Part shown: positions 1 to 64,000 of the stretch, piece by piece
Numbering within the stretch: the stretch's first letter is position 1
Layout: every line of letters starts with the position of its first letter
Assembly (NCBI GenBank): GCA_014695255.1
Contig: JACJNX010000075.1
Coordinates: 1-64,000, forward strand
Source: Cyanobacteria bacterium FACHB-63
Lineage (GTDB): Bacteria; Cyanobacteriota; Cyanobacteriia; Leptolyngbyales; Leptolyngbyaceae
DNA: 64,000 nucleotides
Direction of reading: 5' to 3'
Notes under the pieces: generated by a model
Databases searched by the model: none
What the model saw: only the letters and a program-made list of their open reading frames with translations
What the model was told of the DNA's origin: nothing
Program-made: the position numbers and the translations under genes

Positions 1-141
<141 letters not shown>

Positions 142-167
142 GAAGCAAAGTCTCTTTAGTCTAAATC

Positions 168-198
168 AGCTCCCGCCGGAAGGATGGGAGCTTTTTTA
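168..198 (+). terminator. Rho-independent terminator after psbD
   Basis: A perfect 7-bp stem (AGCTCCC at 168-174, GGGAGCT at 186-192) is followed directly by a T-run. It lies 27 bases after the psbD stop and ends that transcript. Confidence 0.85.
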
Positions 199-203
199 AT
201 GAC

Positions 204-234
204 TTGACACATTCTCGAAAAGGTATGCTACATT
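204..234 (+). promoter_or_regulatory. Candidate promoter of the small-ORF transcript
   Basis: A perfect -35 hexamer TTGACA is at 204-209. The -10 is less clear: TATGCT at 224-229 has a short 14-bp spacer, and TACATT at 229-234 has a long 19-bp spacer. It lies between the psbD terminator and the 23-codon ORF, so that ORF may have its own promoter. Confidence 0.45.
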
Positions 235-318
235 GAATTACAGATGAAGGAATTCGATGAGTTCCGAGTCTGTAAACCCTTTGAAATGTATCCACTTAGG
301 AATTAGGAGGTGATGCCC

Positions 319-390
319 ATGCCAGATAGTAGTAAACGCTTGGGTCGTCAGGTTAGAGTTAGTCGGCTGTGCGCCGGGGCTGTTCTCTAA
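319..390 (+). CDS. 23-residue small ORF with a perfect Shine-Dalgarno
   Basis: ATG at 319 is preceded by AGGAGG at 305-310 with 8 bases between, one of the best ribosome binding sites in the window; a second ATG at 313 is too close to it. The peptide begins MPDSSKRLGRQVRV, is very basic (Lys/Arg at 6, 7, 10, 13 and 16), has one Cys and ends in hydrophobic residues. I do not recognise it. It sits in a compact unit with a TTGACA element about 110 bases upstream and a strong terminator about 110 bases downstream. It could be a real tiny protein, a leader peptide, or the coding part of a dual-function RNA. Whether it is translated is inference. Confidence 0.5.
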   Translation: MPDSSKRLGRQVRVSRLCAGAVL

Positions 391-498
391 CAGTTATTTC
401 AGACCTTTTGAAAGCAATTGTCCGAACAATTCTTCAATCACTGGACTAACTCGGAGTTCCTTCCGGCAGTCTGGTTTCTAAACTGAAGACCCGCTACA

Positions 499-560
499 CC
501 GCTCTTGTTTGTGAAAGCTGATTCATTCATCTTTCTCCAAACAAGAGCGGATAGTTTTTT
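499..560 (+). terminator. Strong terminator between small ORF and porin gene
   Basis: A perfect 13-bp stem (CCGCTCTTGTTTG at 499-511, CAAACAAGAGCGG at 538-550) is followed by ATAG and six T. It separates the small-ORF transcript from the porin gene, or could act as an attenuator in front of the porin. Confidence 0.8.
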
Positions 561-703
561 AAACATAATTTTCTCAGGTGTAGCTAAAGAGGTACGTCTT
601 TGGAGGGAAGAGCTTAAGACGTGAGTACGGCAATCTGGGGTTATATGGGTTAATCTATTGGTGTAGTCAATAGCAGCCTTATATCGATCCTGTAATGAGA
701 GTC

Positions 704-723
704 TGACAATTAGAGAATTGTCA
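704..723. promoter_or_regulatory. Palindrome in porin upstream region
   Basis: A perfect 8-bp inverted repeat with a 4-base spacer (TGACAATT-AGAG-AATTGTCA) lies 145 bases before the porin start. A second small inverted repeat (ACAC/GTGT) follows at once. Size and symmetry fit a dimeric regulator operator; the regulator is unknown. Confidence 0.4.
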
Positions 724-868
724 CACTGTTAGGGTGTCACCTTTCGTCTCATATAGGTAAACTAAGGTGCAGTGAAAGAGTCGCTCAGCGATTTTGCCAC
801 TATGATGATTTTGATATGGAAGGCGCTGCTAGTCGTTCTATCAAAAGGTGTGAGGAGAACAAAACACA

Positions 869-2734
869 ATGCGTAAGATCTTATTGAACTCGTTGTTCAC
901 AAGTCCTGCTGTCTTAGGGGCAGCTCTGTTGATGTCTTCGTCCGCATTTGCGGCTCAGAAGACCGAAGTGGCTGGACTTCCCACCGTTGAAGTGGGAACT
1001 CAGTCGAAAGCCAATCTTTCTGAAAGCTCAGCGATCGCGCCACTTGCGGAAGTGAAATCGCTTGAAGCGCTGAAGCCTCAGACGCAAGTTTCTGCTGAAT
1101 TCAGCCCTGCTAAGTCTGTAGTCGTAAATGAGTCTGTAAAAGTTGCTCAAGCTGCACCCGAAGCTCCTGCAACAACCAGCACAGACTCGTTGAATCAGCT
1201 TAATCGCTACAGCCGCGAAGGTCGTAGCATGACGAGTGCTTCCAACGATCAAGTGACTTCCGTTTCTCAGCTATCGGATGTGCGTCCCACTGACTGGGCT
1301 TTCCAAGCGCTTCAGTCTCTCGTCGAACGTTACGGCTGTATCGCTGGCTATCCTGATCGTACCTTCCGCGGCAACCGCGCCACCACTCGCTTTGAATTCG
1401 CTGCCGGTCTGAATGCCTGCCTTAACCGCATCAACGAACTGATTGCGGCATCGACGGCTGACTTGGTGAAGAAAGAAGACTTGGCAACGCTGCAAAAGCT
1501 GCAAGAGCAGTTTGCGGCAGAGTTAGCGACGCTGCGAGGACGGGTGGATGCGTTAGAAGCGCGCACCACGACTTTAGAGAAGCAGCAATTCTCAACCACA
1601 ACCAAGCTTGCAGGGGAAGCGATTTTTGCCATCACTGATGAATTTGGTGTTCGTGGAACCGGTGGAAACAACACTGTCTTCCAAAACCGAATTCGTTTAG
1701 CGCTCAACACTAGCTTCACCGGAAAAGACTTGCTCGTTACCCGGATTGCGGCTGGTAATGCAAACGGCTTTACGTTGGCAAACCCTGCGCTACCGGGTGG
1801 AACAGGCGCTGAAGGTATTCAAACCTTCAATTTTGGCAATACAGGCGGCAACCAGGCGTTCATTGACTGGGTTGCTTACTATTTCCCGGTTGGCGAAAAT
1901 CTGAGATTCTACGTGCCGGCGGTGAGTGGTCTTCACTATGACTATGCTCCGACGATCAGCCCTGCTTTAGATGCGGCTGATGGTGGTACAGGTCCGCTTT
2001 CCGTCTTTGCTCAGCGCAACCCAATTTATTTGATTGGTGGTGGTAGCGGTATCGGTGCAACCTTCAATCTCAACAACACCTTCCAAATCAGCGCAGGTTA
2101 CTTAGCTGACAACTCGAATGGAAGTCAGGTTACCTTTGGTGCGAATAATCCCGCATCCAGAGCTGGTCTCTTCAATGGAAGCTACAGTGCTCTGGCTCAG
2201 TTAACATTCAATGCGAGCGATGCGCTGCAAGTTGGGTTAACTTATGTTAACGCTTACCGCCAAGGCGCAATTTTTGACGGTGGTTCGGCACTGGCTTCTT
2301 CTGGTACCTTCCTCGCAAACCGCAACGTTCTGGGGTCAGGCGCTTCGCAAGTTAACGCTTATGGCGCTTCGGTCGCCTTCAAGCTCAGTCCTGGCATCGT
2401 GCTGAACGCTTTTGGTTCCTACATCAACGCAAACTTTGTGGATGATGGTCAGGGCGAGAAAGACATCTGGACATATGGAGCAGGCGTGGCGTTCCCTGAT
2501 TTCGGTAAGAAAGGCAATTTGCTTGGATTTGTGGCAGGTGTAGAACCCTACGTGGGTAATCCAGGTGGCGGTTTACGGAATGATATTCCTCTGCACTTTG
2601 AAGGATTCTACAAGTATCAACTGAACGACAACATCTCGATTACTCCGGGTGTGATCTGGATTGTGAATCCAGGACAAAACGAAGCCAATGACGACGTTGT
2701 GATCGGAACCATTAGAACGACCTTTACGTTCTAG
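869..2734 (+). CDS. Iron-uptake-type outer membrane porin (SLH + beta-barrel)
   Basis: This is a 621-residue cyanobacterial outer membrane porin. Residues 1-29 form a signal peptide ending SAFA. After a Pro/Ala-rich linker, residues about 131-190 are an SLH domain (VSQLSDVRPTDWAFQAL and GYPDRTFRG motifs) that anchors the protein to peptidoglycan. Residues about 195-240 are a heptad-rich coiled coil, and 245-621 a Gly/Asn/aromatic-rich beta-barrel ending in Phe, the usual outer-membrane assembly signal. Family members include the Som porins and proteins named iron uptake porin, which pass small solutes. GGAG lies about 10 bases before the ATG. The gene is monocistronic, with two terminators behind it. 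The iron role is taken from the family and not shown by the sequence. Confidence 0.9.
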   Translation: MRKILLNSLFTSPAVLGAALLMSSSAFAAQKTEVAGLPTVEVGTQSKANLSESSAIAPLAEVKSLEALKPQTQVSAEFSPAKSVVVNESVKVAQAAPEAPATTSTDSLNQLNRYSREGRSMTSASNDQVTSVSQLSDVRPTDWAFQALQSLVERYGCIAGYPDRTFRGNRATTRFEFAAGLNACLNRINELIAASTADLVKKEDLATLQKLQEQFAAELATLRGRVDALEARTTTLEKQQFSTTTKLAGEAIFAITDEFGVRGTGGNNTVFQNRIRLALNTSFTGKDLLVTRIAAGNANGFTLANPALPGGTGAEGIQTFNFGNTGGNQAFIDWVAYYFPVGENLRFYVPAVSGLHYDYAPTISPALDAADGGTGPLSVFAQRNPIYLIGGGSGIGATFNLNNTFQISAGYLADNSNGSQVTFGANNPASRAGLFNGSYSALAQLTFNASDALQVGLTYVNAYRQGAIFDGGSALASSGTFLANRNVLGSGASQVNAYGASVAFKLSPGIVLNAFGSYINANFVDDGQGEKDIWTYGAGVAFPDFGKKGNLLGFVAGVEPYVGNPGGGLRNDIPLHFEGFYKYQLNDNISITPGVIWIVNPGQNEANDDVVIGTIRTTFTF

Positions 2735-2745
2735 TTTGGACTGAG

Positions 2746-2776
2746 GCATCGCTCTGAATTACAAGCGATGCTTTTG
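2746..2776 (+). terminator. First terminator after the porin
   Basis: A perfect 8-bp stem (GCATCGCT at 2746-2753, AGCGATGC at 2764-2771) is followed by TTTT. Confidence 0.7.
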
Positions 2777-2814
2777 CTTCAAGCTATCTGGCTCAGTTCG
2801 GTAAGCCTCATGTT

Positions 2815-2842
2815 AAACCCTGTCAAATTGGCAGGGTTTTTG
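2815..2842 (+). terminator. Second, tandem terminator after the porin
   Basis: AAACCCTG (2815-2822) pairs with CAGGGTTT (2832-2839), followed by more T. Tandem terminators suit a highly expressed gene. Confidence 0.75.
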
Positions 2843-2948
2843 CTTTGCCTCATACAGTGGACAGAGATTGAGACGAAACTCTAGAACGAAGTTTTACAAG
2901 GAAGTTAACGCTATTCTTTCAACGTGAAGGTAAATTTGGAGAATAGCT

Positions 2949-3143
2949 ATGGCAAAAGTGAACCCGATCGAGGTACAAAAGCACCTCAAGGGACTCGACT
3001 ATCCGGCGACTAAGGAAGATGTAATCAAACACGCAGAAAAAAATGGCGCAGATGAAGAGTTAAAAGCGCTTTTAAACGATCTGCCTGATGAGGAATTTGA
3101 AAAGCCAACGGATGTCAACAAAGCGATCGGACAGGTTGAATAG
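2949..3143 (+). CDS. DUF2795 small protein
   Basis: This is a 64-residue acidic, soluble protein. MAKVNPIEVQKHLKGLDYPA, followed by a DVIKHAEKNGADEEL helix and an LNDLPDEEF motif, matches the DUF2795 family, small helical proteins of unknown function. Start is supported by GGAG eight bases upstream (2938-2941). No signal peptide or membrane segment is seen. A strong terminator follows the stop, so the gene stands alone. Confidence 0.85.
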   Translation: MAKVNPIEVQKHLKGLDYPATKEDVIKHAEKNGADEELKALLNDLPDEEFEKPTDVNKAIGQVE

Positions 3144-3158
3144 TTTCTTGGTTTAAAG

Positions 3159-3207
3159 ACAACAAAGCGCTGCATCTTTGAGAATAAGGTGCAGCGCTTT
3201 GTTGTTT
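3159..3207 (+). terminator. Long terminator after the DUF2795 gene
   Basis: A perfect 16-bp stem pairs 3159-3174 with 3190-3205. It is A/T-rich at the base (ACAACAAAG) and GC-rich at the top (CGCTGCA). Confidence 0.8.
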
Positions 3208-3216
3208 GAAGAACGC

Positions 3217-3248
3217 AAAAATGGGTGCAAGAGCTATTGCTTGCACCC
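3217..3248 (-). terminator. Terminator of the hli gene
   Basis: Read on the minus strand, GGGTGCAAG (3248-3240) pairs with CTTGCACCC (3231-3223), followed by ATTTTT. It lies 22 bases after the Hlip stop. Confidence 0.8.
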
Positions 3249-3269
3249 AGCCTTTAATTCTAATTATTA

Positions 3270-3470
3270 TTAGCCAACCAAGTGCAACAAGTCGCGCACA
3301 ACACTATAACCAGCTAAATCCCAAAGCAGGTATGCGAGAAAACCAATCATTGCGAAACGACCATTCCATAGTTCAGCTTGGGGTGTCCAGCCGAAAAGAA
3401 AGGCATTACGGTCTTTTCCATTGTAGGCAGTAGAGATAGGTAAATCAGTCGTACTAGGAGGAGTCTGCAT
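3270..3470 (-). CDS. High-light-inducible protein (Hlip/Scp family)
   Basis: This is a 66-residue one-helix chlorophyll-binding protein. The family signature ExxNxRxAMxGF is complete (E33, N36, R38, A40, M41, G43, F44), inside a single membrane helix from about residue 33 to 56. Hlips pair in the thylakoid membrane, bind chlorophyll and carotenoid, and protect photosystem II assembly intermediates and chlorophyll biosynthesis under light stress. The N-terminal extension of about 30 residues is typical of the longer HliA/B type. The upstream region has a possible -10 (TATAAG on the minus strand, 3503-3498); I could not identify a convincing HLR1 (RpaB) element. Confidence 0.92.
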   Translation of the reverse strand: MQTPPSTTDLPISTAYNGKDRNAFLFGWTPQAELWNGRFAMIGFLAYLLWDLAGYSVVRDLLHLVG

Positions 3471-3967
3471 ATCTAAAATTCCAAACGCTTCATATTTCTT
3501 ATAGTAGTGGTTGATTTGCGATTAGCTGTCCATCCACGGAGATAAAACGTTTCTTTCTTAAGGTAGAGCTAGGAGCCTTGCTCGATTCGTTCAAATTCAG
3601 GTAATTCTAGTTATTCAAATTAGATGAAATCGAATGCAATTGGATAGAGAATCCGCGATTCAAAAGTAGTGAATTGTGAATTTTAGCAATGCAGAAATAC
3701 GGAAATTTCCATCAATTTAGAAATCGTATTCATCACTACGATCGTTTCGCTTAACCTATCGTAAAGTTAGAGGGTAAGAATGACGACGCTTTCAATCTTG
3801 AATTGGTAACTTCTAGCTACATCCTGAGATAGAGGTAAGGGCAAAAACCGAACGCTACAGTAATGAAACCAAAAAATACATTTTGTAGTATTTTGCCTAG
3901 CATCTATTTAGCTGGGAGTTTGTTTCTATCATCGTTTAGTAATTAGTTAGTAATCGGGTTGTGGGGT
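3471..3967. other. AT-rich intergenic region between hli and STAS gene
   Basis: About 500 AT-rich bases hold the divergent 5' regions of the Hlip and STAS genes. I see no open frame of note, no RNA gene and only weak promoter matches. A direct repeat TAGTAAT-TAGT-TAGTAAT ends just before the STAS start region. Confidence 0.5.
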
Positions 3968-4297
3968 ATGGAATTATCAACTAGAACGATTCAGTTCCCA
4001 GAGACGTTAGATGACGCGGCGATCGCGCAATTTCACGAACATGCTGAGCTTGCAATTCATTCAGATGCAGCCGTTGTGCTTGTTGACTTTGCCAACGTTG
4101 AGTTTATGAGTAGCCCTGGTCTAATGGCTTTAGTGATTGTGTTTAAGCGATCGCGGGAAGCAAGTAAACCGATGCTCTTACGCTCTATTAATGAGCGTGT
4201 CAGAATGTTGCTGGAACTTACTGGAATGGAAGAAGTGTTTGAGATTATCGAAAGCTCAGTTGAGGAAAGTGAACCTCTTCTTACTGCTTCTAGATAG
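3968..4297 (+). CDS. STAS-domain anti-sigma factor antagonist-like protein
   Basis: This 109-residue single STAS domain protein has the beta-strand FANVEFMSSPGLMALV, in which the Ser pair precedes the position of the phosphorylatable Ser of SpoIIAA/RsbV. Such proteins bind anti-sigma factors or kinases in partner-switching cascades. The frame is also open from a TTG at 3959, but ATG at 3968 follows GTGGGG and gives the standard domain length, so I chose it. No cognate RsbW-like kinase or PP2C phosphatase is nearby. Confidence 0.85.
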   Translation: MELSTRTIQFPETLDDAAIAQFHEHAELAIHSDAAVVLVDFANVEFMSSPGLMALVIVFKRSREASKPMLLRSINERVRMLLELTGMEEVFEIIESSVEESEPLLTASR

Positions 4298-4317
4298 GAA
4301 ACCTATTAAAAGTAAAG

Positions 4318-4351
4318 AAACCGGATTTAAGAAACTAAATCCGGTTTTTTG
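4318..4351. terminator. Terminator between convergent STAS and hydrolase genes
   Basis: A perfect 12-bp stem (4318-4329 with 4336-4347) ends in a T-run on the plus side. On the minus side an A-rich flank allows weaker bidirectional use. Confidence 0.8.
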
Positions 4352-4352
4352 T

Positions 4353-5201
4353 TTAAATGAATTCGCGGATATATTGATTGACTAATTCAGGCTGTTCTTG
4401 TTGCACCCAATGACTACAGTTTGGAATATAGCGAATTTGAAAATTTCTTACGTATTGCTCGGTTCCATAAGTCAATTCTTTGCCTAATGCTGTATCTTTT
4501 TCTCCCCAAATCATTAGAGTTGGCACATTTAAAATGCCCCAATCTTTTCCAACGATTCCAGATTGAAATGCGTTGCGGTAGTAATTAATTGCTGAAGTCA
4601 AAGCACCTCGTTTTGCCATTGCATCTTTATAGCGATCGAGATCCGCTTGGCTAAATGCACTCTTATTCACTGCCATTCCTAGAAATGCACTTTCTAGCGC
4701 CTTGTAGTCGTCTAATTGAATTAGAAGTTCGGGCAAAACGGGGATCTGAAAGAAGAAGATATACGAGCTTTTCAAAAGTTGTTGTGGTGTTGTGAATCCC
4801 TGAGCAAACTTAGCTGGATGGGGGAGATTTAAGATGATCAACTTGTTTAGCAAGTTGGGGTAAGTGTAGGCAAAATTCCAAGCGATCGCGCCTCCCCAAT
4901 CATGTCCAACTAGCGTGCAGCGATCGTAGCCTAATCCTTCGATTACACCTTTTACGTCTGCGACGAGTTCGGACATTTTGTAGGCTTCTGGCGCTGTTGG
5001 TTTATCGCTGTCGTTGTAGCCTCGCAGATCAATTGCAACTGCTTTATGATCTTTGGCAAATTCTGGAATTTGATGTCGCCATGAATACCAAAACTCAGGA
5101 AAACCATGCAGAAATAAAATTAAATCTCCCTGTCCTTGAGTGACGTAATGTAGGTTGATTCCGTTGACATGAATGCGATCGTGCGTCCAAGTTTCGATCA
5201 T
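4353..5201 (-). CDS. Alpha/beta hydrolase, epoxide-hydrolase-like
   Basis: This is a 282-residue soluble alpha/beta hydrolase. The oxyanion-hole motif HGFPEFWYSW (32-41) and the nucleophile elbow VGHDWGG, with Asp101 as nucleophile, are those of epoxide hydrolases and haloalkane dehalogenases. Asp236 (WGEKD) and His264 (NCSHW) complete a likely triad, and the cap domain lies about 130-220. Substrate cannot be told; microsomal-type epoxide hydrolase is the best family guess. The start overlaps the uvrA stop by 4 bases (ATGA), so the two are probably translated from one mRNA, an unusual partner for uvrA. Confidence 0.88.
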   Translation of the reverse strand: MIETWTHDRIHVNGINLHYVTQGQGDLILFLHGFPEFWYSWRHQIPEFAKDHKAVAIDLRGYNDSDKPTAPEAYKMSELVADVKGVIEGLGYDRCTLVGHDWGGAIAWNFAYTYPNLLNKLIILNLPHPAKFAQGFTTPQQLLKSSYIFFFQIPVLPELLIQLDDYKALESAFLGMAVNKSAFSQADLDRYKDAMAKRGALTSAINYYRNAFQSGIVGKDWGILNVPTLMIWGEKDTALGKELTYGTEQYVRNFQIRYIPNCSHWVQQEQPELVNQYIREFI

Positions 5202-8158
5202 GATCCTGCGGGATGTTGTTGTAGAACTTGTTGAAGATATTGACCCGTGTAGGAGCGGGGATTTTTGACTACTTCTTCTGGTGTACCAACTGCGACAATT
5301 TCGCCACCACGATCGCCGCCTTCAGGTCCTAAATCAACAATCCAATCTGAACACCGAATCACATCTAAATTGTGTTCGATCACCAAAACCGAATTCCCTT
5401 TATCGACTAATCGCTGAATCACATCCAGAAGTTTGTGAACATCGTAGAACGATAAACCTGTGGTGGGTTCATCAATTAGATAGAGTGTTTTTCCGGTGGC
5501 GCGACGAGAAAGCTCGGTGGCAAGTTTGACGCGCTGCGCTTCTCCACCCGATAAAGTCGGAGCGGTTTGTCCCAAACGCATATAGCCCAGCCCCACATCG
5601 ACTAAAGTTTGCAGGCGATTTGCGGCTTGGGGAATGTTCTTAAAGAATTCCGCTCCTTCTTCAACGGTCATACTCAGAACATCGGCGATCGATTTTCCTT
5701 TGAATTTCACCTGCAAGGTTTCTCGGTTGTACCGTGCCCCTTTGCATACATCACACTGCACATAGACATCCGGTAAAAAATTCATCTCGATCACATTCAC
5801 GCCCTGACCGCTGCAAGCTTCGCAGCGTCCGCCTTTGACATTGAAGGAGAATTGACCAGGTTTATAGCCTCTAGCTTTTGCCTCGATCGTTTCGGCAAAT
5901 ACATCGCGAACTACATCGAAAACACCCGTATAGGTTGCGGGATTCGATCGCGGAGTGCGTCCAATCGGGGATTGATCGATGACGATCGCTTTATCTAGGG
6001 CATCGAGTCCTTTGACGGGCTGCATTTCTTTGGGTTGAGGAACCTTTTGCCCAAAGTGATGCTGAATGGCGGGATAAAGCAATTCGTTGATTAGCGTAGA
6101 TTTACCAGAACCCGAAACGCCCGTGACGCAAACCAATCTGCCAAGTGGGATTTCAACATCGACATCTTTGAGGTTGTTACGGTTGGCGCTGCGGATTAAG
6201 AGCGATCGACCATTGCCTTCTCGTCGTTCGGCGGGGGTTTGGATCGATCGCCGACCGGACAGATAGGCACCTGTTAGCGATTCTTCTGAGTTCAAAAGCG
6301 TTTCAAAATCGCCTTGAGCAACAATTCGCCCACCATGCACACCCGCGCCCGGTCCTATATCAACTAAATAGTCGGCAGCTCGAATGGTTTCTTCGTCGTG
6401 CTCAACCACGATTAGCGTATTTCCAAGATCCCGCAGTTTAGTCAACGTATTCAGCAATCGGGTGTTATCGCGCTGGTGTAGCCCGATGCTCGGCTCGTCT
6501 AGAACGTACAGAACGCCTGTAAGACCTGCACCAATCTGGGTTGCCAGTCGAATGCGCTGAGCTTCACCGCCAGAAAGCGTCATTGCGGTGCGATTGAGCG
6601 TCAAGTAGTCCAATCCCACGTCCAGAAGAAACTGCAATCTCGCTTTGATTTCTCGCAGGACAAGATCGCCGATTTGAGCTTGGCGATCGCTCAGTTCTAA
6701 ATTCTCAACTCGATCCAAGCATTCTCGAATCGAAACGCCCGTAAACTGATGAATTTGATATTGTCCCAAACGAACGGCAAGCGATTCCGGTTTTAAGCGT
6801 TTTCCGCCACAAACATCACAGGCTTGATCAACCAAGTATTGCTCTAATTTCTGCTTGTACAGGTCAGAGTTGGCTTCTTGATATTGGCGATCAAGCAACG
6901 GAATTGCGCCTTCGTATCGACGGTGGTAGCCTTTGTTTTCCCGATAGCGCGAATCGACTTCGATCCAAATCGGATCTTTGGAACCATACAGCATGACGTG
7001 CTGCTGCTCTGGAGTGAGTTGATTCCAAGGGGTTTGAATATCAAAGCCGTAAGCTTCGGCAACGCTGCAAATCAGCGATAAGTAATAAGTATTATCTTTG
7101 TCTGACCAGGGTGCGATCGACGCATAAACCGGAAGATTCGGATTCGGAATGATCAGTTCAGGTGAGAACGTTCGATGGCTACCAATCCCATGACAGTTTG
7201 GACACGCTCCATAAGGTGAGTTAAACGAGAATAAGCGGGGAGAAAGTTCTTCCATCACTGCCCCATGTTCTGGGCAGGCAAAATTCTCAGAAAAAACAAG
7301 TTCTGAAGGTTGGTCTTCCGAATTTTCATCGCGCATCAGATCAACTACGGCAATTCCGCCCGATCGCTTCAAACAAGTAGTTAATGAATCACTCAGACGT
7401 TCTTGCATATCGTCTTTTTTCACCAAACGATCGACCACGACTTCGATCGTATGCAACTGGTTTTTATCTAGCTCGATCGAGTCGCTTAACTCTCTTACTT
7501 CGCCATCGATCCGAACTCGCACAAAACCCTCTGCTGCAAGTCCTGAAATTAACTTGCGATGGGTTCCTTTCTTGCCTCGAACAACAGGCGCAAGAACTTG
7601 AAAGCGGGTTCGATCGGGGAGTTCCATGATTCGATCAACCATTTGATCGATCGTTTGAGGTGCAATGGAACGATCGCAAATCGGACAGTGCGGCGTACCT
7701 GCACGACCGTAGAGCAATCGCAAGTAATCGTAGATTTCAGTTACCGTTCCAACGGTCGATCGCGGATTATGCGAAGTCGATTTTTGATCGATCGAAATCG
7801 CCGGACTCAAGCCTTCGATCGCATCGACATCCGGTTTATCCACTTGTCCTAAAAACTGCCGAGCGTAAGCGCTTAATGATTCCACATAGCGCCGCTGCCC
7901 TTCTGCAAAAATCGTGTCAAACGCCAGAGAAGACTTCCCTGATCCTGAAACTCCGGTAAAGACAATTAAGCGATCGCGGGGCAGTTCTAGATCGATGTTC
8001 TTCAAATTATGCTGACGTGCACCTCGAATCCGAATCGAGTTCAGCGAAGTGATTTTTCTTGCAGGGCTTTTCGATCCGTTCGATTCGATTTCGGCTCCCA
8101 AATCAGGACTTAAGACCGGAGAATCGGAGCTTTTAGGTTGGCTAACGCGCTTTGGCAT
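5198..8158 (-). CDS. uvrA: Excinuclease ABC subunit A
   Basis: This is the damage-recognition ATPase of nucleotide excision repair. It has two ABC ATPase halves. The first Walker A is TGVSGSGKSS near the N-terminus, with signature LSGGEAQRIRLA and Walker B VLYVLDEPSIGLH. The second has TGVSGSGKSTL, LSGGEAQRVKLA and LYLIDEPTTGL. Zinc-finger cysteine pairs are present (CPICD, CPNCHGIG, CDVCGGKR, CEACSGQG, CDVCKGAR). The frame is also open from GTG at 8206; I prefer ATG 8158 (MPKRVSQPK), but neither start has a good Shine-Dalgarno. Length (986 aa) is slightly long because of a Ser-rich N-terminal extension of about 40 residues before the first ABC domain. Confidence 0.97.
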   Translation of the reverse strand: MPKRVSQPKSSDSPVLSPDLGAEIESNGSKSPARKITSLNSIRIRGARQHNLKNIDLELPRDRLIVFTGVSGSGKSSLAFDTIFAEGQRRYVESLSAYARQFLGQVDKPDVDAIEGLSPAISIDQKSTSHNPRSTVGTVTEIYDYLRLLYGRAGTPHCPICDRSIAPQTIDQMVDRIMELPDRTRFQVLAPVVRGKKGTHRKLISGLAAEGFVRVRIDGEVRELSDSIELDKNQLHTIEVVVDRLVKKDDMQERLSDSLTTCLKRSGGIAVVDLMRDENSEDQPSELVFSENFACPEHGAVMEELSPRLFSFNSPYGACPNCHGIGSHRTFSPELIIPNPNLPVYASIAPWSDKDNTYYLSLICSVAEAYGFDIQTPWNQLTPEQQHVMLYGSKDPIWIEVDSRYRENKGYHRRYEGAIPLLDRQYQEANSDLYKQKLEQYLVDQACDVCGGKRLKPESLAVRLGQYQIHQFTGVSIRECLDRVENLELSDRQAQIGDLVLREIKARLQFLLDVGLDYLTLNRTAMTLSGGEAQRIRLATQIGAGLTGVLYVLDEPSIGLHQRDNTRLLNTLTKLRDLGNTLIVVEHDEETIRAADYLVDIGPGAGVHGGRIVAQGDFETLLNSEESLTGAYLSGRRSIQTPAERREGNGRSLLIRSANRNNLKDVDVEIPLGRLVCVTGVSGSGKSTLINELLYPAIQHHFGQKVPQPKEMQPVKGLDALDKAIVIDQSPIGRTPRSNPATYTGVFDVVRDVFAETIEAKARGYKPGQFSFNVKGGRCEACSGQGVNVIEMNFLPDVYVQCDVCKGARYNRETLQVKFKGKSIADVLSMTVEEGAEFFKNIPQAANRLQTLVDVGLGYMRLGQTAPTLSGGEAQRVKLATELSRRATGKTLYLIDEPTTGLSFYDVHKLLDVIQRLVDKGNSVLVIEHNLDVIRCSDWIVDLGPEGGDRGGEIVAVGTPEEVVKNPRSYTGQYLQQVLQQHPAGS

Positions 8159-8314
8159 TCGGAGGGCGAAGAAATAGTCCTTAACGATTCTATCGCTCTG
8201 ACTCACGATCGAGTTGATTTGTACTCAGGATCAACAAATCAACGGTCTGAGTTCGTCAATCTTTTGCGGGCGAGGCGCGATCGTAAAGAGAAATGTAGAG
8301 TATCGAAATTTAGG

Positions 8315-8782
8315 CTATCGATTCTTCAGCGCCCGCTGCATATCGCGCTGATCGTCACGTCGCTTAGAGTCTTCCCGCTTGTCGTACAGCTTTTTACCCC
8401 GAACCAGCGCTAGATCCACTTTGACCCAGCCGCGTTTCAGGTACATCTTCAGGGGAACCAGCGTTAAACCTTGCTGCTCTACCTTTCCAACCAGCTTACG
8501 AATTTCGTCGCGCCGTAATAATAGCTTGCGAGTGCGAACGGGATCATGGTTGAAAACCTGACTAGCCGTTTTATGCGGTGAAATATGAACGTTGTGTAGA
8601 AAAACTTCGCCATTACGAACCAGCGCGAATCCATCTCGTAGGTTGACCCGACCTTCACGGATCGACTTCACCTCAGTTCCCGCAAGCTCAATTCCCGTCT
8701 CGTAGGTTTCCAGAATTTCGTACTGAAACCTCGCTTGACGGTTATCACTAACGATTTTAATGGCTTCGTTTTTCTCACTCAT
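8315..8782 (-). CDS. smpB: SsrA-binding protein
   Basis: This 155-residue protein binds tmRNA and carries it into stalled ribosomes for trans-translation. Family hallmarks are the oligonucleotide-binding barrel core with [21 protein letters not shown], the HNVHISPH segment, and a basic C-terminal tail ([19 protein letters not shown]) that mimics the missing mRNA and tRNA parts. GAGG lies just upstream of the ATG. The gene precedes uvrA on the same strand with about 155 bases between, so co-transcription is possible. Confidence 0.97.
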
Positions 8783-9323
8783 AACCTCTACTCTAGCGCA
8801 GTTGATTCAGTCTGAAGCTAAAAAAATCGCCTGACTCAAGCGCAAAAGCACGACGAGCTAGGCGAATTACTCAAGGAGACGAAGCAAATTTAATACAAAA
8901 ATACTATACACAAATATCCTTCCAATCGCAAATCCAAGCAAAATTCAGTCTGACACAAAGCGAAAATAACGGGAGCTAGAGTGCGATTCAAACAATTTCA
9001 GCAGCATTTTGTGATTTCAGATACAGATTGAACGTACTTAATCAACGAGATTTGACAATATCTTAAGAATCTACGCCTTTGGGTATACCGTCTGTCTCAG
9101 GTCTACACAATTGCGAATCTAACCTCACTTCAGCCGTAGGCAGACTCGAAAAACTGGCTCATCTATCACAAGTGTGTCAGTGCTGAATCTGAGGAGTTCT
9201 GGGATTCGGGAATTACATCTCCAACTTTAGGGGTTCTTCTGCTGAGCAAGATGGGTCATTCCACGCTTTGTTTAGTTGTCGCCGATTTCGGCTTTGTCGC
9301 ATTCATCTAGGAAATCTTCTGTC
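8783..9323. other. Divergent promoter region smpB/amt
   Basis: About 540 bases without a supported gene. It holds the smpB 5' side and the long upstream region of the first amt gene. A TTGACA (9052-9057) and an NtcA-like site (9011-9024) are the only signals I can name. Confidence 0.5.
9011..9024 (+). promoter_or_regulatory. Weak NtcA-like site upstream of first amt
   Basis: GTG-N8-TAC differs by one base from the NtcA consensus GTAN8TAC and keeps the GTN10AC core. It lies about 300 bases before the start codon. I could not find a well-spaced -10 hexamer after it, so support is weak. Confidence 0.3.
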
Positions 9324-10910
9324 ATGGTGTCAAGAGCATCGTTGAAGCAAAAAGTGCAAATTCGCAGGAAAAAGCCTGCGCTGTTGAAATCTTGGGAGGC
9401 ACTGGTTCATACAGTCAGCCAGCTTGCTCCAAGTTGGCAAATGTCAATTCCACTCACAGTCGCGATCGTTGGACTCTGGAGCTACGCGGCTGTTGCCCAA
9501 ACCCCACCTACCCTTGAAAGCGTTGCGGCTGCGAACGCTGAGCTGAAAATTGGTCTCGATACGATGTGGGTGATGATTGCGGGCTTCCTAGTGTTCTTTA
9601 TGAACGCAGGTTTCTGTATGTTGGAAACCGGAATGTGTCGCCAGAAAAACGCAGTCAACGTTTTGGCGAAGAATCTAATCGTTTTTGCCCTTTCGACCGT
9701 CGCATTCTGGGCGATCGGGTTCGGCTTGATGTTCAGTGACGGAAATGGCTATCTCGGTACAAGTGGCGGATTTTTCCTCACGGGTGCTGACAACAGCCCT
9801 GCAATGACGGCTGATTACAAAGGAATTTTCTCCGCCTTGAACTGGGCAGGCGTTCCTCTGGCAGCAAAATTCTTCTTCCAATTAGTGTTTGCTGGAACCG
9901 CAGCAACGATCGTCTCTGGTGCGGTTGCTGAGCGGATTAAGTTTGTTGACTTCCTGATCTTCAGCTTGTTATTGGTTGGAATCGCTTACCCGATCACCGG
10001 TCACTGGATCTGGGGTGGTGGCTGGCTGTACAAGCTCGGATTCTTCGATTTCGCAGGTTCGACCGTAGTTCACGCCGTTGGCGGTTGGGCAGCTCTGATG
10101 GGGGCTGCATTCTTAGGTGCGAGAATTGGCAAGTACAATGCTGATGGCTCTGCCAATGCAATCCCGCCTCACAACATGAGTATTGCAACCTTGGGCGCAT
10201 TGATTCTCTGGCTCGGTTGGTTCGGATTTAACCCTGGTTCGACCATGAGCGTGGGTAATGGCTCACTGATTGGTCACATTGCATTGACCACAAATACGGG
10301 CGGTGCATTTGGTGCGATCGCAGCTACGATCGTCGCTTGGGCAGTTCTCGGTAAGCCCGATTTATCAATGATCATCAATGGTCTACTAGCAGGTTTGGTT
10401 GCAGTCACTGCATCTTGTGCCTTCATCACCGTTCCTTCGGCAGCAATTATCGGCGCGATCGGTGGGATTTTGGTGGTGTTCGCGGTTGGATATCTCGATA
10501 AGCTGAAGATTGATGATCCGGTAGGTGCGATCGCGGTTCACTTGTTTAACGGTGTCTGGGGAACTCTGGCACTCGGTCTATTTGCTGTGGGTCCTAGCGA
10601 TCAACCTGGCGCACTGTATGCTGCTGGTCCCGCAGCGGGTTTGCTGTTCGGCGGTGGATTGAATCAGCTTTGGATTCAGTTCTTGGGAACGATTTCGGTT
10701 GGTGGCTTCACAGTTTTAATCTCCAGTATCTTCTGGATTTTACTGAAGTCCACACTTGGAATTCGTGTAACTGCTGAAGAAGAGCTTGAAGGATTGGATA
10801 TCGGCGAGCATGGCATGGAAGCTTATGCTGGATTTGCAAAAGAAAGTTCTTTCGGTGCAGCAAGCAGCTATCCTAGCAATGCCTCGGATGCAGCGACGAA
10901 GTATCAATAA
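9324..10910 (+). CDS. amt: Ammonium transporter (Amt family), copy 1
   Basis: This 528-residue inner-membrane protein has the eleven-helix Amt fold. It has a long basic N-terminus followed by a hydrophobic segment ending AAVAQ (probable signal peptide), then family motifs [18 protein letters not shown] and [19 protein letters not shown]. The two pore histidines are kept in STVVHAVGG and AIAVHLFNG. The frame is open from TTG 9276, but AGGAAA sits 11-15 bases before ATG 9324, which I chose. Amt proteins pass ammonium under nitrogen limitation. The C-terminal tail [12 protein letters not shown] is the typical cytoplasmic regulatory tail. A strong terminator follows. Confidence 0.95.
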
Positions 10911-10942
10911 GCTGATCGATTTTCTCTAGTTTCATCGCTCGC

Positions 10943-10980
10943 AGAACACTCCTGAAAGTTTCAGGAGTGTTCTTTTTTTC
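10943..10980 (+). terminator. Terminator after first amt
   Basis: A perfect 15-bp stem (10943-10957 with 10959-10973) with a minimal loop is followed by a run of T. Confidence 0.9.
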
Positions 10981-11106
10981 GGATTGTTATTGATGGATCT
11001 TAAATTTGAGAACTCATAGATTCTTTTAATAAACATCTGTCTTGGCGATGGTGTGGACAGTTTATTAGTAGCAAAATGCTCTGTTGTGCGATCGTACAAT
11101 CAAAAT

Positions 11107-11122
11107 TGTATTGCTTACTACA
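11107..11122 (+). promoter_or_regulatory. Perfect NtcA box upstream of second amt
   Basis: TGTA-TTGCTTAC-TACA matches the full NtcA palindrome GTAN8TAC with the flanking T and A. NtcA is the cyanobacterial nitrogen regulator. A TAN3T-type -10 (TAACAT, 11154-11159) lies 32 bases downstream, about 10 bases further than the usual NtcA-activated spacing, so the exact promoter is uncertain. Confidence 0.75.
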
Positions 11123-11174
11123 AAATCGTAGTCATGAAACTGGTGCAATTCGATAACATTCATCAGATTTTTCA

Positions 11175-12659
11175 ATGAAGTTGACGAATCTGAGAGATTA
11201 TTTCACCTCTTTCTTAGCGTTAAAGGGTCAAAAGTCAGTGTTGAAAAAAACAATGTGGTTGGCGCTAACAGTCTTAGCGCTATCAGCTCTTCCATTTGTA
11301 GGTAGTGCCCTTGCTGATCCGGCAACGGCTGAATCTGCTCAAAAAGCGGCGGATCAGGCAACCATTCAAGGCGATACAGCGTTTATGTTAGTGTCAGCCG
11401 CGCTAGTGCTGCTGATGACTCCCGGATTGGCATTTTTCTATGGAGGATTTGTGCGATCGCGCAATGTCCTCAATACGATGATGATGAGCTTCATCCTCAT
11501 GGGCATTGTTGGCGTGTCCTGGATTCTGTGGGGCTATAGCCTCTCGTTTGCGCCAGGAACTCCGTTTATTGGGGGTTTGCAGTGGTTGTTCTTGAACGGG
11601 GTCGGGTTGGAAACAACTGGATACTTACAAGGCAGCCAGCCGGATGCTGTGGTTTCGTATGCCGCGACGATTCCGCACCAGACATTCATGATTTATCAGG
11701 CGATGTTCGCGATTATTACACCCGCGCTGATTTCGGGTGCGATCGTGGAGCGAATGAGCTTTAAGGCTTACTTCTGGTTTATCGTGCTGTGGTCGAGCAT
11801 TCTCTATCCGATTTTTGCTCATATGGTTTGGGCGAAGGGTGGCTTCCTGGGACTGTATGGCGGTTTAGGTGCATTGGACTTTGCAGGCGGAACGGTGGTT
11901 CACATCAGTTCGGGTGTGTCTGCGCTTGTGGCAGCTTGGGTGTTGGGTCCTCGGAAGACGTTTCCGAATCAGCCTGCGGCACCGCATAACGTCCCTTACA
12001 TTCTGTTGGGTGCTGGATTGCTGTGGTTTGGTTGGTTTGGCTTCAATGGTGGAAGCGCTTTGGCTTCTGGCGCATTGGCAACCGTTGCATTTGTGGCGAC
12101 GACAACATCGGCATCTGCGGCGGGTTTAGCGTGGGTCATTCTAGAGTGGGTGCTGCGTGGAAAGCCGACCGCAGTAGGAATTGCTACGGGTGCAGTGGCG
12201 GGTTTAGTCGGGATTACTCCAGCAGCAGGATTTGTCACCCCGGTAGCAGCAATTCTGATCGGAGCAATCACCGCGACGGCTTGTTTCTTTGCCGTAAGTT
12301 TGAAGGCGAAACTTCAGTTTGATGACTCGCTAGATACGTTTCCGGTTCACGGGGTTGGCGGAACGGTGGGTGCGGTTTTAGCGGGAGTCTTTGCAACGAA
12401 AACAGTGAACGCGGCAGGAGCAGATGGGCTGCTGTATGGCAATCCAGGTCAGTTAGTCACTCAGATTGAAGCGATCGCGATTACCTATGTGCTCGCTGCG
12501 ATTGGGACGTATGTGATTCTGAAGGGGCTACAAGCAGCCTTTGGAACGCTACGGGTTCAGACTGATGCTGAATATCAAGGTGTGGATGTGAACGAACATG
12601 GTGAAGAAGGTTACGGTGAAGAACTCGCGTCTGGCTTCACGATGAGTCGAGTTGAGTAA
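11175..12659 (+). CDS. amt: Ammonium transporter (Amt family), copy 2
   Basis: This is a 494-residue Amt protein of a subgroup different from its neighbour. A signal-like segment ends VGSALA near residue 47. The core has ALVLLMTPGLAFFYGGFVRS, pore histidines in FAGGTVVHISSG and TFPVHGVGG, and the C-terminal tail QGVDVNEHGEEGYG. ATG 11175 has no Shine-Dalgarno and lies only 15 bases after the possible -10; ATG 11253, just before the hydrophobic segment, is an alternative start. The NtcA box upstream argues for induction by nitrogen starvation. Tandem amt genes separated by a terminator suggest separate control. Confidence 0.95.
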   Translation: MKLTNLRDYFTSFLALKGQKSVLKKTMWLALTVLALSALPFVGSALADPATAESAQKAADQATIQGDTAFMLVSAALVLLMTPGLAFFYGGFVRSRNVLNTMMMSFILMGIVGVSWILWGYSLSFAPGTPFIGGLQWLFLNGVGLETTGYLQGSQPDAVVSYAATIPHQTFMIYQAMFAIITPALISGAIVERMSFKAYFWFIVLWSSILYPIFAHMVWAKGGFLGLYGGLGALDFAGGTVVHISSGVSALVAAWVLGPRKTFPNQPAAPHNVPYILLGAGLLWFGWFGFNGGSALASGALATVAFVATTTSASAAGLAWVILEWVLRGKPTAVGIATGAVAGLVGITPAAGFVTPVAAILIGAITATACFFAVSLKAKLQFDDSLDTFPVHGVGGTVGAVLAGVFATKTVNAAGADGLLYGNPGQLVTQIEAIAITYVLAAIGTYVILKGLQAAFGTLRVQTDAEYQGVDVNEHGEEGYGEELASGFTMSRVE

Positions 12660-12684
12660 CAAGGTTAAACCGCTGAATCTATCT

Positions 12685-12718
12685 AAAAGGCTCCAGGATA
12701 TTGACCTTGGAGCCTTTT
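12685..12718. terminator. Shared terminator between amt and the minus-strand small gene
   Basis: AAAAGGCTCCA (12685-12695) pairs with TGGAGCCTTTT (12708-12718). The A and T flanks make it work for both the plus-strand amt and the convergent 51-codon gene. Confidence 0.8.
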
Positions 12719-12720
12719 GA

Positions 12721-12876
12721 TTAGCGGCGTTTGGTGGATTTGGTAGAGAGTTTTTCTTGTTCGCGGCGACGACGATCGCGCCAGTCTGCCAGCGTTAAGT
12801 AAATAACTCCCCCAGTCACGGTAAGGAGAAGACCAAACGCGACGAGTACCAGTGTGTTAAAAACTGTGAATTCCAC
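12721..12876 (-). CDS. 51-residue single-pass membrane protein next to petN
   Basis: A GTG-started frame of 51 codons encodes MEFTVFNTLVLVAFGLLL, then a Thr/Gly-rich hydrophobic stretch to about residue 29, followed by LADWRDRRRREQEK and a Lys/Arg tail. The layout, one N-terminal membrane helix with a strongly basic soluble tail, is that of small subunits of thylakoid complexes. It lies 64 bases downstream of petN on the same strand and shares a bidirectional terminator, so it is probably co-transcribed with petN. I cannot name it: an accessory subunit of b6f, NDH-1 or photosystem II is possible. The GTG start has no clear Shine-Dalgarno. Confidence 0.6.
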   Translation of the reverse strand: MEFTVFNTLVLVAFGLLLTVTGGVIYLTLADWRDRRRREQEKLSTKSTKRR

Positions 12877-12940
12877 GGTGATTTCAGAAAATGAAAATAT
12901 TACTGCCCATAGCGGTTAGGCTACGGGCGGAAATTCAATG

Positions 12941-13030
12941 CTAGAAGCCGTTCCGACCCCAAACGACCATTGCGATCGAAAAGGTGAAAACGGATAAAAG
13001 CGCGACCCAACCTAGTGACAAAATATCCAT
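12941..13030 (-). CDS. petN: Cytochrome b6-f complex subunit 8 (PetN)
   Basis: The product is 29 residues long, exactly the family length. It begins [12 protein letters not shown] and ends [12 protein letters not shown], the conserved PetN pattern. PetN is a single transmembrane helix at the periphery of the cytochrome b6f dimer and is needed for complex stability. The gene is too short for ordinary ORF cutoffs. It is followed on the same strand by the 51-codon membrane protein gene. Confidence 0.95.
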
Positions 13031-13108
13031 AATGAAAGCGATCGGTACAAAGGGTGATACATCTAATAATAAGGCAAAAGGGGTTAGGGGCTAGGATCTA
13101 GAGGAGTT

Positions 13109-13537
13109 ATGCAGCACCTGAGATTGAGTTGGGAAGAACGGGTTGAGTCGCTCAAAGCGGGAATGCTTTCGGCGGCTTCGGTAACACTGATGTTTCCGCT
13201 AATTGCTCTGTTTAACGACTTCTTAGCAAGTCAATATGCCAGTCCTGTAATGAATTATTGGGTGAGTGGCGCGATCGTTCTGTTTGCAGGATTTTTATTT
13301 GGAGTGACGTACCGCTACATTATTCGGGAAGACCAAAACTCACACCTCAAATCGGGCGCGGTTCTAGCCTTTGGACTGGTGCGGGGATTGGCGCAAGTTG
13401 AACTGGGAATTGCAACCCAAAGTGACTGGGTTCCGATCGCCAGCTTTGCCGTTGAAAGTATTTTGCTGTTTGCGATCGCTCGGTTGGTTCTCGATGGCGG
13501 AATGGCAATCGGATGGATTCAGCGATTTAAGGGGTGA
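13109..13537 (+). CDS. Conserved four-helix membrane protein, unknown function
   Basis: This 142-residue protein starts with an amphipathic segment (LSWEERVESLKAGML) followed by about four hydrophobic helices at roughly 16-38, 47-68, 80-98 and 104-128. RYIIREDQNSHLKSGAVLAFGLVRG between helices is polar and may face the cytoplasm. I do not recognise a functional family. GAGGAG lies very close to the ATG. The 3' end overlaps the convergent next gene by 11 bases. Confidence 0.8.
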   Translation: MQHLRLSWEERVESLKAGMLSAASVTLMFPLIALFNDFLASQYASPVMNYWVSGAIVLFAGFLFGVTYRYIIREDQNSHLKSGAVLAFGLVRGLAQVELGIATQSDWVPIASFAVESILLFAIARLVLDGGMAIGWIQRFKG

Positions 13538-14213
13538 ATTCTGCGATTTCGGTCGGGGTGAATAACTGATTGCGATCGATTGCAGAAAGGATCTTTCCAT
13601 TGGCGCGATCGCTGACTAGACAACGGCATACTAATTCAGCGACATCTGCTCGATGGATTGAGCCGGAGATTTTCGGATCTTCTGTCAGAAATCCGGTTCC
13701 GGTTGGCGGTTCGGATTTCAAACCGCCGGGACGGACGATCGTATAAATTAAACCGCTCTGGATTAAATGCTGTTCTGCTTGCTCTTTTTCCTTCAAAACG
13801 GCTCCCAATGCTTCAAGAGCGCGAGGCGGTAAGGCGACGACACTTTCACCACTGCCGATCGAAGTCACTAACACAAACTTCTTCACGCCTGCTTTGAGTG
13901 CCGCATCAATCAGGTTGCGATTGCCTTCAAAATCAGCGCGTTTTCCTTCTGCGGGTAATCCGCCGATCGTACTAATCACGGCATCGATTTGACGATTTGC
14001 AAAGGCGGCCTCGAGTTGCTCAGGATTCATCGCATCACCGATCGTGGTTTCAACGCCTAACGCTTCGAGTTCAGTCACGGCAGCATCAGAACGCAACAAG
14101 GCAATTACAGTAAAATTCGGCTGAAGCAGTCGAGCAATTTCACGCCCTACACCGCGACTTGCACCCGCAACTAAAACTGTCTGAAGGTTTGCACTCGTTA
14201 CACTTTGCAGCAT
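13527..14213 (-). CDS. NAD(P)-binding SDR-like protein (NmrA/atypical SDR)
   Basis: This is a 228-residue Rossmann-fold protein. The N-terminal motif VLVAGASRGVGREIA (GxxGxxG) binds NAD(P). KKFVLVTSIGSGES and YTIVRPGGLKSEP are typical of atypical short-chain dehydrogenases related to NmrA and Ycf39. The family includes redox sensors and assembly factors as well as enzymes; the usual YxxxK catalytic pair is not evident, so a reductase activity should not be assumed. Its 3' end overlaps the convergent membrane protein gene. Confidence 0.85.
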   Translation of the reverse strand: MLQSVTSANLQTVLVAGASRGVGREIARLLQPNFTVIALLRSDAAVTELEALGVETTIGDAMNPEQLEAAFANRQIDAVISTIGGLPAEGKRADFEGNRNLIDAALKAGVKKFVLVTSIGSGESVVALPPRALEALGAVLKEKEQAEQHLIQSGLIYTIVRPGGLKSEPPTGTGFLTEDPKISGSIHRADVAELVCRCLVSDRANGKILSAIDRNQLFTPTEIAEFTP

Positions 14214-14297
14214 TTTAATCAGCCTTTTGGTGAATCATCTATGATTCAAGAATAAGCTGCATACAGGGGCATTTTACACATACGGGAATCAGATCTC

Positions 14298-14326
14298 TTG
14301 ACAGTCGAGGAAGCCGCCCTAAAGAT
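14298..14326 (+). promoter_or_regulatory. Promoter of the zinc-ribbon membrane protein gene
   Basis: TTGACA at 14298-14303 is followed after about 17 bases by AAAGAT (14321-14326, preceded by T). A start site near 14333 would lie downstream of the TTG at 14327, which supports the later GTG start of the gene. Confidence 0.5.
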
Positions 14327-14383
14327 TTGGCGAAATCTGTTCCAATAGAGAAGGCATCGATCGCTCCAATAGAGGACACTGCT

Positions 14384-14764
14384 GTGAATCAGAATCAACT
14401 TTATAACCTACAACTCGGCATTAACGGATTTGGACGACTGCTGACGTTCATTGGATTCGCACTTCTATTGAGCGCAGTGGGTCTAGGCTGGTTGGTGAAA
14501 TCATTTCTATTTGTGTTGGCGCTGCTGATCGGTGCACCGATCGTCGGAATCTTCGTGTTTCAGTGGTGGGTGAGAAGGAATATTGTGCAGGCGGATTGTC
14601 CGGTCTGTGGTGCGGAGTTGACCGGATTTAATCAAGCGCAGATGCAATGTTCTAACTGTGGTGAACCGTTGCAGGCGGAAAAAGGCAGGTTTAAGCGGAT
14701 GACTCCTTCGGGCACGATCGATGTGGAAGCGGTAGAAGTTGCAGTGCAAGTGCTGGATGATTAA
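14384..14764 (+). CDS. Two-helix membrane protein with C-terminal zinc ribbon
   Basis: From GTG 14384 the product has 126 residues. Two membrane helices (about 18-65) are followed by a basic segment and a CPVCGAEL-x13-CSNCG zinc ribbon, then an acidic tail. The frame is open back to TTG 14327, but AGAGGA at 14371-14376 fits GTG 14384 and the promoter geometry agrees. Function is unknown; such zinc-ribbon membrane proteins occur widely in cyanobacteria. Confidence 0.78.
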   Translation: MNQNQLYNLQLGINGFGRLLTFIGFALLLSAVGLGWLVKSFLFVLALLIGAPIVGIFVFQWWVRRNIVQADCPVCGAELTGFNQAQMQCSNCGEPLQAEKGRFKRMTPSGTIDVEAVEVAVQVLDD

Positions 14765-14870
14765 TGCTGCATTGGGTTGCAATGGCTTGACTCGGAAAGA
14801 AAAATCGATTAGTCTCTCAAGCTAAGCAAATTGACCTGACAAGCGATATTTGCGATTTCGTCCCAAAAAG

Positions 14871-15023
14871 CTAAATCCTCCGCTGCCCAAAGTTGTTTGC
14901 ACCTAAATCACGTTGGCTCTGGATTGCGCGAATATTGATTGTGGCATTACGAGCTTGATCCATATTTACTTTTCCACCTGTATATGCAATGCCATCACGA
15001 GTTGAGCGGACTGTGGAAATCTG
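14871..15023 (-). pseudogene. Possible decayed gene fragment
   Basis: A 50-codon open stretch reads like protein (TRDGIAYTGGKVNMDQARNA, ending GANNFGQRRI and a stop) but has no start codon near its 5' end, where TGA interrupts it. The only ATG gives a 30-residue peptide. I do not recognise it. It may be the C-terminal remnant of a lost gene, or chance. The rest of 14765-15179 holds the secY leader and nothing else I can name. Confidence 0.25.
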
Positions 15024-15179
15024 TCAGGCTTCACACCGGAGCCGCTAAAATATAGGATGTTCGTCGTTTTGCGGTGCGATTTTGTGCTGTCAGAACGCTT
15101 AAAACCAACTTTAGTTTCAATCGGATTTGTGAGTCAGCCGACGCGCAAGTCCGCATTGCTGTCACGAGGAATTCCTTAT

Positions 15180-16484
15180 ATGGTCGAGAGTCGAGATAGA
15201 ACGCCCACCGCTCAGGAAACCTTTGTCCAAATGGCACAGGCGGCTGGACTGCGGGGACGCTTACTTTTAACGATCGGGCTTTTGATCTTCGTTCGATTAG
15301 GGATTTTTATCCCGATTCCGGGCATCGATCGAGCCGCATTTTCACAAGCGATTCAAGGCAATAGTGCTTTGAGCTTTGTGGACTTATTCGCGGGCGGTGG
15401 TTTGAGAACGCTGGGTCTATTCGCCCTCGGAATTCTGCCCTTTATTAACGCTTCGATCATTATTCAATTGCTGACTGCGGCGATTCCCTCGCTCGAAGAT
15501 TTGCAGAAGAATGAAGGCGAAGCAGGAAGACGCAAGATTTCACAGATTACCCGCTACGTTTCGGCAGGTTGGGCGGTTGTTCAAAGTACATTGCTCACGG
15601 TTGGATTATTGCGTCCGTTTGCCGAAGCTTGGAGTCCGTTGTTTGTCGTCGAAACGGTTCTAGCGCTGACGGCTGGATCGATGTTCGTCATGTGGGCAGG
15701 AGAACTGATCACAGAACGCGGTGTGGGTAACGGCGCATCGCTATTGATTTTCCTTAACATTGTGGCAACGCTGCCGCAGACCTTAGGAAAAGCGTTCGAT
15801 TTAGCGCAAACGGGCGATCGAGCTGTGGTCAGCAGCGTCGTCATTCTGCTGCTGGTGTTTCTGGCAATGGTGGTCGGAATTGTGTTCGTACAAGAAGGAA
15901 CGCGGCGGATTCCGATTATTTCCGCTCGTCGACAAGTGGGACGACGCATGATGTTGGAGCGCAGCAGCTATCTTCCGTTGCGCCTGAATCAAGGCGGCGT
16001 GATGCCGATTATTTTTGCTTCCACTGTGTTAACGATTCCGGTCATTGTGGCGCAATCGTTTAATAATGCGGAGTTGGCAAACTTCGTCAGCACCTATCTT
16101 GGCCCTGCTTCGATCTGGCACAACCTCCTCTACTTTGTGTTGATTCTATTCTTTAGTTTCTTCTACGCTTCGCTGATTATGCAGCCCGATGATATGTCGA
16201 AGAACTTGAAGAAAATGGGATCGAGCATTCCCGGTATTCGTCCTGGAAAGGCGACGACCGAGTATATTGAGCGCGTTCTGAATCGGTTGACCTTCTTAGG
16301 TGCTATCTTCTTAGGAATCGTCGCGATCGTGCCTTCGATCATCGAGAATGCAACTCCGGTGAAAGTCTTCCAAGGCTTCGGGGCAACCTCTCTGCTGATT
16401 TTGGTCGGTGTGGCGATCGACACGGCGAAACAGATTCAAACGTATGTGATCTCTCAACGTTACGAAGGAATGGTGAAACAATAG
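15180..16484 (+). CDS. secY: Preprotein translocase subunit SecY
   Basis: This 434-residue protein forms the protein-conducting channel with ten membrane helices. It serves both the plasma and thylakoid membranes in cyanobacteria. Typical motifs are TPTAQETFVQMAQAAGLRGR at the N-terminus, the plug region GIFIPIPGIDRAAF and the cytoplasmic loop IPGIRPGKATTEYI. The frame is open from 15057, but ATG 15180 has GAGGA 10 bases upstream and matches family length. The stop overlaps the adk start by one base. Normally secY lies between rplO and adk in the ribosomal protein cluster; here only adk remains beside it. Confidence 0.96.
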   Translation: MVESRDRTPTAQETFVQMAQAAGLRGRLLLTIGLLIFVRLGIFIPIPGIDRAAFSQAIQGNSALSFVDLFAGGGLRTLGLFALGILPFINASIIIQLLTAAIPSLEDLQKNEGEAGRRKISQITRYVSAGWAVVQSTLLTVGLLRPFAEAWSPLFVVETVLALTAGSMFVMWAGELITERGVGNGASLLIFLNIVATLPQTLGKAFDLAQTGDRAVVSSVVILLLVFLAMVVGIVFVQEGTRRIPIISARRQVGRRMMLERSSYLPLRLNQGGVMPIIFASTVLTIPVIVAQSFNNAELANFVSTYLGPASIWHNLLYFVLILFFSFFYASLIMQPDDMSKNLKKMGSSIPGIRPGKATTEYIERVLNRLTFLGAIFLGIVAIVPSIIENATPVKVFQGFGATSLLILVGVAIDTAKQIQTYVISQRYEGMVKQ

Positions 16485-17035
16485 TGGCGCGACTGATTTT
16501 TGTCGGACCTCCCGGAGCCGGGAAAGGGACTCAATCGAAATTTTTGGCTGACTCCCACAAGATTCCGCATATTTCGACCGGGGACATTCTCCGGGAGGCG
16601 GTGGCTGAGAAAACGTCGCTGGGGGTGAAGGCTCAAGGATACATGGATCGGGGTGAACTGGTGCCCGACCAACTGGTGATTGATTTGATTCGCGAACGAT
16701 TGGGAAAACCGGATGCCCAATTAGGTTGGATTCTTGATGGGTTCCCGCGCAATGTAGCACAGGCAGAATTTCTGGATGTGCTGCTGGATGAACTGAATCA
16801 GGGGTGCGATCGTGTGATCAATTTCGATGTCCCAGATGAAGTGTTGGTGACTCGAATGCTGAGTCGGGGACGCAAAGACGATAACGAAGAAACGATTCGT
16901 CGCCGTCTGGAAGTCTACCGAGAGCAGACCGAACCGTTGATCCACTACTACGAATCGCGAGAAAAGCTGGTGACAATCAACGGCGATCGATCGATGGAAG
17001 AAGTCGCAACCGCATTAAATCAAGTTTGCGATTAG
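16484..17035 (+). CDS. adk: Adenylate kinase
   Basis: This 183-residue enzyme interconverts ATP + AMP and 2 ADP. The P-loop is GPPGAGKGT (8-16), followed by the AMP-binding HISTGDILR and LDGFPRN motifs. The LID is of the short type (RGRKDDNEETIRRRL), without the zinc-binding insertion. The start is GTG, overlapping the secY TAG by one base, which indicates translational coupling. A terminator follows. Confidence 0.96.
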   Translation: MARLIFVGPPGAGKGTQSKFLADSHKIPHISTGDILREAVAEKTSLGVKAQGYMDRGELVPDQLVIDLIRERLGKPDAQLGWILDGFPRNVAQAEFLDVLLDELNQGCDRVINFDVPDEVLVTRMLSRGRKDDNEETIRRRLEVYREQTEPLIHYYESREKLVTINGDRSMEEVATALNQVCD

Positions 17036-17047
17036 CGATCGAACTTC

Positions 17048-17094
17048 AACTGACCCGATTTGAGGCTGAACGCCTTGAGTCGGGTCAGTTTTTT
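17048..17094 (+). terminator. Terminator of secY-adk
   Basis: AACTGACCCGA (17048-17058) pairs with TCGGGTCAGTT (17080-17090), with an inner GAGGC/GCCTT helix and a T-run after. Confidence 0.85.
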
Positions 17095-17202
17095 ATTCAG
17101 AATGAGTTGAATTACATCTTGAGTAAAAAAGATATTGTAAGCAACTTGACTAACAGCAATATAAAGCTTTCGATCGAGTGCTATTTTCTCTGATCAGCAT
17201 CG

Positions 17203-18432
17203 TCAAGCAATCGGGCTAAAATCGGATGCTTGCCACAGAACTTTACCCTGTCGCACAGTGAGTAGCACATCCTCCGGTGTCACCCGCGTTACGATTGAGG
17301 CGGGAATGTGTTGACTGGAGCGCAAATGGGGTTGATGGAAATTGAGGGCAACAAAATCAGCGGGTAAGCCGGTTTCTAAATATCCGTAGGTATCCCCATC
17401 TAAAACTGCACGGATATTACTGGTCACCATTTTTAGGATCGTTTGGGGAGCGGGTTGTTTGGCATCTCCAAACTGACTTTTTGCTAGCTTGTAGGTGAAA
17501 TCTAACTCGGCAAACAAGTTCGGGCTGTTGAGTAAGCCATTATCGGTTCCCAAAAGTAGATTTGCCTGACTTTGCATGAGCGGAGCGACTGGTGGTAGCG
17601 GTAAGCCTAGATTGGCATTGGCGCGAGGGTTGAGCACAACGTTGACGCGGTTCTGCGAGAGCAGTTGAATGTCTTCCCGATTGGCAACAGTGGCATGGAT
17701 GACTAGATGGGGATGATAGAGTTCTAACGCCCGTTCTAGGTCTCCCCGTCCGGTAATTGCCAAGCTCACCTCCCGATAGCCCTCATTCTCTAAGCAATGA
17801 ATGGCACGTAGTTTATGGTGCCGAGATGTCACCTGGTAAATTTCTTTCCAAGCAGCATCAGTCAGGTCGTTCATTGTACTTTCCGAAAATCCATCAGCGA
17901 TCGCTAGCACCTCCGTCAGTTCAGCGATTGCCTCAGTCGAGAGGGTTGCCACATTTTGTTGCAACTCCGATTCGGTAAGCGGTAGCTGGTTAAACTGCCC
18001 TAAGATAATCGATCGTACCCCCGTTGCTTCGGATGCGCGTCGCAGCAGTTGCGCCCCGTATGCTCCCTGCTCTCGGAAATCAATATGCCCGATCGTTCCG
18101 GTACGCGCCATGTAGTGCAGATGGTTCGTTATCTGCGTGAGATGCTCAGCTTCCGGTTGTTGAGCGAGCTTGCGATATTTATAGCCATTGGGTCGAAAAA
18201 AACCTTCCTCTAAGGTTAACCCTGTTGCTCCATCTGGTGCACAAGCATCTCCCATGTGGGTGTGGCTGTTATACATTCCTGGCATGAGTACCACGTAACC
18301 CCTACTGATGGCTTGACAGGGTTCACCCAGGTCGATGGCAGCGATCGTGTCACCTTGCACTACAAAGCGGTGACAGTAGTGCGGTTCCAAATCGCGCCCA
18401 TGTAAGACAATACAGTTGGAAAATTCCAGCAT
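17203..18432 (-). CDS. Amidohydrolase-superfamily metal-dependent hydrolase
   Basis: This 409-residue TIM-barrel metal enzyme has metal ligands His57 and His59 (NSHTHMGD), His212 (AIHCLENEG), His246 (VIHAT) and Asp297 (LGTDNG), an arrangement like the cytosine deaminase, chlorohydrolase and guanine deaminase group. It probably removes an amino group or opens an amide in a purine- or pyrimidine-like or related compound, but the substrate is unknown. It is soluble. It points away from the flavin monooxygenase gene across 380 bases, so a catabolic partnership is possible but unproven. Confidence 0.85.
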   Translation of the reverse strand: MLEFSNCIVLHGRDLEPHYCHRFVVQGDTIAAIDLGEPCQAISRGYVVLMPGMYNSHTHMGDACAPDGATGLTLEEGFFRPNGYKYRKLAQQPEAEHLTQITNHLHYMARTGTIGHIDFREQGAYGAQLLRRASEATGVRSIILGQFNQLPLTESELQQNVATLSTEAIAELTEVLAIADGFSESTMNDLTDAAWKEIYQVTSRHHKLRAIHCLENEGYREVSLAITGRGDLERALELYHPHLVIHATVANREDIQLLSQNRVNVVLNPRANANLGLPLPPVAPLMQSQANLLLGTDNGLLNSPNLFAELDFTYKLAKSQFGDAKQPAPQTILKMVTSNIRAVLDGDTYGYLETGLPADFVALNFHQPHLRSSQHIPASIVTRVTPEDVLLTVRQGKVLWQASDFSPIA

Positions 18433-18813
18433 AACGATTGCTTGGGTGAAAAACGATGGCTTACCTCAGCGATTGCTGAGGCATGACCTTAATCAACAGG
18501 CTATACAGAATAGTTGTAACAATTATTCCAGGAATGAAAGAAAATCCGAAGAAGATTTTACCTAAAGTTGCGTCTCAATTCTTTTTCGTCTGCAATAGCC
18601 CAGACAATTTTGACAGGAAAGCTATCCATCGGATAGGGTGCAAATGGGTTAAAAAGCACCAGATAGCTATCCGATCGAGTGTTTCTTTCAAGTCTTGTCA
18701 CCCCTACAACAAGCTTTTGGTCATCTCGTTTGGCTGCGATCGCAAAAGTAGAAACCAAAACAGTGCTTTCAGTAAGATTGAGGGTTTTAAGAGTGCTCCG
18801 TTAAGGACGAAAG
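18433..18813. other. Intergenic region with a possible small minus-strand ORF
   Basis: This region separates the amidohydrolase and monooxygenase starts. A hairpin (CCTCAGC 18464-18470, GCTGAGG 18475-18481) lies near the amidohydrolase. On the minus strand a frame from TTG 18758 to 18558 (66 codons, containing FAIAAKRDDQKLVVGVTRLE and VKIVWAIADEKELRR) looks protein-like but has only a TTG start and no Shine-Dalgarno; it could be a gene remnant. A plus-strand frame across the same stretch looks spurious. Confidence 0.35.
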
Positions 18814-20151
18814 ATGAGTAGTACAAAGCAGTTAAAACTAGGCGCTTTTATGCGTCCTGTCAGCATTCATACAGCGGCTTGGCGTTATCCTGGCGCTATC
18901 CCAGATGCAAACTTCGATTTTCCAGCTTTGAAGCAATTCATTCAGAAACTAGAACAAGGTAAGTTTGATGCCTTTTTTATGGCAGATCATTTAGCTGTTC
19001 TCAATATGCCAATTAACGCCCTGAAGCGCAGTCATACTGTTACATCATTCGAGCCATTGACGCTACTTTCTGCTCTTGCTGCTGTGACTGAACATATCGG
19101 ATTAATTGCGACTGCTTCAACCACCTATGATCAGCCGTATCACATTGCTCGTCGCTTCGCTTCTCTCGACCATATCAGTGGGGGTCGTGCGGGCTGGAAT
19201 ATTGTGACAACCTATAATCCAGATGCAGCGCTTAACTTTGGACTGGAGCAAGAGATCGAACATGATGAACGCTACAGGCGTGCCCACGAATTCTACGAGG
19301 TAGTGATTGGGCTTTGGGATTCTTTCGCGGATGATGCTTTTATTCGCGATGTAGAAGCAGGAGTGTATGTCGATCCGGCAAAAATGCACATTCTTAACCA
19401 CAAAGGAAAGTATTTCTCAGTGCGAGGTCCTTTGAACATTGCTAGACCTGTTCAGGGGTATCCGGTGATTGTTCAGGCGGGAGCCTCTGAAGCAGGACGA
19501 CAATTGGCTGCTGAAACTGCCGAGGTTGTGTTTTCAGGAGTCAATACACTAGAAGCAGGAAAGGCATTGTTTGCAGATATCAAGCGTCGATCGCAGGCGA
19601 TCGGACGCAATCCCAATAGCATTAAAATTCTGCCCGGTGCGCTAGTAATTGTTGGTGAGACTATTGAGGCAGCACAGGCGAAGCAGGCACATCTTGATAG
19701 TCTGATTCATTACGATAGCGGCATTAGCAGCCTGAATCTTGCTCTAGGCTATGATGTGTCAAGTTTTGATCCAGATAGTCCATTACCGGAGATTCCAGCA
19801 TCAAATGGTAGTCATACCGGGCGCGATCGCATTGTTGCGCTTGCTCGACGTGAAAACTTAACCATTCGCCAGTTAGCACAACGGGCGGCTAGCTATGGTG
19901 GATTAATCTTTGTGGGAACACCTCAGACGATCGCGGATGAAATGGAGCAATGGCTCTTCGAGGAAGCCGCAGATGGTTTTAATATCATGTTTCCTTTCTT
20001 ACCTGAAGGATTGAATGATTTTGTGGATCAAGTGATTCCAGAACTTCAACGGCGTGGAATTTTTCGCAGAGAATACGAAGGTAAAACGCTCCGCGAAAAT
20101 CTGGGTTTAGCGCGTCCTGAGAATCGATTTTTTCAGCCTAAATCGGTGTGA
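18814..20151 (+). CDS. LLM-class flavin-dependent monooxygenase (NtaA/SnaA/DszA type)
   Basis: This 445-residue protein is of the bacterial-luciferase-like superfamily. KLGAFMRPVSIHTAAWRYPG at the N-terminus, FMADHLAVLN, HISGGRAGWNIVTTYNPDAA and VQAGASEAGRQLAA are motifs of the nitrilotriacetate, pristinamycin and dibenzothiophene-sulfone monooxygenase branch. These use reduced FMN from a separate reductase to split C-N or C-S bonds. No flavin reductase is visible beside it. It is soluble, with GGA upstream of the ATG. The substrate is unknown. Confidence 0.9.
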   Translation: MSSTKQLKLGAFMRPVSIHTAAWRYPGAIPDANFDFPALKQFIQKLEQGKFDAFFMADHLAVLNMPINALKRSHTVTSFEPLTLLSALAAVTEHIGLIATASTTYDQPYHIARRFASLDHISGGRAGWNIVTTYNPDAALNFGLEQEIEHDERYRRAHEFYEVVIGLWDSFADDAFIRDVEAGVYVDPAKMHILNHKGKYFSVRGPLNIARPVQGYPVIVQAGASEAGRQLAAETAEVVFSGVNTLEAGKALFADIKRRSQAIGRNPNSIKILPGALVIVGETIEAAQAKQAHLDSLIHYDSGISSLNLALGYDVSSFDPDSPLPEIPASNGSHTGRDRIVALARRENLTIRQLAQRAASYGGLIFVGTPQTIADEMEQWLFEEAADGFNIMFPFLPEGLNDFVDQVIPELQRRGIFRREYEGKTLRENLGLARPENRFFQPKSV

Positions 20152-20227
20152 GTTTAGCCAGCAATAGACTTGTTGATTTGGGAAGAGCGACTTATGCTGT
20201 GAAACAGTTGAAGCTGAGATTGATTGA

Positions 20228-21748
20228 ATGAACCAAACTCAAGAGCATCCTAAAGTTGTCGTGGTTGGAGCAGGATGGGCAGGCTTAGGTGCAGCTTACC
20301 ATCTTGCTCAACAAGGATATGCCGTTACATTGCTCGAAGCAGGGGGCTATCCGGGCGGATTGGTAGCAGGATGGAAAACCGCACAGGGACGATCGGTAGA
20401 AGCTGGAATTCATGGGTTTTGGTATCCCTACAGTAATATCTTTTCCTTGGTCAAGAAATTGGGCATATCGCCCTTTACCGATTGGACGCGCTCTTCTCAG
20501 TATTCTCCAGCAGGGCTAGAAGTCGAGTCGCCAATCTTTCAGCAAGAACCCCGCTTGCCTACACCGCTTGGGACATTCCTATACACACGATTTAAGCGAC
20601 TGCCATTGAGCGATCGACTGTCTGCGCTACCGTTACTTTATGCAGTGGTTGATTTTGACAATTCAGATGCAGCTTGGAAGCGGTATGATTCGGTGACTGC
20701 TCGCGAACTGTTTAAGCAGTTTGGAGTCTCTGCACGACTCTACAAAGAGTCCTTTGAGCCAATGTTACTGGTGGGATTGTTTGCACCGGGAGAACAATGT
20801 TCAGCCGCAGCAGCGTTAGGAATGCTGTATTACTTCATCTTGGCGCATCAACCGGATTTTGATGTGGTGTGGTGTCGCGGCACAGTGGGAGAGTATATCT
20901 TTCGTCCTTGGGTTGAGCAAATTGAGCGGGCAGGGGGACGGGTATTGACTCAGCGGCGTGTGAGTGATGTCATGGTTCAAACTTCGGAGGGAGTTCCCGC
21001 AGTAAGTGGGGTTGTGTGCGGTGAGGAAGTCTTTGAAGCAGATGCCGTGATTTTTGCGGTCGGTGTGACGGGAATGCAGAAGATTGTCAGTAGCAGTTCG
21101 ACGCTGCGCCAGTTGCCTGAATTCTGTAGTTTGATGAATTTGAACGCGATCAATGCAATGGCGACGCGGTTGTGGTTCGATCGTAAAGTTCCCGTTCCGT
21201 TGCCGTCGAATGCTTGCTTTGGGTTTGATGCCACAACAGGTTGGACGTTCTTTGATCTCAATGCCCTACATGATGAATGGAAGAACGAACCTGGCAGCGT
21301 GATTGAGGCAGATTTTTATCATGCGAATCAATTGCTACCGTTAGATGATGCACAGGTTATTGCCAAAGTTCAGCGCGACCTTGCAGTTTGTGTGCCTGAA
21401 TTTCGGAATGCTAAAGTGATTGACAGCAGTGTGGTGCGATTGCCAAGAGCCGTGACGCACTTCTCTCCCGGAAGCTATCAGTCGATGCTTTCTGGAACAA
21501 CGAGCATTGGTAATCTCTTTATGAGTGGGGATTGGATTATTACTCGTCATGGTTCTTGGTCGCAGGAAAAGGCTTATGTGACTGGACTTGAAGCGGCTAA
21601 CCAAGTGATTAATCAATTTGGTGTGGGTAAGTCTGCTGAAATTATTCCGGTTGAGTCGGATGAGCCACATATTGCGGCGCTTCGTAGCGCTAACCGCACC
21701 TTGAGAGATTTAGCAAGTAGCTTTGTACCGCCGCTTTGGTTGCCTTAA
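20228..21748 (+). CDS. FAD-dependent oxidoreductase, carotenoid-desaturase-like
   Basis: This 506-residue flavoprotein has an N-terminal dinucleotide-binding motif VVVGAGWAGLGAAYHL followed by LLEAGGYPGGLVAGW, and a C-terminal FAD contact FMSGDWIITRHGSWSQEKAY. The layout is that of the phytoene/zeta-carotene desaturase and amine oxidase superfamily, closest to cyanobacterial proteins annotated as carotene desaturase-like or FAD oxidoreductase. The substrate could be a carotenoid or another isoprenoid. It follows the monooxygenase gene on the same strand after 76 bases, so joint transcription is possible. Confidence 0.87.
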   Translation: MNQTQEHPKVVVVGAGWAGLGAAYHLAQQGYAVTLLEAGGYPGGLVAGWKTAQGRSVEAGIHGFWYPYSNIFSLVKKLGISPFTDWTRSSQYSPAGLEVESPIFQQEPRLPTPLGTFLYTRFKRLPLSDRLSALPLLYAVVDFDNSDAAWKRYDSVTARELFKQFGVSARLYKESFEPMLLVGLFAPGEQCSAAAALGMLYYFILAHQPDFDVVWCRGTVGEYIFRPWVEQIERAGGRVLTQRRVSDVMVQTSEGVPAVSGVVCGEEVFEADAVIFAVGVTGMQKIVSSSSTLRQLPEFCSLMNLNAINAMATRLWFDRKVPVPLPSNACFGFDATTGWTFFDLNALHDEWKNEPGSVIEADFYHANQLLPLDDAQVIAKVQRDLAVCVPEFRNAKVIDSSVVRLPRAVTHFSPGSYQSMLSGTTSIGNLFMSGDWIITRHGSWSQEKAYVTGLEAANQVINQFGVGKSAEIIPVESDEPHIAALRSANRTLRDLASSFVPPLWLP

Positions 21749-21795
21749 GTGTAATGCCAGTCTTGCTTGATTAGAGAGTGGTAGGTGTAGATAAC

Positions 21796-21873
21796 TTAAA
21801 GCCTCTCGCTTCGTTCACTCCCGCCCCGGAGTAGAATTCGGGGTGAGTGAGTAACGCAGTGAGAAGGCTTTAA
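21796..21873. repeat. Structured inverted repeat between convergent genes (copy 1)
   Basis: Nested hairpin: outer arms TTAAAGCC (21796-21803) and GGCTTTAA (21866-21873), inner CACTC/GAGTG and CCCCG (21824-21828)/CGGGG (21839-21843). It lies between two convergent genes. On the minus strand it has the same order of parts as the element at 38904-39004: C-rich stem, GGGGCG, then a GAG-rich stretch and GCTTT. Confidence 0.7.
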
Positions 21874-21881
21874 AACACACC

Positions 21882-22313
21882 TTAAGAATTCAGGCGACGA
21901 GAGCGAAAATTACCTTTGATCTCACGATTGAAGAATCGGCCAGGGGAATCTGTGTCTTGAAGTTCGTGCCAGGTTTCGACATCAACCCCTTCGTATTGGT
22001 ACACTGCTCCATTCTTGAACTGAACTTGCAAAAGATGTTGATGTGGATCATATCCAACTGCATTTGCCATTGTGGATTGCACAGGTAACATTGGTAAGGC
22101 TGGATTCACGCCCGGAAGTTGATTGAAATCAGCAGCAGGGACTACATCTGAAGATACGATCGCATCCAGCAACCGCAATCCTTCATAAGCCGCTAACGGT
22201 GCAGGAACTTCAACAAACTCCAGATTATTCCCACGATCAATCACCAGTCCCAAGCATTCATCATCATGGCTAATCGCTACAACGCTTCTTAGATCGACTT
22301 TAGAAAGCTTCAT
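21882..22313 (-). CDS. KTSC-domain protein
   Basis: This is a 143-residue soluble protein. The C-terminal 65 residues (VQSTMANAVGYDPHQHLL, then VQFKNGAVYQYEGV, and GRFFNREIKGNF near the end) match the KTSC domain, a small fold of unknown function found in bacteria and phages. The N-terminal half (about 1-75) is unassigned. It is the last gene of a tight minus-strand operon, 11 bases after the coiled-coil gene, so it probably works with the two coiled-coil proteins. Confidence 0.85.
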   Translation of the reverse strand: MKLSKVDLRSVVAISHDDECLGLVIDRGNNLEFVEVPAPLAAYEGLRLLDAIVSSDVVPAADFNQLPGVNPALPMLPVQSTMANAVGYDPHQHLLQVQFKNGAVYQYEGVDVETWHELQDTDSPGRFFNREIKGNFRSRRLNS

Positions 22314-22324
22314 GCACTATCCCT

Positions 22325-23410
22325 TTATTTCACTTTGTTTTGATTCCTGGCTTGTTCTAGTGCGATTTCCTTAACAGCATTAAAGGAACTCACACTGGCT
22401 GAGCCTTCGATCGCTTTCACGGCTAAGTCTTGTACTTGCTTCAGCGCTCCATCTAGCTGATTTGAGAGTGTCTGAATCCGGTTTTCCTGAGCTTGGATTG
22501 TTTCCAGTAGAGATTGAATCTGCAACTCATAGGTACGTTTTTGCCCTTCAATCTCTTTTGCCATCAAATCAGCTTTGACTCTTGCTTGCTGGTTTGCAAT
22601 GCCTTTGCCTTCTTCTTTGGCACGTTTAACCGCAGCTTCAAGCTCTTTGGGGATGGCTTCGACTTTGGCTTTTAACTCCGCATACTGAGACTCACGATCG
22701 CGAACTGTTTTTTCTCGTTCTGCCCACTGTTTTTGCTGCGTCTGCTGCAACTCTTCCAATTCACGGTACAAGCGAGTTTTTTCCTGCTCATACTGATCAT
22801 TTGAGAGCTTGCGCTCTAAGTTCAGTGTGTAGGTGTACTCTTCTCCATCTCGTCGCTGAGTTTTGGTGAGAATTTCATTGCGTTCCTTGACGCTGCGACG
22901 ATGCTCCTCTTGTTCTTTTGCCCAGGCTTTTCTAGCTTGAGTGATCTCCTGGTTGAGTGTTTCTTGTCGTTGTCGCCGTTCTTCGCTGAATGTTTTGGAA
23001 CTGTCTTCGTACTGTTGGATCAGTGCTTCTACAGTGCAATCTTCTGCCTGTAGATTGTGCAATGTCTCTAGCTGTTGAGCTTCTTCTACAACTGCCTGCT
23101 GTAGCTCTTGCAGCTTCAGCACTTCCAAAGTTAGCTTCTCAGATAGATCACTGACTGCGCCGCCAAAACCAAGTTGTAGCTGATTCAGTCCGGTGATGAT
23201 GGTTTCCATCTTTTGTTGAGGCGCGATCGTGGGCGCGATCGTAGGTTCTGGGGGTGCTTTACCGTTCGTTTTACCATTCGATGCAGGTTCAACAGGTTTC
23301 GCCAGCAGTTGCTCTTCTAACGCTTTCTTCTGTTTGAGTAGTTCATCAAATGCAGACAGAATTTCAACCTTGGTGTTTTTTTCAGTGAGACGTTTAGTTA
23401 CCATTGCCAA
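22325..23410 (-). CDS. Long coiled-coil protein, paralogue B
   Basis: This is a 361-residue cytoplasmic protein. A short N-terminal helix (VEILSAFDELLKQKKALEEQ) and a Pro-rich linker (about 40-65) precede a conserved GLNQLQLGFGGAVSDL segment and then continuous Glu/Gln/Lys/Arg-rich coiled coil to about 335. It is homologous over its whole length to the gene just upstream (shared GLxxLQLxFG, ELExAVKxAxEEG, YELQIxSL). No enzyme motif, signal peptide or membrane helix is seen. Function is unknown; a filament, scaffold or oligomeric ring is possible. Confidence 0.85.
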   Translation of the reverse strand: MAMVTKRLTEKNTKVEILSAFDELLKQKKALEEQLLAKPVEPASNGKTNGKAPPEPTIAPTIAPQQKMETIITGLNQLQLGFGGAVSDLSEKLTLEVLKLQELQQAVVEEAQQLETLHNLQAEDCTVEALIQQYEDSSKTFSEERRQRQETLNQEITQARKAWAKEQEEHRRSVKERNEILTKTQRRDGEEYTYTLNLERKLSNDQYEQEKTRLYRELEELQQTQQKQWAEREKTVRDRESQYAELKAKVEAIPKELEAAVKRAKEEGKGIANQQARVKADLMAKEIEGQKRTYELQIQSLLETIQAQENRIQTLSNQLDGALKQVQDLAVKAIEGSASVSSFNAVKEIALEQARNQNKVK

Positions 23411-23447
23411 TTCTCAAGAATTACAGTAAACAGTTCAGATGGTGCAA

Positions 23448-24446
23448 CTATTCGCTTCTAGTAGCGAGACGGTTAGACGAACTATCAAAGGCTCGCATTG
23501 CAAGTTCTTGAGCTTGACGCAGCGCTGTTTGCAGTTGAGTAGAAATCTCGCTGATTTGCTCGGTCTGTTTCTGAATCTTGGTTTCTAGAGATCGGATCTG
23601 CAATTCATAGCCTTGCTGGGTGGATTCCCATTCTTTCTCCAGCAGATCTGCCTTGATTTTGGCATCCTGATGAGCATCGCGAATTCCTTCTTCCCGTGCT
23701 TTTTTGACCGCTTCTTCCAGTTCGCCTGGGAAAGCCGTGACCTTTTGCTGATACTCCTCATATAGTCTCTGATTGGCTGCCAGAACTCGTTCCCGCTCCG
23801 TCCAGTCTTTTTCCTTGGCTTCGATCGTTTCCCTAATTTCCCACTCGATTTGCCGTTTCGTTTCTTCATACTCATCGGTTGCAATGCGGCGCGATCGCGC
23901 ACTGTCGTACTGGTAATCTTCTTCTTGACGCTGCCGTTGCTGATTGAGAAGTTCGCTGCTTTCGTTGGTCTGAGCGTCAAACTCTTCTTGCTCTTGCTGC
24001 CAGGTTTTGCGAGTTTCGGTGATGTCGCGATCGAGGGTTTCACGATCGCGCGTGGCTTGTTGTTCAAGTTGGCGCAGGGTTTCTTGATGCTCTTGGGTGA
24101 TCAAGTAGAGGGCATCAGCAACGATGCGGGTCTGCTGAAGGTCTTTGAGGTGCTTACTTTCAACCGCAAGCGATCGCTTAAGGTCATCGAGCTTCTTGGT
24201 TTCAGTCGTTAGGCGATTGGCAAGAGCGGCGATCGTCGTACCAAAGTCCAATTGCAAATCAGCCAGTCCGCGCACAATTCCATCTGCTGTGTATTGCGAC
24301 ACTGCTTCCAGCACTGTTCGGTCTTGCTCTTTGGCGGCTTCTTCGCTGCGGGTGGCAACTCTCGAAGACAGCGATCGCTGCTCGGTAAGGATGGTTTGAA
24401 AGGCATCGAGAATTCTGGTTTTGCTATCGTTTGCAACTTGTGTCAT
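23448..24446 (-). CDS. Long coiled-coil protein, paralogue A
   Basis: This 332-residue coiled-coil protein is the first gene of the minus-strand operon. The frame is open back to 24539, but ATG 24446 (MTQVANDSKTRILDAF) aligns with the paralogue's N-terminus, so I start there. Conserved segments are GLADLQLDFGTTIAAL, GELEEAVKKAREEG and YELQIRSLETKIQKQ. The N-terminal Pro-rich linker of paralogue B is missing. It is divergent from the XRE regulator across about 190 bases. Function is unknown. Confidence 0.83.
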   Translation of the reverse strand: MTQVANDSKTRILDAFQTILTEQRSLSSRVATRSEEAAKEQDRTVLEAVSQYTADGIVRGLADLQLDFGTTIAALANRLTTETKKLDDLKRSLAVESKHLKDLQQTRIVADALYLITQEHQETLRQLEQQATRDRETLDRDITETRKTWQQEQEEFDAQTNESSELLNQQRQRQEEDYQYDSARSRRIATDEYEETKRQIEWEIRETIEAKEKDWTERERVLAANQRLYEEYQQKVTAFPGELEEAVKKAREEGIRDAHQDAKIKADLLEKEWESTQQGYELQIRSLETKIQKQTEQISEISTQLQTALRQAQELAMRAFDSSSNRLATRSE

Positions 24447-24603
24447 GACGGAAGTGGGAAAAGAGTGAACTGCTGCTGCTCGGAAGCAGGACTGCTGCAC
24501 GATCGAGGGCAGTGCTGCTATAGTAGGAGTAGAATGCAAACTGTGGTTTGCAATTCATGTGTACTACTTTATCACTTTTCTTCCGCTTATGCAATACTCA
24601 GCG

Positions 24604-24614
24604 ACAAAATTTGT
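24604..24614. promoter_or_regulatory. Palindrome before the XRE gene, candidate operator
   Basis: ACAAA-A-TTTGT is a perfect 11-base palindrome 23 bases before the XRE start, inside the divergent promoter region. GACAA at 24603 and TTGTC at 24624-24628 form a wider inverted pair. It is a plausible binding site for the adjacent HTH protein. Confidence 0.35.
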
Positions 24615-24637
24615 AAACTGTAGTTGTCAAAACGAGA

Positions 24638-25009
24638 ATGGATGAATTTGCAAAACGAGTCCGCGATCGACGGATTCAAGAAGGGTTAAGCCAGCAGGAA
24701 TTAGCTGATCAGATTGGAATTTCCCGCAATTACCTGTCTCAAATTGAGCGAGGGCAGGCAACGAATCTCTCTTGGCAGGTGCGGGAGCGCTTGTCTGCGG
24801 TGTTAGGGCTAAAGGCGGAACCTGCACCCAGTTCTGCATTAGAGACAGTCGATCTGCCTCCGAGTTTGGTAGAGTTCGCTCAAAACGCCAATCTGCCGCC
24901 CGATGATGTGTTGATGCTGTCGCGATTAAAGTATCGAGGACAGCAGCCGACCTCGCCGGAGAAATGGGAGCTACTGTATAACGTCATTAAGATGACCGTG
25001 GGAAAATAG
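24638..25009 (+). CDS. XRE-family HTH regulator
   Basis: This is a 123-residue protein. An N-terminal Cro/CI-type helix-turn-helix (LSQQELADQIGISRNYLSQI, about 18-37) is followed by a linker and a C-terminal helical part (about 75-123, PPDDVLMLSRLKYRGQQP). It is followed 51 bases later by an IrrE-like gene, the common regulator/peptidase pair in which the peptidase cleaves or controls the repressor. It probably regulates its own and the divergent coiled-coil operon (inference). Confidence 0.9.
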   Translation: MDEFAKRVRDRRIQEGLSQQELADQIGISRNYLSQIERGQATNLSWQVRERLSAVLGLKAEPAPSSALETVDLPPSLVEFAQNANLPPDDVLMLSRLKYRGQQPTSPEKWELLYNVIKMTVGK

Positions 25010-25060
25010 AAAGCCCACCGTTCATTGAATGAATTGCTAATCGATTAACCCATCTTCGGG

Positions 25061-25954
25061 ATGGGGCACTCTAGCGCGAAAAATGCGAGGAATCCTGTGA
25101 GTTTGCCACAGACTTATCGACACCCCGGACGAGCCTTCCTGTCTCAATATGGAAGGCTGCAATCTGAAGAGGATATCTTTCGCTATGTCAACTTCTTGCG
25201 CCACGAATCCGGGCTGGGTGACGAACCTCCGATCGCGCTTACTCACATTTATCAGCACTTTGGAATGCCTGAACCGCTACGCGCTCCACTCGATGAGCAA
25301 CAAGGCATTTTAGTAGACAGCAACACTGGGATTATTTTGATCAAGGAAGATGACCCGATCGTGCGGCAGCGTTTCACCGAGGGACACGAACTGATGGAAT
25401 TGCTGTTTGATGCTCAACAAGAAGCCAGAATGGAGAGTCCTTTGCCAAGTTGGAGTGAGCAGCGTAAAGAGCGACTCTGTGATCAAGGAGCCGCCGATTT
25501 GTTGATGCCACAATCTTCATTTGTGCCAAAGCTGCATCAATTAGGCATTTCCTTGAAAACGGGACGATCGCTTGCAACGGTCTATCAAACTTCACTGCTG
25601 GCGACGCTTGTGCGAATGTTGCAATACGGAGTCGGGGATCACGCGCTAGTCCTGTGGCATTGTGTACTTAAACCTTCTGAGATGAAACAAAGTCCCCCAA
25701 TCAAAGCTCAGAGAAAACTTCGAGTCTGCTGGAAAATTCAGACACAGGACTGGACAGGCGGTTTTATTCCCAAAGATAAATCGATTCCTCACGATTCATT
25801 AATCTCGCAAGCTTATGTCAGCGGTCAATCTTACTCTGGAGCAGAAACGATTAATTTGGGTTGGACATCAATCCGATGCAACATAGAAGCTATGCCAATT
25901 CGGTTGGGTGATCGTATTAGTGTTCTGTCTCTCTTGCACCCTACAGATGGATGA
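25061..25954 (+). CDS. ImmA/IrrE-like protein with altered zinc motif
   Basis: This is a 297-residue soluble protein. FTEGHELMELLF is at the position of the HExxH helix, but the second His is replaced by Glu (HELME). ERLCDQGAADLLMP corresponds to the IrrE motif ETLCNxGAAxLLMP that gives the third metal ligand. The C-terminal 100 residues are a beta-rich domain of unknown role. IrrE-type peptidases cleave partner repressors; this variant may bind metal differently or be inactive. It follows the XRE gene and overlaps the ribokinase start by 4 bases (ATGA). Confidence 0.82.
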   Translation: MGHSSAKNARNPVSLPQTYRHPGRAFLSQYGRLQSEEDIFRYVNFLRHESGLGDEPPIALTHIYQHFGMPEPLRAPLDEQQGILVDSNTGIILIKEDDPIVRQRFTEGHELMELLFDAQQEARMESPLPSWSEQRKERLCDQGAADLLMPQSSFVPKLHQLGISLKTGRSLATVYQTSLLATLVRMLQYGVGDHALVLWHCVLKPSEMKQSPPIKAQRKLRVCWKIQTQDWTGGFIPKDKSIPHDSLISQAYVSGQSYSGAETINLGWTSIRCNIEAMPIRLGDRISVLSLLHPTDG

Positions 25955-26895
25955 ATCACGCCATGACACGATCGATTATCACGCTCGGTAGTATCAATAT
26001 GGATCTTGTGGCGCAAGTTCCACGACTGCCTCAACCTGGGGAAACGCTATTAGGCTACACTTTTTCGACGGTTCCAGGGGGAAAGGGAGCAAATCAAGCG
26101 GTCGGCGTTGCTAAATTGGGGGGATCAAGCCGCATGATTGGGCGAGTTGGAGGAGATGCGTTTGGTGCAGAATTGCTAGAAAGCTTGCAAACTGCGGGAG
26201 TGCAAACCGATTTAATTAGCGTCGATCGCACAATCTCGTCAGGTGTTGCGATGATCGCAGTGGATGATCGAGCTGAGAATCATATTATTGTCGTTCCAGG
26301 CGCTAACGGCAATGTGAGTGATTTCGATGTTGATCGTCTCAAACTTGCGTTAACTGACTCATCGATCTTGTTATTGCAGCTTGAGATTCCTTTATCGATC
26401 GTTCAATCTGCTGCAACGATTGCACAACAGATTGGCGCAACGGTCATTCTTGATCCTGCTCCCGCGCCTGAAACCTTCCCAGAAAAGCTTTATTCACAGA
26501 TTGATATTCTGACTCCCAATGCAACTGAGACAGCACAACTTGTCGGATTTCCAATTCGGGATCAAGCAGATGCCGATCGAGCGGCGGCAATTCTGCAAGA
26601 AAAGGGAACCAGAACGATCGTGATCAAGCTAGGCGCTCAAGGCGCATTTTGCGCGACCCAAGATGATCGCTTTTTTGTCCCAGCTTTTTCAGTCAATGCG
26701 ATCGATACGGTTGCTGCCGGGGATGCGTTTAATGCAGGATTAGCTGTGGCGCTATCTGAAGGGTTATCGATGCGCGAGGCGATTACTTGGGGTGCCGCAT
26801 CAGGAGCGCTCTCTACGACAAAATCCGGGGCGCAAGCTTCACTAGCAGAGCGATCGGCGTTTAATACTTTTTTGAGCCACATGCAAAAGCCCTGA
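25951..26895 (+). CDS. rbsK: Ribokinase (PfkB family)
   Basis: This 314-residue enzyme phosphorylates ribose to ribose 5-phosphate using ATP. The N-terminal GSINMDLVAQVPRLPQPGET and GGKGANQAVGVAKLGG are the ribokinase signature 1 region; DTVAAGDAFNAGLAVAL contains the catalytic Asp of PfkB signature 2. The start ATG overlaps the stop of the IrrE-like gene (ATGA); ATG at 25963 is an alternative. No ribose transporter is nearby. Coupling to a regulator pair rather than a sugar operon is unusual. Confidence 0.92.
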   Translation: MNHAMTRSIITLGSINMDLVAQVPRLPQPGETLLGYTFSTVPGGKGANQAVGVAKLGGSSRMIGRVGGDAFGAELLESLQTAGVQTDLISVDRTISSGVAMIAVDDRAENHIIVVPGANGNVSDFDVDRLKLALTDSSILLLQLEIPLSIVQSAATIAQQIGATVILDPAPAPETFPEKLYSQIDILTPNATETAQLVGFPIRDQADADRAAAILQEKGTRTIVIKLGAQGAFCATQDDRFFVPAFSVNAIDTVAAGDAFNAGLAVALSEGLSMREAITWGAASGALSTTKSGAQASLAERSAFNTFLSHMQKP

Positions 26896-27257
26896 GCCGA
26901 AAACGACACAGGGCAGGCTTCTGAACCAAACTTTACTAGAGAGAGGAGAGTTAAGTCTGTAATAATTACAGTTTATAAAGAATTACCTGATGCTGTCCCA
27001 CCCCTTAGAGAAGAAACATGCCCCAACAAAAGTTAGAATAGTCTTCCCCATAGGCTAATCCCCCTGGCTTATTCTGACGGAACCCTCCGGTATAGAAGCA
27101 GCAGAAAACCTATCAATTGAATATGATTGAGATGCAGTGGCTTAATCTATGCGTCTCCATCTTTGGGTAGAAGACCGTCTCTACCGTGGGACTTAGCCTA
27201 GATTTCACTCAAGTCAAAAAACTCCTCAAGTTCCTTCTTCGCTGGTAATACTTAAAA
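26896..27257. other. Intergenic region between rbsK and the receiver gene
   Basis: About 360 bases without a supported gene. A perfect palindrome CTGTAAT-A-ATTACAG lies at 26957-26971 and a small hairpin GGTAGA/TCTACC at 27166-27185. A weak hairpin GCCCTG/CAGGGC overlaps the rbsK stop. I see no recognisable RNA. Confidence 0.45.
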
Positions 27258-27641
27258 ATGGAATCGTTACAGCAGATTAACATCTTTGTCGTAGATGACG
27301 ATCCCGATACACGGGATCTGCTGCGGTTTATGCTAGAGGACGAAGGAGCAAACGTTACTGTTGCAACCAATGCTAAGGAAGCACTCTCGCTTTTGGAAAA
27401 AGAACTTCCTACAATTTTGGTGAGTGATGTAGCAATGCCCGAAATGGACGGATTTCAACTGATCGGACTCGTTCGCGAGTTACCGCGAGGCGCAGAACTG
27501 CCCGCGATCGCATTGACTGCCTACGCTCGCGAGGAGGATCGTTTACAAGCGATTAATGCAGGCTTCAATGATTACTTAACAAAGCCGATCGATCCGATCG
27601 AGCTAATGCGCGTCATTCAGCAATATTGTGGATCAGACTAA
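27258..27641 (+). CDS. Single-domain response regulator
   Basis: This is a 127-residue CheY-like receiver. The acidic pocket is Asp13-15, the phosphoacceptor Asp57 (LVSDVAMPEMDG), the switch Thr in ALTAYA, and the Lys in LTKPID. There is no output domain. It resembles the C-terminal receivers of the hybrid kinases at 37.2 and 59.6 kb (same SD-x-x-MPE and IALTAYA pattern), so it may take phosphate from such a kinase. It stands alone. Confidence 0.92.
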   Translation: MESLQQINIFVVDDDPDTRDLLRFMLEDEGANVTVATNAKEALSLLEKELPTILVSDVAMPEMDGFQLIGLVRELPRGAELPAIALTAYAREEDRLQAINAGFNDYLTKPIDPIELMRVIQQYCGSD

Positions 27642-27680
27642 TACCCTGGGGTTGCAGGCTAAAAGGCGAATTGCTTGCCA

Positions 27681-27713
27681 ATAGAAAACCCTTCGCCGCG
27701 ACAGCAAAGGGTT
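27681..27713 (-). terminator. Terminator of the small membrane protein gene
   Basis: On the minus strand AACCCTTTGC (27713-27704) pairs with GCGAAGGGTT (27696-27687, one mismatch), followed by TTCTAT. Confidence 0.65.
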
Positions 27714-27743
27714 GAGAAGAGAGAGTAGTCATTAACAATTCAA

Positions 27744-27977
27744 TTAGGCACTCGGTAAGTTTCTGCTGGCGTAGGCATCAGCTACGACGAAAGCAGGAAC
27801 GCGGGTGCTGTAGTCGATCGAGGTGCCCGTGATCGAGTTGGATAGTGCTTCAAACGAGGTCGATCGCCAGTTGCGCTCGTGAATCGGTTTCGTTTGTTCT
27901 CCCAAGAAGTAAGCCAAAGAACCCAGCAAAGCAACCGCTACCCAGCCTACAACTGACAGACTAATGAGGATGACCAT
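27744..27977 (-). CDS. 77-residue single-pass membrane protein, possibly photosynthetic
   Basis: One N-terminal membrane helix (residues 2-25, ISLSVVGWVAVALLGSLAYF) is followed by GEQTKPIHERNW and a soluble tail with DYSTRVPAF. AGGAG lies 6 bases before the ATG. The GEQ-KPIHERNW signature is conserved among cyanobacterial small thylakoid-type proteins; I suspect a relative of the photosystem II assembly protein Psb35, but I cannot confirm this from the sequence alone. It is monocistronic, with its own terminator. Confidence 0.82.
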   Translation of the reverse strand: MVILISLSVVGWVAVALLGSLAYFLGEQTKPIHERNWRSTSFEALSNSITGTSIDYSTRVPAFVVADAYASRNLPSA

Positions 27978-28226
27978 CGGAACTCCTGTGAACTTATGTT
28001 TTCTTATGTAAATAAATGTAACAGATATTTACAAAGTCTGCAAATTACTTCTGATTCGTGATAACCGAACTGCAAAACCTGAACGCAGAGCGATCCGGAG
28101 CCGATGAATCTGAGCTAGAAAATCTAATTGCTCCACGCACTCCGATCCCTGAAATTCCCATTACAATCGAACACAGGTTTTTACCCGCCGCCCGTCCCCT
28201 TCTGAATAGAAAGAGGCTCGACTCCC

Positions 28227-29852
28227 TTGGCTTCAACATTGACGAAACTCAATCTTCTCATCCCGATCGCGCTTGGTTTCAGTTGCTTAGCTGGACTAGC
28301 AGCCCCCGCCACCGCTAACCCGCCCCAAGATGTCGGGATTCAAGTGGGCATCGTGCAGCGATTTGGCGATCGTTCAGCCGATACGCTCACTCTGAAAGCC
28401 AATCCGGGCGATCGCTTAACGGTGCGCTTCAACACGAACGGCAAGCCCCAAACCCTAACTGCTCAAGAACTCAAGCTCGAAACGACGATGCAGAAGCTTC
28501 CGCAGCCCGTGGTCGAGGAGCGCGTTGTTTTCAGTACGCACCGCAGTTTTGAAACCGCAGAAGATCAGGCTCAAGACTGGAAATCTAAAGGGATCGAGGT
28601 CGAAATCGCTCAACCAGAGCGCTGGCAAGTGTGGGCAAAGCGCGATGTCTACAACACGCCACTCTTGCGGCGCTTGTTGCTGAGAAGCTTGCAGGCAAAA
28701 GGCATTCAAACCGCCCGGATTGAAACGAAAGTCGTTCAAGAAGTGCCGCGTCCGACGTGGGTACTGAATGGATTTCGGTATACGCGGGATGTGGTTGATA
28801 TTGCATCGGGTTCAGGAGTCGTTCAGGTCGATCGGGCCACTGATGATAATCCAAACCGTCCTTTTGGTGGGGCATTACGAATTCAACCGAATGCTTATGG
28901 TAACTTTACGCTCGTTAACTTCGTCGGGATTGAAACGTATCTTAGAGGCGTTGTGCCGCATGAGATTGGAACTTGGGCACCCCAACCTGTGTTAGAGGCT
29001 CAAGCCGTTCTCGCCCGCACTTATGCTCTACGGAATTTGCGTCGGTTTGTGATCGACAACTATCAACTCTGCGCGACTACACAATGCCAGGTTTATCGCG
29101 GTTTAGATGGCGCAGCACCCTCAACCGATCAAGCGATCGCGGCAACTCGTGGTTTAGTCCTGACTTATCAGAATGAACTGGTGGATGCGGTCTATTCCTC
29201 AACCAGTGGGGGTGTGACTGCCAGCTTTGATGATATCTGGCACGGTTGGGAGCGCCCTTATCTTAGAGCAGTGATCGACTCAGCGAATCCAGTGTGGGAT
29301 TTGCGATCGCGCAGTTTGTCCAATGAGGGCAATTTCCGCACCTTTATCAATCAAAAGAAAGGTTTTAACGAAGATGGAACGACGATGTTCCGATGGCGCT
29401 ACCCTGTGCCCTTAGCGCAGCTAAATCAGGAATTGCGCGACTACCTAAAAGCAGTCCGGCATCCGCTCACGAACTTCAAAACAATTCGAAACATTCAAAT
29501 CAAGCAGCGATCGCAAGGTGGACGCATTTTGAAATCGGCAATTGTCACCGACGCAGGCACGATCGAGCTTGAAAAGGATGATATCCAAACTGTATTTGAT
29601 GCGCCAGCAAGTACGCTGTTTTATGTTGATCCAATGATGGAAAACAAGGCGCTCAAAGGCTTTGTATTTACAGGGGGCGGATTCGGGCATGGGGTTGGAA
29701 TGAGCCAATTTGGGTCTTACAATCTCGGCAGATTGGGCTGGACGAGCGATCGAATTCTTCGCTTCTACTTCCCCGATACACAACTGCAACCGTTTAACAG
29801 TTCCATTACGCTATGGCGCGATCGATCTTCAGAGCGGCAAGCCTCGAACTGA
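28227..29852 (+). CDS. SpoIID/LytB-domain secreted protein
   Basis: This 541-residue protein starts at TTG 28227; the frame is closed just upstream (TGA at 28203-28205), so no other start fits. Residues 1-30 are a signal peptide ending ATA. The C-terminal half carries the SpoIID domain: YLRGVVPHEIGTWAPQPVLE holds the conserved Glu of this lytic-transglycosylase-like fold, then AQAVLARTYAL, YSSTSGGVT and GFGHGVGMSQFG. SpoIID acts on peptidoglycan in sporulating bacteria; in cyanobacteria a cell-wall remodelling role is inferred. The convergent cheR gene ends 8 bases away. Confidence 0.9.
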   Translation: MASTLTKLNLLIPIALGFSCLAGLAAPATANPPQDVGIQVGIVQRFGDRSADTLTLKANPGDRLTVRFNTNGKPQTLTAQELKLETTMQKLPQPVVEERVVFSTHRSFETAEDQAQDWKSKGIEVEIAQPERWQVWAKRDVYNTPLLRRLLLRSLQAKGIQTARIETKVVQEVPRPTWVLNGFRYTRDVVDIASGSGVVQVDRATDDNPNRPFGGALRIQPNAYGNFTLVNFVGIETYLRGVVPHEIGTWAPQPVLEAQAVLARTYALRNLRRFVIDNYQLCATTQCQVYRGLDGAAPSTDQAIAATRGLVLTYQNELVDAVYSSTSGGVTASFDDIWHGWERPYLRAVIDSANPVWDLRSRSLSNEGNFRTFINQKKGFNEDGTTMFRWRYPVPLAQLNQELRDYLKAVRHPLTNFKTIRNIQIKQRSQGGRILKSAIVTDAGTIELEKDDIQTVFDAPASTLFYVDPMMENKALKGFVFTGGGFGHGVGMSQFGSYNLGRLGWTSDRILRFYFPDTQLQPFNSSITLWRDRSSERQASN

Positions 29853-29859
29853 TGTTTGT

Positions 29860-30684
29860 TTATGCACTGCGTAAACGGTGATAAAAGCTCGTCTTGCTTT
29901 GGATCGCTTCAAATCTAGGATCAAGGTGAAACGTGGTCTCACCACTGCCAAGGAATAAACAGCCATCTGCTTGCAAGTAGTGCTGTACCTTGTTCAGAAT
30001 CGATCGTTTGGTGTCGATATCAAAGTAAATCAGAACATTTCTCAGAAAAATGATGTCCATCTTGGGTAGAGCGCTCCAGGAGTGAATCAAGTTCAACTGC
30101 CGAAACTCAACTCTCTGACGAATTTCATCCACGATCTGCCAAGCATCTCCAGCTTTGCGGAAATACCGATCGCGCAGTTCAGAGGTCAGACCCCGGCTGA
30201 TTTCTAGGTCTGTGTACTGTCCTTGCTGAGCGCGATCGAGCACTTGTTTAGAAAAGTCAGTCGCGATTAAGCGAATTGTCCAACCAGACAGTTCTGGAAA
30301 GGCTTCCCGCATGAGCATCGCAATGCTGTAGGGTTCTTGACCCGTTGAACAAGCGGCGCACCAGATATTGATAGTTTTCTGACTAGAACGAGACTGAATC
30401 AGCGCGGGTAACACCGAAGCTTTTAGCACTTCAAAGGGAGAGCGATCGCGGAAAAAAGACGTTTCCTTAATCACTAAAGCTTCAATGGCTTGAAGATGCA
30501 GTTCGCTGAAGGGAGTGTGTTTTAGGTGTTCGATCAATTCTGCAATTGAAGCAAACCCAGCATTAACCGCCATCTGATCCAGATGCAGCGCTGCAAGATA
30601 GTCTTTGTGTGCCTCTAACACCACTCCAGACTGCTGCCGCACCAACTGGCGGAGATACTCAAAATCAAAAGCAGGAATCGCCAT
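29860..30684 (-). CDS. cheR: CheR chemoreceptor methyltransferase
   Basis: This 274-residue enzyme methylates glutamates of the chemoreceptor using S-adenosylmethionine. It has the N-terminal helical domain (about 1-75, ending IKETSFFRDRSPFE), the SAM motif IWCAACSTGQEPYSIAM and FLRNVLIYFD in the catalytic domain. The start overlaps the cheB stop by one base. It is the last gene of the cheA-cheW-mcp-cheB-cheR operon. Confidence 0.95.
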   Translation of the reverse strand: MAIPAFDFEYLRQLVRQQSGVVLEAHKDYLAALHLDQMAVNAGFASIAELIEHLKHTPFSELHLQAIEALVIKETSFFRDRSPFEVLKASVLPALIQSRSSQKTINIWCAACSTGQEPYSIAMLMREAFPELSGWTIRLIATDFSKQVLDRAQQGQYTDLEISRGLTSELRDRYFRKAGDAWQIVDEIRQRVEFRQLNLIHSWSALPKMDIIFLRNVLIYFDIDTKRSILNKVQHYLQADGCLFLGSGETTFHLDPRFEAIQSKTSFYHRLRSA

Positions 30685-31793
30685 CAGCCCATCCTCCGCG
30701 CAAGCGTAGACGATCGATTCACCCGACGCAGAATCTCTGGCATGATTTGATCGAGCGGCAAAACGGCATCAGCTAATCCTGCATTCACCACAAATCCCGG
30801 CATTCCCCAAACTACACTACTCGCCTCATCCTGCGCCAGAATTTGCCCATTGCGAGCGCGAATCTCTTGACAGCCCCGGAGTCCGTCTTGCCCCATCCCC
30901 GTCAGAATCACTCCTAGAGCGCGATCGCCATACACTTCGGCAACAGATTCAAACAAGACATCTGCTGAAGGACGACAAAAATTTTGGGCTGGAGATTGGT
31001 CGATCACAAGTTGCACAGTTGAGTCCGTGTCTTTTGAGTTTGTGTCTTTCACTCTCAAATGATAATCGCCTGGAGCAATCCAAACTGTACCAGGGCAAAG
31101 TTCTGCCTCTAGCGTTGCTTCCCAAACGGGCAAGGCGCACTTTGTCGATAGCCGTTCTGCAAGCAGCTTCGTGAACATAGGCGGCATATGCTGCACAATG
31201 ACGATCGGGACAGGAAAATCGGCGGGTAAGTCTGAGAGCAAAGTAGTGAGAGCGTTTGGCCCTCCGGTTGAAACACCGATCGCAACGATTTCAGCGGACG
31301 ATCGAGGGAGTTGAGGACTTGACGAAGCAGCGGGGATAGTTTTTGGGCTAGTGTCGGGGATGGGTGTTGATCGAGTCTGTGTAACTTTCTGGCTTAAAGC
31401 TTTAATTTTAGGAATCAGCGTTGCTTGAAGATATTCAGTTAAATGGTCTACGTTGTCCATTTGACTCGGTTTTGTCGCATAGTCTGAAGCTCCTAAAGAA
31501 AGGGCATCCAGCGTTGCAATTGCACCGATCGTGGTCATCGCACTAAACATAATCACGGGCAGTTCTGCATCACGTTGACGAATCTGTGCCAAGGTTTGCA
31601 GCCCGTCTAAGTCAGGCATTTCGATATCGAGAATGATCACATCTGGATTTAGTTGAGATAGTCTTGCGAGTGCAATTCTTCCTGATGAAGCAACTCCCGC
31701 AACTTCAATCTGGGGATCTGTTGCGAGAATTTTGCTGAGACGGCTCCGTACCATCACTGCATCATCCACGATTAAAACTCTAATAGGTTGCAT
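30684..31793 (-). CDS. cheB: CheB receptor methylesterase/deamidase
   Basis: This 369-residue protein pairs an N-terminal receiver (phosphoacceptor Asp56 in IILDIEMPDLDG) with a C-terminal methylesterase whose triad is Ser in GVSTGGPNAL, His in IVQHMPPMFT and Asp in LTGMGQDGLRG. It removes methyl groups from the receptor when phosphorylated by CheA. The frame is open from 31844, but ATG 31793 (MQPIRVLIVDD) begins exactly at the receiver, so I chose it. It is coupled to cheR. Confidence 0.95.
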   Translation of the reverse strand: MQPIRVLIVDDAVMVRSRLSKILATDPQIEVAGVASSGRIALARLSQLNPDVIILDIEMPDLDGLQTLAQIRQRDAELPVIMFSAMTTIGAIATLDALSLGASDYATKPSQMDNVDHLTEYLQATLIPKIKALSQKVTQTRSTPIPDTSPKTIPAASSSPQLPRSSAEIVAIGVSTGGPNALTTLLSDLPADFPVPIVIVQHMPPMFTKLLAERLSTKCALPVWEATLEAELCPGTVWIAPGDYHLRVKDTNSKDTDSTVQLVIDQSPAQNFCRPSADVLFESVAEVYGDRALGVILTGMGQDGLRGCQEIRARNGQILAQDEASSVVWGMPGFVVNAGLADAVLPLDQIMPEILRRVNRSSTLARRMG

Positions 31794-31988
31794 GACTCCG
31801 GGATTATTAAAGAGTGATACCAGTTTCCAAAAATCCTGCAACACACCCGTCCCCTGGTAAAGAGGCGATAAATCATGCCTTTACTTCACCCGGATTGGTA
31901 AGCAAGCATCCAGACATTTGGTATGACGCAGATAGCGTATCGACTGTAGCAAGGAAGAATCACAGTCTGAAACAATCCCAAGAGGCAT

Positions 31989-33392
31989 CTATATCTGAAA
32001 TTGACCGATAATCGTTTGCAAATTGACTGCCATTTGTGCCAGTTGCATCGCCGCTTGAGCCGTGTTACCCGCCCCGATCGTCGTCGTCTGAGCATTCTGA
32101 GCCACCACCCCAATATTCTTGGCAATATCTGAGCTGCCCTTTGCGGCTTCTCCAACATTACGAGAAATTTCGTTCGTCGTTGCCGTTTGTTCCTCAACCG
32201 CACTGGCGATCGTATTTTGAATATCGTTAATTTGGTTAATCACGGCTGTAATTTGAGTAATCGCCTCAACTGCGCCGCTTGTATCCGTCTGAATCGCTTC
32301 GATCCGTTGACTAATATCTTCGGTGGCGGCGGCGGTTTGTTTTGCCAGTTCTTTGACTTCATTGGCAACAACCGCAAAGCCTCGACCCGCATCTCCCGCT
32401 CGTGCCGCTTCGATCGTCGCGTTCAATGCCAGTAAATTAGTTTGCTGCGCGATCGAGGTAATTACTTTGATCACTTTGCCAATTTCAATGCTGCTTTGAC
32501 CTAGCTTGGTGATCGTCGCGTTGGTTTGATCGGAAGTCTTGACCGCATCACTCGCGACTTTTGCGGCTTCTGACGCGCTTTTCGCAATTTCTCGGATGCT
32601 CGCGTTCATTTCTTCGATCGCGGTCGCAACCGTCGTTGCATTCTGGCTCACTTGTTCCGCCGAAGCCGATGCCGAGGTTGCTTGCTCAGCCGTTTGTCCC
32701 GCATTGCCTGTCATTTCACGACTCACGGCAGAGAGTTCTTCGGCTGCGGTCGCGACTGTTGTTGCTACTTCTGTAATCTGCCGCAGCGAACTCCGGAGAT
32801 TCTCGATCATTTGATTGATGCTACGGGTGAGGGTGCGAAATTCTCCGGTATTTTCTGCTTCGATCTGGTTTGCCAAATCTCCTTGAGCAACAGCACGAGA
32901 AATCTCAGCAATACCGCGAACTTGCTCAGTGATGTCGCGAGTCATCTGATTGATGTTCTCAATCAGCTCCTGCCAGATTCCTGCTGCGCCTGCGATCGTA
33001 GCAACGCTCTCTAGATTGCCTTCGCTGCCAATTTCTCTTACAACTCGTGTAACTTCGGCGGTGTAAAGGTCAAGCCGATCGATTAGATCGTTGACGATCG
33101 GCGCGATGGGGAGGGATTCCTCAGTTGTTGACATTTTTTGGCTGAGATCACCTTGCGCGATCGCGTTTAACACTTGCTCGGCTTCGCTCATGCCTTGCGT
33201 CAAGCTCTGATTGCGAATCATTAACTGATTGAATTCTCGCGCTACCTCGCCGAATCCGTTGTTTTCGTCTAAACGAACCGAGAAATCGCCTGCGTTTGCG
33301 GCTTGCATTGCCTGTAAAAGTTGCTGCATATGTGCTTTCATCGCGGTTGCAGATCCAGCGCTTGCTGTTTTTGAAGTTGAATTAGAAACCAT
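31989..33392 (-). CDS. Soluble methyl-accepting chemotaxis protein
   Basis: This 467-residue chemoreceptor has no membrane segment. Residues about 20-215 hold HAMP-like repeats ([31 protein letters not shown]). The rest is the long helical signalling hairpin with tip [20 protein letters not shown] and flanking Ala/Thr/Glu methylation regions. No sensory domain is evident, so it may sense input through the HAMP array or by partner binding, like PilJ-type receptors that serve type IV pilus motility. It lies between cheW and cheB. Confidence 0.93.
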
Positions 33393-33406
33393 CGAAATGT
33401 CCTTAG

Positions 33407-33880
33407 TTAATTAAGCGAACTCGTCATTAGGGTTAAATCTGAAATTTTGGTTGAATCTGAAATCTTGATACTATCCAAGATCAGTAGAAAACCTTGCTCA
33501 AGCTTGTATGCGCCTTTTAGAAAGCCTCGAATGTGAGCAGTCAAATTAGCGGGCGGTGGCTCAAATGTTTCGCTGTCACAGTGCAAGATATCTCCAATGT
33601 CGTCAACAATGAAACTAATCACATCGTCGATCGTGTTCACAATGACGTTGTAAGTCGTTTCCTCACTGATGCCACAGGATGCCGATCGTAGTCCCAATCG
33701 ACAAGGCAAATCTACCACGGGAATCACCTGTCCGCGCAGATTCATCAAGCCGCAAATGTCCGGAGGAGCGAGCGGAATTCGGGTGAGCGGAGGCTGTCTG
33801 ATGATTTCTTGTACCTGCTCAATCTCAATGCCAAAGTAGGAACCCTTGAGATAGAAAGTGCAGACCTGTTGAATTGTCAT
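33407..33880 (-). CDS. cheW: CheW-like coupling protein
   Basis: This 157-residue protein is a single CheW domain that links receptor and CheA. It has the typical [20 protein letters not shown] and [15 protein letters not shown] motifs and the [10 protein letters not shown] strand. It begins 8 bases after the cheA stop and ends 14 bases before the receptor gene, so it is part of the same operon. Confidence 0.93.
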
Positions 33881-33888
33881 CGATCACT

Positions 33889-36021
33889 TCACCTCCTGGT
33901 TGTGAGTTCGGGAACTCGATAAGGATTGGCTAGCTCGACGATCGCGTCTAAGTCCAAAATCTCAGTAATTTGACCTTGAACTGTTGCATAACATTGAGAA
34001 CCCGGACGAATTGCCGCTCCTGTCACCGTCAGCGATTCTTCTACAATGTCAAGAATTTGGTTCACCATCAATCCAACAGTGCGATTCTGATCGAGTGTGA
34101 TTACGACGATGGAGATACTTTCCTCAAACTGATCGAGAGAACGAGACTTTCCGGTGAAAACTGCTTGTAGATCAATCAAAGCAACGACGCGATCGCCATA
34201 TTGCATCAGAAATTGTTGTCCAACTTGCTCAATCTTGGTTCTGGAAATTGTTTCTAGTCGAGTTGCCTGAGTTAGAACAATTCCCATGCGAGTATTCTCA
34301 GTCCCAAGCACAATCAGGATTAATTGACGATCGTGCGGCCCTGATTGGGAGACAGCCGTTAAAGTGGGGGTCTGCTTTTGAATGCCCGCATATCGAGCAA
34401 GCCCAGCGGCATCAAGGATCAGCGCCGCAGTTCCATCTCCTAAAACGGTTGCACCTGCAAACATTTCTAGCGACTTTAACTGTTTACTGAGCGGCTTAAT
34501 CACAATATCTTGCGTATCTTCAATGTCATCCACAATCAAACCATAGTGATATCGATCAACTGTGATCACCACGAAATAAACTACTTCGGTTGCTGCGGTT
34601 GATAGCTGTAGAACGGAAGCAAGCTTAACCAAAGGAAGGATCTGTCCGCGCAGTCGATACACAGGAACATTCAGCACTGTTTCAATGCTTTGATCAATTT
34701 GCTCTTGTCCTTCGATTCTCACCAGTTCCTGTATGCTGGCTTGAGGAATTGCGAATCGTTCACCTCCACTTCTTACCAGCAGCGTCGGAATAATGGCTAA
34801 CGTCAGGGGAATTTTCAGGCAAAATGTAGTTCCTTGTCCTAATTGGCTCTCGACCTCGACTGTGCCTTTAACCGATTCAATATTCCGTCGCACGACATCT
34901 AAACCAACTCCGCGCCCAGATAAGCGTGTTACCTCTGTTGCCGTCGAAAATCCTGGCTGAAAAATTAAATCTAACGCTTCTTGATTGCTGATTAATTCCG
35001 CTTCGGTGGCGCTGATTAAGCCGAGTTGCTGCGATCGCACTTTAATCTGATCAGGATCAATTCCCGCGCCATCGTCGCTGACTTCTAGAATTACTTTGCC
35101 GCTTTCTTGAGCGGCTCTCAATTTAAGCGTACCGGCAGCCGATTTACCCGCTGCCAATCTCGCCGTTGAGAGTTCAATCCCATGATCAATACAGTTACGA
35201 ATTAAATGCGTCAGAGGATCTTTAATCGCTGCGACAATACTACGATCGAGTTCGGTTTCACCCCCTTCAAGCACCAGCGTTACTTCTTTACTACAGGCGA
35301 TCGCCAAATCTCGCACAAATCGAGGCAGAGTCCGCCAGAGTGTATGAATCGACTGCATTCGCGTCTGCATGACTTGATCTTGCAGTTCACTTGTAATCAA
35401 ATTAATTTGCTGACAGGTTGAAATTAGGGCAGAATCGCTGCTTGTTGCAGTAAGTTGAAGCACTCGATTGCGAGCGAGAACCAGTTCACCCATCAGGTTC
35501 ATCAAATGATCGAGCAAATCGATTTGAACCCGAATCGTAGAATCAAACTGGGTGACAGGCTTTGCTTCAGCATCACTTTCTATAGGACTGATGCCATCGA
35601 TCGCAGCGTCCACTGTGCAAAGCGCTGTTAATGTTGCAATCAAACTGGAATAATCCTGATTGCCTTCGGTTTTGGTGATTTCGATCGTGCGTAAAATCTG
35701 TCGAATCACGTCTGTAAGTTGCAGCAGCACCGTTGCAATCTCAGGAGAAATTCGGCGCTGCGCCGTCCGAATCTTGTCGAGCAATGCCTCTCCCGCATGA
35801 GCGATCGCTTCAAGCTTCGGAAATGGAATGAATCCACAGTTTCCCTTAATCGTGTGCAAGGCCCGATACATCCGATGCAGCAGCGCTGAGTCAAGAGAAC
35901 TATTTTCTAGGCGTAAAACGTCCTGCTCGAACTGGGCAAGAATCTCGTGACTCTCAACCAAAAAAACCTTTAAATCCTCTGCGTCGATTTCATTCAAAGG
36001 CTGCATGTACTCCGGACTCAA
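33889..36021 (-). CDS. cheA: CheA histidine kinase with two CheW-like domains
   Basis: This 710-residue kinase has an N-terminal Hpt domain with phosphoacceptor His56 (YRALHTIKGNCGF), a dimerisation domain near 165-230 (LLDHLMNLMGELVLARNRVL), and an HATPase with LIRNCIDHGIE, DDGAGID and SGRGVGLDVV. A CheW-like P5 domain follows at about 420-545, and a second CheW-like domain at about 565-705 (LILIVLGTENTRMGIVL, then VVALIDLQAVF). There is no P2 CheY-binding domain and no fused receiver. It is the first gene of the operon; an alternative start is Met6. The receiver encoded divergently is a natural phosphate acceptor (inference). Confidence 0.94.
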   Translation of the reverse strand: MSPEYMQPLNEIDAEDLKVFLVESHEILAQFEQDVLRLENSSLDSALLHRMYRALHTIKGNCGFIPFPKLEAIAHAGEALLDKIRTAQRRISPEIATVLLQLTDVIRQILRTIEITKTEGNQDYSSLIATLTALCTVDAAIDGISPIESDAEAKPVTQFDSTIRVQIDLLDHLMNLMGELVLARNRVLQLTATSSDSALISTCQQINLITSELQDQVMQTRMQSIHTLWRTLPRFVRDLAIACSKEVTLVLEGGETELDRSIVAAIKDPLTHLIRNCIDHGIELSTARLAAGKSAAGTLKLRAAQESGKVILEVSDDGAGIDPDQIKVRSQQLGLISATEAELISNQEALDLIFQPGFSTATEVTRLSGRGVGLDVVRRNIESVKGTVEVESQLGQGTTFCLKIPLTLAIIPTLLVRSGGERFAIPQASIQELVRIEGQEQIDQSIETVLNVPVYRLRGQILPLVKLASVLQLSTAATEVVYFVVITVDRYHYGLIVDDIEDTQDIVIKPLSKQLKSLEMFAGATVLGDGTAALILDAAGLARYAGIQKQTPTLTAVSQSGPHDRQLILIVLGTENTRMGIVLTQATRLETISRTKIEQVGQQFLMQYGDRVVALIDLQAVFTGKSRSLDQFEESISIVVITLDQNRTVGLMVNQILDIVEESLTVTGAAIRPGSQCYATVQGQITEILDLDAIVELANPYRVPELTTRR

Positions 36022-36210
36022 CAGGTGCCCACTATTCCTATCCTACGGAGGATGAACGCCGCTCACAATCTGTCCTAAGATAGACGTTGGCGTAAAAGAA
36101 ATGCTGAAGACTAATGAAAATTCATCTGATAGGGGGATATAGATCGTCCGACCTGCGGCTCGGCTGAACTCCATAGAATGACGTGAGCAGTAGTGAAAGA
36201 GGCAGGAACC

Positions 36211-36600
36211 GTGGACGATGCAAATTTGACTTCAGTGCTAATTGTGGACGATGCAGCGTTCTCGCGACGGATGCTTCGCAAGTATGTAGAAGCGGAAGGC
36301 TACCAAGTTCTAGAAGCCAGTAATGGGCAACAGGCGCTAGAGATGGTGCAGCAACATCACCCAAGCTGTATTTTGACAGATTTGCTCATGCCGGATGTGG
36401 ATGGCTTTCAACTCTTGCAAATGCTACAAGAGCAAGGTGAAGTAATTCCGATCGTAATTATCACAGCGGATATCCAGGATGCTTCGCGCGAACGTGGAGT
36501 TGCATTGGGAGCCGCAAGCTTCATCAACAAACCCGCAAAAGAAGATCAAGTGCGGCAGACGATTCGCCAACTCTTGCAGCCAGAAGGAGCCGATGTTTGA
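36211..36600 (+). CDS. CheY-like receiver divergent from cheA
   Basis: This 129-residue single receiver has VLIVDDAAFSRRMLRKYVEA, phosphoacceptor Asp in CILTDLLMPDVDG, and Lys in FINKPAKED. The frame is open from GTG 36193, but GTG 36211 has AGGA at a proper distance (36204-36207), so I chose it. Its stop overlaps the cheC start by one base. It is the likely output regulator of the adjacent CheA. Confidence 0.92.
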   Translation: MDDANLTSVLIVDDAAFSRRMLRKYVEAEGYQVLEASNGQQALEMVQQHHPSCILTDLLMPDVDGFQLLQMLQEQGEVIPIVIITADIQDASRERGVALGAASFINKPAKEDQVRQTIRQLLQPEGADV

Positions 36601-37223
36601 TGCCACTGATTACAGACGAGCAACTGGATGCGCTTCAGGAGTTTATCAACATTGGTGTGGGGCGGGCTGGAGCGATGCTGAACGAAATGGTGGCATCCCC
36701 GATCGTGCTAAACGTTCCAGTTTTACAAGTGTTTAATAGCAAAACCTTGCAGCAAGAACTAGCAGGGCAGTTTAGCGATCATTGTTTATCCACTGTGGGA
36801 TTAAAATTCTCAGGCAGCTTTACTGGCAGCGCAGAATTAGTCTTTCCGACGGATAGTGCTGCTGCACTCGTCTCGCTGTTAACGGGTGAAGAGCGCGATT
36901 CTCCCGATCTGGATGCCGTGAAAATTGGCACCTTGACCGAAGTGGGAAACATTGTGATCAACGGAGTGCTCGGATCAATCAGTAACTTATTGCGGCGACA
37001 AATGGATTACGCGCTGCCGACCTACTCCGAAGACACGATCAACCATCTCTTATCTGAAAATTATCCCTCTGAACTCGATACTATTTTTTTCCTTGCCCAA
37101 GCAAGATTTGAGATCGAACAGCTTGAGATTATGGGCGAAATTATTCTAATTTTTGAAATGGCTTCCTTCGATGCGCTCCTAAGCTGTATTAATGAAGAAC
37201 TGAGTCTAATCTCATCGTTGTGA
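36600..37223 (+). CDS. CheC-like phosphatase of the receiver
   Basis: This 207-residue protein has the duplicated CheC signature: ALQEFINIGVGRAGAMLNEM near the N-terminus and LTEVGNIVINGVLGSISN in the middle, each with the Glu and Asn pair that attacks the receiver phosphate. CheC/CheX/FliY proteins dephosphorylate CheY-P. Translation is coupled to the receiver gene by a one-base overlap (TGATG). Two active centres suggest a CheC type rather than CheX. Confidence 0.88.
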   Translation: MPLITDEQLDALQEFINIGVGRAGAMLNEMVASPIVLNVPVLQVFNSKTLQQELAGQFSDHCLSTVGLKFSGSFTGSAELVFPTDSAAALVSLLTGEERDSPDLDAVKIGTLTEVGNIVINGVLGSISNLLRRQMDYALPTYSEDTINHLLSENYPSELDTIFFLAQARFEIEQLEIMGEIILIFEMASFDALLSCINEELSLISSL

Positions 37224-37242
37224 GCAGGAGCAGTTCAATCTC

Positions 37243-38856
37243 ATGTCCCAGGGTCACGATCGCTTCAGCCTATTAGATCAAATCCCCCTCGGTGTCTGCG
37301 TTCTACGCGCTGATTATCAAGTGGTATTTTGGAATCACTGTCTAGAAGAGTGGACAAAAATTCCGCGCGATCGCATTAAGGGACAAGTGATTCGCGAATT
37401 TTTCCCCCGGTTTGCTGAAGCCCTTTATGTCAATCGCTTGGCTCCCATTTTTGCCGGAGGCCCGCCGACGATTTTCTCCTCACAACTGCATCACTATTTG
37501 ATTCCAGCAACGCTCTCAAATGGCAGCAAGCGCATTCAGCACACCACGATCACGGCAATTCCCGCCGATGAGGGAGAAGCATTTTATGCCATGATCTCGA
37601 TTCAAGATGTCACGGATCTAACCTTTCGCGTTCAGGACTATCGGCAGATGCGCGATCGGGCAGTTGCCGAAGCCAAAGAGCGCAAACATGCTCAAGAACG
37701 CGCCGAAAGTGCAAACCGGGTCAAAGACGAATTTCTGGCGGTGGTTTCCCACGAACTGCGGACACCCCTCAATCCCATCCTCGGCTGGTCGAAATTACTG
37801 GCTGAAGGCAGACTTTCGGGTGCGGCTGTTCAACGTGCCCTCGATACGATCGCCAGAAACGCAGCCCTACAAGCCCAATTAATCGATGACTTACTCGATG
37901 TTTCTCGAATTCTGCGCGGCAAATTAACGCTCGCTCGGCACAGGGTCGATCTCGTTCTGATTGTGCAAGCCGCGCTCGATACTGTCCGGTTGATGGCAGA
38001 GAATAAGGCGATCACGATCGTGCTACATGCTGATCGCGCGGCTCCGGTTGTGGGGGATACTATGCGACTTCAACAAGTGGTGTGGAACTTGCTCACCAAT
38101 GCGATCAAGTTTACCCCAGCGGGCGGCACGATCGAGGTGACACTCCGCCGCGAATCTAAGCAAACGATTTTGTCTATTCAAGATACGGGAATAGGCATTG
38201 CGCCAGATTTTCTGCCGTTTGTGTTTGAGGCGTTTCGTCAAGCGGACGCTTCTAGTACGCGCAAGGTCGGCGGCTTAGGCCTAGGGCTAGCCATCACGCG
38301 AAATTTAGTTGAGCTTCACGGCGGAACAATCAAGGCAGAGAGTGTCGGGGTTGAGCAGGGTTCAACCTTTGCGATCGCGCTGCCGAATCCTCAAGCGGAA
38401 AGTCAGGTGATCAAATTTCCTCATTCTTTAGAGCAAGGTAAAGACGTGAACCTGGTTGGGGTGCGCGTTCTGATCATTGACGATGAGCAAGATAGCCGCG
38501 ATTTGATTCAGTTTGTGCTGGAAAGCAGTGGTGCGATCGTGACTGCTACAGACTCAGTTGCAGCTGCGATCGCTGCGCTCAATCGTTATACGCCCGATTT
38601 AATTGTGAGTGACTTAGGAATGCCAGAGGCAGATGGGTTTGACTTAATTCAAGCGGTGCGATCGCGCTCTGATCAGGCGAAGCAGATTCCTGCGATCGCG
38701 CTTACAGCTTATGCGTCTGAGTTGACCCATCAGCAAACCCTTCTCGCTGGATTTCAGCAGCATCTTGTTAAGCCCATTCACCCGGATAAACTGCTTGAGG
38801 CGGCTAGCCAGTTAGTAATGCTGAATCAAACACCCCATCAACGAGAAGTCCGGTAG
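37243..38856 (+). CDS. Hybrid sensor histidine kinase (PAS-HisKA-HATPase-REC)
   Basis: This 537-residue soluble kinase has an N-terminal PAS-like domain (about 8-125, LGVCVLRADYQVVFWN), a coiled linker, HisKA with His170 (VVSHELRTPLNPILGW), and HATPase with NAIKFTPAGG, DTGIGIA and GGLGLGLAI. The C-terminal receiver has Asp457 (LIVSDLGMPEADG). It follows cheC by 19 bases, so the receiver-cheC-kinase form one operon. Its kinase-receiver half is closely related to the kinase at 59.6 kb. Confidence 0.93.
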   Translation: MSQGHDRFSLLDQIPLGVCVLRADYQVVFWNHCLEEWTKIPRDRIKGQVIREFFPRFAEALYVNRLAPIFAGGPPTIFSSQLHHYLIPATLSNGSKRIQHTTITAIPADEGEAFYAMISIQDVTDLTFRVQDYRQMRDRAVAEAKERKHAQERAESANRVKDEFLAVVSHELRTPLNPILGWSKLLAEGRLSGAAVQRALDTIARNAALQAQLIDDLLDVSRILRGKLTLARHRVDLVLIVQAALDTVRLMAENKAITIVLHADRAAPVVGDTMRLQQVVWNLLTNAIKFTPAGGTIEVTLRRESKQTILSIQDTGIGIAPDFLPFVFEAFRQADASSTRKVGGLGLGLAITRNLVELHGGTIKAESVGVEQGSTFAIALPNPQAESQVIKFPHSLEQGKDVNLVGVRVLIIDDEQDSRDLIQFVLESSGAIVTATDSVAAAIAALNRYTPDLIVSDLGMPEADGFDLIQAVRSRSDQAKQIPAIALTAYASELTHQQTLLAGFQQHLVKPIHPDKLLEAASQLVMLNQTPHQREVR

Positions 38857-38903
38857 AAAGAATTCACTTGGGGACTTAGAGAAAAGGCGTTCCCTCACCT
38901 CAA

Positions 38904-39004
38904 AGGATGTTTGAGAAGTATCGTTGGTTGGATTCACCCGCCCCGGACTGGAAGTCGGGGCGAGATCGAGCGGAGTGAAGCTTTTTATACTTTTCAAACC
39001 TCCT
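38904..39004. repeat. Structured inverted repeat between convergent genes (copy 2)
   Basis: Imperfect outer arms (AGGATGTTTGAGAAGTAT, 38904-38921, and the complement of AGGAGGTTTGAAAAGTAT, 38987-39004) flank a perfect CGCCCCG (38939-38945)/CGGGGCG (38956-38962) hairpin with loop GACTGGAAGT, then a GAG-rich stretch and GCTTTTT. It sits between the convergent kinase and glgX genes and ends one base before the glgX stop. The order of parts matches 21796-21873. Confidence 0.7.
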
Positions 39005-39005
39005 C

Positions 39006-41129
39006 TTAAGTAAACTGGCGTAACACAATAATCGATCGTGCCATCAAAGGAACCGCTTGATGAGAGGCAAAAATCCGCTCCTCTTGAATAAAGCGAGGCT
39101 CTTTGGTATCGATTAACATTTGCCATTCTTTGTCTGCAAGCGCCTGCGGCAAAACGAACTCGATCGTTTCCCAATAGGCATTAAACAGCAGCAGAAAGCT
39201 ATCATCTCTAATTTTTTGCCCTTGAGGTCCGGGACTGGGAATTCGATCGCCGTTGAGAAACACACCGATCGATTTGGGGTACCCTTCTTGCCACTCTTCC
39301 TCGGTATGTTCTGTTCCATCTGGGTCAAACCAAGCAATATCCGGTACTCCCCGAATCGCCTGCCCCTGGAACCACTTGCGGCGACGGAATACCGGATGCT
39401 GACGGCGGAAATAAATCAGCTCCCGACAGAAATTGACCAAATCCTGATTGCCATTGACCAAATTCCAATCAAACCAGGAGATTTCGCTGTCTTGGCAGTA
39501 GCCGTTGTTGTTGCCTCTTTGCGATCGACCCAATTCATCGCCCCCCAACAGCATTGGAATTCCTTGGGACAACATCAGAGTGACGAGCAGATTGCGCCGT
39601 TGCCGCTCCCGGAGTTTTAAAACTTCCGGGTCGTCTGTTTCTCCTTCGACTCCACAGTTCCAAGAGCGATTGTGGCTTTCTCCATCGCGATTGTCTTCGC
39701 TGTTAGCTTCGTTATGTTTTTCGTTGTAGCTGACTAAATCATTCAGCGTAAAACCATCATGCGCCGTGATGAAGTTAATGCTGGCATTCGGTCGTCTACC
39801 ATTTTGCTGGAAGTATAAGTCAGGACTGCCCGTGAGCCGATAAGCGAACTCTCCTAACGTCTCGTCTTCCCCCCGCCAAAAATCCCGCACTGTATCGCGA
39901 TATTTACCGTTCCACTCTGACCACAGCACTGGGAAGTTTCCAACTTGATAGCCGCCCTCGCCCACGTCCCACGGCTCAGCAATCAGCTTTACATCCGCCA
40001 ATATTGGATCTTGATGAATGATGTTGAAGAACGCAGCCAAGCTGTCCACTTCATACAACTCCCGCGCCAAAGCAGAAGCTAGATCAAAGCGGAAGCCATC
40101 TACATGCATTTCTGTGACCCAATAGCGCAAGCTATCGGTGATCAGCTTCAAGACTTGAGGATGTCCGGCAGAGAGCGAATTACCACAGCCTGTAAAGTCC
40201 ATGTAATAGCGCTTATTATCGCCAACTAGATGATAGTAGTTGCTGTTATCAATTCCCCGGAGGGAGAGCGTTGGTCCTAAGTGATTGCCTTCTCCGGTGT
40301 GGTTGTAAACTACGTCGAGAATGACTTCAATTCCAGCCCGATGCAAAGCTTTCACCATTTCCTTAAATTCAGCCACTTGTTGCCCTAGCGCTCCATTGGC
40401 ACTGTAAGCGGCGTGAGGTGCAAAGTAGTTGATCGAGTCGTAGCCCCAATAGTTCTTCAGTCCTTTGTCGGCAAGATGTCCGGGGTAGGCGAGAAAGTGG
40501 TGAATTGGCATCAGTTCAACTGCCGTAATGCCCAACCGCTGCAAGTGTTCGATCGCCGCCGGATGCGCCATACCTGCATAAGTTCCCCGTAGCGCTTCAG
40601 GAATATCTGGATGTAGCTTGGTAAAGCCCTTAACATGAACTTCGTAGATAATTGTTTCATGCCAGGGAGTCCGCAATAGCTGGTCGCCTTCCCAATTAAA
40701 GGATTGATCCACTACTACCGATTTAGGCATCAGTGCAGCGCTATCCAGTTCTGAGAAAGATAAGTCTGCATCCGGGCTATTCCAGTCATACCCGAAAAGT
40801 TCAGGACCGTTCCGCACGTCTCCGTCGATCGCTTTGCCATAAGGATCAATCAGAAGCTTGTTGGGGTTGAAGCGAAATCCTTGTTCCGGTTCATAAGCTC
40901 CATGCACTCGGTAGCCGTATCGCTGTCCTGGCCCTACACCGGGCAAATACCCGTACCACACAAAGTTATTCACTTCGGTCAGCTTTACCCGTGTCTCTTG
41001 ATCGTCGCGATCGAACAGGCACAATTCAACCGCAGTTGCATTCTCAGAGAACAGGGCAAAGTTGGTTCCTTTTCCATCCCAATAGGCACCCAGGGGATAG
41101 ACGTTACCAGGCCATACGGAAACATGCAT
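39006..41129 (-). CDS. glgX: Glycogen debranching enzyme (GlgX, isoamylase type)
   Basis: This 707-residue GH13 enzyme hydrolyses alpha-1,6 branches of glycogen. It has an N-terminal CBM48 (about 5-95, [19 protein letters not shown]) and a TIM barrel with [14 protein letters not shown], nucleophile Asp in [12 protein letters not shown], acid Glu in [12 protein letters not shown] and third Asp in [13 protein letters not shown]. The frame is open from 41222, but ATG 41129 (MHVSVWPG) is the family start. It is cytoplasmic and stands alone. Confidence 0.94.
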
Positions 41130-41311
41130 AGTAGACTTTCGCTTAGAATTCAGGCGTGAACAATGGTGTGGCAGATTAAACGATCGGCTGAATGATTTAC
41201 AGCCATTAAGCTCGGTTTTCAATCGGCATATTTTTCGACAATAGGGATTACTAACGTTGTTGTCTATCGCTCTAGAGGCGGAATCGATCAGAGTGGGGAG
41301 TAGCGAAGCCT

Positions 41312-42361
41312 TTAATCTCCTTGCGCTTCTTCAAGGTGTAACAGACTGACGATCACACCTGCGATCGGCACTGCCAAAAAGACTCCTAATAGTCCTGAAA
41401 CCCTTGTTCCAACTAAGAGCGCAAAAAACACAACGACCGGGCTGAGATGAACGGTGCTTTGCATAATGCGCGGAGAAATAAAGTTATCCTGCAACTGTTG
41501 CAGAACCACGCAAATGGCTAGAACTTTAAGCGCAGTGAGCCAACCACTCTGCACCAAGATAACCAAGCAAACAAGCGACACTCCTAATGTTGCCCCAATT
41601 CCAGGAATGAGGTCAAATACTCCGACAGTAACCGCAAGCAAAAACGAAAATGGAATCTGAAACAGAACAAAAACCAGAAAAGTAGCAACACTCAGGAGAA
41701 ATGAAACCAGTAATTGACCTCGAAGAAAGCCGACAAAGTTTCTTTGTATTGCTTTGGCGACACGGCTTCGATGTTCAGTTGGAACTAATTTCAGTACGAG
41801 TTTCCACAGCTTTGCACCATCAATCAGCATGAAAAAGGCAACCACCAGCACAATGATAAATGTCACATAGTTCTGGAAAAGAATGGGTAGAGATTGGATT
41901 GTCCAATTTAAGCTTGATATAAATGCGTTGCGAATTTGAACTTCGATCGCATCAAGATTGAGTGGAATGTTGCGGGCCGCCAAAGCATTCTGCAACTGAT
42001 CGAGCGGATTGTTTGCGCTATTTAGCGTCTGGAGCAATAAAGCTGCTAATTGCTGAACCTGGTCGGCTAGCGTGAGCGCGATCGTAACCACGGCAACAAT
42101 GATGAAAATCAGGCTCAGCGCAATCACAAGACTCAGCGCAATACTTCTTTTGACAAAGCGCTCTAGATAGCGGACTGGATAGTTGAGCAGAAGCGCCAGA
42201 ATTGCTGATAACGCAAATACAAAAATCACATATTCAAAATACTGAAATAAAGCAACAAATACCCAGCCAGACGCAAAGAACAGCAGAAATCGAACCAAAG
42301 CATTCGTGCTGATTCGGCTCCAAAAGGACTGATGTTTTGTTGGGTCTGGTACTTGATCCAT
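41312..42361 (-). CDS. AI-2E family transporter (PerM/UPF0118)
   Basis: This 349-residue inner membrane protein has about eight hydrophobic helices and the polar central region typical of the family. The motif [14 protein letters not shown] and the C-terminal [20 protein letters not shown] are characteristic. Members export autoinducer-2, Na+ or other small molecules; the substrate here is unknown. No operon partner is close. The upstream 350 bases hold nothing else coding. Confidence 0.9.
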
Positions 42362-42637
42362 GAGAGCTACCTTTTTGACGATTGATCACAAAGCGGAGTA
42401 TACTGTTAGCGATCGGCGGTACTACTCTACCCAACACCACGAGCATCCAGAATACGTCAACGGAATCACTCAATCAATCTGCCCAAAAGTCTCTAGACTA
42501 AAAGTGCCAGTTAAATAATGCAGTGAGCAAAGTAGCTAGAGCGACCTTTGCATGAAGCGAAGCTAAAAAGCTTCTATCAATGGGTTGAGAGAAAGTTTGA
42601 AAATCTAAAAGTTATCGTCGTTTTCGTGCTGTCAAAC

Positions 42638-42677
42638 AAATAGAAGCGCTGCGGATCATACAGACCCAGCAGCGCTC
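42638..42677 (-). terminator. Terminator of the doxX gene
   Basis: AGCGCTGC (42645-42652) pairs with GCAGCGCT (42669-42676). Read on the minus strand the hairpin is followed by TCTATTTG. The rest of 42362-42713 is AT-rich spacer with a small GAAGCT/AGCTTC hairpin at 42559-42574 and no gene I can support. Confidence 0.6.
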
Positions 42678-42713
42678 CAACCGACTATTCAATGTCCGAT
42701 CGATCACGACTCT

Positions 42714-43259
42714 CTATGACTTAGCGACATCAGTTTGCTTCTGCTCAGCACTAGAAGCTTGATAAGCTTGCTCTAAGCGCATAAGCTGCTTCGCTTGAGC
42801 TGACAAAGCATTTGTATCCAGCCAGTTTGCAATCAAGGCATCGGTTGAGAATAAACCTGCTCCATTTACGACAAACACCAGAAAGCAAGCTGCATAAATC
42901 GCGGACAACTCTAAATAAGGTAGATTCAAGCCCGCTACGAGAATGTGATGATACATGGCAACACACATCGTACTGAATAAACCCAACGCTGCTGGACGAG
43001 TCAAAAAGCCAATCAGCAGTAATGGTGCGCCGATCGTCTCAGTGAGGGCGGCGAGATAGCTGAACACGATCGGGAAGGGTAGCCCGATGACCTCGACATA
43101 AGCATGAGCAAAGCTTTCAATGTCGGCAAACTTGTCAAGTCCGTTATGAATCATCATGATGCCCAAGACGGCTCTCAGAATCGCCCAAACCGTTTGCGAC
43201 CAGAAGTTAGGCGTAACCGTTGGTTTCAGAAGCGTCGTTAAAAAAGCAGAAGGTGCCAT
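42714..43259 (-). CDS. DoxX-family membrane protein
   Basis: This 181-residue protein has four membrane helices. ILRAVLGIMMIHNGLDKFAD, then LPFPIVFSYLAALTETIGAP and GFLTRPAALGL, match DoxX. The C-terminal 40 residues are a soluble Gln/Ala-rich tail. DoxX proteins relate to thiosulfate:quinone oxidoreductase subunits and to membrane redox-stress complexes; the role here is not known. It stands alone, with a terminator after it. Confidence 0.88.
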   Translation of the reverse strand: MAPSAFLTTLLKPTVTPNFWSQTVWAILRAVLGIMMIHNGLDKFADIESFAHAYVEVIGLPFPIVFSYLAALTETIGAPLLLIGFLTRPAALGLFSTMCVAMYHHILVAGLNLPYLELSAIYAACFLVFVVNGAGLFSTDALIANWLDTNALSAQAKQLMRLEQAYQASSAEQKQTDVAKS

Positions 43260-43738
43260 AGGTTTAGAATTGCGCTATGAGGGGAAGCATTAACTTATGT
43301 TAAGTATAACATTAAGAAACGCAAAGAGACACGAGCTGTACCGTGTGTTTTCTCAGTTAATGGGACTTTGAAGTTTGCTCTCTCTTTGGGCAGAATCGCG
43401 CTAAGGCGTGGAAGCTCCTGGAAGTCAGGAGCTTCAGGTGGTTTTTGGGTTGTTTTTTGAATGACTTCTGGAAGGGCAACCGTGATCTGTCGCTCTGCTA
43501 TTTCAGCCCTTAGATAGAAAGTCTTACAATAAACTTTACTTCTCTTAATATTGTGATTAAGGTTTGTGAATAGATCTAGCAGTCTTCTAGGTAGATTTTC
43601 AGAAACGCGCCACCCACCAGTCCTTTCACTGGCATCCCTGTTGCTAGCAGAGTGGATACCTTCCACTTCAAGGGCTGAGGCATTTCTGTTGGAAGGCTTA
43701 GTCTCTACTAAATGAGCAGAATCTAAAGGATAAAAGTG
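43260..43738. other. Non-coding region with hairpins, possible mobile-element remnant
   Basis: About 480 bases without a supported gene. It contains two hairpins: 43411-43435 (listed separately) and CCTTCCA (43659-43665)/TGGAAGG (43690-43696). Both strands have medium open frames with odd composition. The look is that of a decayed insertion-sequence end, but no transposase motif is visible. Confidence 0.4.
43411..43435. repeat. Perfect hairpin GAAGCTCCTG/CAGGAGCTTC
   Basis: A 10-bp perfect stem with loop GAAGT is followed on the plus strand by T-rich sequence. The TGGAAGT apex is also found in the 38.9 kb repeat loop. It resembles a terminator, but no plus-strand gene precedes it. Confidence 0.6.
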
Positions 43739-44074
43739 ATGAAAGTTCAGAAATTCGCGCCTGTGATTGCCGCTTTTATTGGCTGCCTCTTTTTTATTAC
43801 CATTAACCTTGTGGCTCCTCAAAGTGCTGCAAGTAGTCCGAAACAATCTCACTATTTGATTAAGCCGCTACAGGTCGATCGTGTCCTGTATGTACAGCCG
43901 AGACTATCGCTAGGCAATTTAGCGCCGGACTCGCTATTGACAGCATTAGAAGAGATTTCAGAGCGTTACGCCATCAAAGGATCTAGACTATATACTCGAC
44001 AGGTCAATGGTCGAGAAATTCCAGGATTGTTGGTGTTTACTGCGCCGCTAACAGCACAAATCACCAATGAATAG
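43739..44074 (+). CDS. Small secreted or membrane-anchored protein, unknown
   Basis: This is a 111-residue protein. Residues 1-31 form a signal peptide or anchor (hydrophobic VIAAFIGCLFFITINLVA, then SAA), followed by a soluble domain with VDRVLYVQPRLSLGNLA and LLTALEEISERYAIKGSRLY. I do not recognise a family. AAGGA lies 10-14 bases before ATG 43739. The next gene, on the same strand after 50 bases, is a hydrolase, so the two may be co-transcribed. Confidence 0.75.
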   Translation: MKVQKFAPVIAAFIGCLFFITINLVAPQSAASSPKQSHYLIKPLQVDRVLYVQPRLSLGNLAPDSLLTALEEISERYAIKGSRLYTRQVNGREIPGLLVFTAPLTAQITNE

Positions 44075-44124
44075 CTCTATTTCAAATTGATATCTCCTGC
44101 TGCTTTTATTAAGGAAGACCTGAC

Positions 44125-45567
44125 TTGAAACGATCGCGAATCGGACTACTCATTCTAGCGGTGCTGCTGATTGCTTTATCTTGGTGGGGAATCTTCTCAG
44201 CCCGCGCAGGATTAATTGTGCGTCCCTTGAATCAAGAAGGAGTTCCACTGCTTTATCTTGCGCCAAAGTCAGCGAAGTCGGTTCCGGGAGTGTTGATTGC
44301 ACATGGTTACTCTGGTTCAAAACAGTTGATGCTGACCTACGGATATGTATTATCTCGCTCAGGTTATGCGGTGATGCTTTGGGATTGGGATGGTCACGGT
44401 GCAAACCCCAATCGGTTGCAGTCTGGTTCACTCCAGCGTAACTTTCAAACCGCTTGGAATGCGATCGCTCAGCAACCAGAAGTAGATCGTTCTCGACTTG
44501 CAGTTCTGGGGCATTCGATGGGAAGTGGAGCCGCGATGACTGCTGCGATCGACCATCCGAGCGATTTTTCTGCGACTGTTGCGATCTCGCCCACGGGTGC
44601 GACTGTGACTGCGGATCGACCCCGAAATCTACAGTTACAAGCGGGTACTTGGGAAGGTGGATTTATTCGCAATGCAGAACGCATCCTTCAGCAAGCAGGC
44701 GGTATTAATTCAGATACAGCATCAGGGCGAGGGCGCGAGTTTGTCTTAGTGCCCAACGTGGAACACATCACGATTCTATTTAACTCAGTCAGTCATACGG
44801 CGGCACGCAACTGGCTCGATCGCACCTTTGGACAACAGCAGCAAAGTCAGTACGTCGATCGTCGGATGCTTTGGCAGGGCGTTCATCTCCTTGGATGGGT
44901 AGTGGCGCTGATTGCGGTGCTCCCAAGCGTACGGATGAAGGGCGAAGTTTCTGCGATTTCAGCAACGCAGCGCTGGGGTGGGTTGGCTTTATCGTCGGTC
45001 GTGCCGACCCTTGGGCTGGTTTTACTAAATCGCGCGATCAACCTTCAAACGCTGGGCGGTGTTCAAGTGGGTGGAGCAGTCGCGCTTTGGTTTTTGATCG
45101 CGGGAGCAATTTGGCTGAGCGTCTTGCGTCAAATCCCGCCGCTGAGATTAAGAGCGGTGGGAGTAGGAATAGGTGTGTTTACGGTGCTATGGGTTGCGGT
45201 GGGAGCAATGGCACAAGTTGTATGGTTGCAGTCGGTGTTGACTCCGGAGCGGCTAGTTGTTTGGGGAGCAATCGCGATCGCGTCGCTACCTTGGTTTCTT
45301 GCAACTGAAATGACGCAGCAAAATCGAACACCAGCACAACGAATTGCTTGGGGAGTTGCACAAAGCATTGCCCTCATTGGCGGGTTTGTGTTGGTACTGC
45401 AATTTCTACCGCAGCTTGGATTTATGTTTTTGCTGCTGCCGTTGTTCCCGGTATTAATCAGTTTGTTGTCGATCGTCTCCGCTCAGGTGCAAGAGAGCTG
45501 GAGTGTCGCAATCCCTAGTGCGTTATTTTTCGCGTGGCTGTTAGCCGCAGGGTTTCCGCTGGCGTAG
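44125..45567 (+). CDS. Alpha/beta hydrolase fused to a multi-pass membrane domain
   Basis: This 480-residue protein has two halves. After an N-terminal membrane anchor (8-28), residues about 50-240 are an alpha/beta hydrolase with HGYSGSK oxyanion region, nucleophile Ser131 in LGHSMGSG and likely His in VEHITILF. Residues about 250-480 are some seven membrane helices. Such fusions may act on lipids or peptides at the membrane; the substrate is unknown. The start is TTG 44125, with AAGGAAG at 44111-44117 at ideal spacing. Confidence 0.85.
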   Translation: MKRSRIGLLILAVLLIALSWWGIFSARAGLIVRPLNQEGVPLLYLAPKSAKSVPGVLIAHGYSGSKQLMLTYGYVLSRSGYAVMLWDWDGHGANPNRLQSGSLQRNFQTAWNAIAQQPEVDRSRLAVLGHSMGSGAAMTAAIDHPSDFSATVAISPTGATVTADRPRNLQLQAGTWEGGFIRNAERILQQAGGINSDTASGRGREFVLVPNVEHITILFNSVSHTAARNWLDRTFGQQQQSQYVDRRMLWQGVHLLGWVVALIAVLPSVRMKGEVSAISATQRWGGLALSSVVPTLGLVLLNRAINLQTLGGVQVGGAVALWFLIAGAIWLSVLRQIPPLRLRAVGVGIGVFTVLWVAVGAMAQVVWLQSVLTPERLVVWGAIAIASLPWFLATEMTQQNRTPAQRIAWGVAQSIALIGGFVLVLQFLPQLGFMFLLLPLFPVLISLLSIVSAQVQESWSVAIPSALFFAWLLAAGFPLA

Positions 45568-45590
45568 TTCTGCGCGATCGCGATACTCAC

Positions 45591-46097
45591 TTAGGGCGCT
45601 TGAAATTGCGGCGGATTGTCTTGGATCTTCCGAACTAAGCCGCGCCGCTCTGCGTGCTTAGTGGTGATTGCAACACTTCTTCTTGCTTTCGAGATATCAG
45701 CTTGATCAAACCCATCATAAAGCTGATTGATCAGATCGTCGATCGACAACGGATGCTTCTCATCGGCAAGAACTTGCACGATCGCGTCCATTGGTTTGAC
45801 TCCTTTGAACTTTGCCTTGAGTGTTGTTGCATCGAAGGGGGACTGAGCGGATTTAGTAGATGCTACTTTAGGCTTGGAGACTGATGCTTTGGGCTGTGAT
45901 GCAGGCGCAGTCTGACTACCTTGTGGAGCGCTGGGCTGGCTGTCTCCTAAAAGTGAGTTGATATAACCGAGCAAGCGATCGATCTCTGCTTCAGCTTGCT
46001 TACTGATCGCTTGAACAATTTCGTCTTGCTCGTTCAGTAAACGGTTGCGGGTTTGCTCTAGTTCAGCTTTGAGGGAGTCGTTAAGAATAGGTGGCAC
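45591..46097 (-). CDS. Hypothetical protein with C-terminal winged-helix-like region
   Basis: This is a 168-residue soluble protein. Residues 1-50 are a coiled-coil-like helix (LKAELEQTRNRLLNEQDEIV), 52-90 a Pro/Ser/Lys-rich linker, and 95-168 a compact domain (MDAIVQVLADEKHPLSIDDL, then AERRGLVRKIQDNPPQF) that reads like a winged helix of the HARE-HTH kind. DNA or protein binding is possible. It is convergent with the hydrolase gene with 23 bases between. Confidence 0.72.
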   Translation of the reverse strand: MPPILNDSLKAELEQTRNRLLNEQDEIVQAISKQAEAEIDRLLGYINSLLGDSQPSAPQGSQTAPASQPKASVSKPKVASTKSAQSPFDATTLKAKFKGVKPMDAIVQVLADEKHPLSIDDLINQLYDGFDQADISKARRSVAITTKHAERRGLVRKIQDNPPQFQAP

Positions 46098-46262
46098 TGT
46101 AGATTCCTTAATTTGAAGCGCATTTACTTCGATTGTAGTGCGATTCGCTGTTTTTGATATCTCTTGTCTGCTACTAATTTTAGTTTCTGAAGGGTCTGCT
46201 ACCTTTTTTAGTGAGTGAGATTCTAGTGGGTAAGATTTTAGTGGGTGAGACGACGAGCTATC

Positions 46263-46281
46263 TTTTACCCAGCCTTAACCC
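46263..46281 (+). promoter_or_regulatory. Pho-box-like direct repeat upstream of phoX
   Basis: TTTTACCC-AGC-CTTAACCC, two 8-mers at an 11-base period, fits the cyanobacterial Pho box (YTTAAYYW repeats with 3-base spacers). A weak third unit ATGACTAA follows at 46285-46292. It lies 58-76 bases before the phoX start. Just upstream (about 46209-46253), three imperfect repeats of about 15 bases (TAGTGGGTGAGA type) are unexplained. Confidence 0.6.
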
Positions 46282-46338
46282 TGAATGACTAAGTTTTCTG
46301 CTAAGACTGAGGCGAAAACCTACTAGAGACATCCCTCT

Positions 46339-48534
46339 ATGCCGATGAAACGTCGGAATCTTCTCCTACTTCTGGGTGCTGCGGCTGGCACAACTGCGAT
46401 CGGTAGCTTGGTGAAAAACAGTCAAAAGTTTTCGATGCCGTTTCAATCAATAGAGACAAGCGGGACTTTGACGAATCTCAGCTTTAAGCCAATTCAAAGT
46501 CCGATGTCATTGCTAACTAATGTTAAGACTGTGACTGCGTTTGATATTGTGGATGACTTGGTTGTTCCAGAAGGATTCTCTTATCAAGTGATCGGAGCCT
46601 GGGGCGATCGAATTGGTGATTCTCGGTTTGGCTACAACAATGATTACTTATCCTTTGTGGAGACGGCTCCGAATGAAGGCTTTTTGACGATTAACTTTGA
46701 GTACATTAGTGCAATTCCGTGGCTGCAATCTTACTCAAAAGTGCTAGGCAAAACGCTCCCGATCGCCGCAGTTGAGCAAGAACTCAAAAAGAAAAAAGCA
46801 CTCAACGCCCTTGCTCTACCCGCAAAAAGCGCGCTCAAAGCTCAGATTGCAACTATTTGCAAAGAGGCGTTGATTGATCAAGGCATGGGTGTCATTTCGA
46901 TTCGTAAGACTCCAGACGGCAAGTGGGAGCGAACCTTCTCAAACGCCGATCGTCGCATCACAGGAATCTCAGGCTTAGAAGATCAACGCTACCTTAGCTG
47001 TACTGGAGCAGCAAAAGCTGTGTTTCAGAAGAAAACGGGAAAAGGGTACATCGATAAACTGGGCGATCGCATTATCGGGACATTTGGTAACTGTGCAGGT
47101 GGCACAACGCCGTGGGGAACTGTTTTGAGTGCAGAAGAAAACATTCAAATTCAAGTTCCTGAGCCAGTTTACGCCGATGGCACATCGTTTCCGCCCGATC
47201 TCGTGACGTTTAGAATTAACGATGAGGATGTTTCTGGGCAAGGGAATGTCTTTGGATTAGCTGGCAACAAATACGGCTGGATTGTTGAAGTTGATCCAAC
47301 CAACCCAAACGACTATGGAACTAAGCATACTTGGCTCGGTCGCTATCGCCATGAGGCAGTCGGAGTGAGAGTTGAAGTGGGAAAACCCTTAGCGTTTTAT
47401 TCCGGGTGCGATCGGCGCAGTGGCCATATCTATAAGTTTGTCAGTCGTGAATCAGTGAATGATCCAAAAGACAAAGCAAATTCCCGCTTACTAGCCGATG
47501 GAATGCTTTATGCTGCGAAGTTCAACGAAGATGGTACAGGACGCTGGATTGCACTAAAACCTGAGACTGCGGTTAATCCTGAAGATCCAGCTACGATCGT
47601 CGGAGGTATGATCAATCTCCCAAAACGCCCTGAAGGTGGGTTTATTAGCATTCGCAATAAAGGCGCGATCGACCAGTACAAGCGACGATTCAAAACGCTA
47701 GGTGATCTCTACGAAGGCAATCCGACTGAAAAACAGGGTGCTATTTTGATCGATGCTCACTATGCTGCAAATGCGTGTGGTGCTACCTGTACGGCTCGAC
47801 CCGAAGACACCGAGATTGCTCCAGATGGCTCTCTGTACATTTCTTTTACTTCTGGCTCGCCAGATAGTCGAGATGGTGGGCCAGATAAGCGTGTGTTTAA
47901 GGGTCCGAAAGGTGAAACTCCTTATGAATATGGCTTTGTCATGCACGTAATTGAAGATAACAGTGACCCTGCTGCACTGTCTTTTCGGTGGACAATGTTA
48001 GCAATGGGCGGCGAACCGACTGCGGGTGGTGCAGGCTTTTCAAATCCTGATAACTTACTAATTGATCCGGATGGTCATGTGTGGATTGTTACCGATATGT
48101 CTTCGGACAAACTAAACAAAGCGGTTCCGAGGCGAATTGGTAAGAATGGAGTCCCGACCAGTCAATCAAACTTACGCGGACTGTTCGGCAACAATAGTTT
48201 ATGGTTTGTGCCGACATCAGGCGCGAATGCTGGCGATGCTTATCTATTTGCAATGGCTCCGATGGAAGCTGAATTAACGGGTCCGTTTTTGAGCCGCGAT
48301 CGTCAGTCTCTCTTTCTCGCCGTTCAGCACCCCGGAGAAAGCAACGGCATCCGTCAAAACATGAAGTCCGAAACCCGCAAATTTGCAATGAAAACGACAG
48401 ACGGCAAGGACTTCATCCAATCGCGCCAAGTTCCGATCGGCTCTAACTTCCCCGATAAAAAAGCAAATGCCGCACCCAAGCCTTGTGTTGTGGTGGTGAT
48501 GAGGAGCGATCGTCAGAACATTACATCCACATAA
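46339..48534 (+). CDS. phoX: PhoX-type alkaline phosphatase (DUF839)
   Basis: This 731-residue protein is of the PhoX family, which uses Ca and Fe and releases phosphate from organic esters outside the cytoplasm. The N-terminus carries a twin-arginine signal (KRRNLLLLLGAAAGTTAIG), so it is exported folded by Tat. Family motifs are GNCAGGTTPWGTVLSAEENI, KYGWIVEVDPTN, TWLGRYRHEAVGV and FYSGCDRRSGHIYKF. The upstream Pho-box-like repeat suggests induction by phosphate starvation. It is monocistronic. Confidence 0.9.
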   Translation: MPMKRRNLLLLLGAAAGTTAIGSLVKNSQKFSMPFQSIETSGTLTNLSFKPIQSPMSLLTNVKTVTAFDIVDDLVVPEGFSYQVIGAWGDRIGDSRFGYNNDYLSFVETAPNEGFLTINFEYISAIPWLQSYSKVLGKTLPIAAVEQELKKKKALNALALPAKSALKAQIATICKEALIDQGMGVISIRKTPDGKWERTFSNADRRITGISGLEDQRYLSCTGAAKAVFQKKTGKGYIDKLGDRIIGTFGNCAGGTTPWGTVLSAEENIQIQVPEPVYADGTSFPPDLVTFRINDEDVSGQGNVFGLAGNKYGWIVEVDPTNPNDYGTKHTWLGRYRHEAVGVRVEVGKPLAFYSGCDRRSGHIYKFVSRESVNDPKDKANSRLLADGMLYAAKFNEDGTGRWIALKPETAVNPEDPATIVGGMINLPKRPEGGFISIRNKGAIDQYKRRFKTLGDLYEGNPTEKQGAILIDAHYAANACGATCTARPEDTEIAPDGSLYISFTSGSPDSRDGGPDKRVFKGPKGETPYEYGFVMHVIEDNSDPAALSFRWTMLAMGGEPTAGGAGFSNPDNLLIDPDGHVWIVTDMSSDKLNKAVPRRIGKNGVPTSQSNLRGLFGNNSLWFVPTSGANAGDAYLFAMAPMEAELTGPFLSRDRQSLFLAVQHPGESNGIRQNMKSETRKFAMKTTDGKDFIQSRQVPIGSNFPDKKANAAPKPCVVVVMRSDRQNITST

Positions 48535-48574
48535 AGAGGCTTGGTCATCGGTTGACTCAACGATTCCAAACGAT

Positions 48575-49324
48575 TCAAAAGTTTGCAGGTTGAGTCAGGC
48601 AGGCTTCCAGATCGAGTGTTGCCAATCTGGAGTAAGCTTGCTCGATCGCGAACTTCCCGCGCAGCAGTCCAGAACTCGCACCGGGACAAATAAAGTGCAG
48701 TGTCTCTGAATTGAATGTTTCTAAGAGCTTCCGAACATTGCGAATCTGGCGGTTCCAGTGAAACGTTTTCGCTGTTCTGAGCGGAACGGGATCGCCTTGC
48801 GCGTTCGGGAGCAGATGACGACCGGAGAATAAAATGCCACCCAAAGCAGCGTAATACACACAAGCTGAACCGGGAGAATGCCCAGGAGTCCAGATTACTT
48901 GAATTTCCGGCGTACCCCCGCTGTCAAGCGAAGCTATCGGCAAGCCTTCATGAAACGAACTTACTGCTACATTCGGCAGCAAATATGCCTCTTGCTCCTG
49001 CACAATCACCTCACAGCCAAACACTTCTTGGATCTCACGCACCTTCCCCATGCCGCCGCGATGCGTGATGACTAATTTGCTAACTCCGCCCTGATCATCG
49101 AGAAACGATCGTGTATTTTCATCCCAAGCCGGACAATCGATCAATAAATTTCCATCTTTTCTTACAATGAGGTACGCGGTACCACCGAGCGTATCCCGAT
49201 TCGGCGGAAACGCGAAAACTGGCGTGACACTAGATTCTGGACAAGTTTCCGCTGAAAATACTAGACGCGGCTGTTTCGGAGTGCGGGACTGTGGCGTTAA
49301 AGGAATCGGAGATTCTGGTGGCAC
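48575..49324 (-). CDS. MBL-fold protein lacking the HxHxDH motif
   Basis: This is a 249-residue metallo-beta-lactamase-fold protein. The fold is visible (GGTAYLIVRKDGNLLIDCP, then WTPGHSPGSACVYY and ILFSGRHLLP), but the metal motif THxHxDH reads THRGGMGK, and the Asp of LFSGD is Arg. So most metal ligands are missing and hydrolase activity is doubtful. A binding or structural role is more likely. It is divergent from the S2P-like gene with about 100 bases between. Confidence 0.83.
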   Translation of the reverse strand: MPPESPIPLTPQSRTPKQPRLVFSAETCPESSVTPVFAFPPNRDTLGGTAYLIVRKDGNLLIDCPAWDENTRSFLDDQGGVSKLVITHRGGMGKVREIQEVFGCEVIVQEQEAYLLPNVAVSSFHEGLPIASLDSGGTPEIQVIWTPGHSPGSACVYYAALGGILFSGRHLLPNAQGDPVPLRTAKTFHWNRQIRNVRKLLETFNSETLHFICPGASSGLLRGKFAIEQAYSRLATLDLEACLTQPANF

Positions 49325-49427
49325 AAGCTTCTCGATCGGTCAAACTAAAGAATATGGCAATTCTGCCATCGTTGATTGTGCCAGATCGCGTGATTTCCAT
49401 CTATGCCCCCTGTCTCATCCTTTGGTC

Positions 49428-50912
49428 ATGATTTGGCTTTTGCTTCTCGGATTGCTCACTTACCTGTTTATTACCCAATGGGTTGCCAGCCTGACGCGCA
49501 CACCAGTTTGGGCACTGTGGTTGGTGGCGATGCTACCCGTGTTTGTCATGGTGGTGTGGACGATCGCGTTTCGGGGGCAAGCGATGCCGATGCCTTATAC
49601 GATCGTGTTGTTTGCGGGCTGTTTGGTGCTGTATTTGTATTTGATTCAGCGGGGGCGAATTGAGCGATCCGGACGAGATCAGCGCTGGGCGGCGTTGGAT
49701 ACTGCACCCTCTGCGCCTCCCAAGCCTGCCACTGAGCTACAACCGCCGAATTTAGCAAACTTGCGTCCGCTGAATCCAGCCGAAGAAACCAGTTTACAAA
49801 CGTGCTTTCCTTGGTCAGTGTTTTATCTACGGCACTTGGAATATCATCCGCAAGGCGTGGTTTGTCGGGGGCAGTTGCGTACCTCACCAGAAGTCGCTTA
49901 TCAAACGGTGCGGCAGAATGTTGAGGCACAGTTCGGCGATCGCTTTCATGTGATTTTTCAGGAGTATTATCCGGGAGAGCCGTTTTTTGAACTGGTGATT
50001 AATCCAGCGGCAAGCGTTGAGTCGAAGAATTCGAGTCCGCTGATTCGCCCTGGATTTGCGATCGCGCTGATGCTTTTGACGGTGTTCACAACCACTTGGG
50101 CGGGGCTGCAAATCGTGGGGCGGGTTCCAACGGTCGCGGCGCTTTTAGAAAACGGATTGCCTTATTCGATTCCGGTTTTGATCTTTTTTGCAGCACGAAG
50201 TCTTGGGCAGTTTGTCACCGCTCGTAAATTTCAGATTGCAATTACGCTGCCGTATTTTATTCCAATTATTCCACTGCCGTTTTTTCCGCTGGGAACGATC
50301 GGGGCGTTTACGCAGTTAAAGTCTCCAATTCCGCATCGCAAGGCGCTGTTTGACATTGGGCTGGTGGGTGCGTTTTTGGGGTTGAGCGTGAGCATTCCGT
50401 TACTTGCTTGGGGATTGGTGCAGTCGGGTGTTGTGCCGCTACCGAGTCAGAGCGGACTCTTTCAGTTTCAGGCGCTTGATCCGAGAGTTTCGATCGTGCT
50501 TGCCGTTTTTAGCAAGCTGGCGATCGGGCGCGATTTAACTCCCTATGCAGCGCTGCGGCTGCATCCAGTGGCGATCGCGGGTTGGGTTGGGGTATTGTTC
50601 ACTGCGTTTAATTTAATGCCGATCGGTCAGTTGGATGGCGGGCGGATGATTCATGCGGTGTTTGGGCGACGGCTCGGAGCCAGGATCGGACGCATTTCTC
50701 GGTTTTTGCTGTTAGGGTTTGCAATTGTATACCCGCATTTGTTGCTATGGACAGTGTTATTGTTTTTGCTGCCTGCGTTGAATGAACCGACGCTCAATGA
50801 TGTGATTGAAGTTGATGGTTTTCGCAATGGGGTGGGATTAATGGCGTTGGCAATTTTGATTTTATTGGTGTTACCTGCGCCGAAGATTTTAACGACTGTG
50901 TTAGGGATGTAG
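49428..50912 (+). CDS. Site-2-protease-like membrane protein, zinc motif lost
   Basis: This is a 494-residue multi-pass protein. After two N-terminal helices and a soluble domain (about 100-180), the M50/EGY-type core follows. The helix that should hold HExxH reads FFAARSLGQFVTARKF, without the His and Glu. The second motif NLMPIGQLDGGRMIHAVFG (third ligand region) is kept. It resembles plant EGY3-type pseudoproteases. The frame is open from 49167, but that stretch overlaps the divergent gene; ATG 49428 begins at the first helix. The ATPase gene follows after 4 bases. Confidence 0.86.
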   Translation: MIWLLLLGLLTYLFITQWVASLTRTPVWALWLVAMLPVFVMVVWTIAFRGQAMPMPYTIVLFAGCLVLYLYLIQRGRIERSGRDQRWAALDTAPSAPPKPATELQPPNLANLRPLNPAEETSLQTCFPWSVFYLRHLEYHPQGVVCRGQLRTSPEVAYQTVRQNVEAQFGDRFHVIFQEYYPGEPFFELVINPAASVESKNSSPLIRPGFAIALMLLTVFTTTWAGLQIVGRVPTVAALLENGLPYSIPVLIFFAARSLGQFVTARKFQIAITLPYFIPIIPLPFFPLGTIGAFTQLKSPIPHRKALFDIGLVGAFLGLSVSIPLLAWGLVQSGVVPLPSQSGLFQFQALDPRVSIVLAVFSKLAIGRDLTPYAALRLHPVAIAGWVGVLFTAFNLMPIGQLDGGRMIHAVFGRRLGARIGRISRFLLLGFAIVYPHLLLWTVLLFLLPALNEPTLNDVIEVDGFRNGVGLMALAILILLVLPAPKILTTVLGM

Positions 50913-50916
50913 TTGA

Positions 50917-52173
50917 ATGGCAAAAGTACGATCGTTACCTGAGAAGTGTCTATCGCTGTTAATCTATCGCGATTTGCTAGATGATCCGGTGTTGTTGGCG
51001 TTTCGCACAGCTTTGAGTGCTCTCGATCGTCCAGAGATTGCAGCAATGAGCTACAGCGAGTGGTTTTCAGAATTGGCAAGACGAAACCAAGGATGGCGCG
51101 ACTATTTGCTGAATCGAATTTTAGCTTCAGAAAATCCGTTTACCCAGCAACTTTATCGCGGCGAAATTCTCGAAGAACTCATAGAAGCAGCAAAGCATGA
51201 TTTAAGAATTCTGCAACGATTTTATGAATGTAACAGCCAGCAGTTTTACCAATTGATGAAACAGAAGACTGTACCCTGGGTTGATTATGTTTCTCATACA
51301 GAAAGTAGTTTAAGACAAACACAGATTAAACAAATTCAGGAACGGCTTGAATCGCTGGAAGATTGGTCGATCGCACTTCCAGAATTAATCGAATTCTACC
51401 GCCGCTTTGGAACCGGAATTTTTGCCGAATACCATGCGTTTCATTGGCAAGATGGGCAATTGAATGCGATCGCGAATCCCGATCCCATCCAAGTTGATGC
51501 CTTAGTTGGTTACGAAACTCAGCGCGATACTTTGCTGCGAAACACTGAATTTCTGCTGGCTGGATTACCTGCACTGCATATTTTGCTGTATGGCAGTCGC
51601 GGTTCAGGAAAATCGTCGCTGGTGAAATCGCTGCTCGGCAAATATGAGAATCTACGCCTGATCGAAGTGCCAAAATCAGAATTGAAAGCGTTACCGACGA
51701 TTGTAGAACGCTTGCGGGATCTCCCTCAGAAATTTGTAATTTTCGTGGATGATTTATCTTTTGAAGAAGATGACGATGCTTATAAAGCGCTGAAAGTGGT
51801 ATTAGAAGGGAATCTCACCGCTCGACCTCAAAACGTAGTGGTTTATGCCACTTCAAATCGACGGCATTTAATTCGAGAATTCTTTGGCGATCGTCCCCGT
51901 CCAAAAGATGCCGACGAAGTGCATCACTGGGATACAGTGCAGGAGAAGTTATCGTTTAGCGATCGCTTCGGGTTAACCCTGACGTTTGAGCCTGCGGATC
52001 AAACCACTTATCTAAAAATTGTTCACCATTTAGCCAGCCAAGCTCAGATTGAATTGAGCGCTGAAGATCTAGAATTTAGAGCGTTGCAGTGGGCAACTCG
52101 GCATAATGGAAGGTCGGGTAGAACGGCACGTCAATTTATCGATTTTCTCAAAGCTGAACTGATGATTTCCTGA
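50917..52173 (+). CDS. DUF815-type AAA ATPase
   Basis: This is a 418-residue P-loop ATPase. The N-terminal half (1-190) is helical and unassigned. The ATPase core has Walker A LYGSRGSGKSSLVKSL (about 226-241) and Walker B FVIFVDDLSFEEDDDAYKAL, then VVYATSNRRHLI as sensor. This pattern is DUF815, often annotated ATPase AAA. It lies 4 bases after the S2P-like gene and overlaps the thioesterase start by one base, so the three form one operon. Confidence 0.88.
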   Translation: MAKVRSLPEKCLSLLIYRDLLDDPVLLAFRTALSALDRPEIAAMSYSEWFSELARRNQGWRDYLLNRILASENPFTQQLYRGEILEELIEAAKHDLRILQRFYECNSQQFYQLMKQKTVPWVDYVSHTESSLRQTQIKQIQERLESLEDWSIALPELIEFYRRFGTGIFAEYHAFHWQDGQLNAIANPDPIQVDALVGYETQRDTLLRNTEFLLAGLPALHILLYGSRGSGKSSLVKSLLGKYENLRLIEVPKSELKALPTIVERLRDLPQKFVIFVDDLSFEEDDDAYKALKVVLEGNLTARPQNVVVYATSNRRHLIREFFGDRPRPKDADEVHHWDTVQEKLSFSDRFGLTLTFEPADQTTYLKIVHHLASQAQIELSAEDLEFRALQWATRHNGRSGRTARQFIDFLKAELMIS

Positions 52174-52580
52174 TGCAATTTACTTACTCTCGATCGATTC
52201 ACTTTTCCGAAACAGATGCGGCAGGAGTTGTTTACTTTGCCAACGTTCTTAACTTCTGTCACGAGGCGTATGAAGCCTCTCTGAGCGCGAGTGGAATTAA
52301 TCTGCGATCGTTCTTTTCGGGTCAAACGGTTGCGGTTCCAATTGTTCACGCTGAAGTCGATTTTTTTAAGCCCATATTCTGTGGAGATGAAATTACGATC
52401 GCGCTCACTCCAAACTTATTAAAACCGAGTGAATTTGAAATTTCTTACCGTTTATCTCAGGAGCAAACGATAGCAAAAGCGCTCACCCGCCATGTTTGTA
52501 TAAATTCTCAAACGCGATCACGGCAAGACCTCACACCCGATTTGCTGCACTGGATCAATGGCGATCGTTTAGTTCAATAG
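52173..52580 (+). CDS. Hotdog thioesterase, likely DHNA-CoA hydrolase
   Basis: This is a 135-residue 4HBT-type hotdog protein. IHFSETDAAGVVYFANVLNF holds the catalytic Asp15, and VHAEVDFFKPIFCGDEI the hotdog strand. The closest known function is 1,4-dihydroxy-2-naphthoyl-CoA hydrolysis in phylloquinone synthesis (Synechocystis Slr0204 type), which is plausible in a phototroph. Other acyl-CoA substrates cannot be excluded. The ATG overlaps the upstream TGA. Confidence 0.85.
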   Translation: MQFTYSRSIHFSETDAAGVVYFANVLNFCHEAYEASLSASGINLRSFFSGQTVAVPIVHAEVDFFKPIFCGDEITIALTPNLLKPSEFEISYRLSQEQTIAKALTRHVCINSQTRSRQDLTPDLLHWINGDRLVQ

Positions 52581-52644
52581 AAAACCGTTTAAAATCAAAT
52601 CGCTCTAGCTCAAACCTCAGAACAGTTCTCGCTAAAATGTTGGT

Positions 52645-53409
52645 ATGGAACAAGAAGTCATCACCCTCCTTTCGAGTCGCGAAATCGAAAAAATGCGTCG
52701 GGCTGGAAAACTCGCAGCGCAGCTATTGAATCACTTAGAGTCCTTCGTCAAACCCGGTGTCTCTACATTAGAACTCAACGACGAAGCTGAACGCTGGACA
52801 CAAGCCCACGGAGCCAAAAGCGCTCCCCTCGGCTACAACGGCTTCCCCAAGTCCATTTGCACGAGCGTTAATGAAGTCGTGTGTCACGGCATTCCCAACG
52901 CTAAACAAGTGCTGAAAAATGGAGACATTATTAATATTGATGTCACGCTAATCGTCGATGGCTATCACGGCGACACCTCAAAAATGTATTTCGTCGGAGA
53001 ACCGTCACCGTTAGCAAAGCGTTTGGTCGAAGTGACAGACAAATGCCGACAATTAGGCATGGATGCGGTAAAACCGGGTGCCAGAATCGGCGATATTGGC
53101 GCAGCGATTCAAGAATATGCCGAATCTCAAGGCTTTTCCGTCGTGCAAGACTTTGTGGGACATGGAATTAGCCACATTTTCCACACGGCTCCCCAAATTC
53201 CGCACTACGGCAAACGCGGTACCGGGAAAAAGTTGCGTCCTGGAATGGTGTTTACGATCGAACCGATGATCAACGAAGGCACCTGGGAAGTCGAAGTCAT
53301 GCCCGACAAATGGACAGCCTTAACAAAAGATCGCAAACTCTCCGCCCAATGTGAACATACGATCGTCGTGACCTCCACCGGCTACGAAATCTTGACGCAA
53401 GCTGAGTAA
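52645..53409 (+). CDS. map: Methionine aminopeptidase, type I
   Basis: This 254-residue enzyme removes the initiator Met from new proteins. The first residues give REIEKMRRAGKLAAQ; metal and substrate residues are His81 (VCHGIPN), Asp99 (INIDVTLIVDG), Asp110 (YHGDTSKMYFVG), His in FVGHGISHIFH and Glu in FTIEPMINEG. No N-terminal zinc finger is present, as usual for bacterial types. It is followed by der on the same strand. Confidence 0.96.
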   Translation: MEQEVITLLSSREIEKMRRAGKLAAQLLNHLESFVKPGVSTLELNDEAERWTQAHGAKSAPLGYNGFPKSICTSVNEVVCHGIPNAKQVLKNGDIINIDVTLIVDGYHGDTSKMYFVGEPSPLAKRLVEVTDKCRQLGMDAVKPGARIGDIGAAIQEYAESQGFSVVQDFVGHGISHIFHTAPQIPHYGKRGTGKKLRPGMVFTIEPMINEGTWEVEVMPDKWTALTKDRKLSAQCEHTIVVTSTGYEILTQAE

Positions 53410-53466
53410 GAAGAGATTGCGTTACAATGGTGTGCTGGCTTAAGTCAATCCCTGCCTCTCAAAAAT

Positions 53467-54828
53467 ATGTCATTGCCGATCGTTGCCATTATTGGTCGCC
53501 CAAATGTGGGCAAGTCTACGCTTGTGAACCGTCTTGCTCAGGTACAGGATGCCATCGTGTTCGATGAGCCGGGTGTGACCCGCGATCGCACCTATAAACG
53601 AGCATTTTGGCGCGATCGGGAATTCCAAGTCGTTGATACGGGCGGACTGGTGTTTGACGATGACACCGAATTTTTGCCCCTGATTCGAGAACAAGCAATG
53701 GCGGCTTTGTCGGAATCGAAGGCGGCGATTTTTGTCGTAGATGGACAGGCGGGATTAACTCAAGCAGACGAGGAAATTGCTCAATGGCTGCGTCAGCAGC
53801 CTGTTCCGGTTGTACTGGCAGTCAATAAGTGTGAATCGGTTGATCAAGGACTCATTCAAGCCGCAGAATTCTGGGAGTTAGGGCTGGGTGAGCCGTATCC
53901 GGTTTCGAGCATTCACGGGAGCGGTACAGGGGACTTGCTCGATCAGGTTGTCGAACACTTGCCTGCAACCTGTGAAATCGAAGAAAATCCTGAAACTAAA
54001 GTCGCGATCGCAGGTCGCCCGAATGTGGGTAAGTCAAGCTTGCTCAATGCGTTTGTGGGCGAAAATCGCTCGATCGTCAGTCCAATTTCAGGTACGACAA
54101 GAGACGCGATCGACATGGTAGTTGAGCGCAACGATAAAACATATCGCTTGATTGATACTGCTGGAATTCGCAAGAAAAAGAACGTGGAATACGGTCCTGA
54201 ATTCTTTGGAATCAATCGAGCGTTTAAGGCAATCGATCGTTCTGATGTGGTGCTTCTTGTGATTGATGCACTAGACGGCGTGACCGAGCAAGACCAAAAA
54301 TTAGCTGGACGCATTGATGATGAAGGACGGGGCTGTGTGGTCATCATCAATAAATGGGATGCCGTTGAGAAAGACTCCCACACCATTTATGAATATGAGG
54401 ATCAGATCCGCGATCGCCTACATTTTGTCGAGTGGGCAGAAAGCATTTTTATTAGCGCCAAAACCGGTCAGCGGGTTGAGAAGATTTTTGAACTCGTCGA
54501 TCGTGCCGCTGAACAACACAAGCGCCGAGTTTCAACGTCTGTGATTAATGAAGTGCTAGAAGATGCGCTGTCTTGGCACACACCACCCACAACGAGACAA
54601 GGACGACAAGGCAAGATCTACTACGGAACTCAGGTAAGCAGCGCACCTCCGACGATCGCGCTATTCGTCAACGATCCCCATCTATTCAACGACAACTATC
54701 GCCGTTATATCGATCGTAAGTTCCGCGAATCTTTAGGCTTCCAAGGCACACCGCTCCGGTTACTTTGGCGCGGTAAGAAAGTTCGGGAAGTTGAGCGGAA
54801 CACCGCGAATCGAGCAACAAAGGTTTAG
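53467..54828 (+). CDS. der: GTPase Der (EngA), ribosome biogenesis
   Basis: This 453-residue protein has two consecutive GTPase domains. G1 motifs are [11 protein letters not shown] (8-18) and [11 protein letters not shown] (about 181-191); G3 DTGG and DTAG; G4 NKCE and NKWD. A C-terminal KH-like domain ends [14 protein letters not shown]. Der helps mature the 50S subunit. Only 3 bases separate it from the ECF T-component gene, so they are probably co-transcribed. Confidence 0.97.
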
Positions 54829-54831
54829 CGT

Positions 54832-55818
54832 ATGGATTTACTGCGATCGCTGCCGTTGGGTCTATATCTCGAACAGCCGATTACCTGGATGCACCGACTC
54901 GATCCACGGGTAAAGCTGGCGTGGTTGATGAGTTTTCTAGCCACCCCCCTACTAGCGAGTGCAGAATGGCGATTAATTCTAGTCGGTGTGTTAATCGCTC
55001 TGACTTTAGCGGCTCGAATTCCCCTGCGGGTATGGCGGCAACAAATGGGCTGGCTGTTATTGCTGGCGCTCTATGTGTTTTCGTTGGTTGCGATCGCGCC
55101 TGATGGCTTAAGTGTTGAGCCACGTCCCCGACTGCCTGAGAATGAACTGGCATTTGTGCAGCAGCCGAACACGGTTCCAAAGCCCGCACCGCAACAGCCT
55201 TGGTTTAATCCATTTCAAGCAGCACCCAAAGAGCAGACCCAACTTGCCAATCAATTAAAGCGCCCAGAGTTAAAGCAACCGACAGATTATCAGTATGTGG
55301 TGTTTCAGCGAGGTCCGATTCGGGTGACTCGTCGATCACTGGATCTCGCGATTCGAGTGGGTACTTTATTGTTTACGCTGATCTACAGTACGAATTTATT
55401 TTTGCTGACGACTGCACCCGAAGAAGTTACCGCAGGATTGGAAGATTTGATGAGTCCATTGCGGCGATTTAATATTCCGGTGACTGAAGTTACATTGACG
55501 TTAACGTTGTCGTTGCGATTCATTCCGCTGGTGTTGGAGGAATTTCAGAATTTGGTTCGATCGATTCGCACTCGTGCTATCAATTGGAAGAAGTTAGGAT
55601 TTCGCCGCACGATTCAAGTTGCGTTATCGGTAGCAGAGCGATTATTGCAGAATTTATTGCTCAGAGCAGAACAGATTGCGAGTGCGATGAAGGTTCGTGG
55701 ATTTACCAGTCCGAATCAGCATCGGGTGGAATGGCATCAATTAATTTTGAAGCGCTTTGATTGGGTCGCGTTGGCCGTATTGGGTGGTTTTTGGGCGGCG
55801 CGATTGGTATTTGGGTAG
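54832..55818 (+). CDS. ECF-type transporter T component (CbiQ family)
   Basis: This is a 328-residue membrane protein. LDPRVKLAWLMSFLATPLL and five or six helices, with the C-terminal coupling helices (IRTRAINWKK and SAMKVRGFTSP, the conserved Arg-Gly type motif) that contact the ATPases, match EcfT/CbiQ. It has an unusually long proline-rich cytosolic insert (about 100-160). No EcfA ATPase or S component is in the window, so the substrate is unknown. Confidence 0.88.
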   Translation: MDLLRSLPLGLYLEQPITWMHRLDPRVKLAWLMSFLATPLLASAEWRLILVGVLIALTLAARIPLRVWRQQMGWLLLLALYVFSLVAIAPDGLSVEPRPRLPENELAFVQQPNTVPKPAPQQPWFNPFQAAPKEQTQLANQLKRPELKQPTDYQYVVFQRGPIRVTRRSLDLAIRVGTLLFTLIYSTNLFLLTTAPEEVTAGLEDLMSPLRRFNIPVTEVTLTLTLSLRFIPLVLEEFQNLVRSIRTRAINWKKLGFRRTIQVALSVAERLLQNLLLRAEQIASAMKVRGFTSPNQHRVEWHQLILKRFDWVALAVLGGFWAARLVFG

Positions 55819-55874
55819 AAACGGGTTTTGGCGCAACGGTTTTGTCCGGCGAAATCATGCGTTTACCCGATGGC

Positions 55875-55902
55875 GTAGAGACGCGATTAATCGCGTCTCT
55901 AC
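55875..55902. repeat. 28-bp perfect palindromic repeat
   Basis: Two 14-base arms (GTAGAGACGCGATT and its complement) meet without spacer. It lies 57 bases after the ecfT stop. Similar GTAGAGACGCGATTAATCGC palindromes are scattered in many cyanobacterial genomes (recalled, not searched). It may also act as a terminator between the convergent genes. Confidence 0.85.
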
Positions 55903-55956
55903 CGGGGTTACGGGACGATCGCCAATCAAATCGAAATCGGGAATCCCCCATTCGGT

Positions 55957-57135
55957 TTAATATTCCGGCACCGACGGATCGACCTCACGACTCCAAGCCG
56001 TGATTCCACCCTTCACGTTGATCCCATCAATACCCGCCGATTTGAGAAGACCGATCGCTTTTGCCGATCGTCCCCCCATTTTGCAATGTGCAATCAACTT
56101 GTGTCCGTTGAGCAGTTCTTTCACTTTCTCAACGCCATTCCCGTTCTCGATGTCCGGTAACGGAATTAATACAGAACCGGGGATCTGAGCAATATCGTAC
56201 TCGTTGGGATTGCGGACATCGAGCAAGACATACTCGTTCCCGATCGCGCCACTGTCGATCAGTTGCTTCAATTCCTGCACAGTGATTTCTTGCATACTCG
56301 CTTTTGCCTGCTCCTCAGCCGCTTTTGCCTGTGGAATTCCGCAGAACTCCTCGTAATCTACTAATTTCTCAATCACGGGACGTACCGGATTTGGACGCAG
56401 TTTAAGCTCCCGGAACTTCATCTCCAGTGCGTTGTACAGCAACAACCGCCCACTGAGTGTGTTTCCCTGTCCGAGAATAATCTTCACTGCTTCAGTCGCC
56501 TGAATCGTGCCGATAATGCCGCACAGCACACCCAATACACCGCCCTCTGCACAAGAAGGCACCAATCCAGGTGGCGGGGGTTCCGGATACAAATCGCGAT
56601 AGTTCGGACCGCCCTCGTAGTTAAAGACCGTCGCTTGTCCCTCAAATCGGAAAATCGAGCCGTACACATTCGGCTTATTCAACAGCACGCAAACATCATT
56701 CACGAGATACCGCGTTGGGAAGTTATCGGTTCCGTCGATCACCAAATCATAAGGTTCCGCAATTTGCAGTGCATTTTCAGCACTTAATCGCGTCTCATAC
56801 AGATCCACTTGGCAAGTTGGATTGATCTCAAGAATCCGTTGTTTTGCCGATTCAATCTTAGGTTTACCAACCCAAGAAGTTCCGTGAATAATTTGACGAT
56901 GCAGATTAGAACTATCGACGACATCAAAATCGACAATTCCAATTCGTCCGATCCCCGCTGCTGCTAGATACAACAATAGCGGTGATCCCAGCCCGCCTGT
57001 TCCCACGCAGAGAACGCTTGCCGCTTTGAGTTTTTTCTGTCCATCCAGCCCAACTTCCGGCAGAATAATATGCCTGGAATATCGGGCGTAATCATCATTG
57101 GTTAACTGGATTTCATCCAGATTTGGGTTTAGCAT
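55957..57135 (-). CDS. moeB: MoeB-type adenylyltransferase with rhodanese domain
   Basis: This 392-residue E1-like enzyme activates the C-terminus of a sulfur-carrier protein. An adenylation domain (about 1-265) has GTGGLGSPLLLYLAAAG, VDSSNLHRQ, the Asp in DGTDNFPTRYL and the Cys in VPSCAEGGVLG. A rhodanese domain (about 285-392) has active-site Cys in IAHCKMGGRSAK, which can pass sulfur. Zinc CxxC pairs of classical MoeB are not seen. The frame is open to 57357, but that overlaps the JAMM gene; ATG 57135 is the natural start. Confidence 0.92.
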   Translation of the reverse strand: MLNPNLDEIQLTNDDYARYSRHIILPEVGLDGQKKLKAASVLCVGTGGLGSPLLLYLAAAGIGRIGIVDFDVVDSSNLHRQIIHGTSWVGKPKIESAKQRILEINPTCQVDLYETRLSAENALQIAEPYDLVIDGTDNFPTRYLVNDVCVLLNKPNVYGSIFRFEGQATVFNYEGGPNYRDLYPEPPPPGLVPSCAEGGVLGVLCGIIGTIQATEAVKIILGQGNTLSGRLLLYNALEMKFRELKLRPNPVRPVIEKLVDYEEFCGIPQAKAAEEQAKASMQEITVQELKQLIDSGAIGNEYVLLDVRNPNEYDIAQIPGSVLIPLPDIENGNGVEKVKELLNGHKLIAHCKMGGRSAKAIGLLKSAGIDGINVKGGITAWSREVDPSVPEY

Positions 57136-57175
57136 GGTGCGTCGCTGAACAAGTTGACAAATTGAGGGAGTTCCT

Positions 57176-57616
57176 TCAGGTGATCGCCAGTTCTTCCGGC
57201 TGGAAAACCTGTTGATCGTCGAGGCTCCAGCAGCGAAGGTCAACCGACTTGCCTTCAGACACCGACACGATCGCATAACTATACGCTGACCATGCGGCCG
57301 CACGATCGCATTCTGAAGGAATCGCCGGATGATCCGGATGTGAGTGATAGATCCCAATGATATCGAGACCTTGCGATCGAGCGGCTTTCATTGCTGCCAA
57401 CATTTCTTCTGGTGCAATTTCATATTGACGCTTTGGGGTCAGGTCGCTCTCGTCGCTACTCCACCGATTCTCCGTTGCTTTTACTTCCATGACGGTTTTC
57501 CCAGTGGGGTCACTCTTGCCCAACAGCAAGCCGCAGCACTCATCGGGATAGGTGCGCTCGGCATGAGCACGAATGCTCACAAGATGCTGAGAGTTGAGTC
57601 TGAGAATCACGGGCAC
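57176..57616 (-). CDS. JAMM/MPN+ metallopeptidase (M67)
   Basis: This 146-residue protein is a single JAB/MPN domain. The zinc site is complete: Glu in YPDECCGLLLG and IYHSHPDHPAIPSECD (HxH-x10-D). Bacterial JAMM peptidases trim C-terminal extensions from ThiS/MoaD/CysO-like carriers, which fits the moeB-rhodanese gene 40 bases downstream on the same strand. The carrier protein itself is not in this window. Confidence 0.93.
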   Translation of the reverse strand: MPVILRLNSQHLVSIRAHAERTYPDECCGLLLGKSDPTGKTVMEVKATENRWSSDESDLTPKRQYEIAPEEMLAAMKAARSQGLDIIGIYHSHPDHPAIPSECDRAAAWSAYSYAIVSVSEGKSVDLRCWSLDDQQVFQPEELAIT

Positions 57617-57681
57617 GGTGAAGAATCACAAGCCAATTATCTATTCTAAGGGATTCAGCACTCGAAGCAAGACTGAGAATT

Positions 57682-58050
57682 ATGAAGAAGATGAGCGACG
57701 ATCGCGATTCGCCTTTTGTTAAGCTGAATGCACTGAGCGAGACTGTATCAATGACAGAACTGACCTTAAGGCTGGACGACGAACTCTTAGAACGAGTACA
57801 GCAATGGGCAGAGCGGCAAAACCTGACGATCGACCAAGCAATCTCGATCGCTTGTAGTCAAGGAATCGGTGTGCTAGAAAGTTCCATGTCTCCAGAAACG
57901 CTGACCTTAGCAGATCGCAAAGCTTTTCTAAAACGACCTTTGGCAGAACGGCGGCGCGTGTTAGCAGATCAGGCGGAGAAGATGGTCGCTCACTACGAGC
58001 AGGAGCGTGAATGGCAAGAGATTGCACCAGGAGACTTGATTGAGTATTGA
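57682..58050 (+). CDS. Antitoxin of a MazF/PemK-type pair
   Basis: This 122-residue protein has a ribbon-helix-helix-like N-terminal part (ELTLRLDDELLERVQQWAER from about residue 25) and a charged C-terminal part (LADQAEKMVAHYEQEREW) that would wrap the toxin. ATG 57682 gives an extra 23 residues; ATG 57751 (MTELTLRL) is a good alternative start. It overlaps the toxin gene by 11 bases, typical for toxin-antitoxin pairs. Confidence 0.8.
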   Translation: MKKMSDDRDSPFVKLNALSETVSMTELTLRLDDELLERVQQWAERQNLTIDQAISIACSQGIGVLESSMSPETLTLADRKAFLKRPLAERRRVLADQAEKMVAHYEQEREWQEIAPGDLIEY

Positions 58051-58399
58051 GCCGAAACGCAAAGAAATCTGGTTCGTGAATTCTGATCCGACGCTTGGAA
58101 CCGAAATCAAAAAAATTCGACCTGTGATCGTGATCAGTTCTGATGAAGTTGAACGCTTGCCGCTCAAGTTAATTGCGCCCATCACAGACCGGAAGAATTA
58201 CTTCAGCCGTAATCTTTGGCATATTTGCATTGCTCCTGATCATGACAATGGTTTGCCAAAGATTTCAGCGATCGACGTATTACAAATTCGCGGTGTTGAT
58301 ACTCAAAGATTTATCCGGCGAGTCGGACAAGTGTCAGAAGAGCAAATGCAGGAAATTGGTAGCGCAATTGCTGCTGTAATCGAATTTCAATCGGAGTAA
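58040..58399 (+). CDS. MazF/PemK-type mRNA interferase toxin
   Basis: This is a 119-residue protein. EPKRKEIWFVNSDPTLGTEI with IRPVIVISSDE is the PemK/MazF fold start (Pro and Arg of the active site), and ISAIDVLQIRGVD with RFIRRVGQVSEE closes it. It would cut mRNA and arrest growth when the antitoxin is lost. The start is TTG 58040, inside the antitoxin 3' end, with AGGAG at 58029-58033. Confidence 0.88.
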   Translation: MSIEPKRKEIWFVNSDPTLGTEIKKIRPVIVISSDEVERLPLKLIAPITDRKNYFSRNLWHICIAPDHDNGLPKISAIDVLQIRGVDTQRFIRRVGQVSEEQMQEIGSAIAAVIEFQSE

Positions 58400-59359
58400 T
58401 TATTCGATTTTGATCGTTTGTCCTTGTTCTGCCGATCGTTGCGCTGCGATCGCAACTTTCAACGTATATAAACTCTCTTCAGGTTGAACATAAAGCGGCG
58501 CTCCATCGATCAGGTAATCCAAAACGGCACTCGTATCCTTGGTAAACAATCCGCGTCTTGCACCGACCTCGATCGCACTCACACCCTCGGTATTCGCAAA
58601 AGCACCTTGATCACCGTCAAAGATCAAGGCACCGCGATCGCCCTGAACTTCTAACTTGCGCTCCGGTGTCCAAAAGGTTTCACCTTTGCCGTACACCACA
58701 TCTGCACTCACACCACTCTTAAATTGCAGTTGCGCCTTACAAAGACAACCTGTGTAACGATCGCCGTTTAAATTCCAATAGCGATTCTGACAACTCACCG
58801 ATTCAACTTGCCCAAACGCATGAATTAATCGGTGCAGTCGCGATAATGCACCGACTAATGGAAAGCCAAAGATTGCTCGATCGTAAGTCCATTTTGCAGA
58901 AGCAGGATGCTGCGGAGTGACGGTGGCATAACGTGCATAAAACGGTGTCCCGACTTGAGAGAGCGATCGCAAAAAGGCTTGATGCACTCCGCCCAAAATC
59001 TCAATATGCTCGACATGAAGTAAGCGATTTCGAGCATGAGCTAGTTCAACCACTCGCGTTGCTGATTCAAAGTCGATCGCTAACGGATATTCGACCACGA
59101 CATGACGACCGGATTCGAGAGCGGATTCCGCGATCGCGCTATGCTCTGAGTTCACGCCGCAGATGATGACTAAATCAACCGCCTGGATCAACTCTTGCCA
59201 CGCATTAAACGCTTGGGTTTGGTGTGTATGCCCGAATTCCGCTGTTTTATCAGGTTGATGTCCTGCTACACCGACTAATTTTGCGCGATCGTCTTGATTC
59301 ACCGCTTCTGCTCTCAGCTTCGCAGCATATCCGGTTCCAACCAGTCCAACTCGAATCAC
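58400..59359 (-). CDS. bvdR: Biliverdin reductase (Gfo/Idh/MocA fold)
   Basis: This is a 319-residue Rossmann-fold oxidoreductase. VGLVGTGYAAKLRAEAV binds NAD(P)H. EYPLAIDFESA, LLHVEHIEILGGVHQAFL, KWTYDRAIFGFPLVGALSRL and GARRGLFTKDTSAVLDYL match cyanobacterial BvdR (Synechocystis Slr1784 type as I remember it), which reduces biliverdin IX-alpha to bilirubin. A generic Gfo/Idh enzyme is the fallback. It starts on the base after the toxin stop region, convergent with it. Confidence 0.85.
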   Translation of the reverse strand: MIRVGLVGTGYAAKLRAEAVNQDDRAKLVGVAGHQPDKTAEFGHTHQTQAFNAWQELIQAVDLVIICGVNSEHSAIAESALESGRHVVVEYPLAIDFESATRVVELAHARNRLLHVEHIEILGGVHQAFLRSLSQVGTPFYARYATVTPQHPASAKWTYDRAIFGFPLVGALSRLHRLIHAFGQVESVSCQNRYWNLNGDRYTGCLCKAQLQFKSGVSADVVYGKGETFWTPERKLEVQGDRGALIFDGDQGAFANTEGVSAIEVGARRGLFTKDTSAVLDYLIDGAPLYVQPEESLYTLKVAIAAQRSAEQGQTIKIE

Positions 59360-59552
59360 GAAACTATTCCTTGAATGTTCTCCTCTCAGTGTACTGGCAG
59401 AGATCCCTCCCTTAGCTAGAGTTCGACGAACAAAAGAACGTTGTAGGTTGAGAAAAATTTACATACAAGCAAAGAACTGTCTGATACTAAATAGAAACGT
59501 TAGCGATCGTTTGCCCCCCTGTTCTCGAACTCATGGTTCTTGTCCAATTCCT

Positions 59553-61703
59553 ATGACCGACGCTTTGATTCAAGAGACTTCTCCAGAATCCCTACGCCCT
59601 GAAAACGACGCAGAGCGGATAGAAGCACTGTTGCGATACAACATTCTGGATACACCAGCCGAAGAGGCTTTCGATCGCATCACCAAACTCGCGGCTCGGT
59701 TATTCAATGTCCCGATCTCGATTGTTTCTTTAGTAGACGAAAATCGCGCTTGGTTTAAGTCCTGTCAAGGATTTAATCTTCCAGAAGTTCCGCGCAACGA
59801 TTCGATCTGCAACGTTGCCATTCTTTATAACGGAATTTTAGTGATTCCCGATACGCACAAAGACGATCGCTTCGCCTGTAATCCGTTTGCGATGGCAGAA
59901 CCGGGTTTACGATTTTATGCAGGCGCACCGCTGATCACACAGGACGGCTATAACTTAGGAACGCTTTGTTTATTAGATAGCCAGCCGCACGATGATTTGA
60001 GTGCTGAGCAGCGGGAAACGCTCGTCGATTTAGCCGCGATGGTGATGGATGAGCTAGAGTTAAGACTCGCCGCCCGAAAAATTGCTCAAACCGATGCGGC
60101 ATTATTAGAAGTGACGCAGGGCGTTTCAGCCGTCACAGGACAGGCGTTTTTTGATGCGTTGGTTCTACACTTTGCCAAGGCTTTATCGGTCGATTATGTC
60201 TGTATCGGGCGCTTAGTTGAACCCATGCAACAAACCGTTCAAACGATCGCGGTTTGCGCTCATGGTCAAAATGCCGAAAACTTTGACTATCTAATCGTGG
60301 ACACGCCTTGCGAGAAGGTGATCGAAAATCGCAAGCTTTGCTCCTACCCGCGTCGTGTTCAAGCACTGTTTCCCGACGCACCAATGCTTGCCCCCTTAAA
60401 CATTGAAGGCTATATCGCTGTGCCTTTCTTTGACTCAGGAGAAAATCCTCTAGGCCTGTTAGGGATTATGCACAGCAAGCCGCTAGAAAACGTACAGCTT
60501 GCAGAGTCGTTATTAACGATTTTTGCGCTGCGGATTGCGACAGAACTCGATCGAATACGGGTGTCAGAAGCTGAACGGGCTGCTAGAGAGCAAGCTGAAA
60601 CTGCCAACCGGATGAAAGATGAATTTCTCACGGTTTTATCGCATGAACTGAGAACACCGCTCAGTCCCATTTTGGGCTGGACGAAACTTTTACGAGCGAG
60701 CAAAGTCAGCCTCGAAAGCCAGGATAAAGCCTTGGCAACGATCGAGCGCAACGCGGTGCAACTGACTCAATTGATCGAAGATTTGCTGGACATTTCGCGA
60801 ATTTTGCAAGGCAAGTTAATGCTGAATGTGCGACCAGTAAACTTAGCTGGAGTGACGACTGCGGCGATCGAGACGATTCGGCTTGCTGCCAATGCGAAAA
60901 AGATTCAAATTCAAACGAGCATCGAAGCTCCTGCGACTGTATTAGGAGATGCTGCGCGGCTACAGCAAGTCGTTTGTAATTTGCTCTCGAATTCGGTGAA
61001 GTTTACACCGAAAGGGGGGCGGATTGAAGTGCGCTTAACTCAGGTTGATCGATCGGCGCAAATTCAAGTCATCGACACGGGCAAGGGGATTGATGGTGAA
61101 TTTTTACCGTATGTCTTCGATCGGTTTCGTCAGGCTGATAGTGCGACCACACGCAAGTTTGGGGGGCTAGGCTTGGGTTTAGCGATCGTGCGTCAGATTG
61201 TCGAGCTACATGGTGGCACCATCCGCGCTGAAAGCTCCGGTGAAAATCAAGGCGCAGTCTTTATCGTGACGCTTCCGCTAAGCAACACGATCGCGCCGTT
61301 GCCGTCGAATGTTGATCCGCTAGAGTCTAGACCCTGCCTCGAAGGAATTCGAGTCTTAGTCGTGGATGATGAGCTGGATTCGCGGGATTTTGTTGCGTAT
61401 GTGCTTGAATCGGCAGGGGCAACCGTTCAACGGGCAGACTGCGCGATCGGAGCGCTGAAAATCCTGGCTCATTATCAGACCGATCTCTTGATCAGCGATG
61501 TCGGAATGCCAGAAATGGATGGCTATCAATTGCTCAGAAGTCTGAAGCCAGAACACAGAGTTCCAGCGATCGCGCTGAGTGCCTTTGCTGGAGAAATGGC
61601 GCAACAACAGGCGCTCGCAGCGGGATTTGCGCGACACTTGGCAAAACCGGTCGAACCGGATCATCTCGTCATGGTTGCAGCATCATTAATTGCTCGGAAT
61701 TAA
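59553..61703 (+). CDS. Hybrid sensor kinase (GAF-GAF-HisKA-HATPase-REC)
   Basis: This 716-residue soluble kinase has a first GAF domain (about 35-175, AARLFNVPISIVSLVDENR) and a second (about 200-345). No bilin-binding Cys in a typical DXCF or CH context is seen, so they are not clearly photosensors. HisKA has His364 (VLSHELRTPLSPILGW), and HATPase has NSVKFTPKGG and GGLGLGLAIV. The C-terminal receiver has Asp649 (LISDVGMPEMDG). The frame is open from 59448, but ATG 59553 (MTDALIQ) is more likely. Confidence 0.92.
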   Translation: MTDALIQETSPESLRPENDAERIEALLRYNILDTPAEEAFDRITKLAARLFNVPISIVSLVDENRAWFKSCQGFNLPEVPRNDSICNVAILYNGILVIPDTHKDDRFACNPFAMAEPGLRFYAGAPLITQDGYNLGTLCLLDSQPHDDLSAEQRETLVDLAAMVMDELELRLAARKIAQTDAALLEVTQGVSAVTGQAFFDALVLHFAKALSVDYVCIGRLVEPMQQTVQTIAVCAHGQNAENFDYLIVDTPCEKVIENRKLCSYPRRVQALFPDAPMLAPLNIEGYIAVPFFDSGENPLGLLGIMHSKPLENVQLAESLLTIFALRIATELDRIRVSEAERAAREQAETANRMKDEFLTVLSHELRTPLSPILGWTKLLRASKVSLESQDKALATIERNAVQLTQLIEDLLDISRILQGKLMLNVRPVNLAGVTTAAIETIRLAANAKKIQIQTSIEAPATVLGDAARLQQVVCNLLSNSVKFTPKGGRIEVRLTQVDRSAQIQVIDTGKGIDGEFLPYVFDRFRQADSATTRKFGGLGLGLAIVRQIVELHGGTIRAESSGENQGAVFIVTLPLSNTIAPLPSNVDPLESRPCLEGIRVLVVDDELDSRDFVAYVLESAGATVQRADCAIGALKILAHYQTDLLISDVGMPEMDGYQLLRSLKPEHRVPAIALSAFAGEMAQQQALAAGFARHLAKPVEPDHLVMVAASLIARN

Positions 61704-61789
61704 CCGCATTTCGTATCAAACTTGACCATTGTGAGTGGAGTTCTAGCGCAGTATGAAGGATAACAAAAGCGCTCCCGCTCCTTGTATCC

Positions 61790-62782
61790 ATGCGATCCCT
61801 CACTGCCGAACTGTTTCCTGTCCTCTACTCTACACTCGATCCAAGGGCGATCGTGGCAAGGATTTTATCGTGCTACGACATTGGAACGGTGAGAAACTGC
61901 CAGTTTTGGTGTCGGGGATTGAGCGATGTTTATCTGATCGAAACCAATCGCGCTGCGTATGTTTTAAGAATTTCACATTGGGACTGGCGTTCTCAAGCCG
62001 ATATCGATTTTGAATTATCCCTGCTGAATTTTCTACATCAGCGCGGTTTACCTGTGGCCTATCCTCTAGAAACAGAGGCGGGCAAACTCTCGATCACTAT
62101 TCCTGCGCCAGAGGGCGATCGTTATGCGGCTTTGTTTACGTATGCGCCCGGAGGTGTGCCGATTGGGGATCTGAGCATTCGGCAAGCCACAAGATTGGGT
62201 GAGACGCTGGCAAAAGTACATCAAGCAGGGCTAGAGTTTGACTGTGCATTTGATCGTAAGCCCTTGACGCTCGATTATTTGCTCGACGATTCTTGGAGTG
62301 AGATTTCGCCTTTTTTGCAGCTTGAGGATCAGGCTTATATCGAAGCGGCGATCGAGCAGATTAAGTTTGTACTGAAGGATTTTCCACGATCGGCACCTTA
62401 CTGGGGAATTTGTTGGGGCGATCCGCATAGTGGCAACACGCACTTTAACGAAGCAGATCAGCCGACTCTATTTGATTTTGATCAATGTGGCTTTGGTTGG
62501 AGAGCCTTTGAACTGGGCAAGTTTCGTCAAGTTGCGCTGAGTACGGGCATCAGTCGGCGAGTCAGAGAAGCTTTTCTGCAAGGATACCAATCGGTGTCTC
62601 CACTCAAAGCGTTTGAGTTTGAAGCGATTTCTGCATTTACACAAACTGCTCACATTTGGATGTGGGCAATTTGCTTAACTTACGCACTTCGCCACAATTA
62701 CAGCCGTTTAGACGAACAGTTTTTCCGCAAACGAGTTGAGCAATTGAAGCAACTCAAATCTCCGGATTGGCAAATGTTTTAA
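61790..62782 (+). CDS. Aminoglycoside-phosphotransferase-fold kinase
   Basis: This is a 330-residue protein-kinase-like enzyme. GICWGDPHSGNTHF is the Brenner motif with catalytic Asp, and TLFDFDQCGFGWRAFELGKF holds the metal Asp. N-terminal YLIETNRAAYVLRI gives the ATP-lobe Lys/Arg region. The subgroup is near homoserine/choline kinase and SrkA-like proteins, not resistance enzymes. The substrate is unknown. It stands alone. Confidence 0.87.
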   Translation: MRSLTAELFPVLYSTLDPRAIVARILSCYDIGTVRNCQFWCRGLSDVYLIETNRAAYVLRISHWDWRSQADIDFELSLLNFLHQRGLPVAYPLETEAGKLSITIPAPEGDRYAALFTYAPGGVPIGDLSIRQATRLGETLAKVHQAGLEFDCAFDRKPLTLDYLLDDSWSEISPFLQLEDQAYIEAAIEQIKFVLKDFPRSAPYWGICWGDPHSGNTHFNEADQPTLFDFDQCGFGWRAFELGKFRQVALSTGISRRVREAFLQGYQSVSPLKAFEFEAISAFTQTAHIWMWAICLTYALRHNYSRLDEQFFRKRVEQLKQLKSPDWQMF

Positions 62783-62796
62783 TCAAGCTCTCGCAA

Positions 62797-62830
62797 GCCG
62801 TAAGCGATCGAGCTTTACATCACTTACGGC
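62797..62830. other. Hairpin between convergent genes
   Basis: GCCGTAAG (62797-62804) pairs with CTTACGGC (62823-62830), between the kinase and glmM 3' ends. There is no clear T-run, so a terminator role is uncertain. Confidence 0.45.
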
Positions 62831-62845
62831 TACGGTTACATTCAC

Positions 62846-64000
62846 CTAGCTTAGATGCTTCTCTACCGTTAGATACCGTTGTACCGTCGAAATCAGTTGC
62901 TCTGTCCAGTAGGTTGCGAGTTCTGAATTTTCAGCTTCAACCATCACTCGAATCACAGGTTCAGTCCCGGATGCCCGTACCAGAACACGCCCTTGGTTGC
63001 CCATTGCCGCCTCAGCCTGAGCGATCGCATTCTGTACCGCCTGATTCTTATTCCAGTTCATCCGCAAGGCTCGATCTTCAACTCGTACATTCCGCAGGAG
63101 TTGCGGATAGGTTTTGAAACTGCGATCGACCAGTTCGGAGAGCGAAACGCCTGATTGCACAATCAAATTCGCTAAATGCAGTGCAGTTAATAATCCATCG
63201 CCACTGACGCTATGCTGAGGGCAAAGAATATGTCCAGATTGCTCACCGCCGAGAGCCGCGCCGCATTTCACCATTTCGGCATGAACGTACTGATCGCCTA
63301 CTGCCGCCCGGATCAATCGTCCGCCTAACTTCTCCCAGGCACGTTCAAACCCAAGATTTGACATCACCGTTGCGACGATCGTCGCCCCTGGAAGCTGACC
63401 CGCTGATAAAAGCTGCTGTCCCCACAAGTAGAGAATGTAATCTCCATCCACCGTGCGACCTTGAGAATCAACCGCCAAAACCCGATCGGCATCGCCATCA
63501 AAAGCAAATCCCACATCCGCAGATTGTTCGATCACCGCCGCTTTTAGCAGATTCAAGTGCGTTGAGCCGCAGTTTACATTAATGCGATCGCCGTCCGGAG
63601 TTTCATGCAGCGCCAGCACTTCTGCCCCTAAAGCGCGAAACACATCGGTTGCCGATCGCGTTGCTGCACCCCAAGCTAAATCTAAGACAACGCGCAATCC
63701 TGTTAACGGTTGCTCAGACTCCGCGACTAAAGGGGTTTGAATCGCGTCAATGTAATGGTTAACCAACTCTGGACGATGAAAATGCTGTCCCCACTGCTGG
63801 GAAATCGTCGCAATTTTGCCTTCACCCCGCAATCCAGCTTCGATTTGCTGTTGGAGTTCTAGCGCCAACTTCGAGCCATCGGAATTGAAGAATTTAATCC
63901 CGTTATCTTCGGGCGGATTGTGGCTGGCAGAAATCATCACGCCGCCGATCGCTTCGCTATGATGCGTCAAATGTGCCACTACCGGAGTTGGACACAAGCC
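62846..64000 (-). CDS. glmM: Phosphoglucosamine mutase, 5' part outside window
   Basis: The frame runs off the window edge, so the N-terminal ~80 residues are missing. The enzyme interconverts glucosamine 6- and 1-phosphate for peptidoglycan and LPS precursors. The active-site Ser lies in [13 protein letters not shown], metal residues in [14 protein letters not shown], sugar contact in [10 protein letters not shown] and phosphate contact in [12 protein letters not shown]. The visible frame begins GLCPTPVV, an internal family motif, which confirms the truncation is only by the window. Confidence 0.94.

Follow-up and report, generated by a model that had tools for sequence, protein, structure and literature searches.

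The window analysed here is a stretch of 64,000 nt from Cyanobacteria bacterium FACHB-63 (contig JACJNX010000075.1). Within it, two gene groups face each other across a divergent region of 191 bp (Table 1): genes of two long coiled-coil proteins, A and B, and of a KTSC-domain protein on the minus strand, and genes of an XRE-family protein, an IrrE-like protein and a ribokinase on the plus strand. A first-pass annotation had described six genes in two facing groups around a promoter region of ~190 bases; all six ORFs were found. The intergenic gaps are 37 bp (A–B), 11 bp (B–KTSC) and 51 bp (XRE–IrrE-like). The ATG of B is its conserved start; for A a longer frame is also possible, from a TTG at 24539 that falls inside the candidate operator O1.

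Table 1. Genes and predicted regulatory features of the locus (window coordinates)
Feature	Position	Strand	Remarks
KTSC protein gene	21882-22313	-	143 aa; PF13619, E 6e-23
Coiled-coil B (ZacK-like, Alr4505 type)	22325-23404 (ATG start)	-	359 aa; 361 aa (to 23410) with TTG start
Coiled-coil A (ZicK-like, Alr4504 type)	23448-24446	-	332 aa
Candidate operator O1, palindrome TGCAAAC-N4-GTTTGCA	24535-24552	.	shortly after the predicted start of zicK transcription
Predicted -10 of zicK promoter, TAAAGT	24566-24571	-	by eye; 17 bases from -35
Predicted -35 of zicK promoter, TTGCAT	24589-24594	-	by eye
Candidate operator-like site O2	24612-24629	.	differs from O1 at 3 positions; immediately precedes the XRE start codon
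Putative XRE-family repressor gene	24638-25009	+	123 aa; HTH_31, E 5e-13; HTH_3
IrrE/CapP-like M78 protein gene	25061-25954	+	297 aa; PF06114, E 8e-8
Ribokinase gene	25951-26895	+	314 aa; PfkB, E 5e-70; 4-bp overlap with IrrE-like ORF

The XRE, IrrE-like, A, B and KTSC genes are common to the window, a Kovacikia megaplasmid and genome G197; since the arrangement is found again in two further genomes, with conserved operators, it is beyond chance. The ribokinase gene, counted in by the first-pass annotation, is missing next to the cassette in both Kovacikia and G197 and was rejected as a member of the module. We saw the window type of IrrE-like protein (E ≤ 1e-15) in 2 of 386 cyanobacterial genomes, both times beside the coiled-coil pair, and additionally on the Kovacikia plasmid. 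The expected co-occurrence of these genes held for this protein, found only with the pair; it failed for the pair itself, which is often under another switch, the KTSC gene then being unlinked or absent. Nostocaceae loci carry the pair with neither XRE/IrrE genes nor a linked KTSC gene.

The coiled-coil pair and its proposed KTSC partner

Proteins A and B are true paralogues, as previously claimed (33% identity, E 2e-55, aligned over nearly the whole length). They had also been taken for undescribed proteins of no known domain. That is so for Pfam and NCBIfam, where neither protein had a domain match; however, both match PHROG 29668 (E 1e-25 and 5e-17) and the pair has described relatives, ZicK and ZacK of Anabaena. 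Protein A shares 51–54% identity with the A proteins of loci L004-L013, and B 51–56% with their B proteins. In a tree built without L017, which nearly duplicates L016, and without fragments of ≤230 residues, the A clade held 56/56 sequences (support 1.0) and the B clade 57/57 (support 0.53), with the window proteins each in their own clade. The tandem pair is intact in 52 of the 56 positive genomes among the 386; the other four (G087, G151, G231, G385) have decayed or fragmentary pairs.

The order PhoU–kinase–regulator–A–B was observed in 21 of 23 Nostocaceae loci (Pfam was run on one locus); by a strict recount PhoU and the regulator lie directly upstream in 20, the 21st (L071) having one small ORF in between. 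The same order is that of all4501-all4503 in PCC 7120, followed by alr4504 and alr4505. We take ZicK to be Alr4504 and ZacK to be Alr4505. From the 51–56% identity to Nostocaceae-type proteins and from gene order, rather than from direct alignment with the PCC 7120 proteins, we assign the window pair to this family.

ZicK and ZacK have been reported as strictly interdependent; as bacterial coiled-coil proteins that polymerise only together they are described as novel, and they have been discussed as shape proteins with a role in trichome shape. By analogy, the window pair would form a heteropolymer as well. The ZacK-like protein is predicted to be a rod: a single-chain AF2 model has a helix at 9–34 and one helix at 62–356 (mean pLDDT 79). 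Two scans of viral contigs gave no relatives of the pair, and among phage records gp268 of Bacillus phage G (two records of one phage) was the sole match; a viral origin of the pair was rejected.

The KTSC domain of the third protein (79–136) is C-terminal; it scores 80.7 bits against a gathering cut-off of 25 and covers model positions 1–58 of 58. It follows a conserved N-terminal region with no Pfam match; the idea that this region is a second, degenerate KTSC domain was rejected (hhalign E 0.33). The domain matches PDB entries 7x8c, 4rgi and the HerA C-terminus 8wiv with E 7e-17 to 2e-14. A single-sequence structure prediction of the protein was unusable (pLDDT 48.5). Its KTSC domain had been called phage-associated; however, among 25 phage records with KTSC matches none covers 80% of the protein (in the 20 listed, matches start at residue 57 or later), and the full-length relatives found are cyanobacterial.

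Full-length KTSC proteins (≥120 of 143 residues) occur in 28 of the 386 genomes; of these 28, 26 belong to the 52 intact-pair genomes, and the genes are usually unlinked. This threshold dropped 30 of 58 genomes with KTSC matches as partial; the dropped matches are mostly other KTSC-domain proteins, with a split gene in G354 and a fragment in G024. Co-occurrence with the pair is strong at the level of the phylum (p 9e-24), within Nostocaceae (34/40 versus 5/35, p 4e-10; 5 of 45 pair-positive genomes, G385, G087, G231, G721 and G723, being counted as not intact) and with one genome per genus (26/31 versus 1/25, p 6e-10), in tests made without a species-tree model. The other 26 intact-pair genomes have no full-length KTSC protein. 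A conserved neighbourhood of the unlinked genes was rejected, the commonest neighbour cluster being present in just 7 of 27 loci. The KTSC protein is probably a third partner of ZicK and ZacK.

Regulators, operators and expression

The best PADLOC model for the XRE protein, which is 71–75% identical to its two relatives in Kovacikia and G197, was capH (E 4e-11), with other generic XRE models close behind; the IrrE-like protein matched capP (E 5e-22) and, by profile PF06114, the M78 domain. As CapH+CapP and similar regulators have been reported to adjoin immune operons, one could suppose an effector module that acts against phages and is controlled in the manner of CapH/CapP; its filaments would block phage development or host growth upon infection. 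One HerA protein of the PDB carries a KTSC domain, such domains have been called DNA-binding in conflict systems, a single-copy homologue lies in a Bacteroidota CRISPR-Cas locus, and the Adonisia copy adjoins apparent restriction-modification genes (by eye). Nevertheless, we consider such a module unlikely: the three structural genes have no toxic or enzymatic domain match in Pfam or NCBIfam, their PADLOC matches are weak and of the coiled-coil kind only (ZorA, E 8e-4; others >0.05), Nostocaceae copies sit mostly at one fixed chromosomal site (21/23 loci) and not in islands, and the reported role of ZicK/ZacK is in trichome shape.

The IrrE-like protein of the window was aligned with the IrrE structure 3dte. 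All three window-type proteins (window, Kovacikia, G197) have HELME in place of HEXXH, the second histidine being absent; a downstream Glu before LLMP/LLLP is retained. Classical proteolysis is therefore doubtful, and cleavage of the XRE protein may be absent. The other XRE+ImmA type found beside the pair has HEXXH intact in 13/13.

The half-sites of O1 are identical in all three loci, and O1 has no other exact copy in its own 7.2-Mb genome. Spacing between O2 and O1 is 77, 77 and 76 bp, with 3, 3 and 4 mismatches in O2; hexamers similar to those of the predicted zicK promoter were seen by eye in Kovacikia and G197. G197 (L166) has one further O1-type site, which falls within a long ORF and which we attribute to chance. 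No LexA box was found in the intergenic regions of the window or G197, and Kovacikia has one match with one mismatch; for the window organism, the link to damage is therefore drawn from the kinship with IrrE/CapP and by analogy.

Elsewhere, unlinked KTSC genes mostly share the operator type of zicK. Within Nostocaceae, AGTAC-N4-GTACT (≤1 mismatch) precedes zicK in 19 of 23 loci and the KTSC gene in 16 of 18, against 0.7% and 0/3799 in random windows of the same loci. The zicK sites lie 63–360 bp from the ATG; 4 of the 23 loci have a perfect site and 4 have none. Most of these sites share their intergenic region with a divergently transcribed response-regulator gene, which they could serve instead of zicK; in G338 the two genes are about equally close to the site. 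The G338 genome has four perfect TAGTAC-N4-GTACTA sites, two of them before zicK and the KTSC gene, and a one-mismatch site 33 bp before lexA (LexA by Pfam); its one-mismatch sites number 25 versus 11 in a reversed control, so a fair share of them is due to chance. By these putative sites, zicK and the KTSC gene of Nostocaceae look to be under LexA.

Outside Nostocaceae, we found an XRE-associated motif, GTTGA-N8-TCAAC, on the zicK side in 19 of 20 cases and clearly at 6 of 9 KTSC loci (split-gene G354 included), scored by pattern and a weight-matrix test. In the 20 XRE-side intergenics TTGA-N8-TCAA has 49 sites, with 0.16 expected from shuffles. Those six KTSC promoters score better than every background window of their own locus; among the exceptions, the KTSC gene of G129 (L151) has no site, L149 a weak one, and in L152 1.4% of windows are equally good.

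Upon BMAA treatment Alr4505 and Alr4504 have been reported as 20-fold and 4.35-fold up; in two other experiments Alr4505 was listed at 6.67- and 3.57-fold, with RecA at 3.03 and 3.7 in the same table. The BMAA papers class alr4504/alr4505 as NtcA-controlled, which is a possible alternative cause of the induction. Nor does BMAA count as a clean way of inducing DNA damage.

The reported role in trichome shape and the Nostocaceae loci with no XRE/IrrE or linked KTSC gene would suit a constitutive cell-shape cytoskeleton with the regulators and KTSC as incidental neighbours. We regard this as very improbable, given operators kept in three lineages, KTSC co-occurrence with operators shared in trans, and the strong induction reported for the Alr4504/Alr4505 proteins.

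A probable stress-inducible filament cassette

What the computations show is which genes the cassette holds, that it recurs, that its genes co-occur and share operators, and that a LexA-type site of similar kind precedes lexA. The reading we prefer, and consider likely, is that of a self-contained inducible cytoskeletal cassette: XRE repression at O1/O2, stress relief via the IrrE/CapP-like protein, and a ZicK/ZacK filament with KTSC. Bound at O1 and O2, the XRE protein would repress both its own transcription and that of the facing zicK-zacK-KTSC operon. Repression would end when stress, with DNA damage or ssDNA as the likeliest signal (CapP and PprI have been reported to be activated by ssDNA), acted through the IrrE/CapP-like protein; ZicK and ZacK would then co-assemble into an intermediate-filament-like heteropolymer. 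The KTSC protein would be the third component and might serve as an adaptor that links the filament to nucleic acid. In other genomes a single switch would unite the three genes in trans, either LexA (Nostocaceae) or a different XRE+ImmA pair. The first-pass suggestion of a regulated structural assembly under XRE/IrrE control, with a possible role in stress, is well supported by the recurring cassette, the shared operators and the heteropolymer-filament family.

One variant overlaps with this reading: the IrrE-like protein would be a non-proteolytic co-regulator and the signal something other than DNA damage (redox, desiccation, osmotic), while cyanobacterial LexA may answer other cues. HELME in all three proteins fits it, as does the description of Synechocystis LexA as a regulator of non-SOS genes; still, LexA of Nostoc PCC 7120 has been reported to bind the lexA and recA promoters, and the intact HEXXH of the other type also speaks against this variant, which we find rather unlikely.

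Returning to the cassette as an inducible filament, we see the module as stress-inducible and probably DNA-damage-inducible, its switch (LexA, or XRE plus an ImmA/IrrE-like protein) swapped between lineages. The boldest version has a chance that we put slightly short of even: a three-component, DNA-damage-inducible, intermediate-filament-like system of ZicK, ZacK and a DNA-tethering KTSC adaptor, whose damage switch has been exchanged among LexA, XRE with an ImmA protease, and XRE with a catalytically altered IrrE-like sensor. ZicK/ZacK are here associated with stress switches and one more gene, a logic that is kept while the regulator is swapped; this suggests an intermediate-filament-like polymer made on demand after damage. 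It points to a missing partner (KTSC), to mitomycin C and UV as candidate inducers, and to operators as targets for mutation.

Relation to known systems

With the cyanobacterial LexA (SOS) regulon the Nostocaceae zicK and KTSC promoters share AGTAC-N4-GTACT-like sites, as at lexA; the window cassette differs in having no LexA box, and the published prediction of the regulon makes no mention of alr4504/alr4505 in its main text. Like the KTSC proteins of the PDB (7x8c, 4rgi, HerA 8wiv), the window protein has a C-terminal KTSC domain; unlike them it has an additional conserved N-terminal region, the matches beginning at profile position 74 or 77.

ZicK/ZacK of Anabaena sp. PCC 7120 are likewise a tandem pair of long paralogous coiled-coil proteins, of the same family by sequence, and their phoU-sphS-sphR-adjoining order is found in the Nostocaceae homologues. 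In the window, on the other hand, the pair is in an operon with KTSC, divergent from XRE/IrrE; the available descriptions of ZicK/ZacK mention no regulator or KTSC partner. Finally, CapH+CapP and DdrO+PprI/IrrE show the same plan, a gene for an XRE-type repressor beside one for an M78 metallopeptidase-like protein, next to the operon thought to be controlled; the window type differs from them in having HELME rather than HEXXH, and its operon is a filament module.

The cassette and its local operators

The six-gene content of the window was present as the first-pass annotation had described it. The order of IrrE-like and XRE genes on one side, diverging from zicK, zacK and KTSC on the other, was common to the window, Kovacikia minuta plasmid pA and genome G197; the KTSC, XRE and IrrE-like proteins of the latter two loci were 57–75% identical to the window counterparts. 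The ribokinase stood beside the cassette in the window alone. The flanks of the three loci were unlike, save for a gene downstream of the Kovacikia cassette, matching in opposite orientation the flavin-monooxygenase-like gene of the window. Relatives of the window-type IrrE-like protein (E≤1e-15) were found in 2 of 386 genomes, each adjoining the coiled-coil pair; plasmid records added Kovacikia and eight weak matches.

The palindrome TGCAAAC-N4-GTTTGCA (O1) was present in the intergenic region of all three loci. The 7.2-Mb genome of the window and the 1.2-Mb plasmid had one exact copy each and G197 had two, of which one falls within a long ORF; the reversed control gave zero sites in the same three sequences. 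Each locus also has a weaker copy (3, 3 and 4 mismatches) at a distance of 77, 77 and 76 bp, respectively; in the window this copy (O2) ends 9 bp upstream of the XRE start, and O1 lies directly downstream of a plausible promoter, TTGCAT-17-TAAAGT, read from the sequence. This arrangement is the layout of a putative local repressor controlling both directions. Judged by cassette and operators, the regulated module of the first-pass annotation is real.

The coiled-coil pair and its descent

In Nostocaceae, the order PhoU, histidine kinase, response regulator, then the coiled-coil proteins A and B on the opposite strand was observed in 21 of 23 loci (Pfam check done on locus L005). Since this order matches all4501–all4503 of Anabaena/Nostoc PCC 7120, A and B should, by gene position, correspond to Alr4504 and Alr4505, which we take to be ZicK and ZacK. 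The three PCC 7120 genes are phoU (all4501), sphS (all4502) and sphR (all4503) (PMC7564538), and an interaction of ZicK/ZacK with SepJ is cited (PMC8262864). The model of the window ZacK has a short helix, a low-confidence linker and a single helix of ∼295 residues (mean pLDDT 79, pTM 0.27).

Paralogy of A and B spans nearly the entire length of both; in the window genome (7.2 Mb; the window is contig C153), a search with B found only these two family members. Pfam and NCBIfam recognised neither protein; the sole strong library match was PHROG 29668, to which gp268 of Bacillus phage G matched over its whole length. Of 386 cyanobacterial genomes, 56 matched a family profile built from 11 sequences: 52 with an intact tandem pair and 4 with just decayed or partial copies. 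The three other genomes listed under the window's family gave no match. Decayed or fragmentary zicK/zacK copies (locus L102 of G385, contig G723:C301, genomes G087, G151, G231 and G721) suggest loss in some lineages.

In a tree of 118 sequences rooted on phage G, all 56 A proteins formed one clade (support 1.0) and all 57 cyanobacterial B proteins another (support 0.53), with four Bacteroidota-side sequences outside both. The duplication therefore looks, from the separate clades, older than the sampled cyanobacteria, and the two copies have been retained together since. Among 296 genomes of the phylum to which the Proteiniphilum genome belongs, 6 had one match each, 2 of the 6 partial. The single-copy homologues of Proteiniphilum and Paludibacter sit in a CRISPR-Cas locus, with AbiEii and the gene paired with it upstream on one side and cas4, cas1 and cas2 on the other; a repeat array and a gene of Csa2/DevR type belong to the same locus.

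Coordinates of features at the cassette and of related genes elsewhere
Feature	Location	Position (strand)	Remark
Flavin-monooxygenase-like gene	window	18814-20151	
Open frames antisense to zicK	window	23850-24623 (+)	84-123 aa; mechanical ORFs without sign of being genes
Second ImmA, c10 type	G000:C90	17000-17626	window genome; contig other than that of zicK/zacK
Phage G gp268	L019	7692-8720	giant phage; single-copy ZicK/ZacK relative
Proteiniphilum homologue	L016	10007-11017	single copy, inside CRISPR-Cas locus
Paludibacter homologue	L017		single copy, inside CRISPR-Cas locus

A second switch, the KTSC partner and operators in trans

A further 20 loci had another XRE, of cluster c5, diverging either from zicK or from a brief series of genes that leads to it; in 13 of these loci the XRE was followed by a different ImmA protein (c10) with HEXXH in 13/13. 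These differ from the window XRE/IrrE, so that the filament genes occur in association with two distinct XRE/metallopeptidase pairs. The c10 ImmA is not specific to the coiled-coil pair (33 of 386 genomes, adjoining the pair in 13). The XRE-side intergenics of the 20 loci held 49 TTGA-N8-TCAA sites against 0.16 expected from mononucleotide shuffles, with at least one site in 19. One lineage (L074, L075, L078, L080–L084) has up to three extra genes between XRE and zicK (clusters c17 and c12, with no Pfam family, and c13, with none above cut-off); they may be additional operon components.

Of the 386 cyanobacterial genomes, 28 encode a full-length homologue of the window KTSC, and 26 of these are among the 52 with an intact pair (Fisher p 9e-24, kinship ignored); outside Nostocaceae, where 29 genomes are pair-positive, 10 of 10 genomes with such a KTSC hold an intact pair. 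Among 75 Nostocaceae drawn separately, KTSC was present in 34/40 intact-pair versus 5/35 other genomes (p 4e-10, kinship ignored), and with one genome per genus in 26/31 versus 1/25 (p 6e-10, kinship beyond genus ignored); 4 of 5 Nostocaceae with decayed pairs were without KTSC. Besides the window, Kovacikia and G197, the flanks of 27 other fetched KTSC loci contained neither zicK/zacK nor common conserved neighbours.

Upstream regions of Nostocaceae (400 bp for zicK, 250 bp for KTSC) were scanned for AGTAC-N4-GTACT with at most one mismatch. Sites were found before zicK in 19/23 (4 perfect) and before KTSC in 16/18 (1 perfect), versus 0.7% of 3787 and 0/3799 windows drawn at random from those loci. 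For cyanobacteria the LexA box has been published as AGTACWNWTGTACT, and the site at lexA of PCC 7120 is AGTACTAATGTTCT (PMC3091678). The 7.0-Mb genome G338 has four perfect TAGTAC-N4-GTACTA sites (before zicK, KTSC, a VWA-domain gene and a small ORF) and, with one mismatch allowed, 25 versus 11 in the reversed control; one such site, 33 bp before lexA, is identical in its letters to AGTACTAATGTTCT (compared with PMC3091678). On the zicK side, the LexA-like sites occupy the intergenic region shared with the divergent response-regulator gene and may, by position, serve either gene. Around the LexA-like sites of G338 (among loci L167, L170, L177 and L179), the VWA-domain protein reached the Pfam cut-off and the small ORF had no Pfam family; a TerB-like ORF below the cut-off lies near a site with no ORF start within its range, and a gene reading as ribokinase follows a one-mismatch site at a distance of 48 bp.

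The LexA box was found in 0/20 second-type intergenics. A weight matrix derived from zicK-side second-type sites only was scanned on nine unlinked KTSC promoters: at six (L147, L150, L153, L154, L155, L162) no background window of the locus equalled the score, two were weaker (L152 and L149, with 1.4% and 6.9% of background windows as high), and L151 had no site by this matrix. With LexA-like sites in Nostocaceae and second-type sites elsewhere preceding both zicK and KTSC, KTSC seems to be linked with zicK/zacK by each of two unrelated regulators. Solved structures related to the C-terminal domain of KTSC are 7x8c, 4rgi and the end of HerA protein 8wiv, and DNA binding is ascribed to the domain in one paper (PMC9503650); hence our guess of a filament–DNA adaptor.

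Inducing signal and relation to known systems

Because of LexA, DNA damage is suggested as the signal in Nostocaceae. Under BMAA, Alr4505 protein was up 20-fold and Alr4504 4.35-fold (PMC8147232); in two other BMAA experiments Alr4505 was up 6.67- and 3.57-fold, with RecA at 3.03 and 3.7 in the flattened form of the same table (PMC7354497). The authors consider both genes NtcA-controlled (PMC8147232, PMC7354497), and NtcA control is an alternative cause of this response. Single-stranded DNA activates PprI/IrrE and CapP, with cleavage of DdrO and CapH (PMC10904395, PMC13373217). In the window IrrE-like protein, HELME stands opposite HEISH when aligned with IrrE (structure 3dte), and 3/3 window-type relatives read HELME; Glu replaces a canonical metal ligand, and the downstream Glu is retained. 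By this motif the protein may be a weak protease, an altered-metal protease or a non-cleaving sensor.

No description of the stress switches, the KTSC partner or the trans operators was found in literature searched mostly without subscription titles, with KTSC and ZicK never queried jointly. The coiled-coil pair had been put forward as lacking any known domain, which holds for Pfam and NCBIfam; as an undescribed pair it does not stand, since it is of a known kind.
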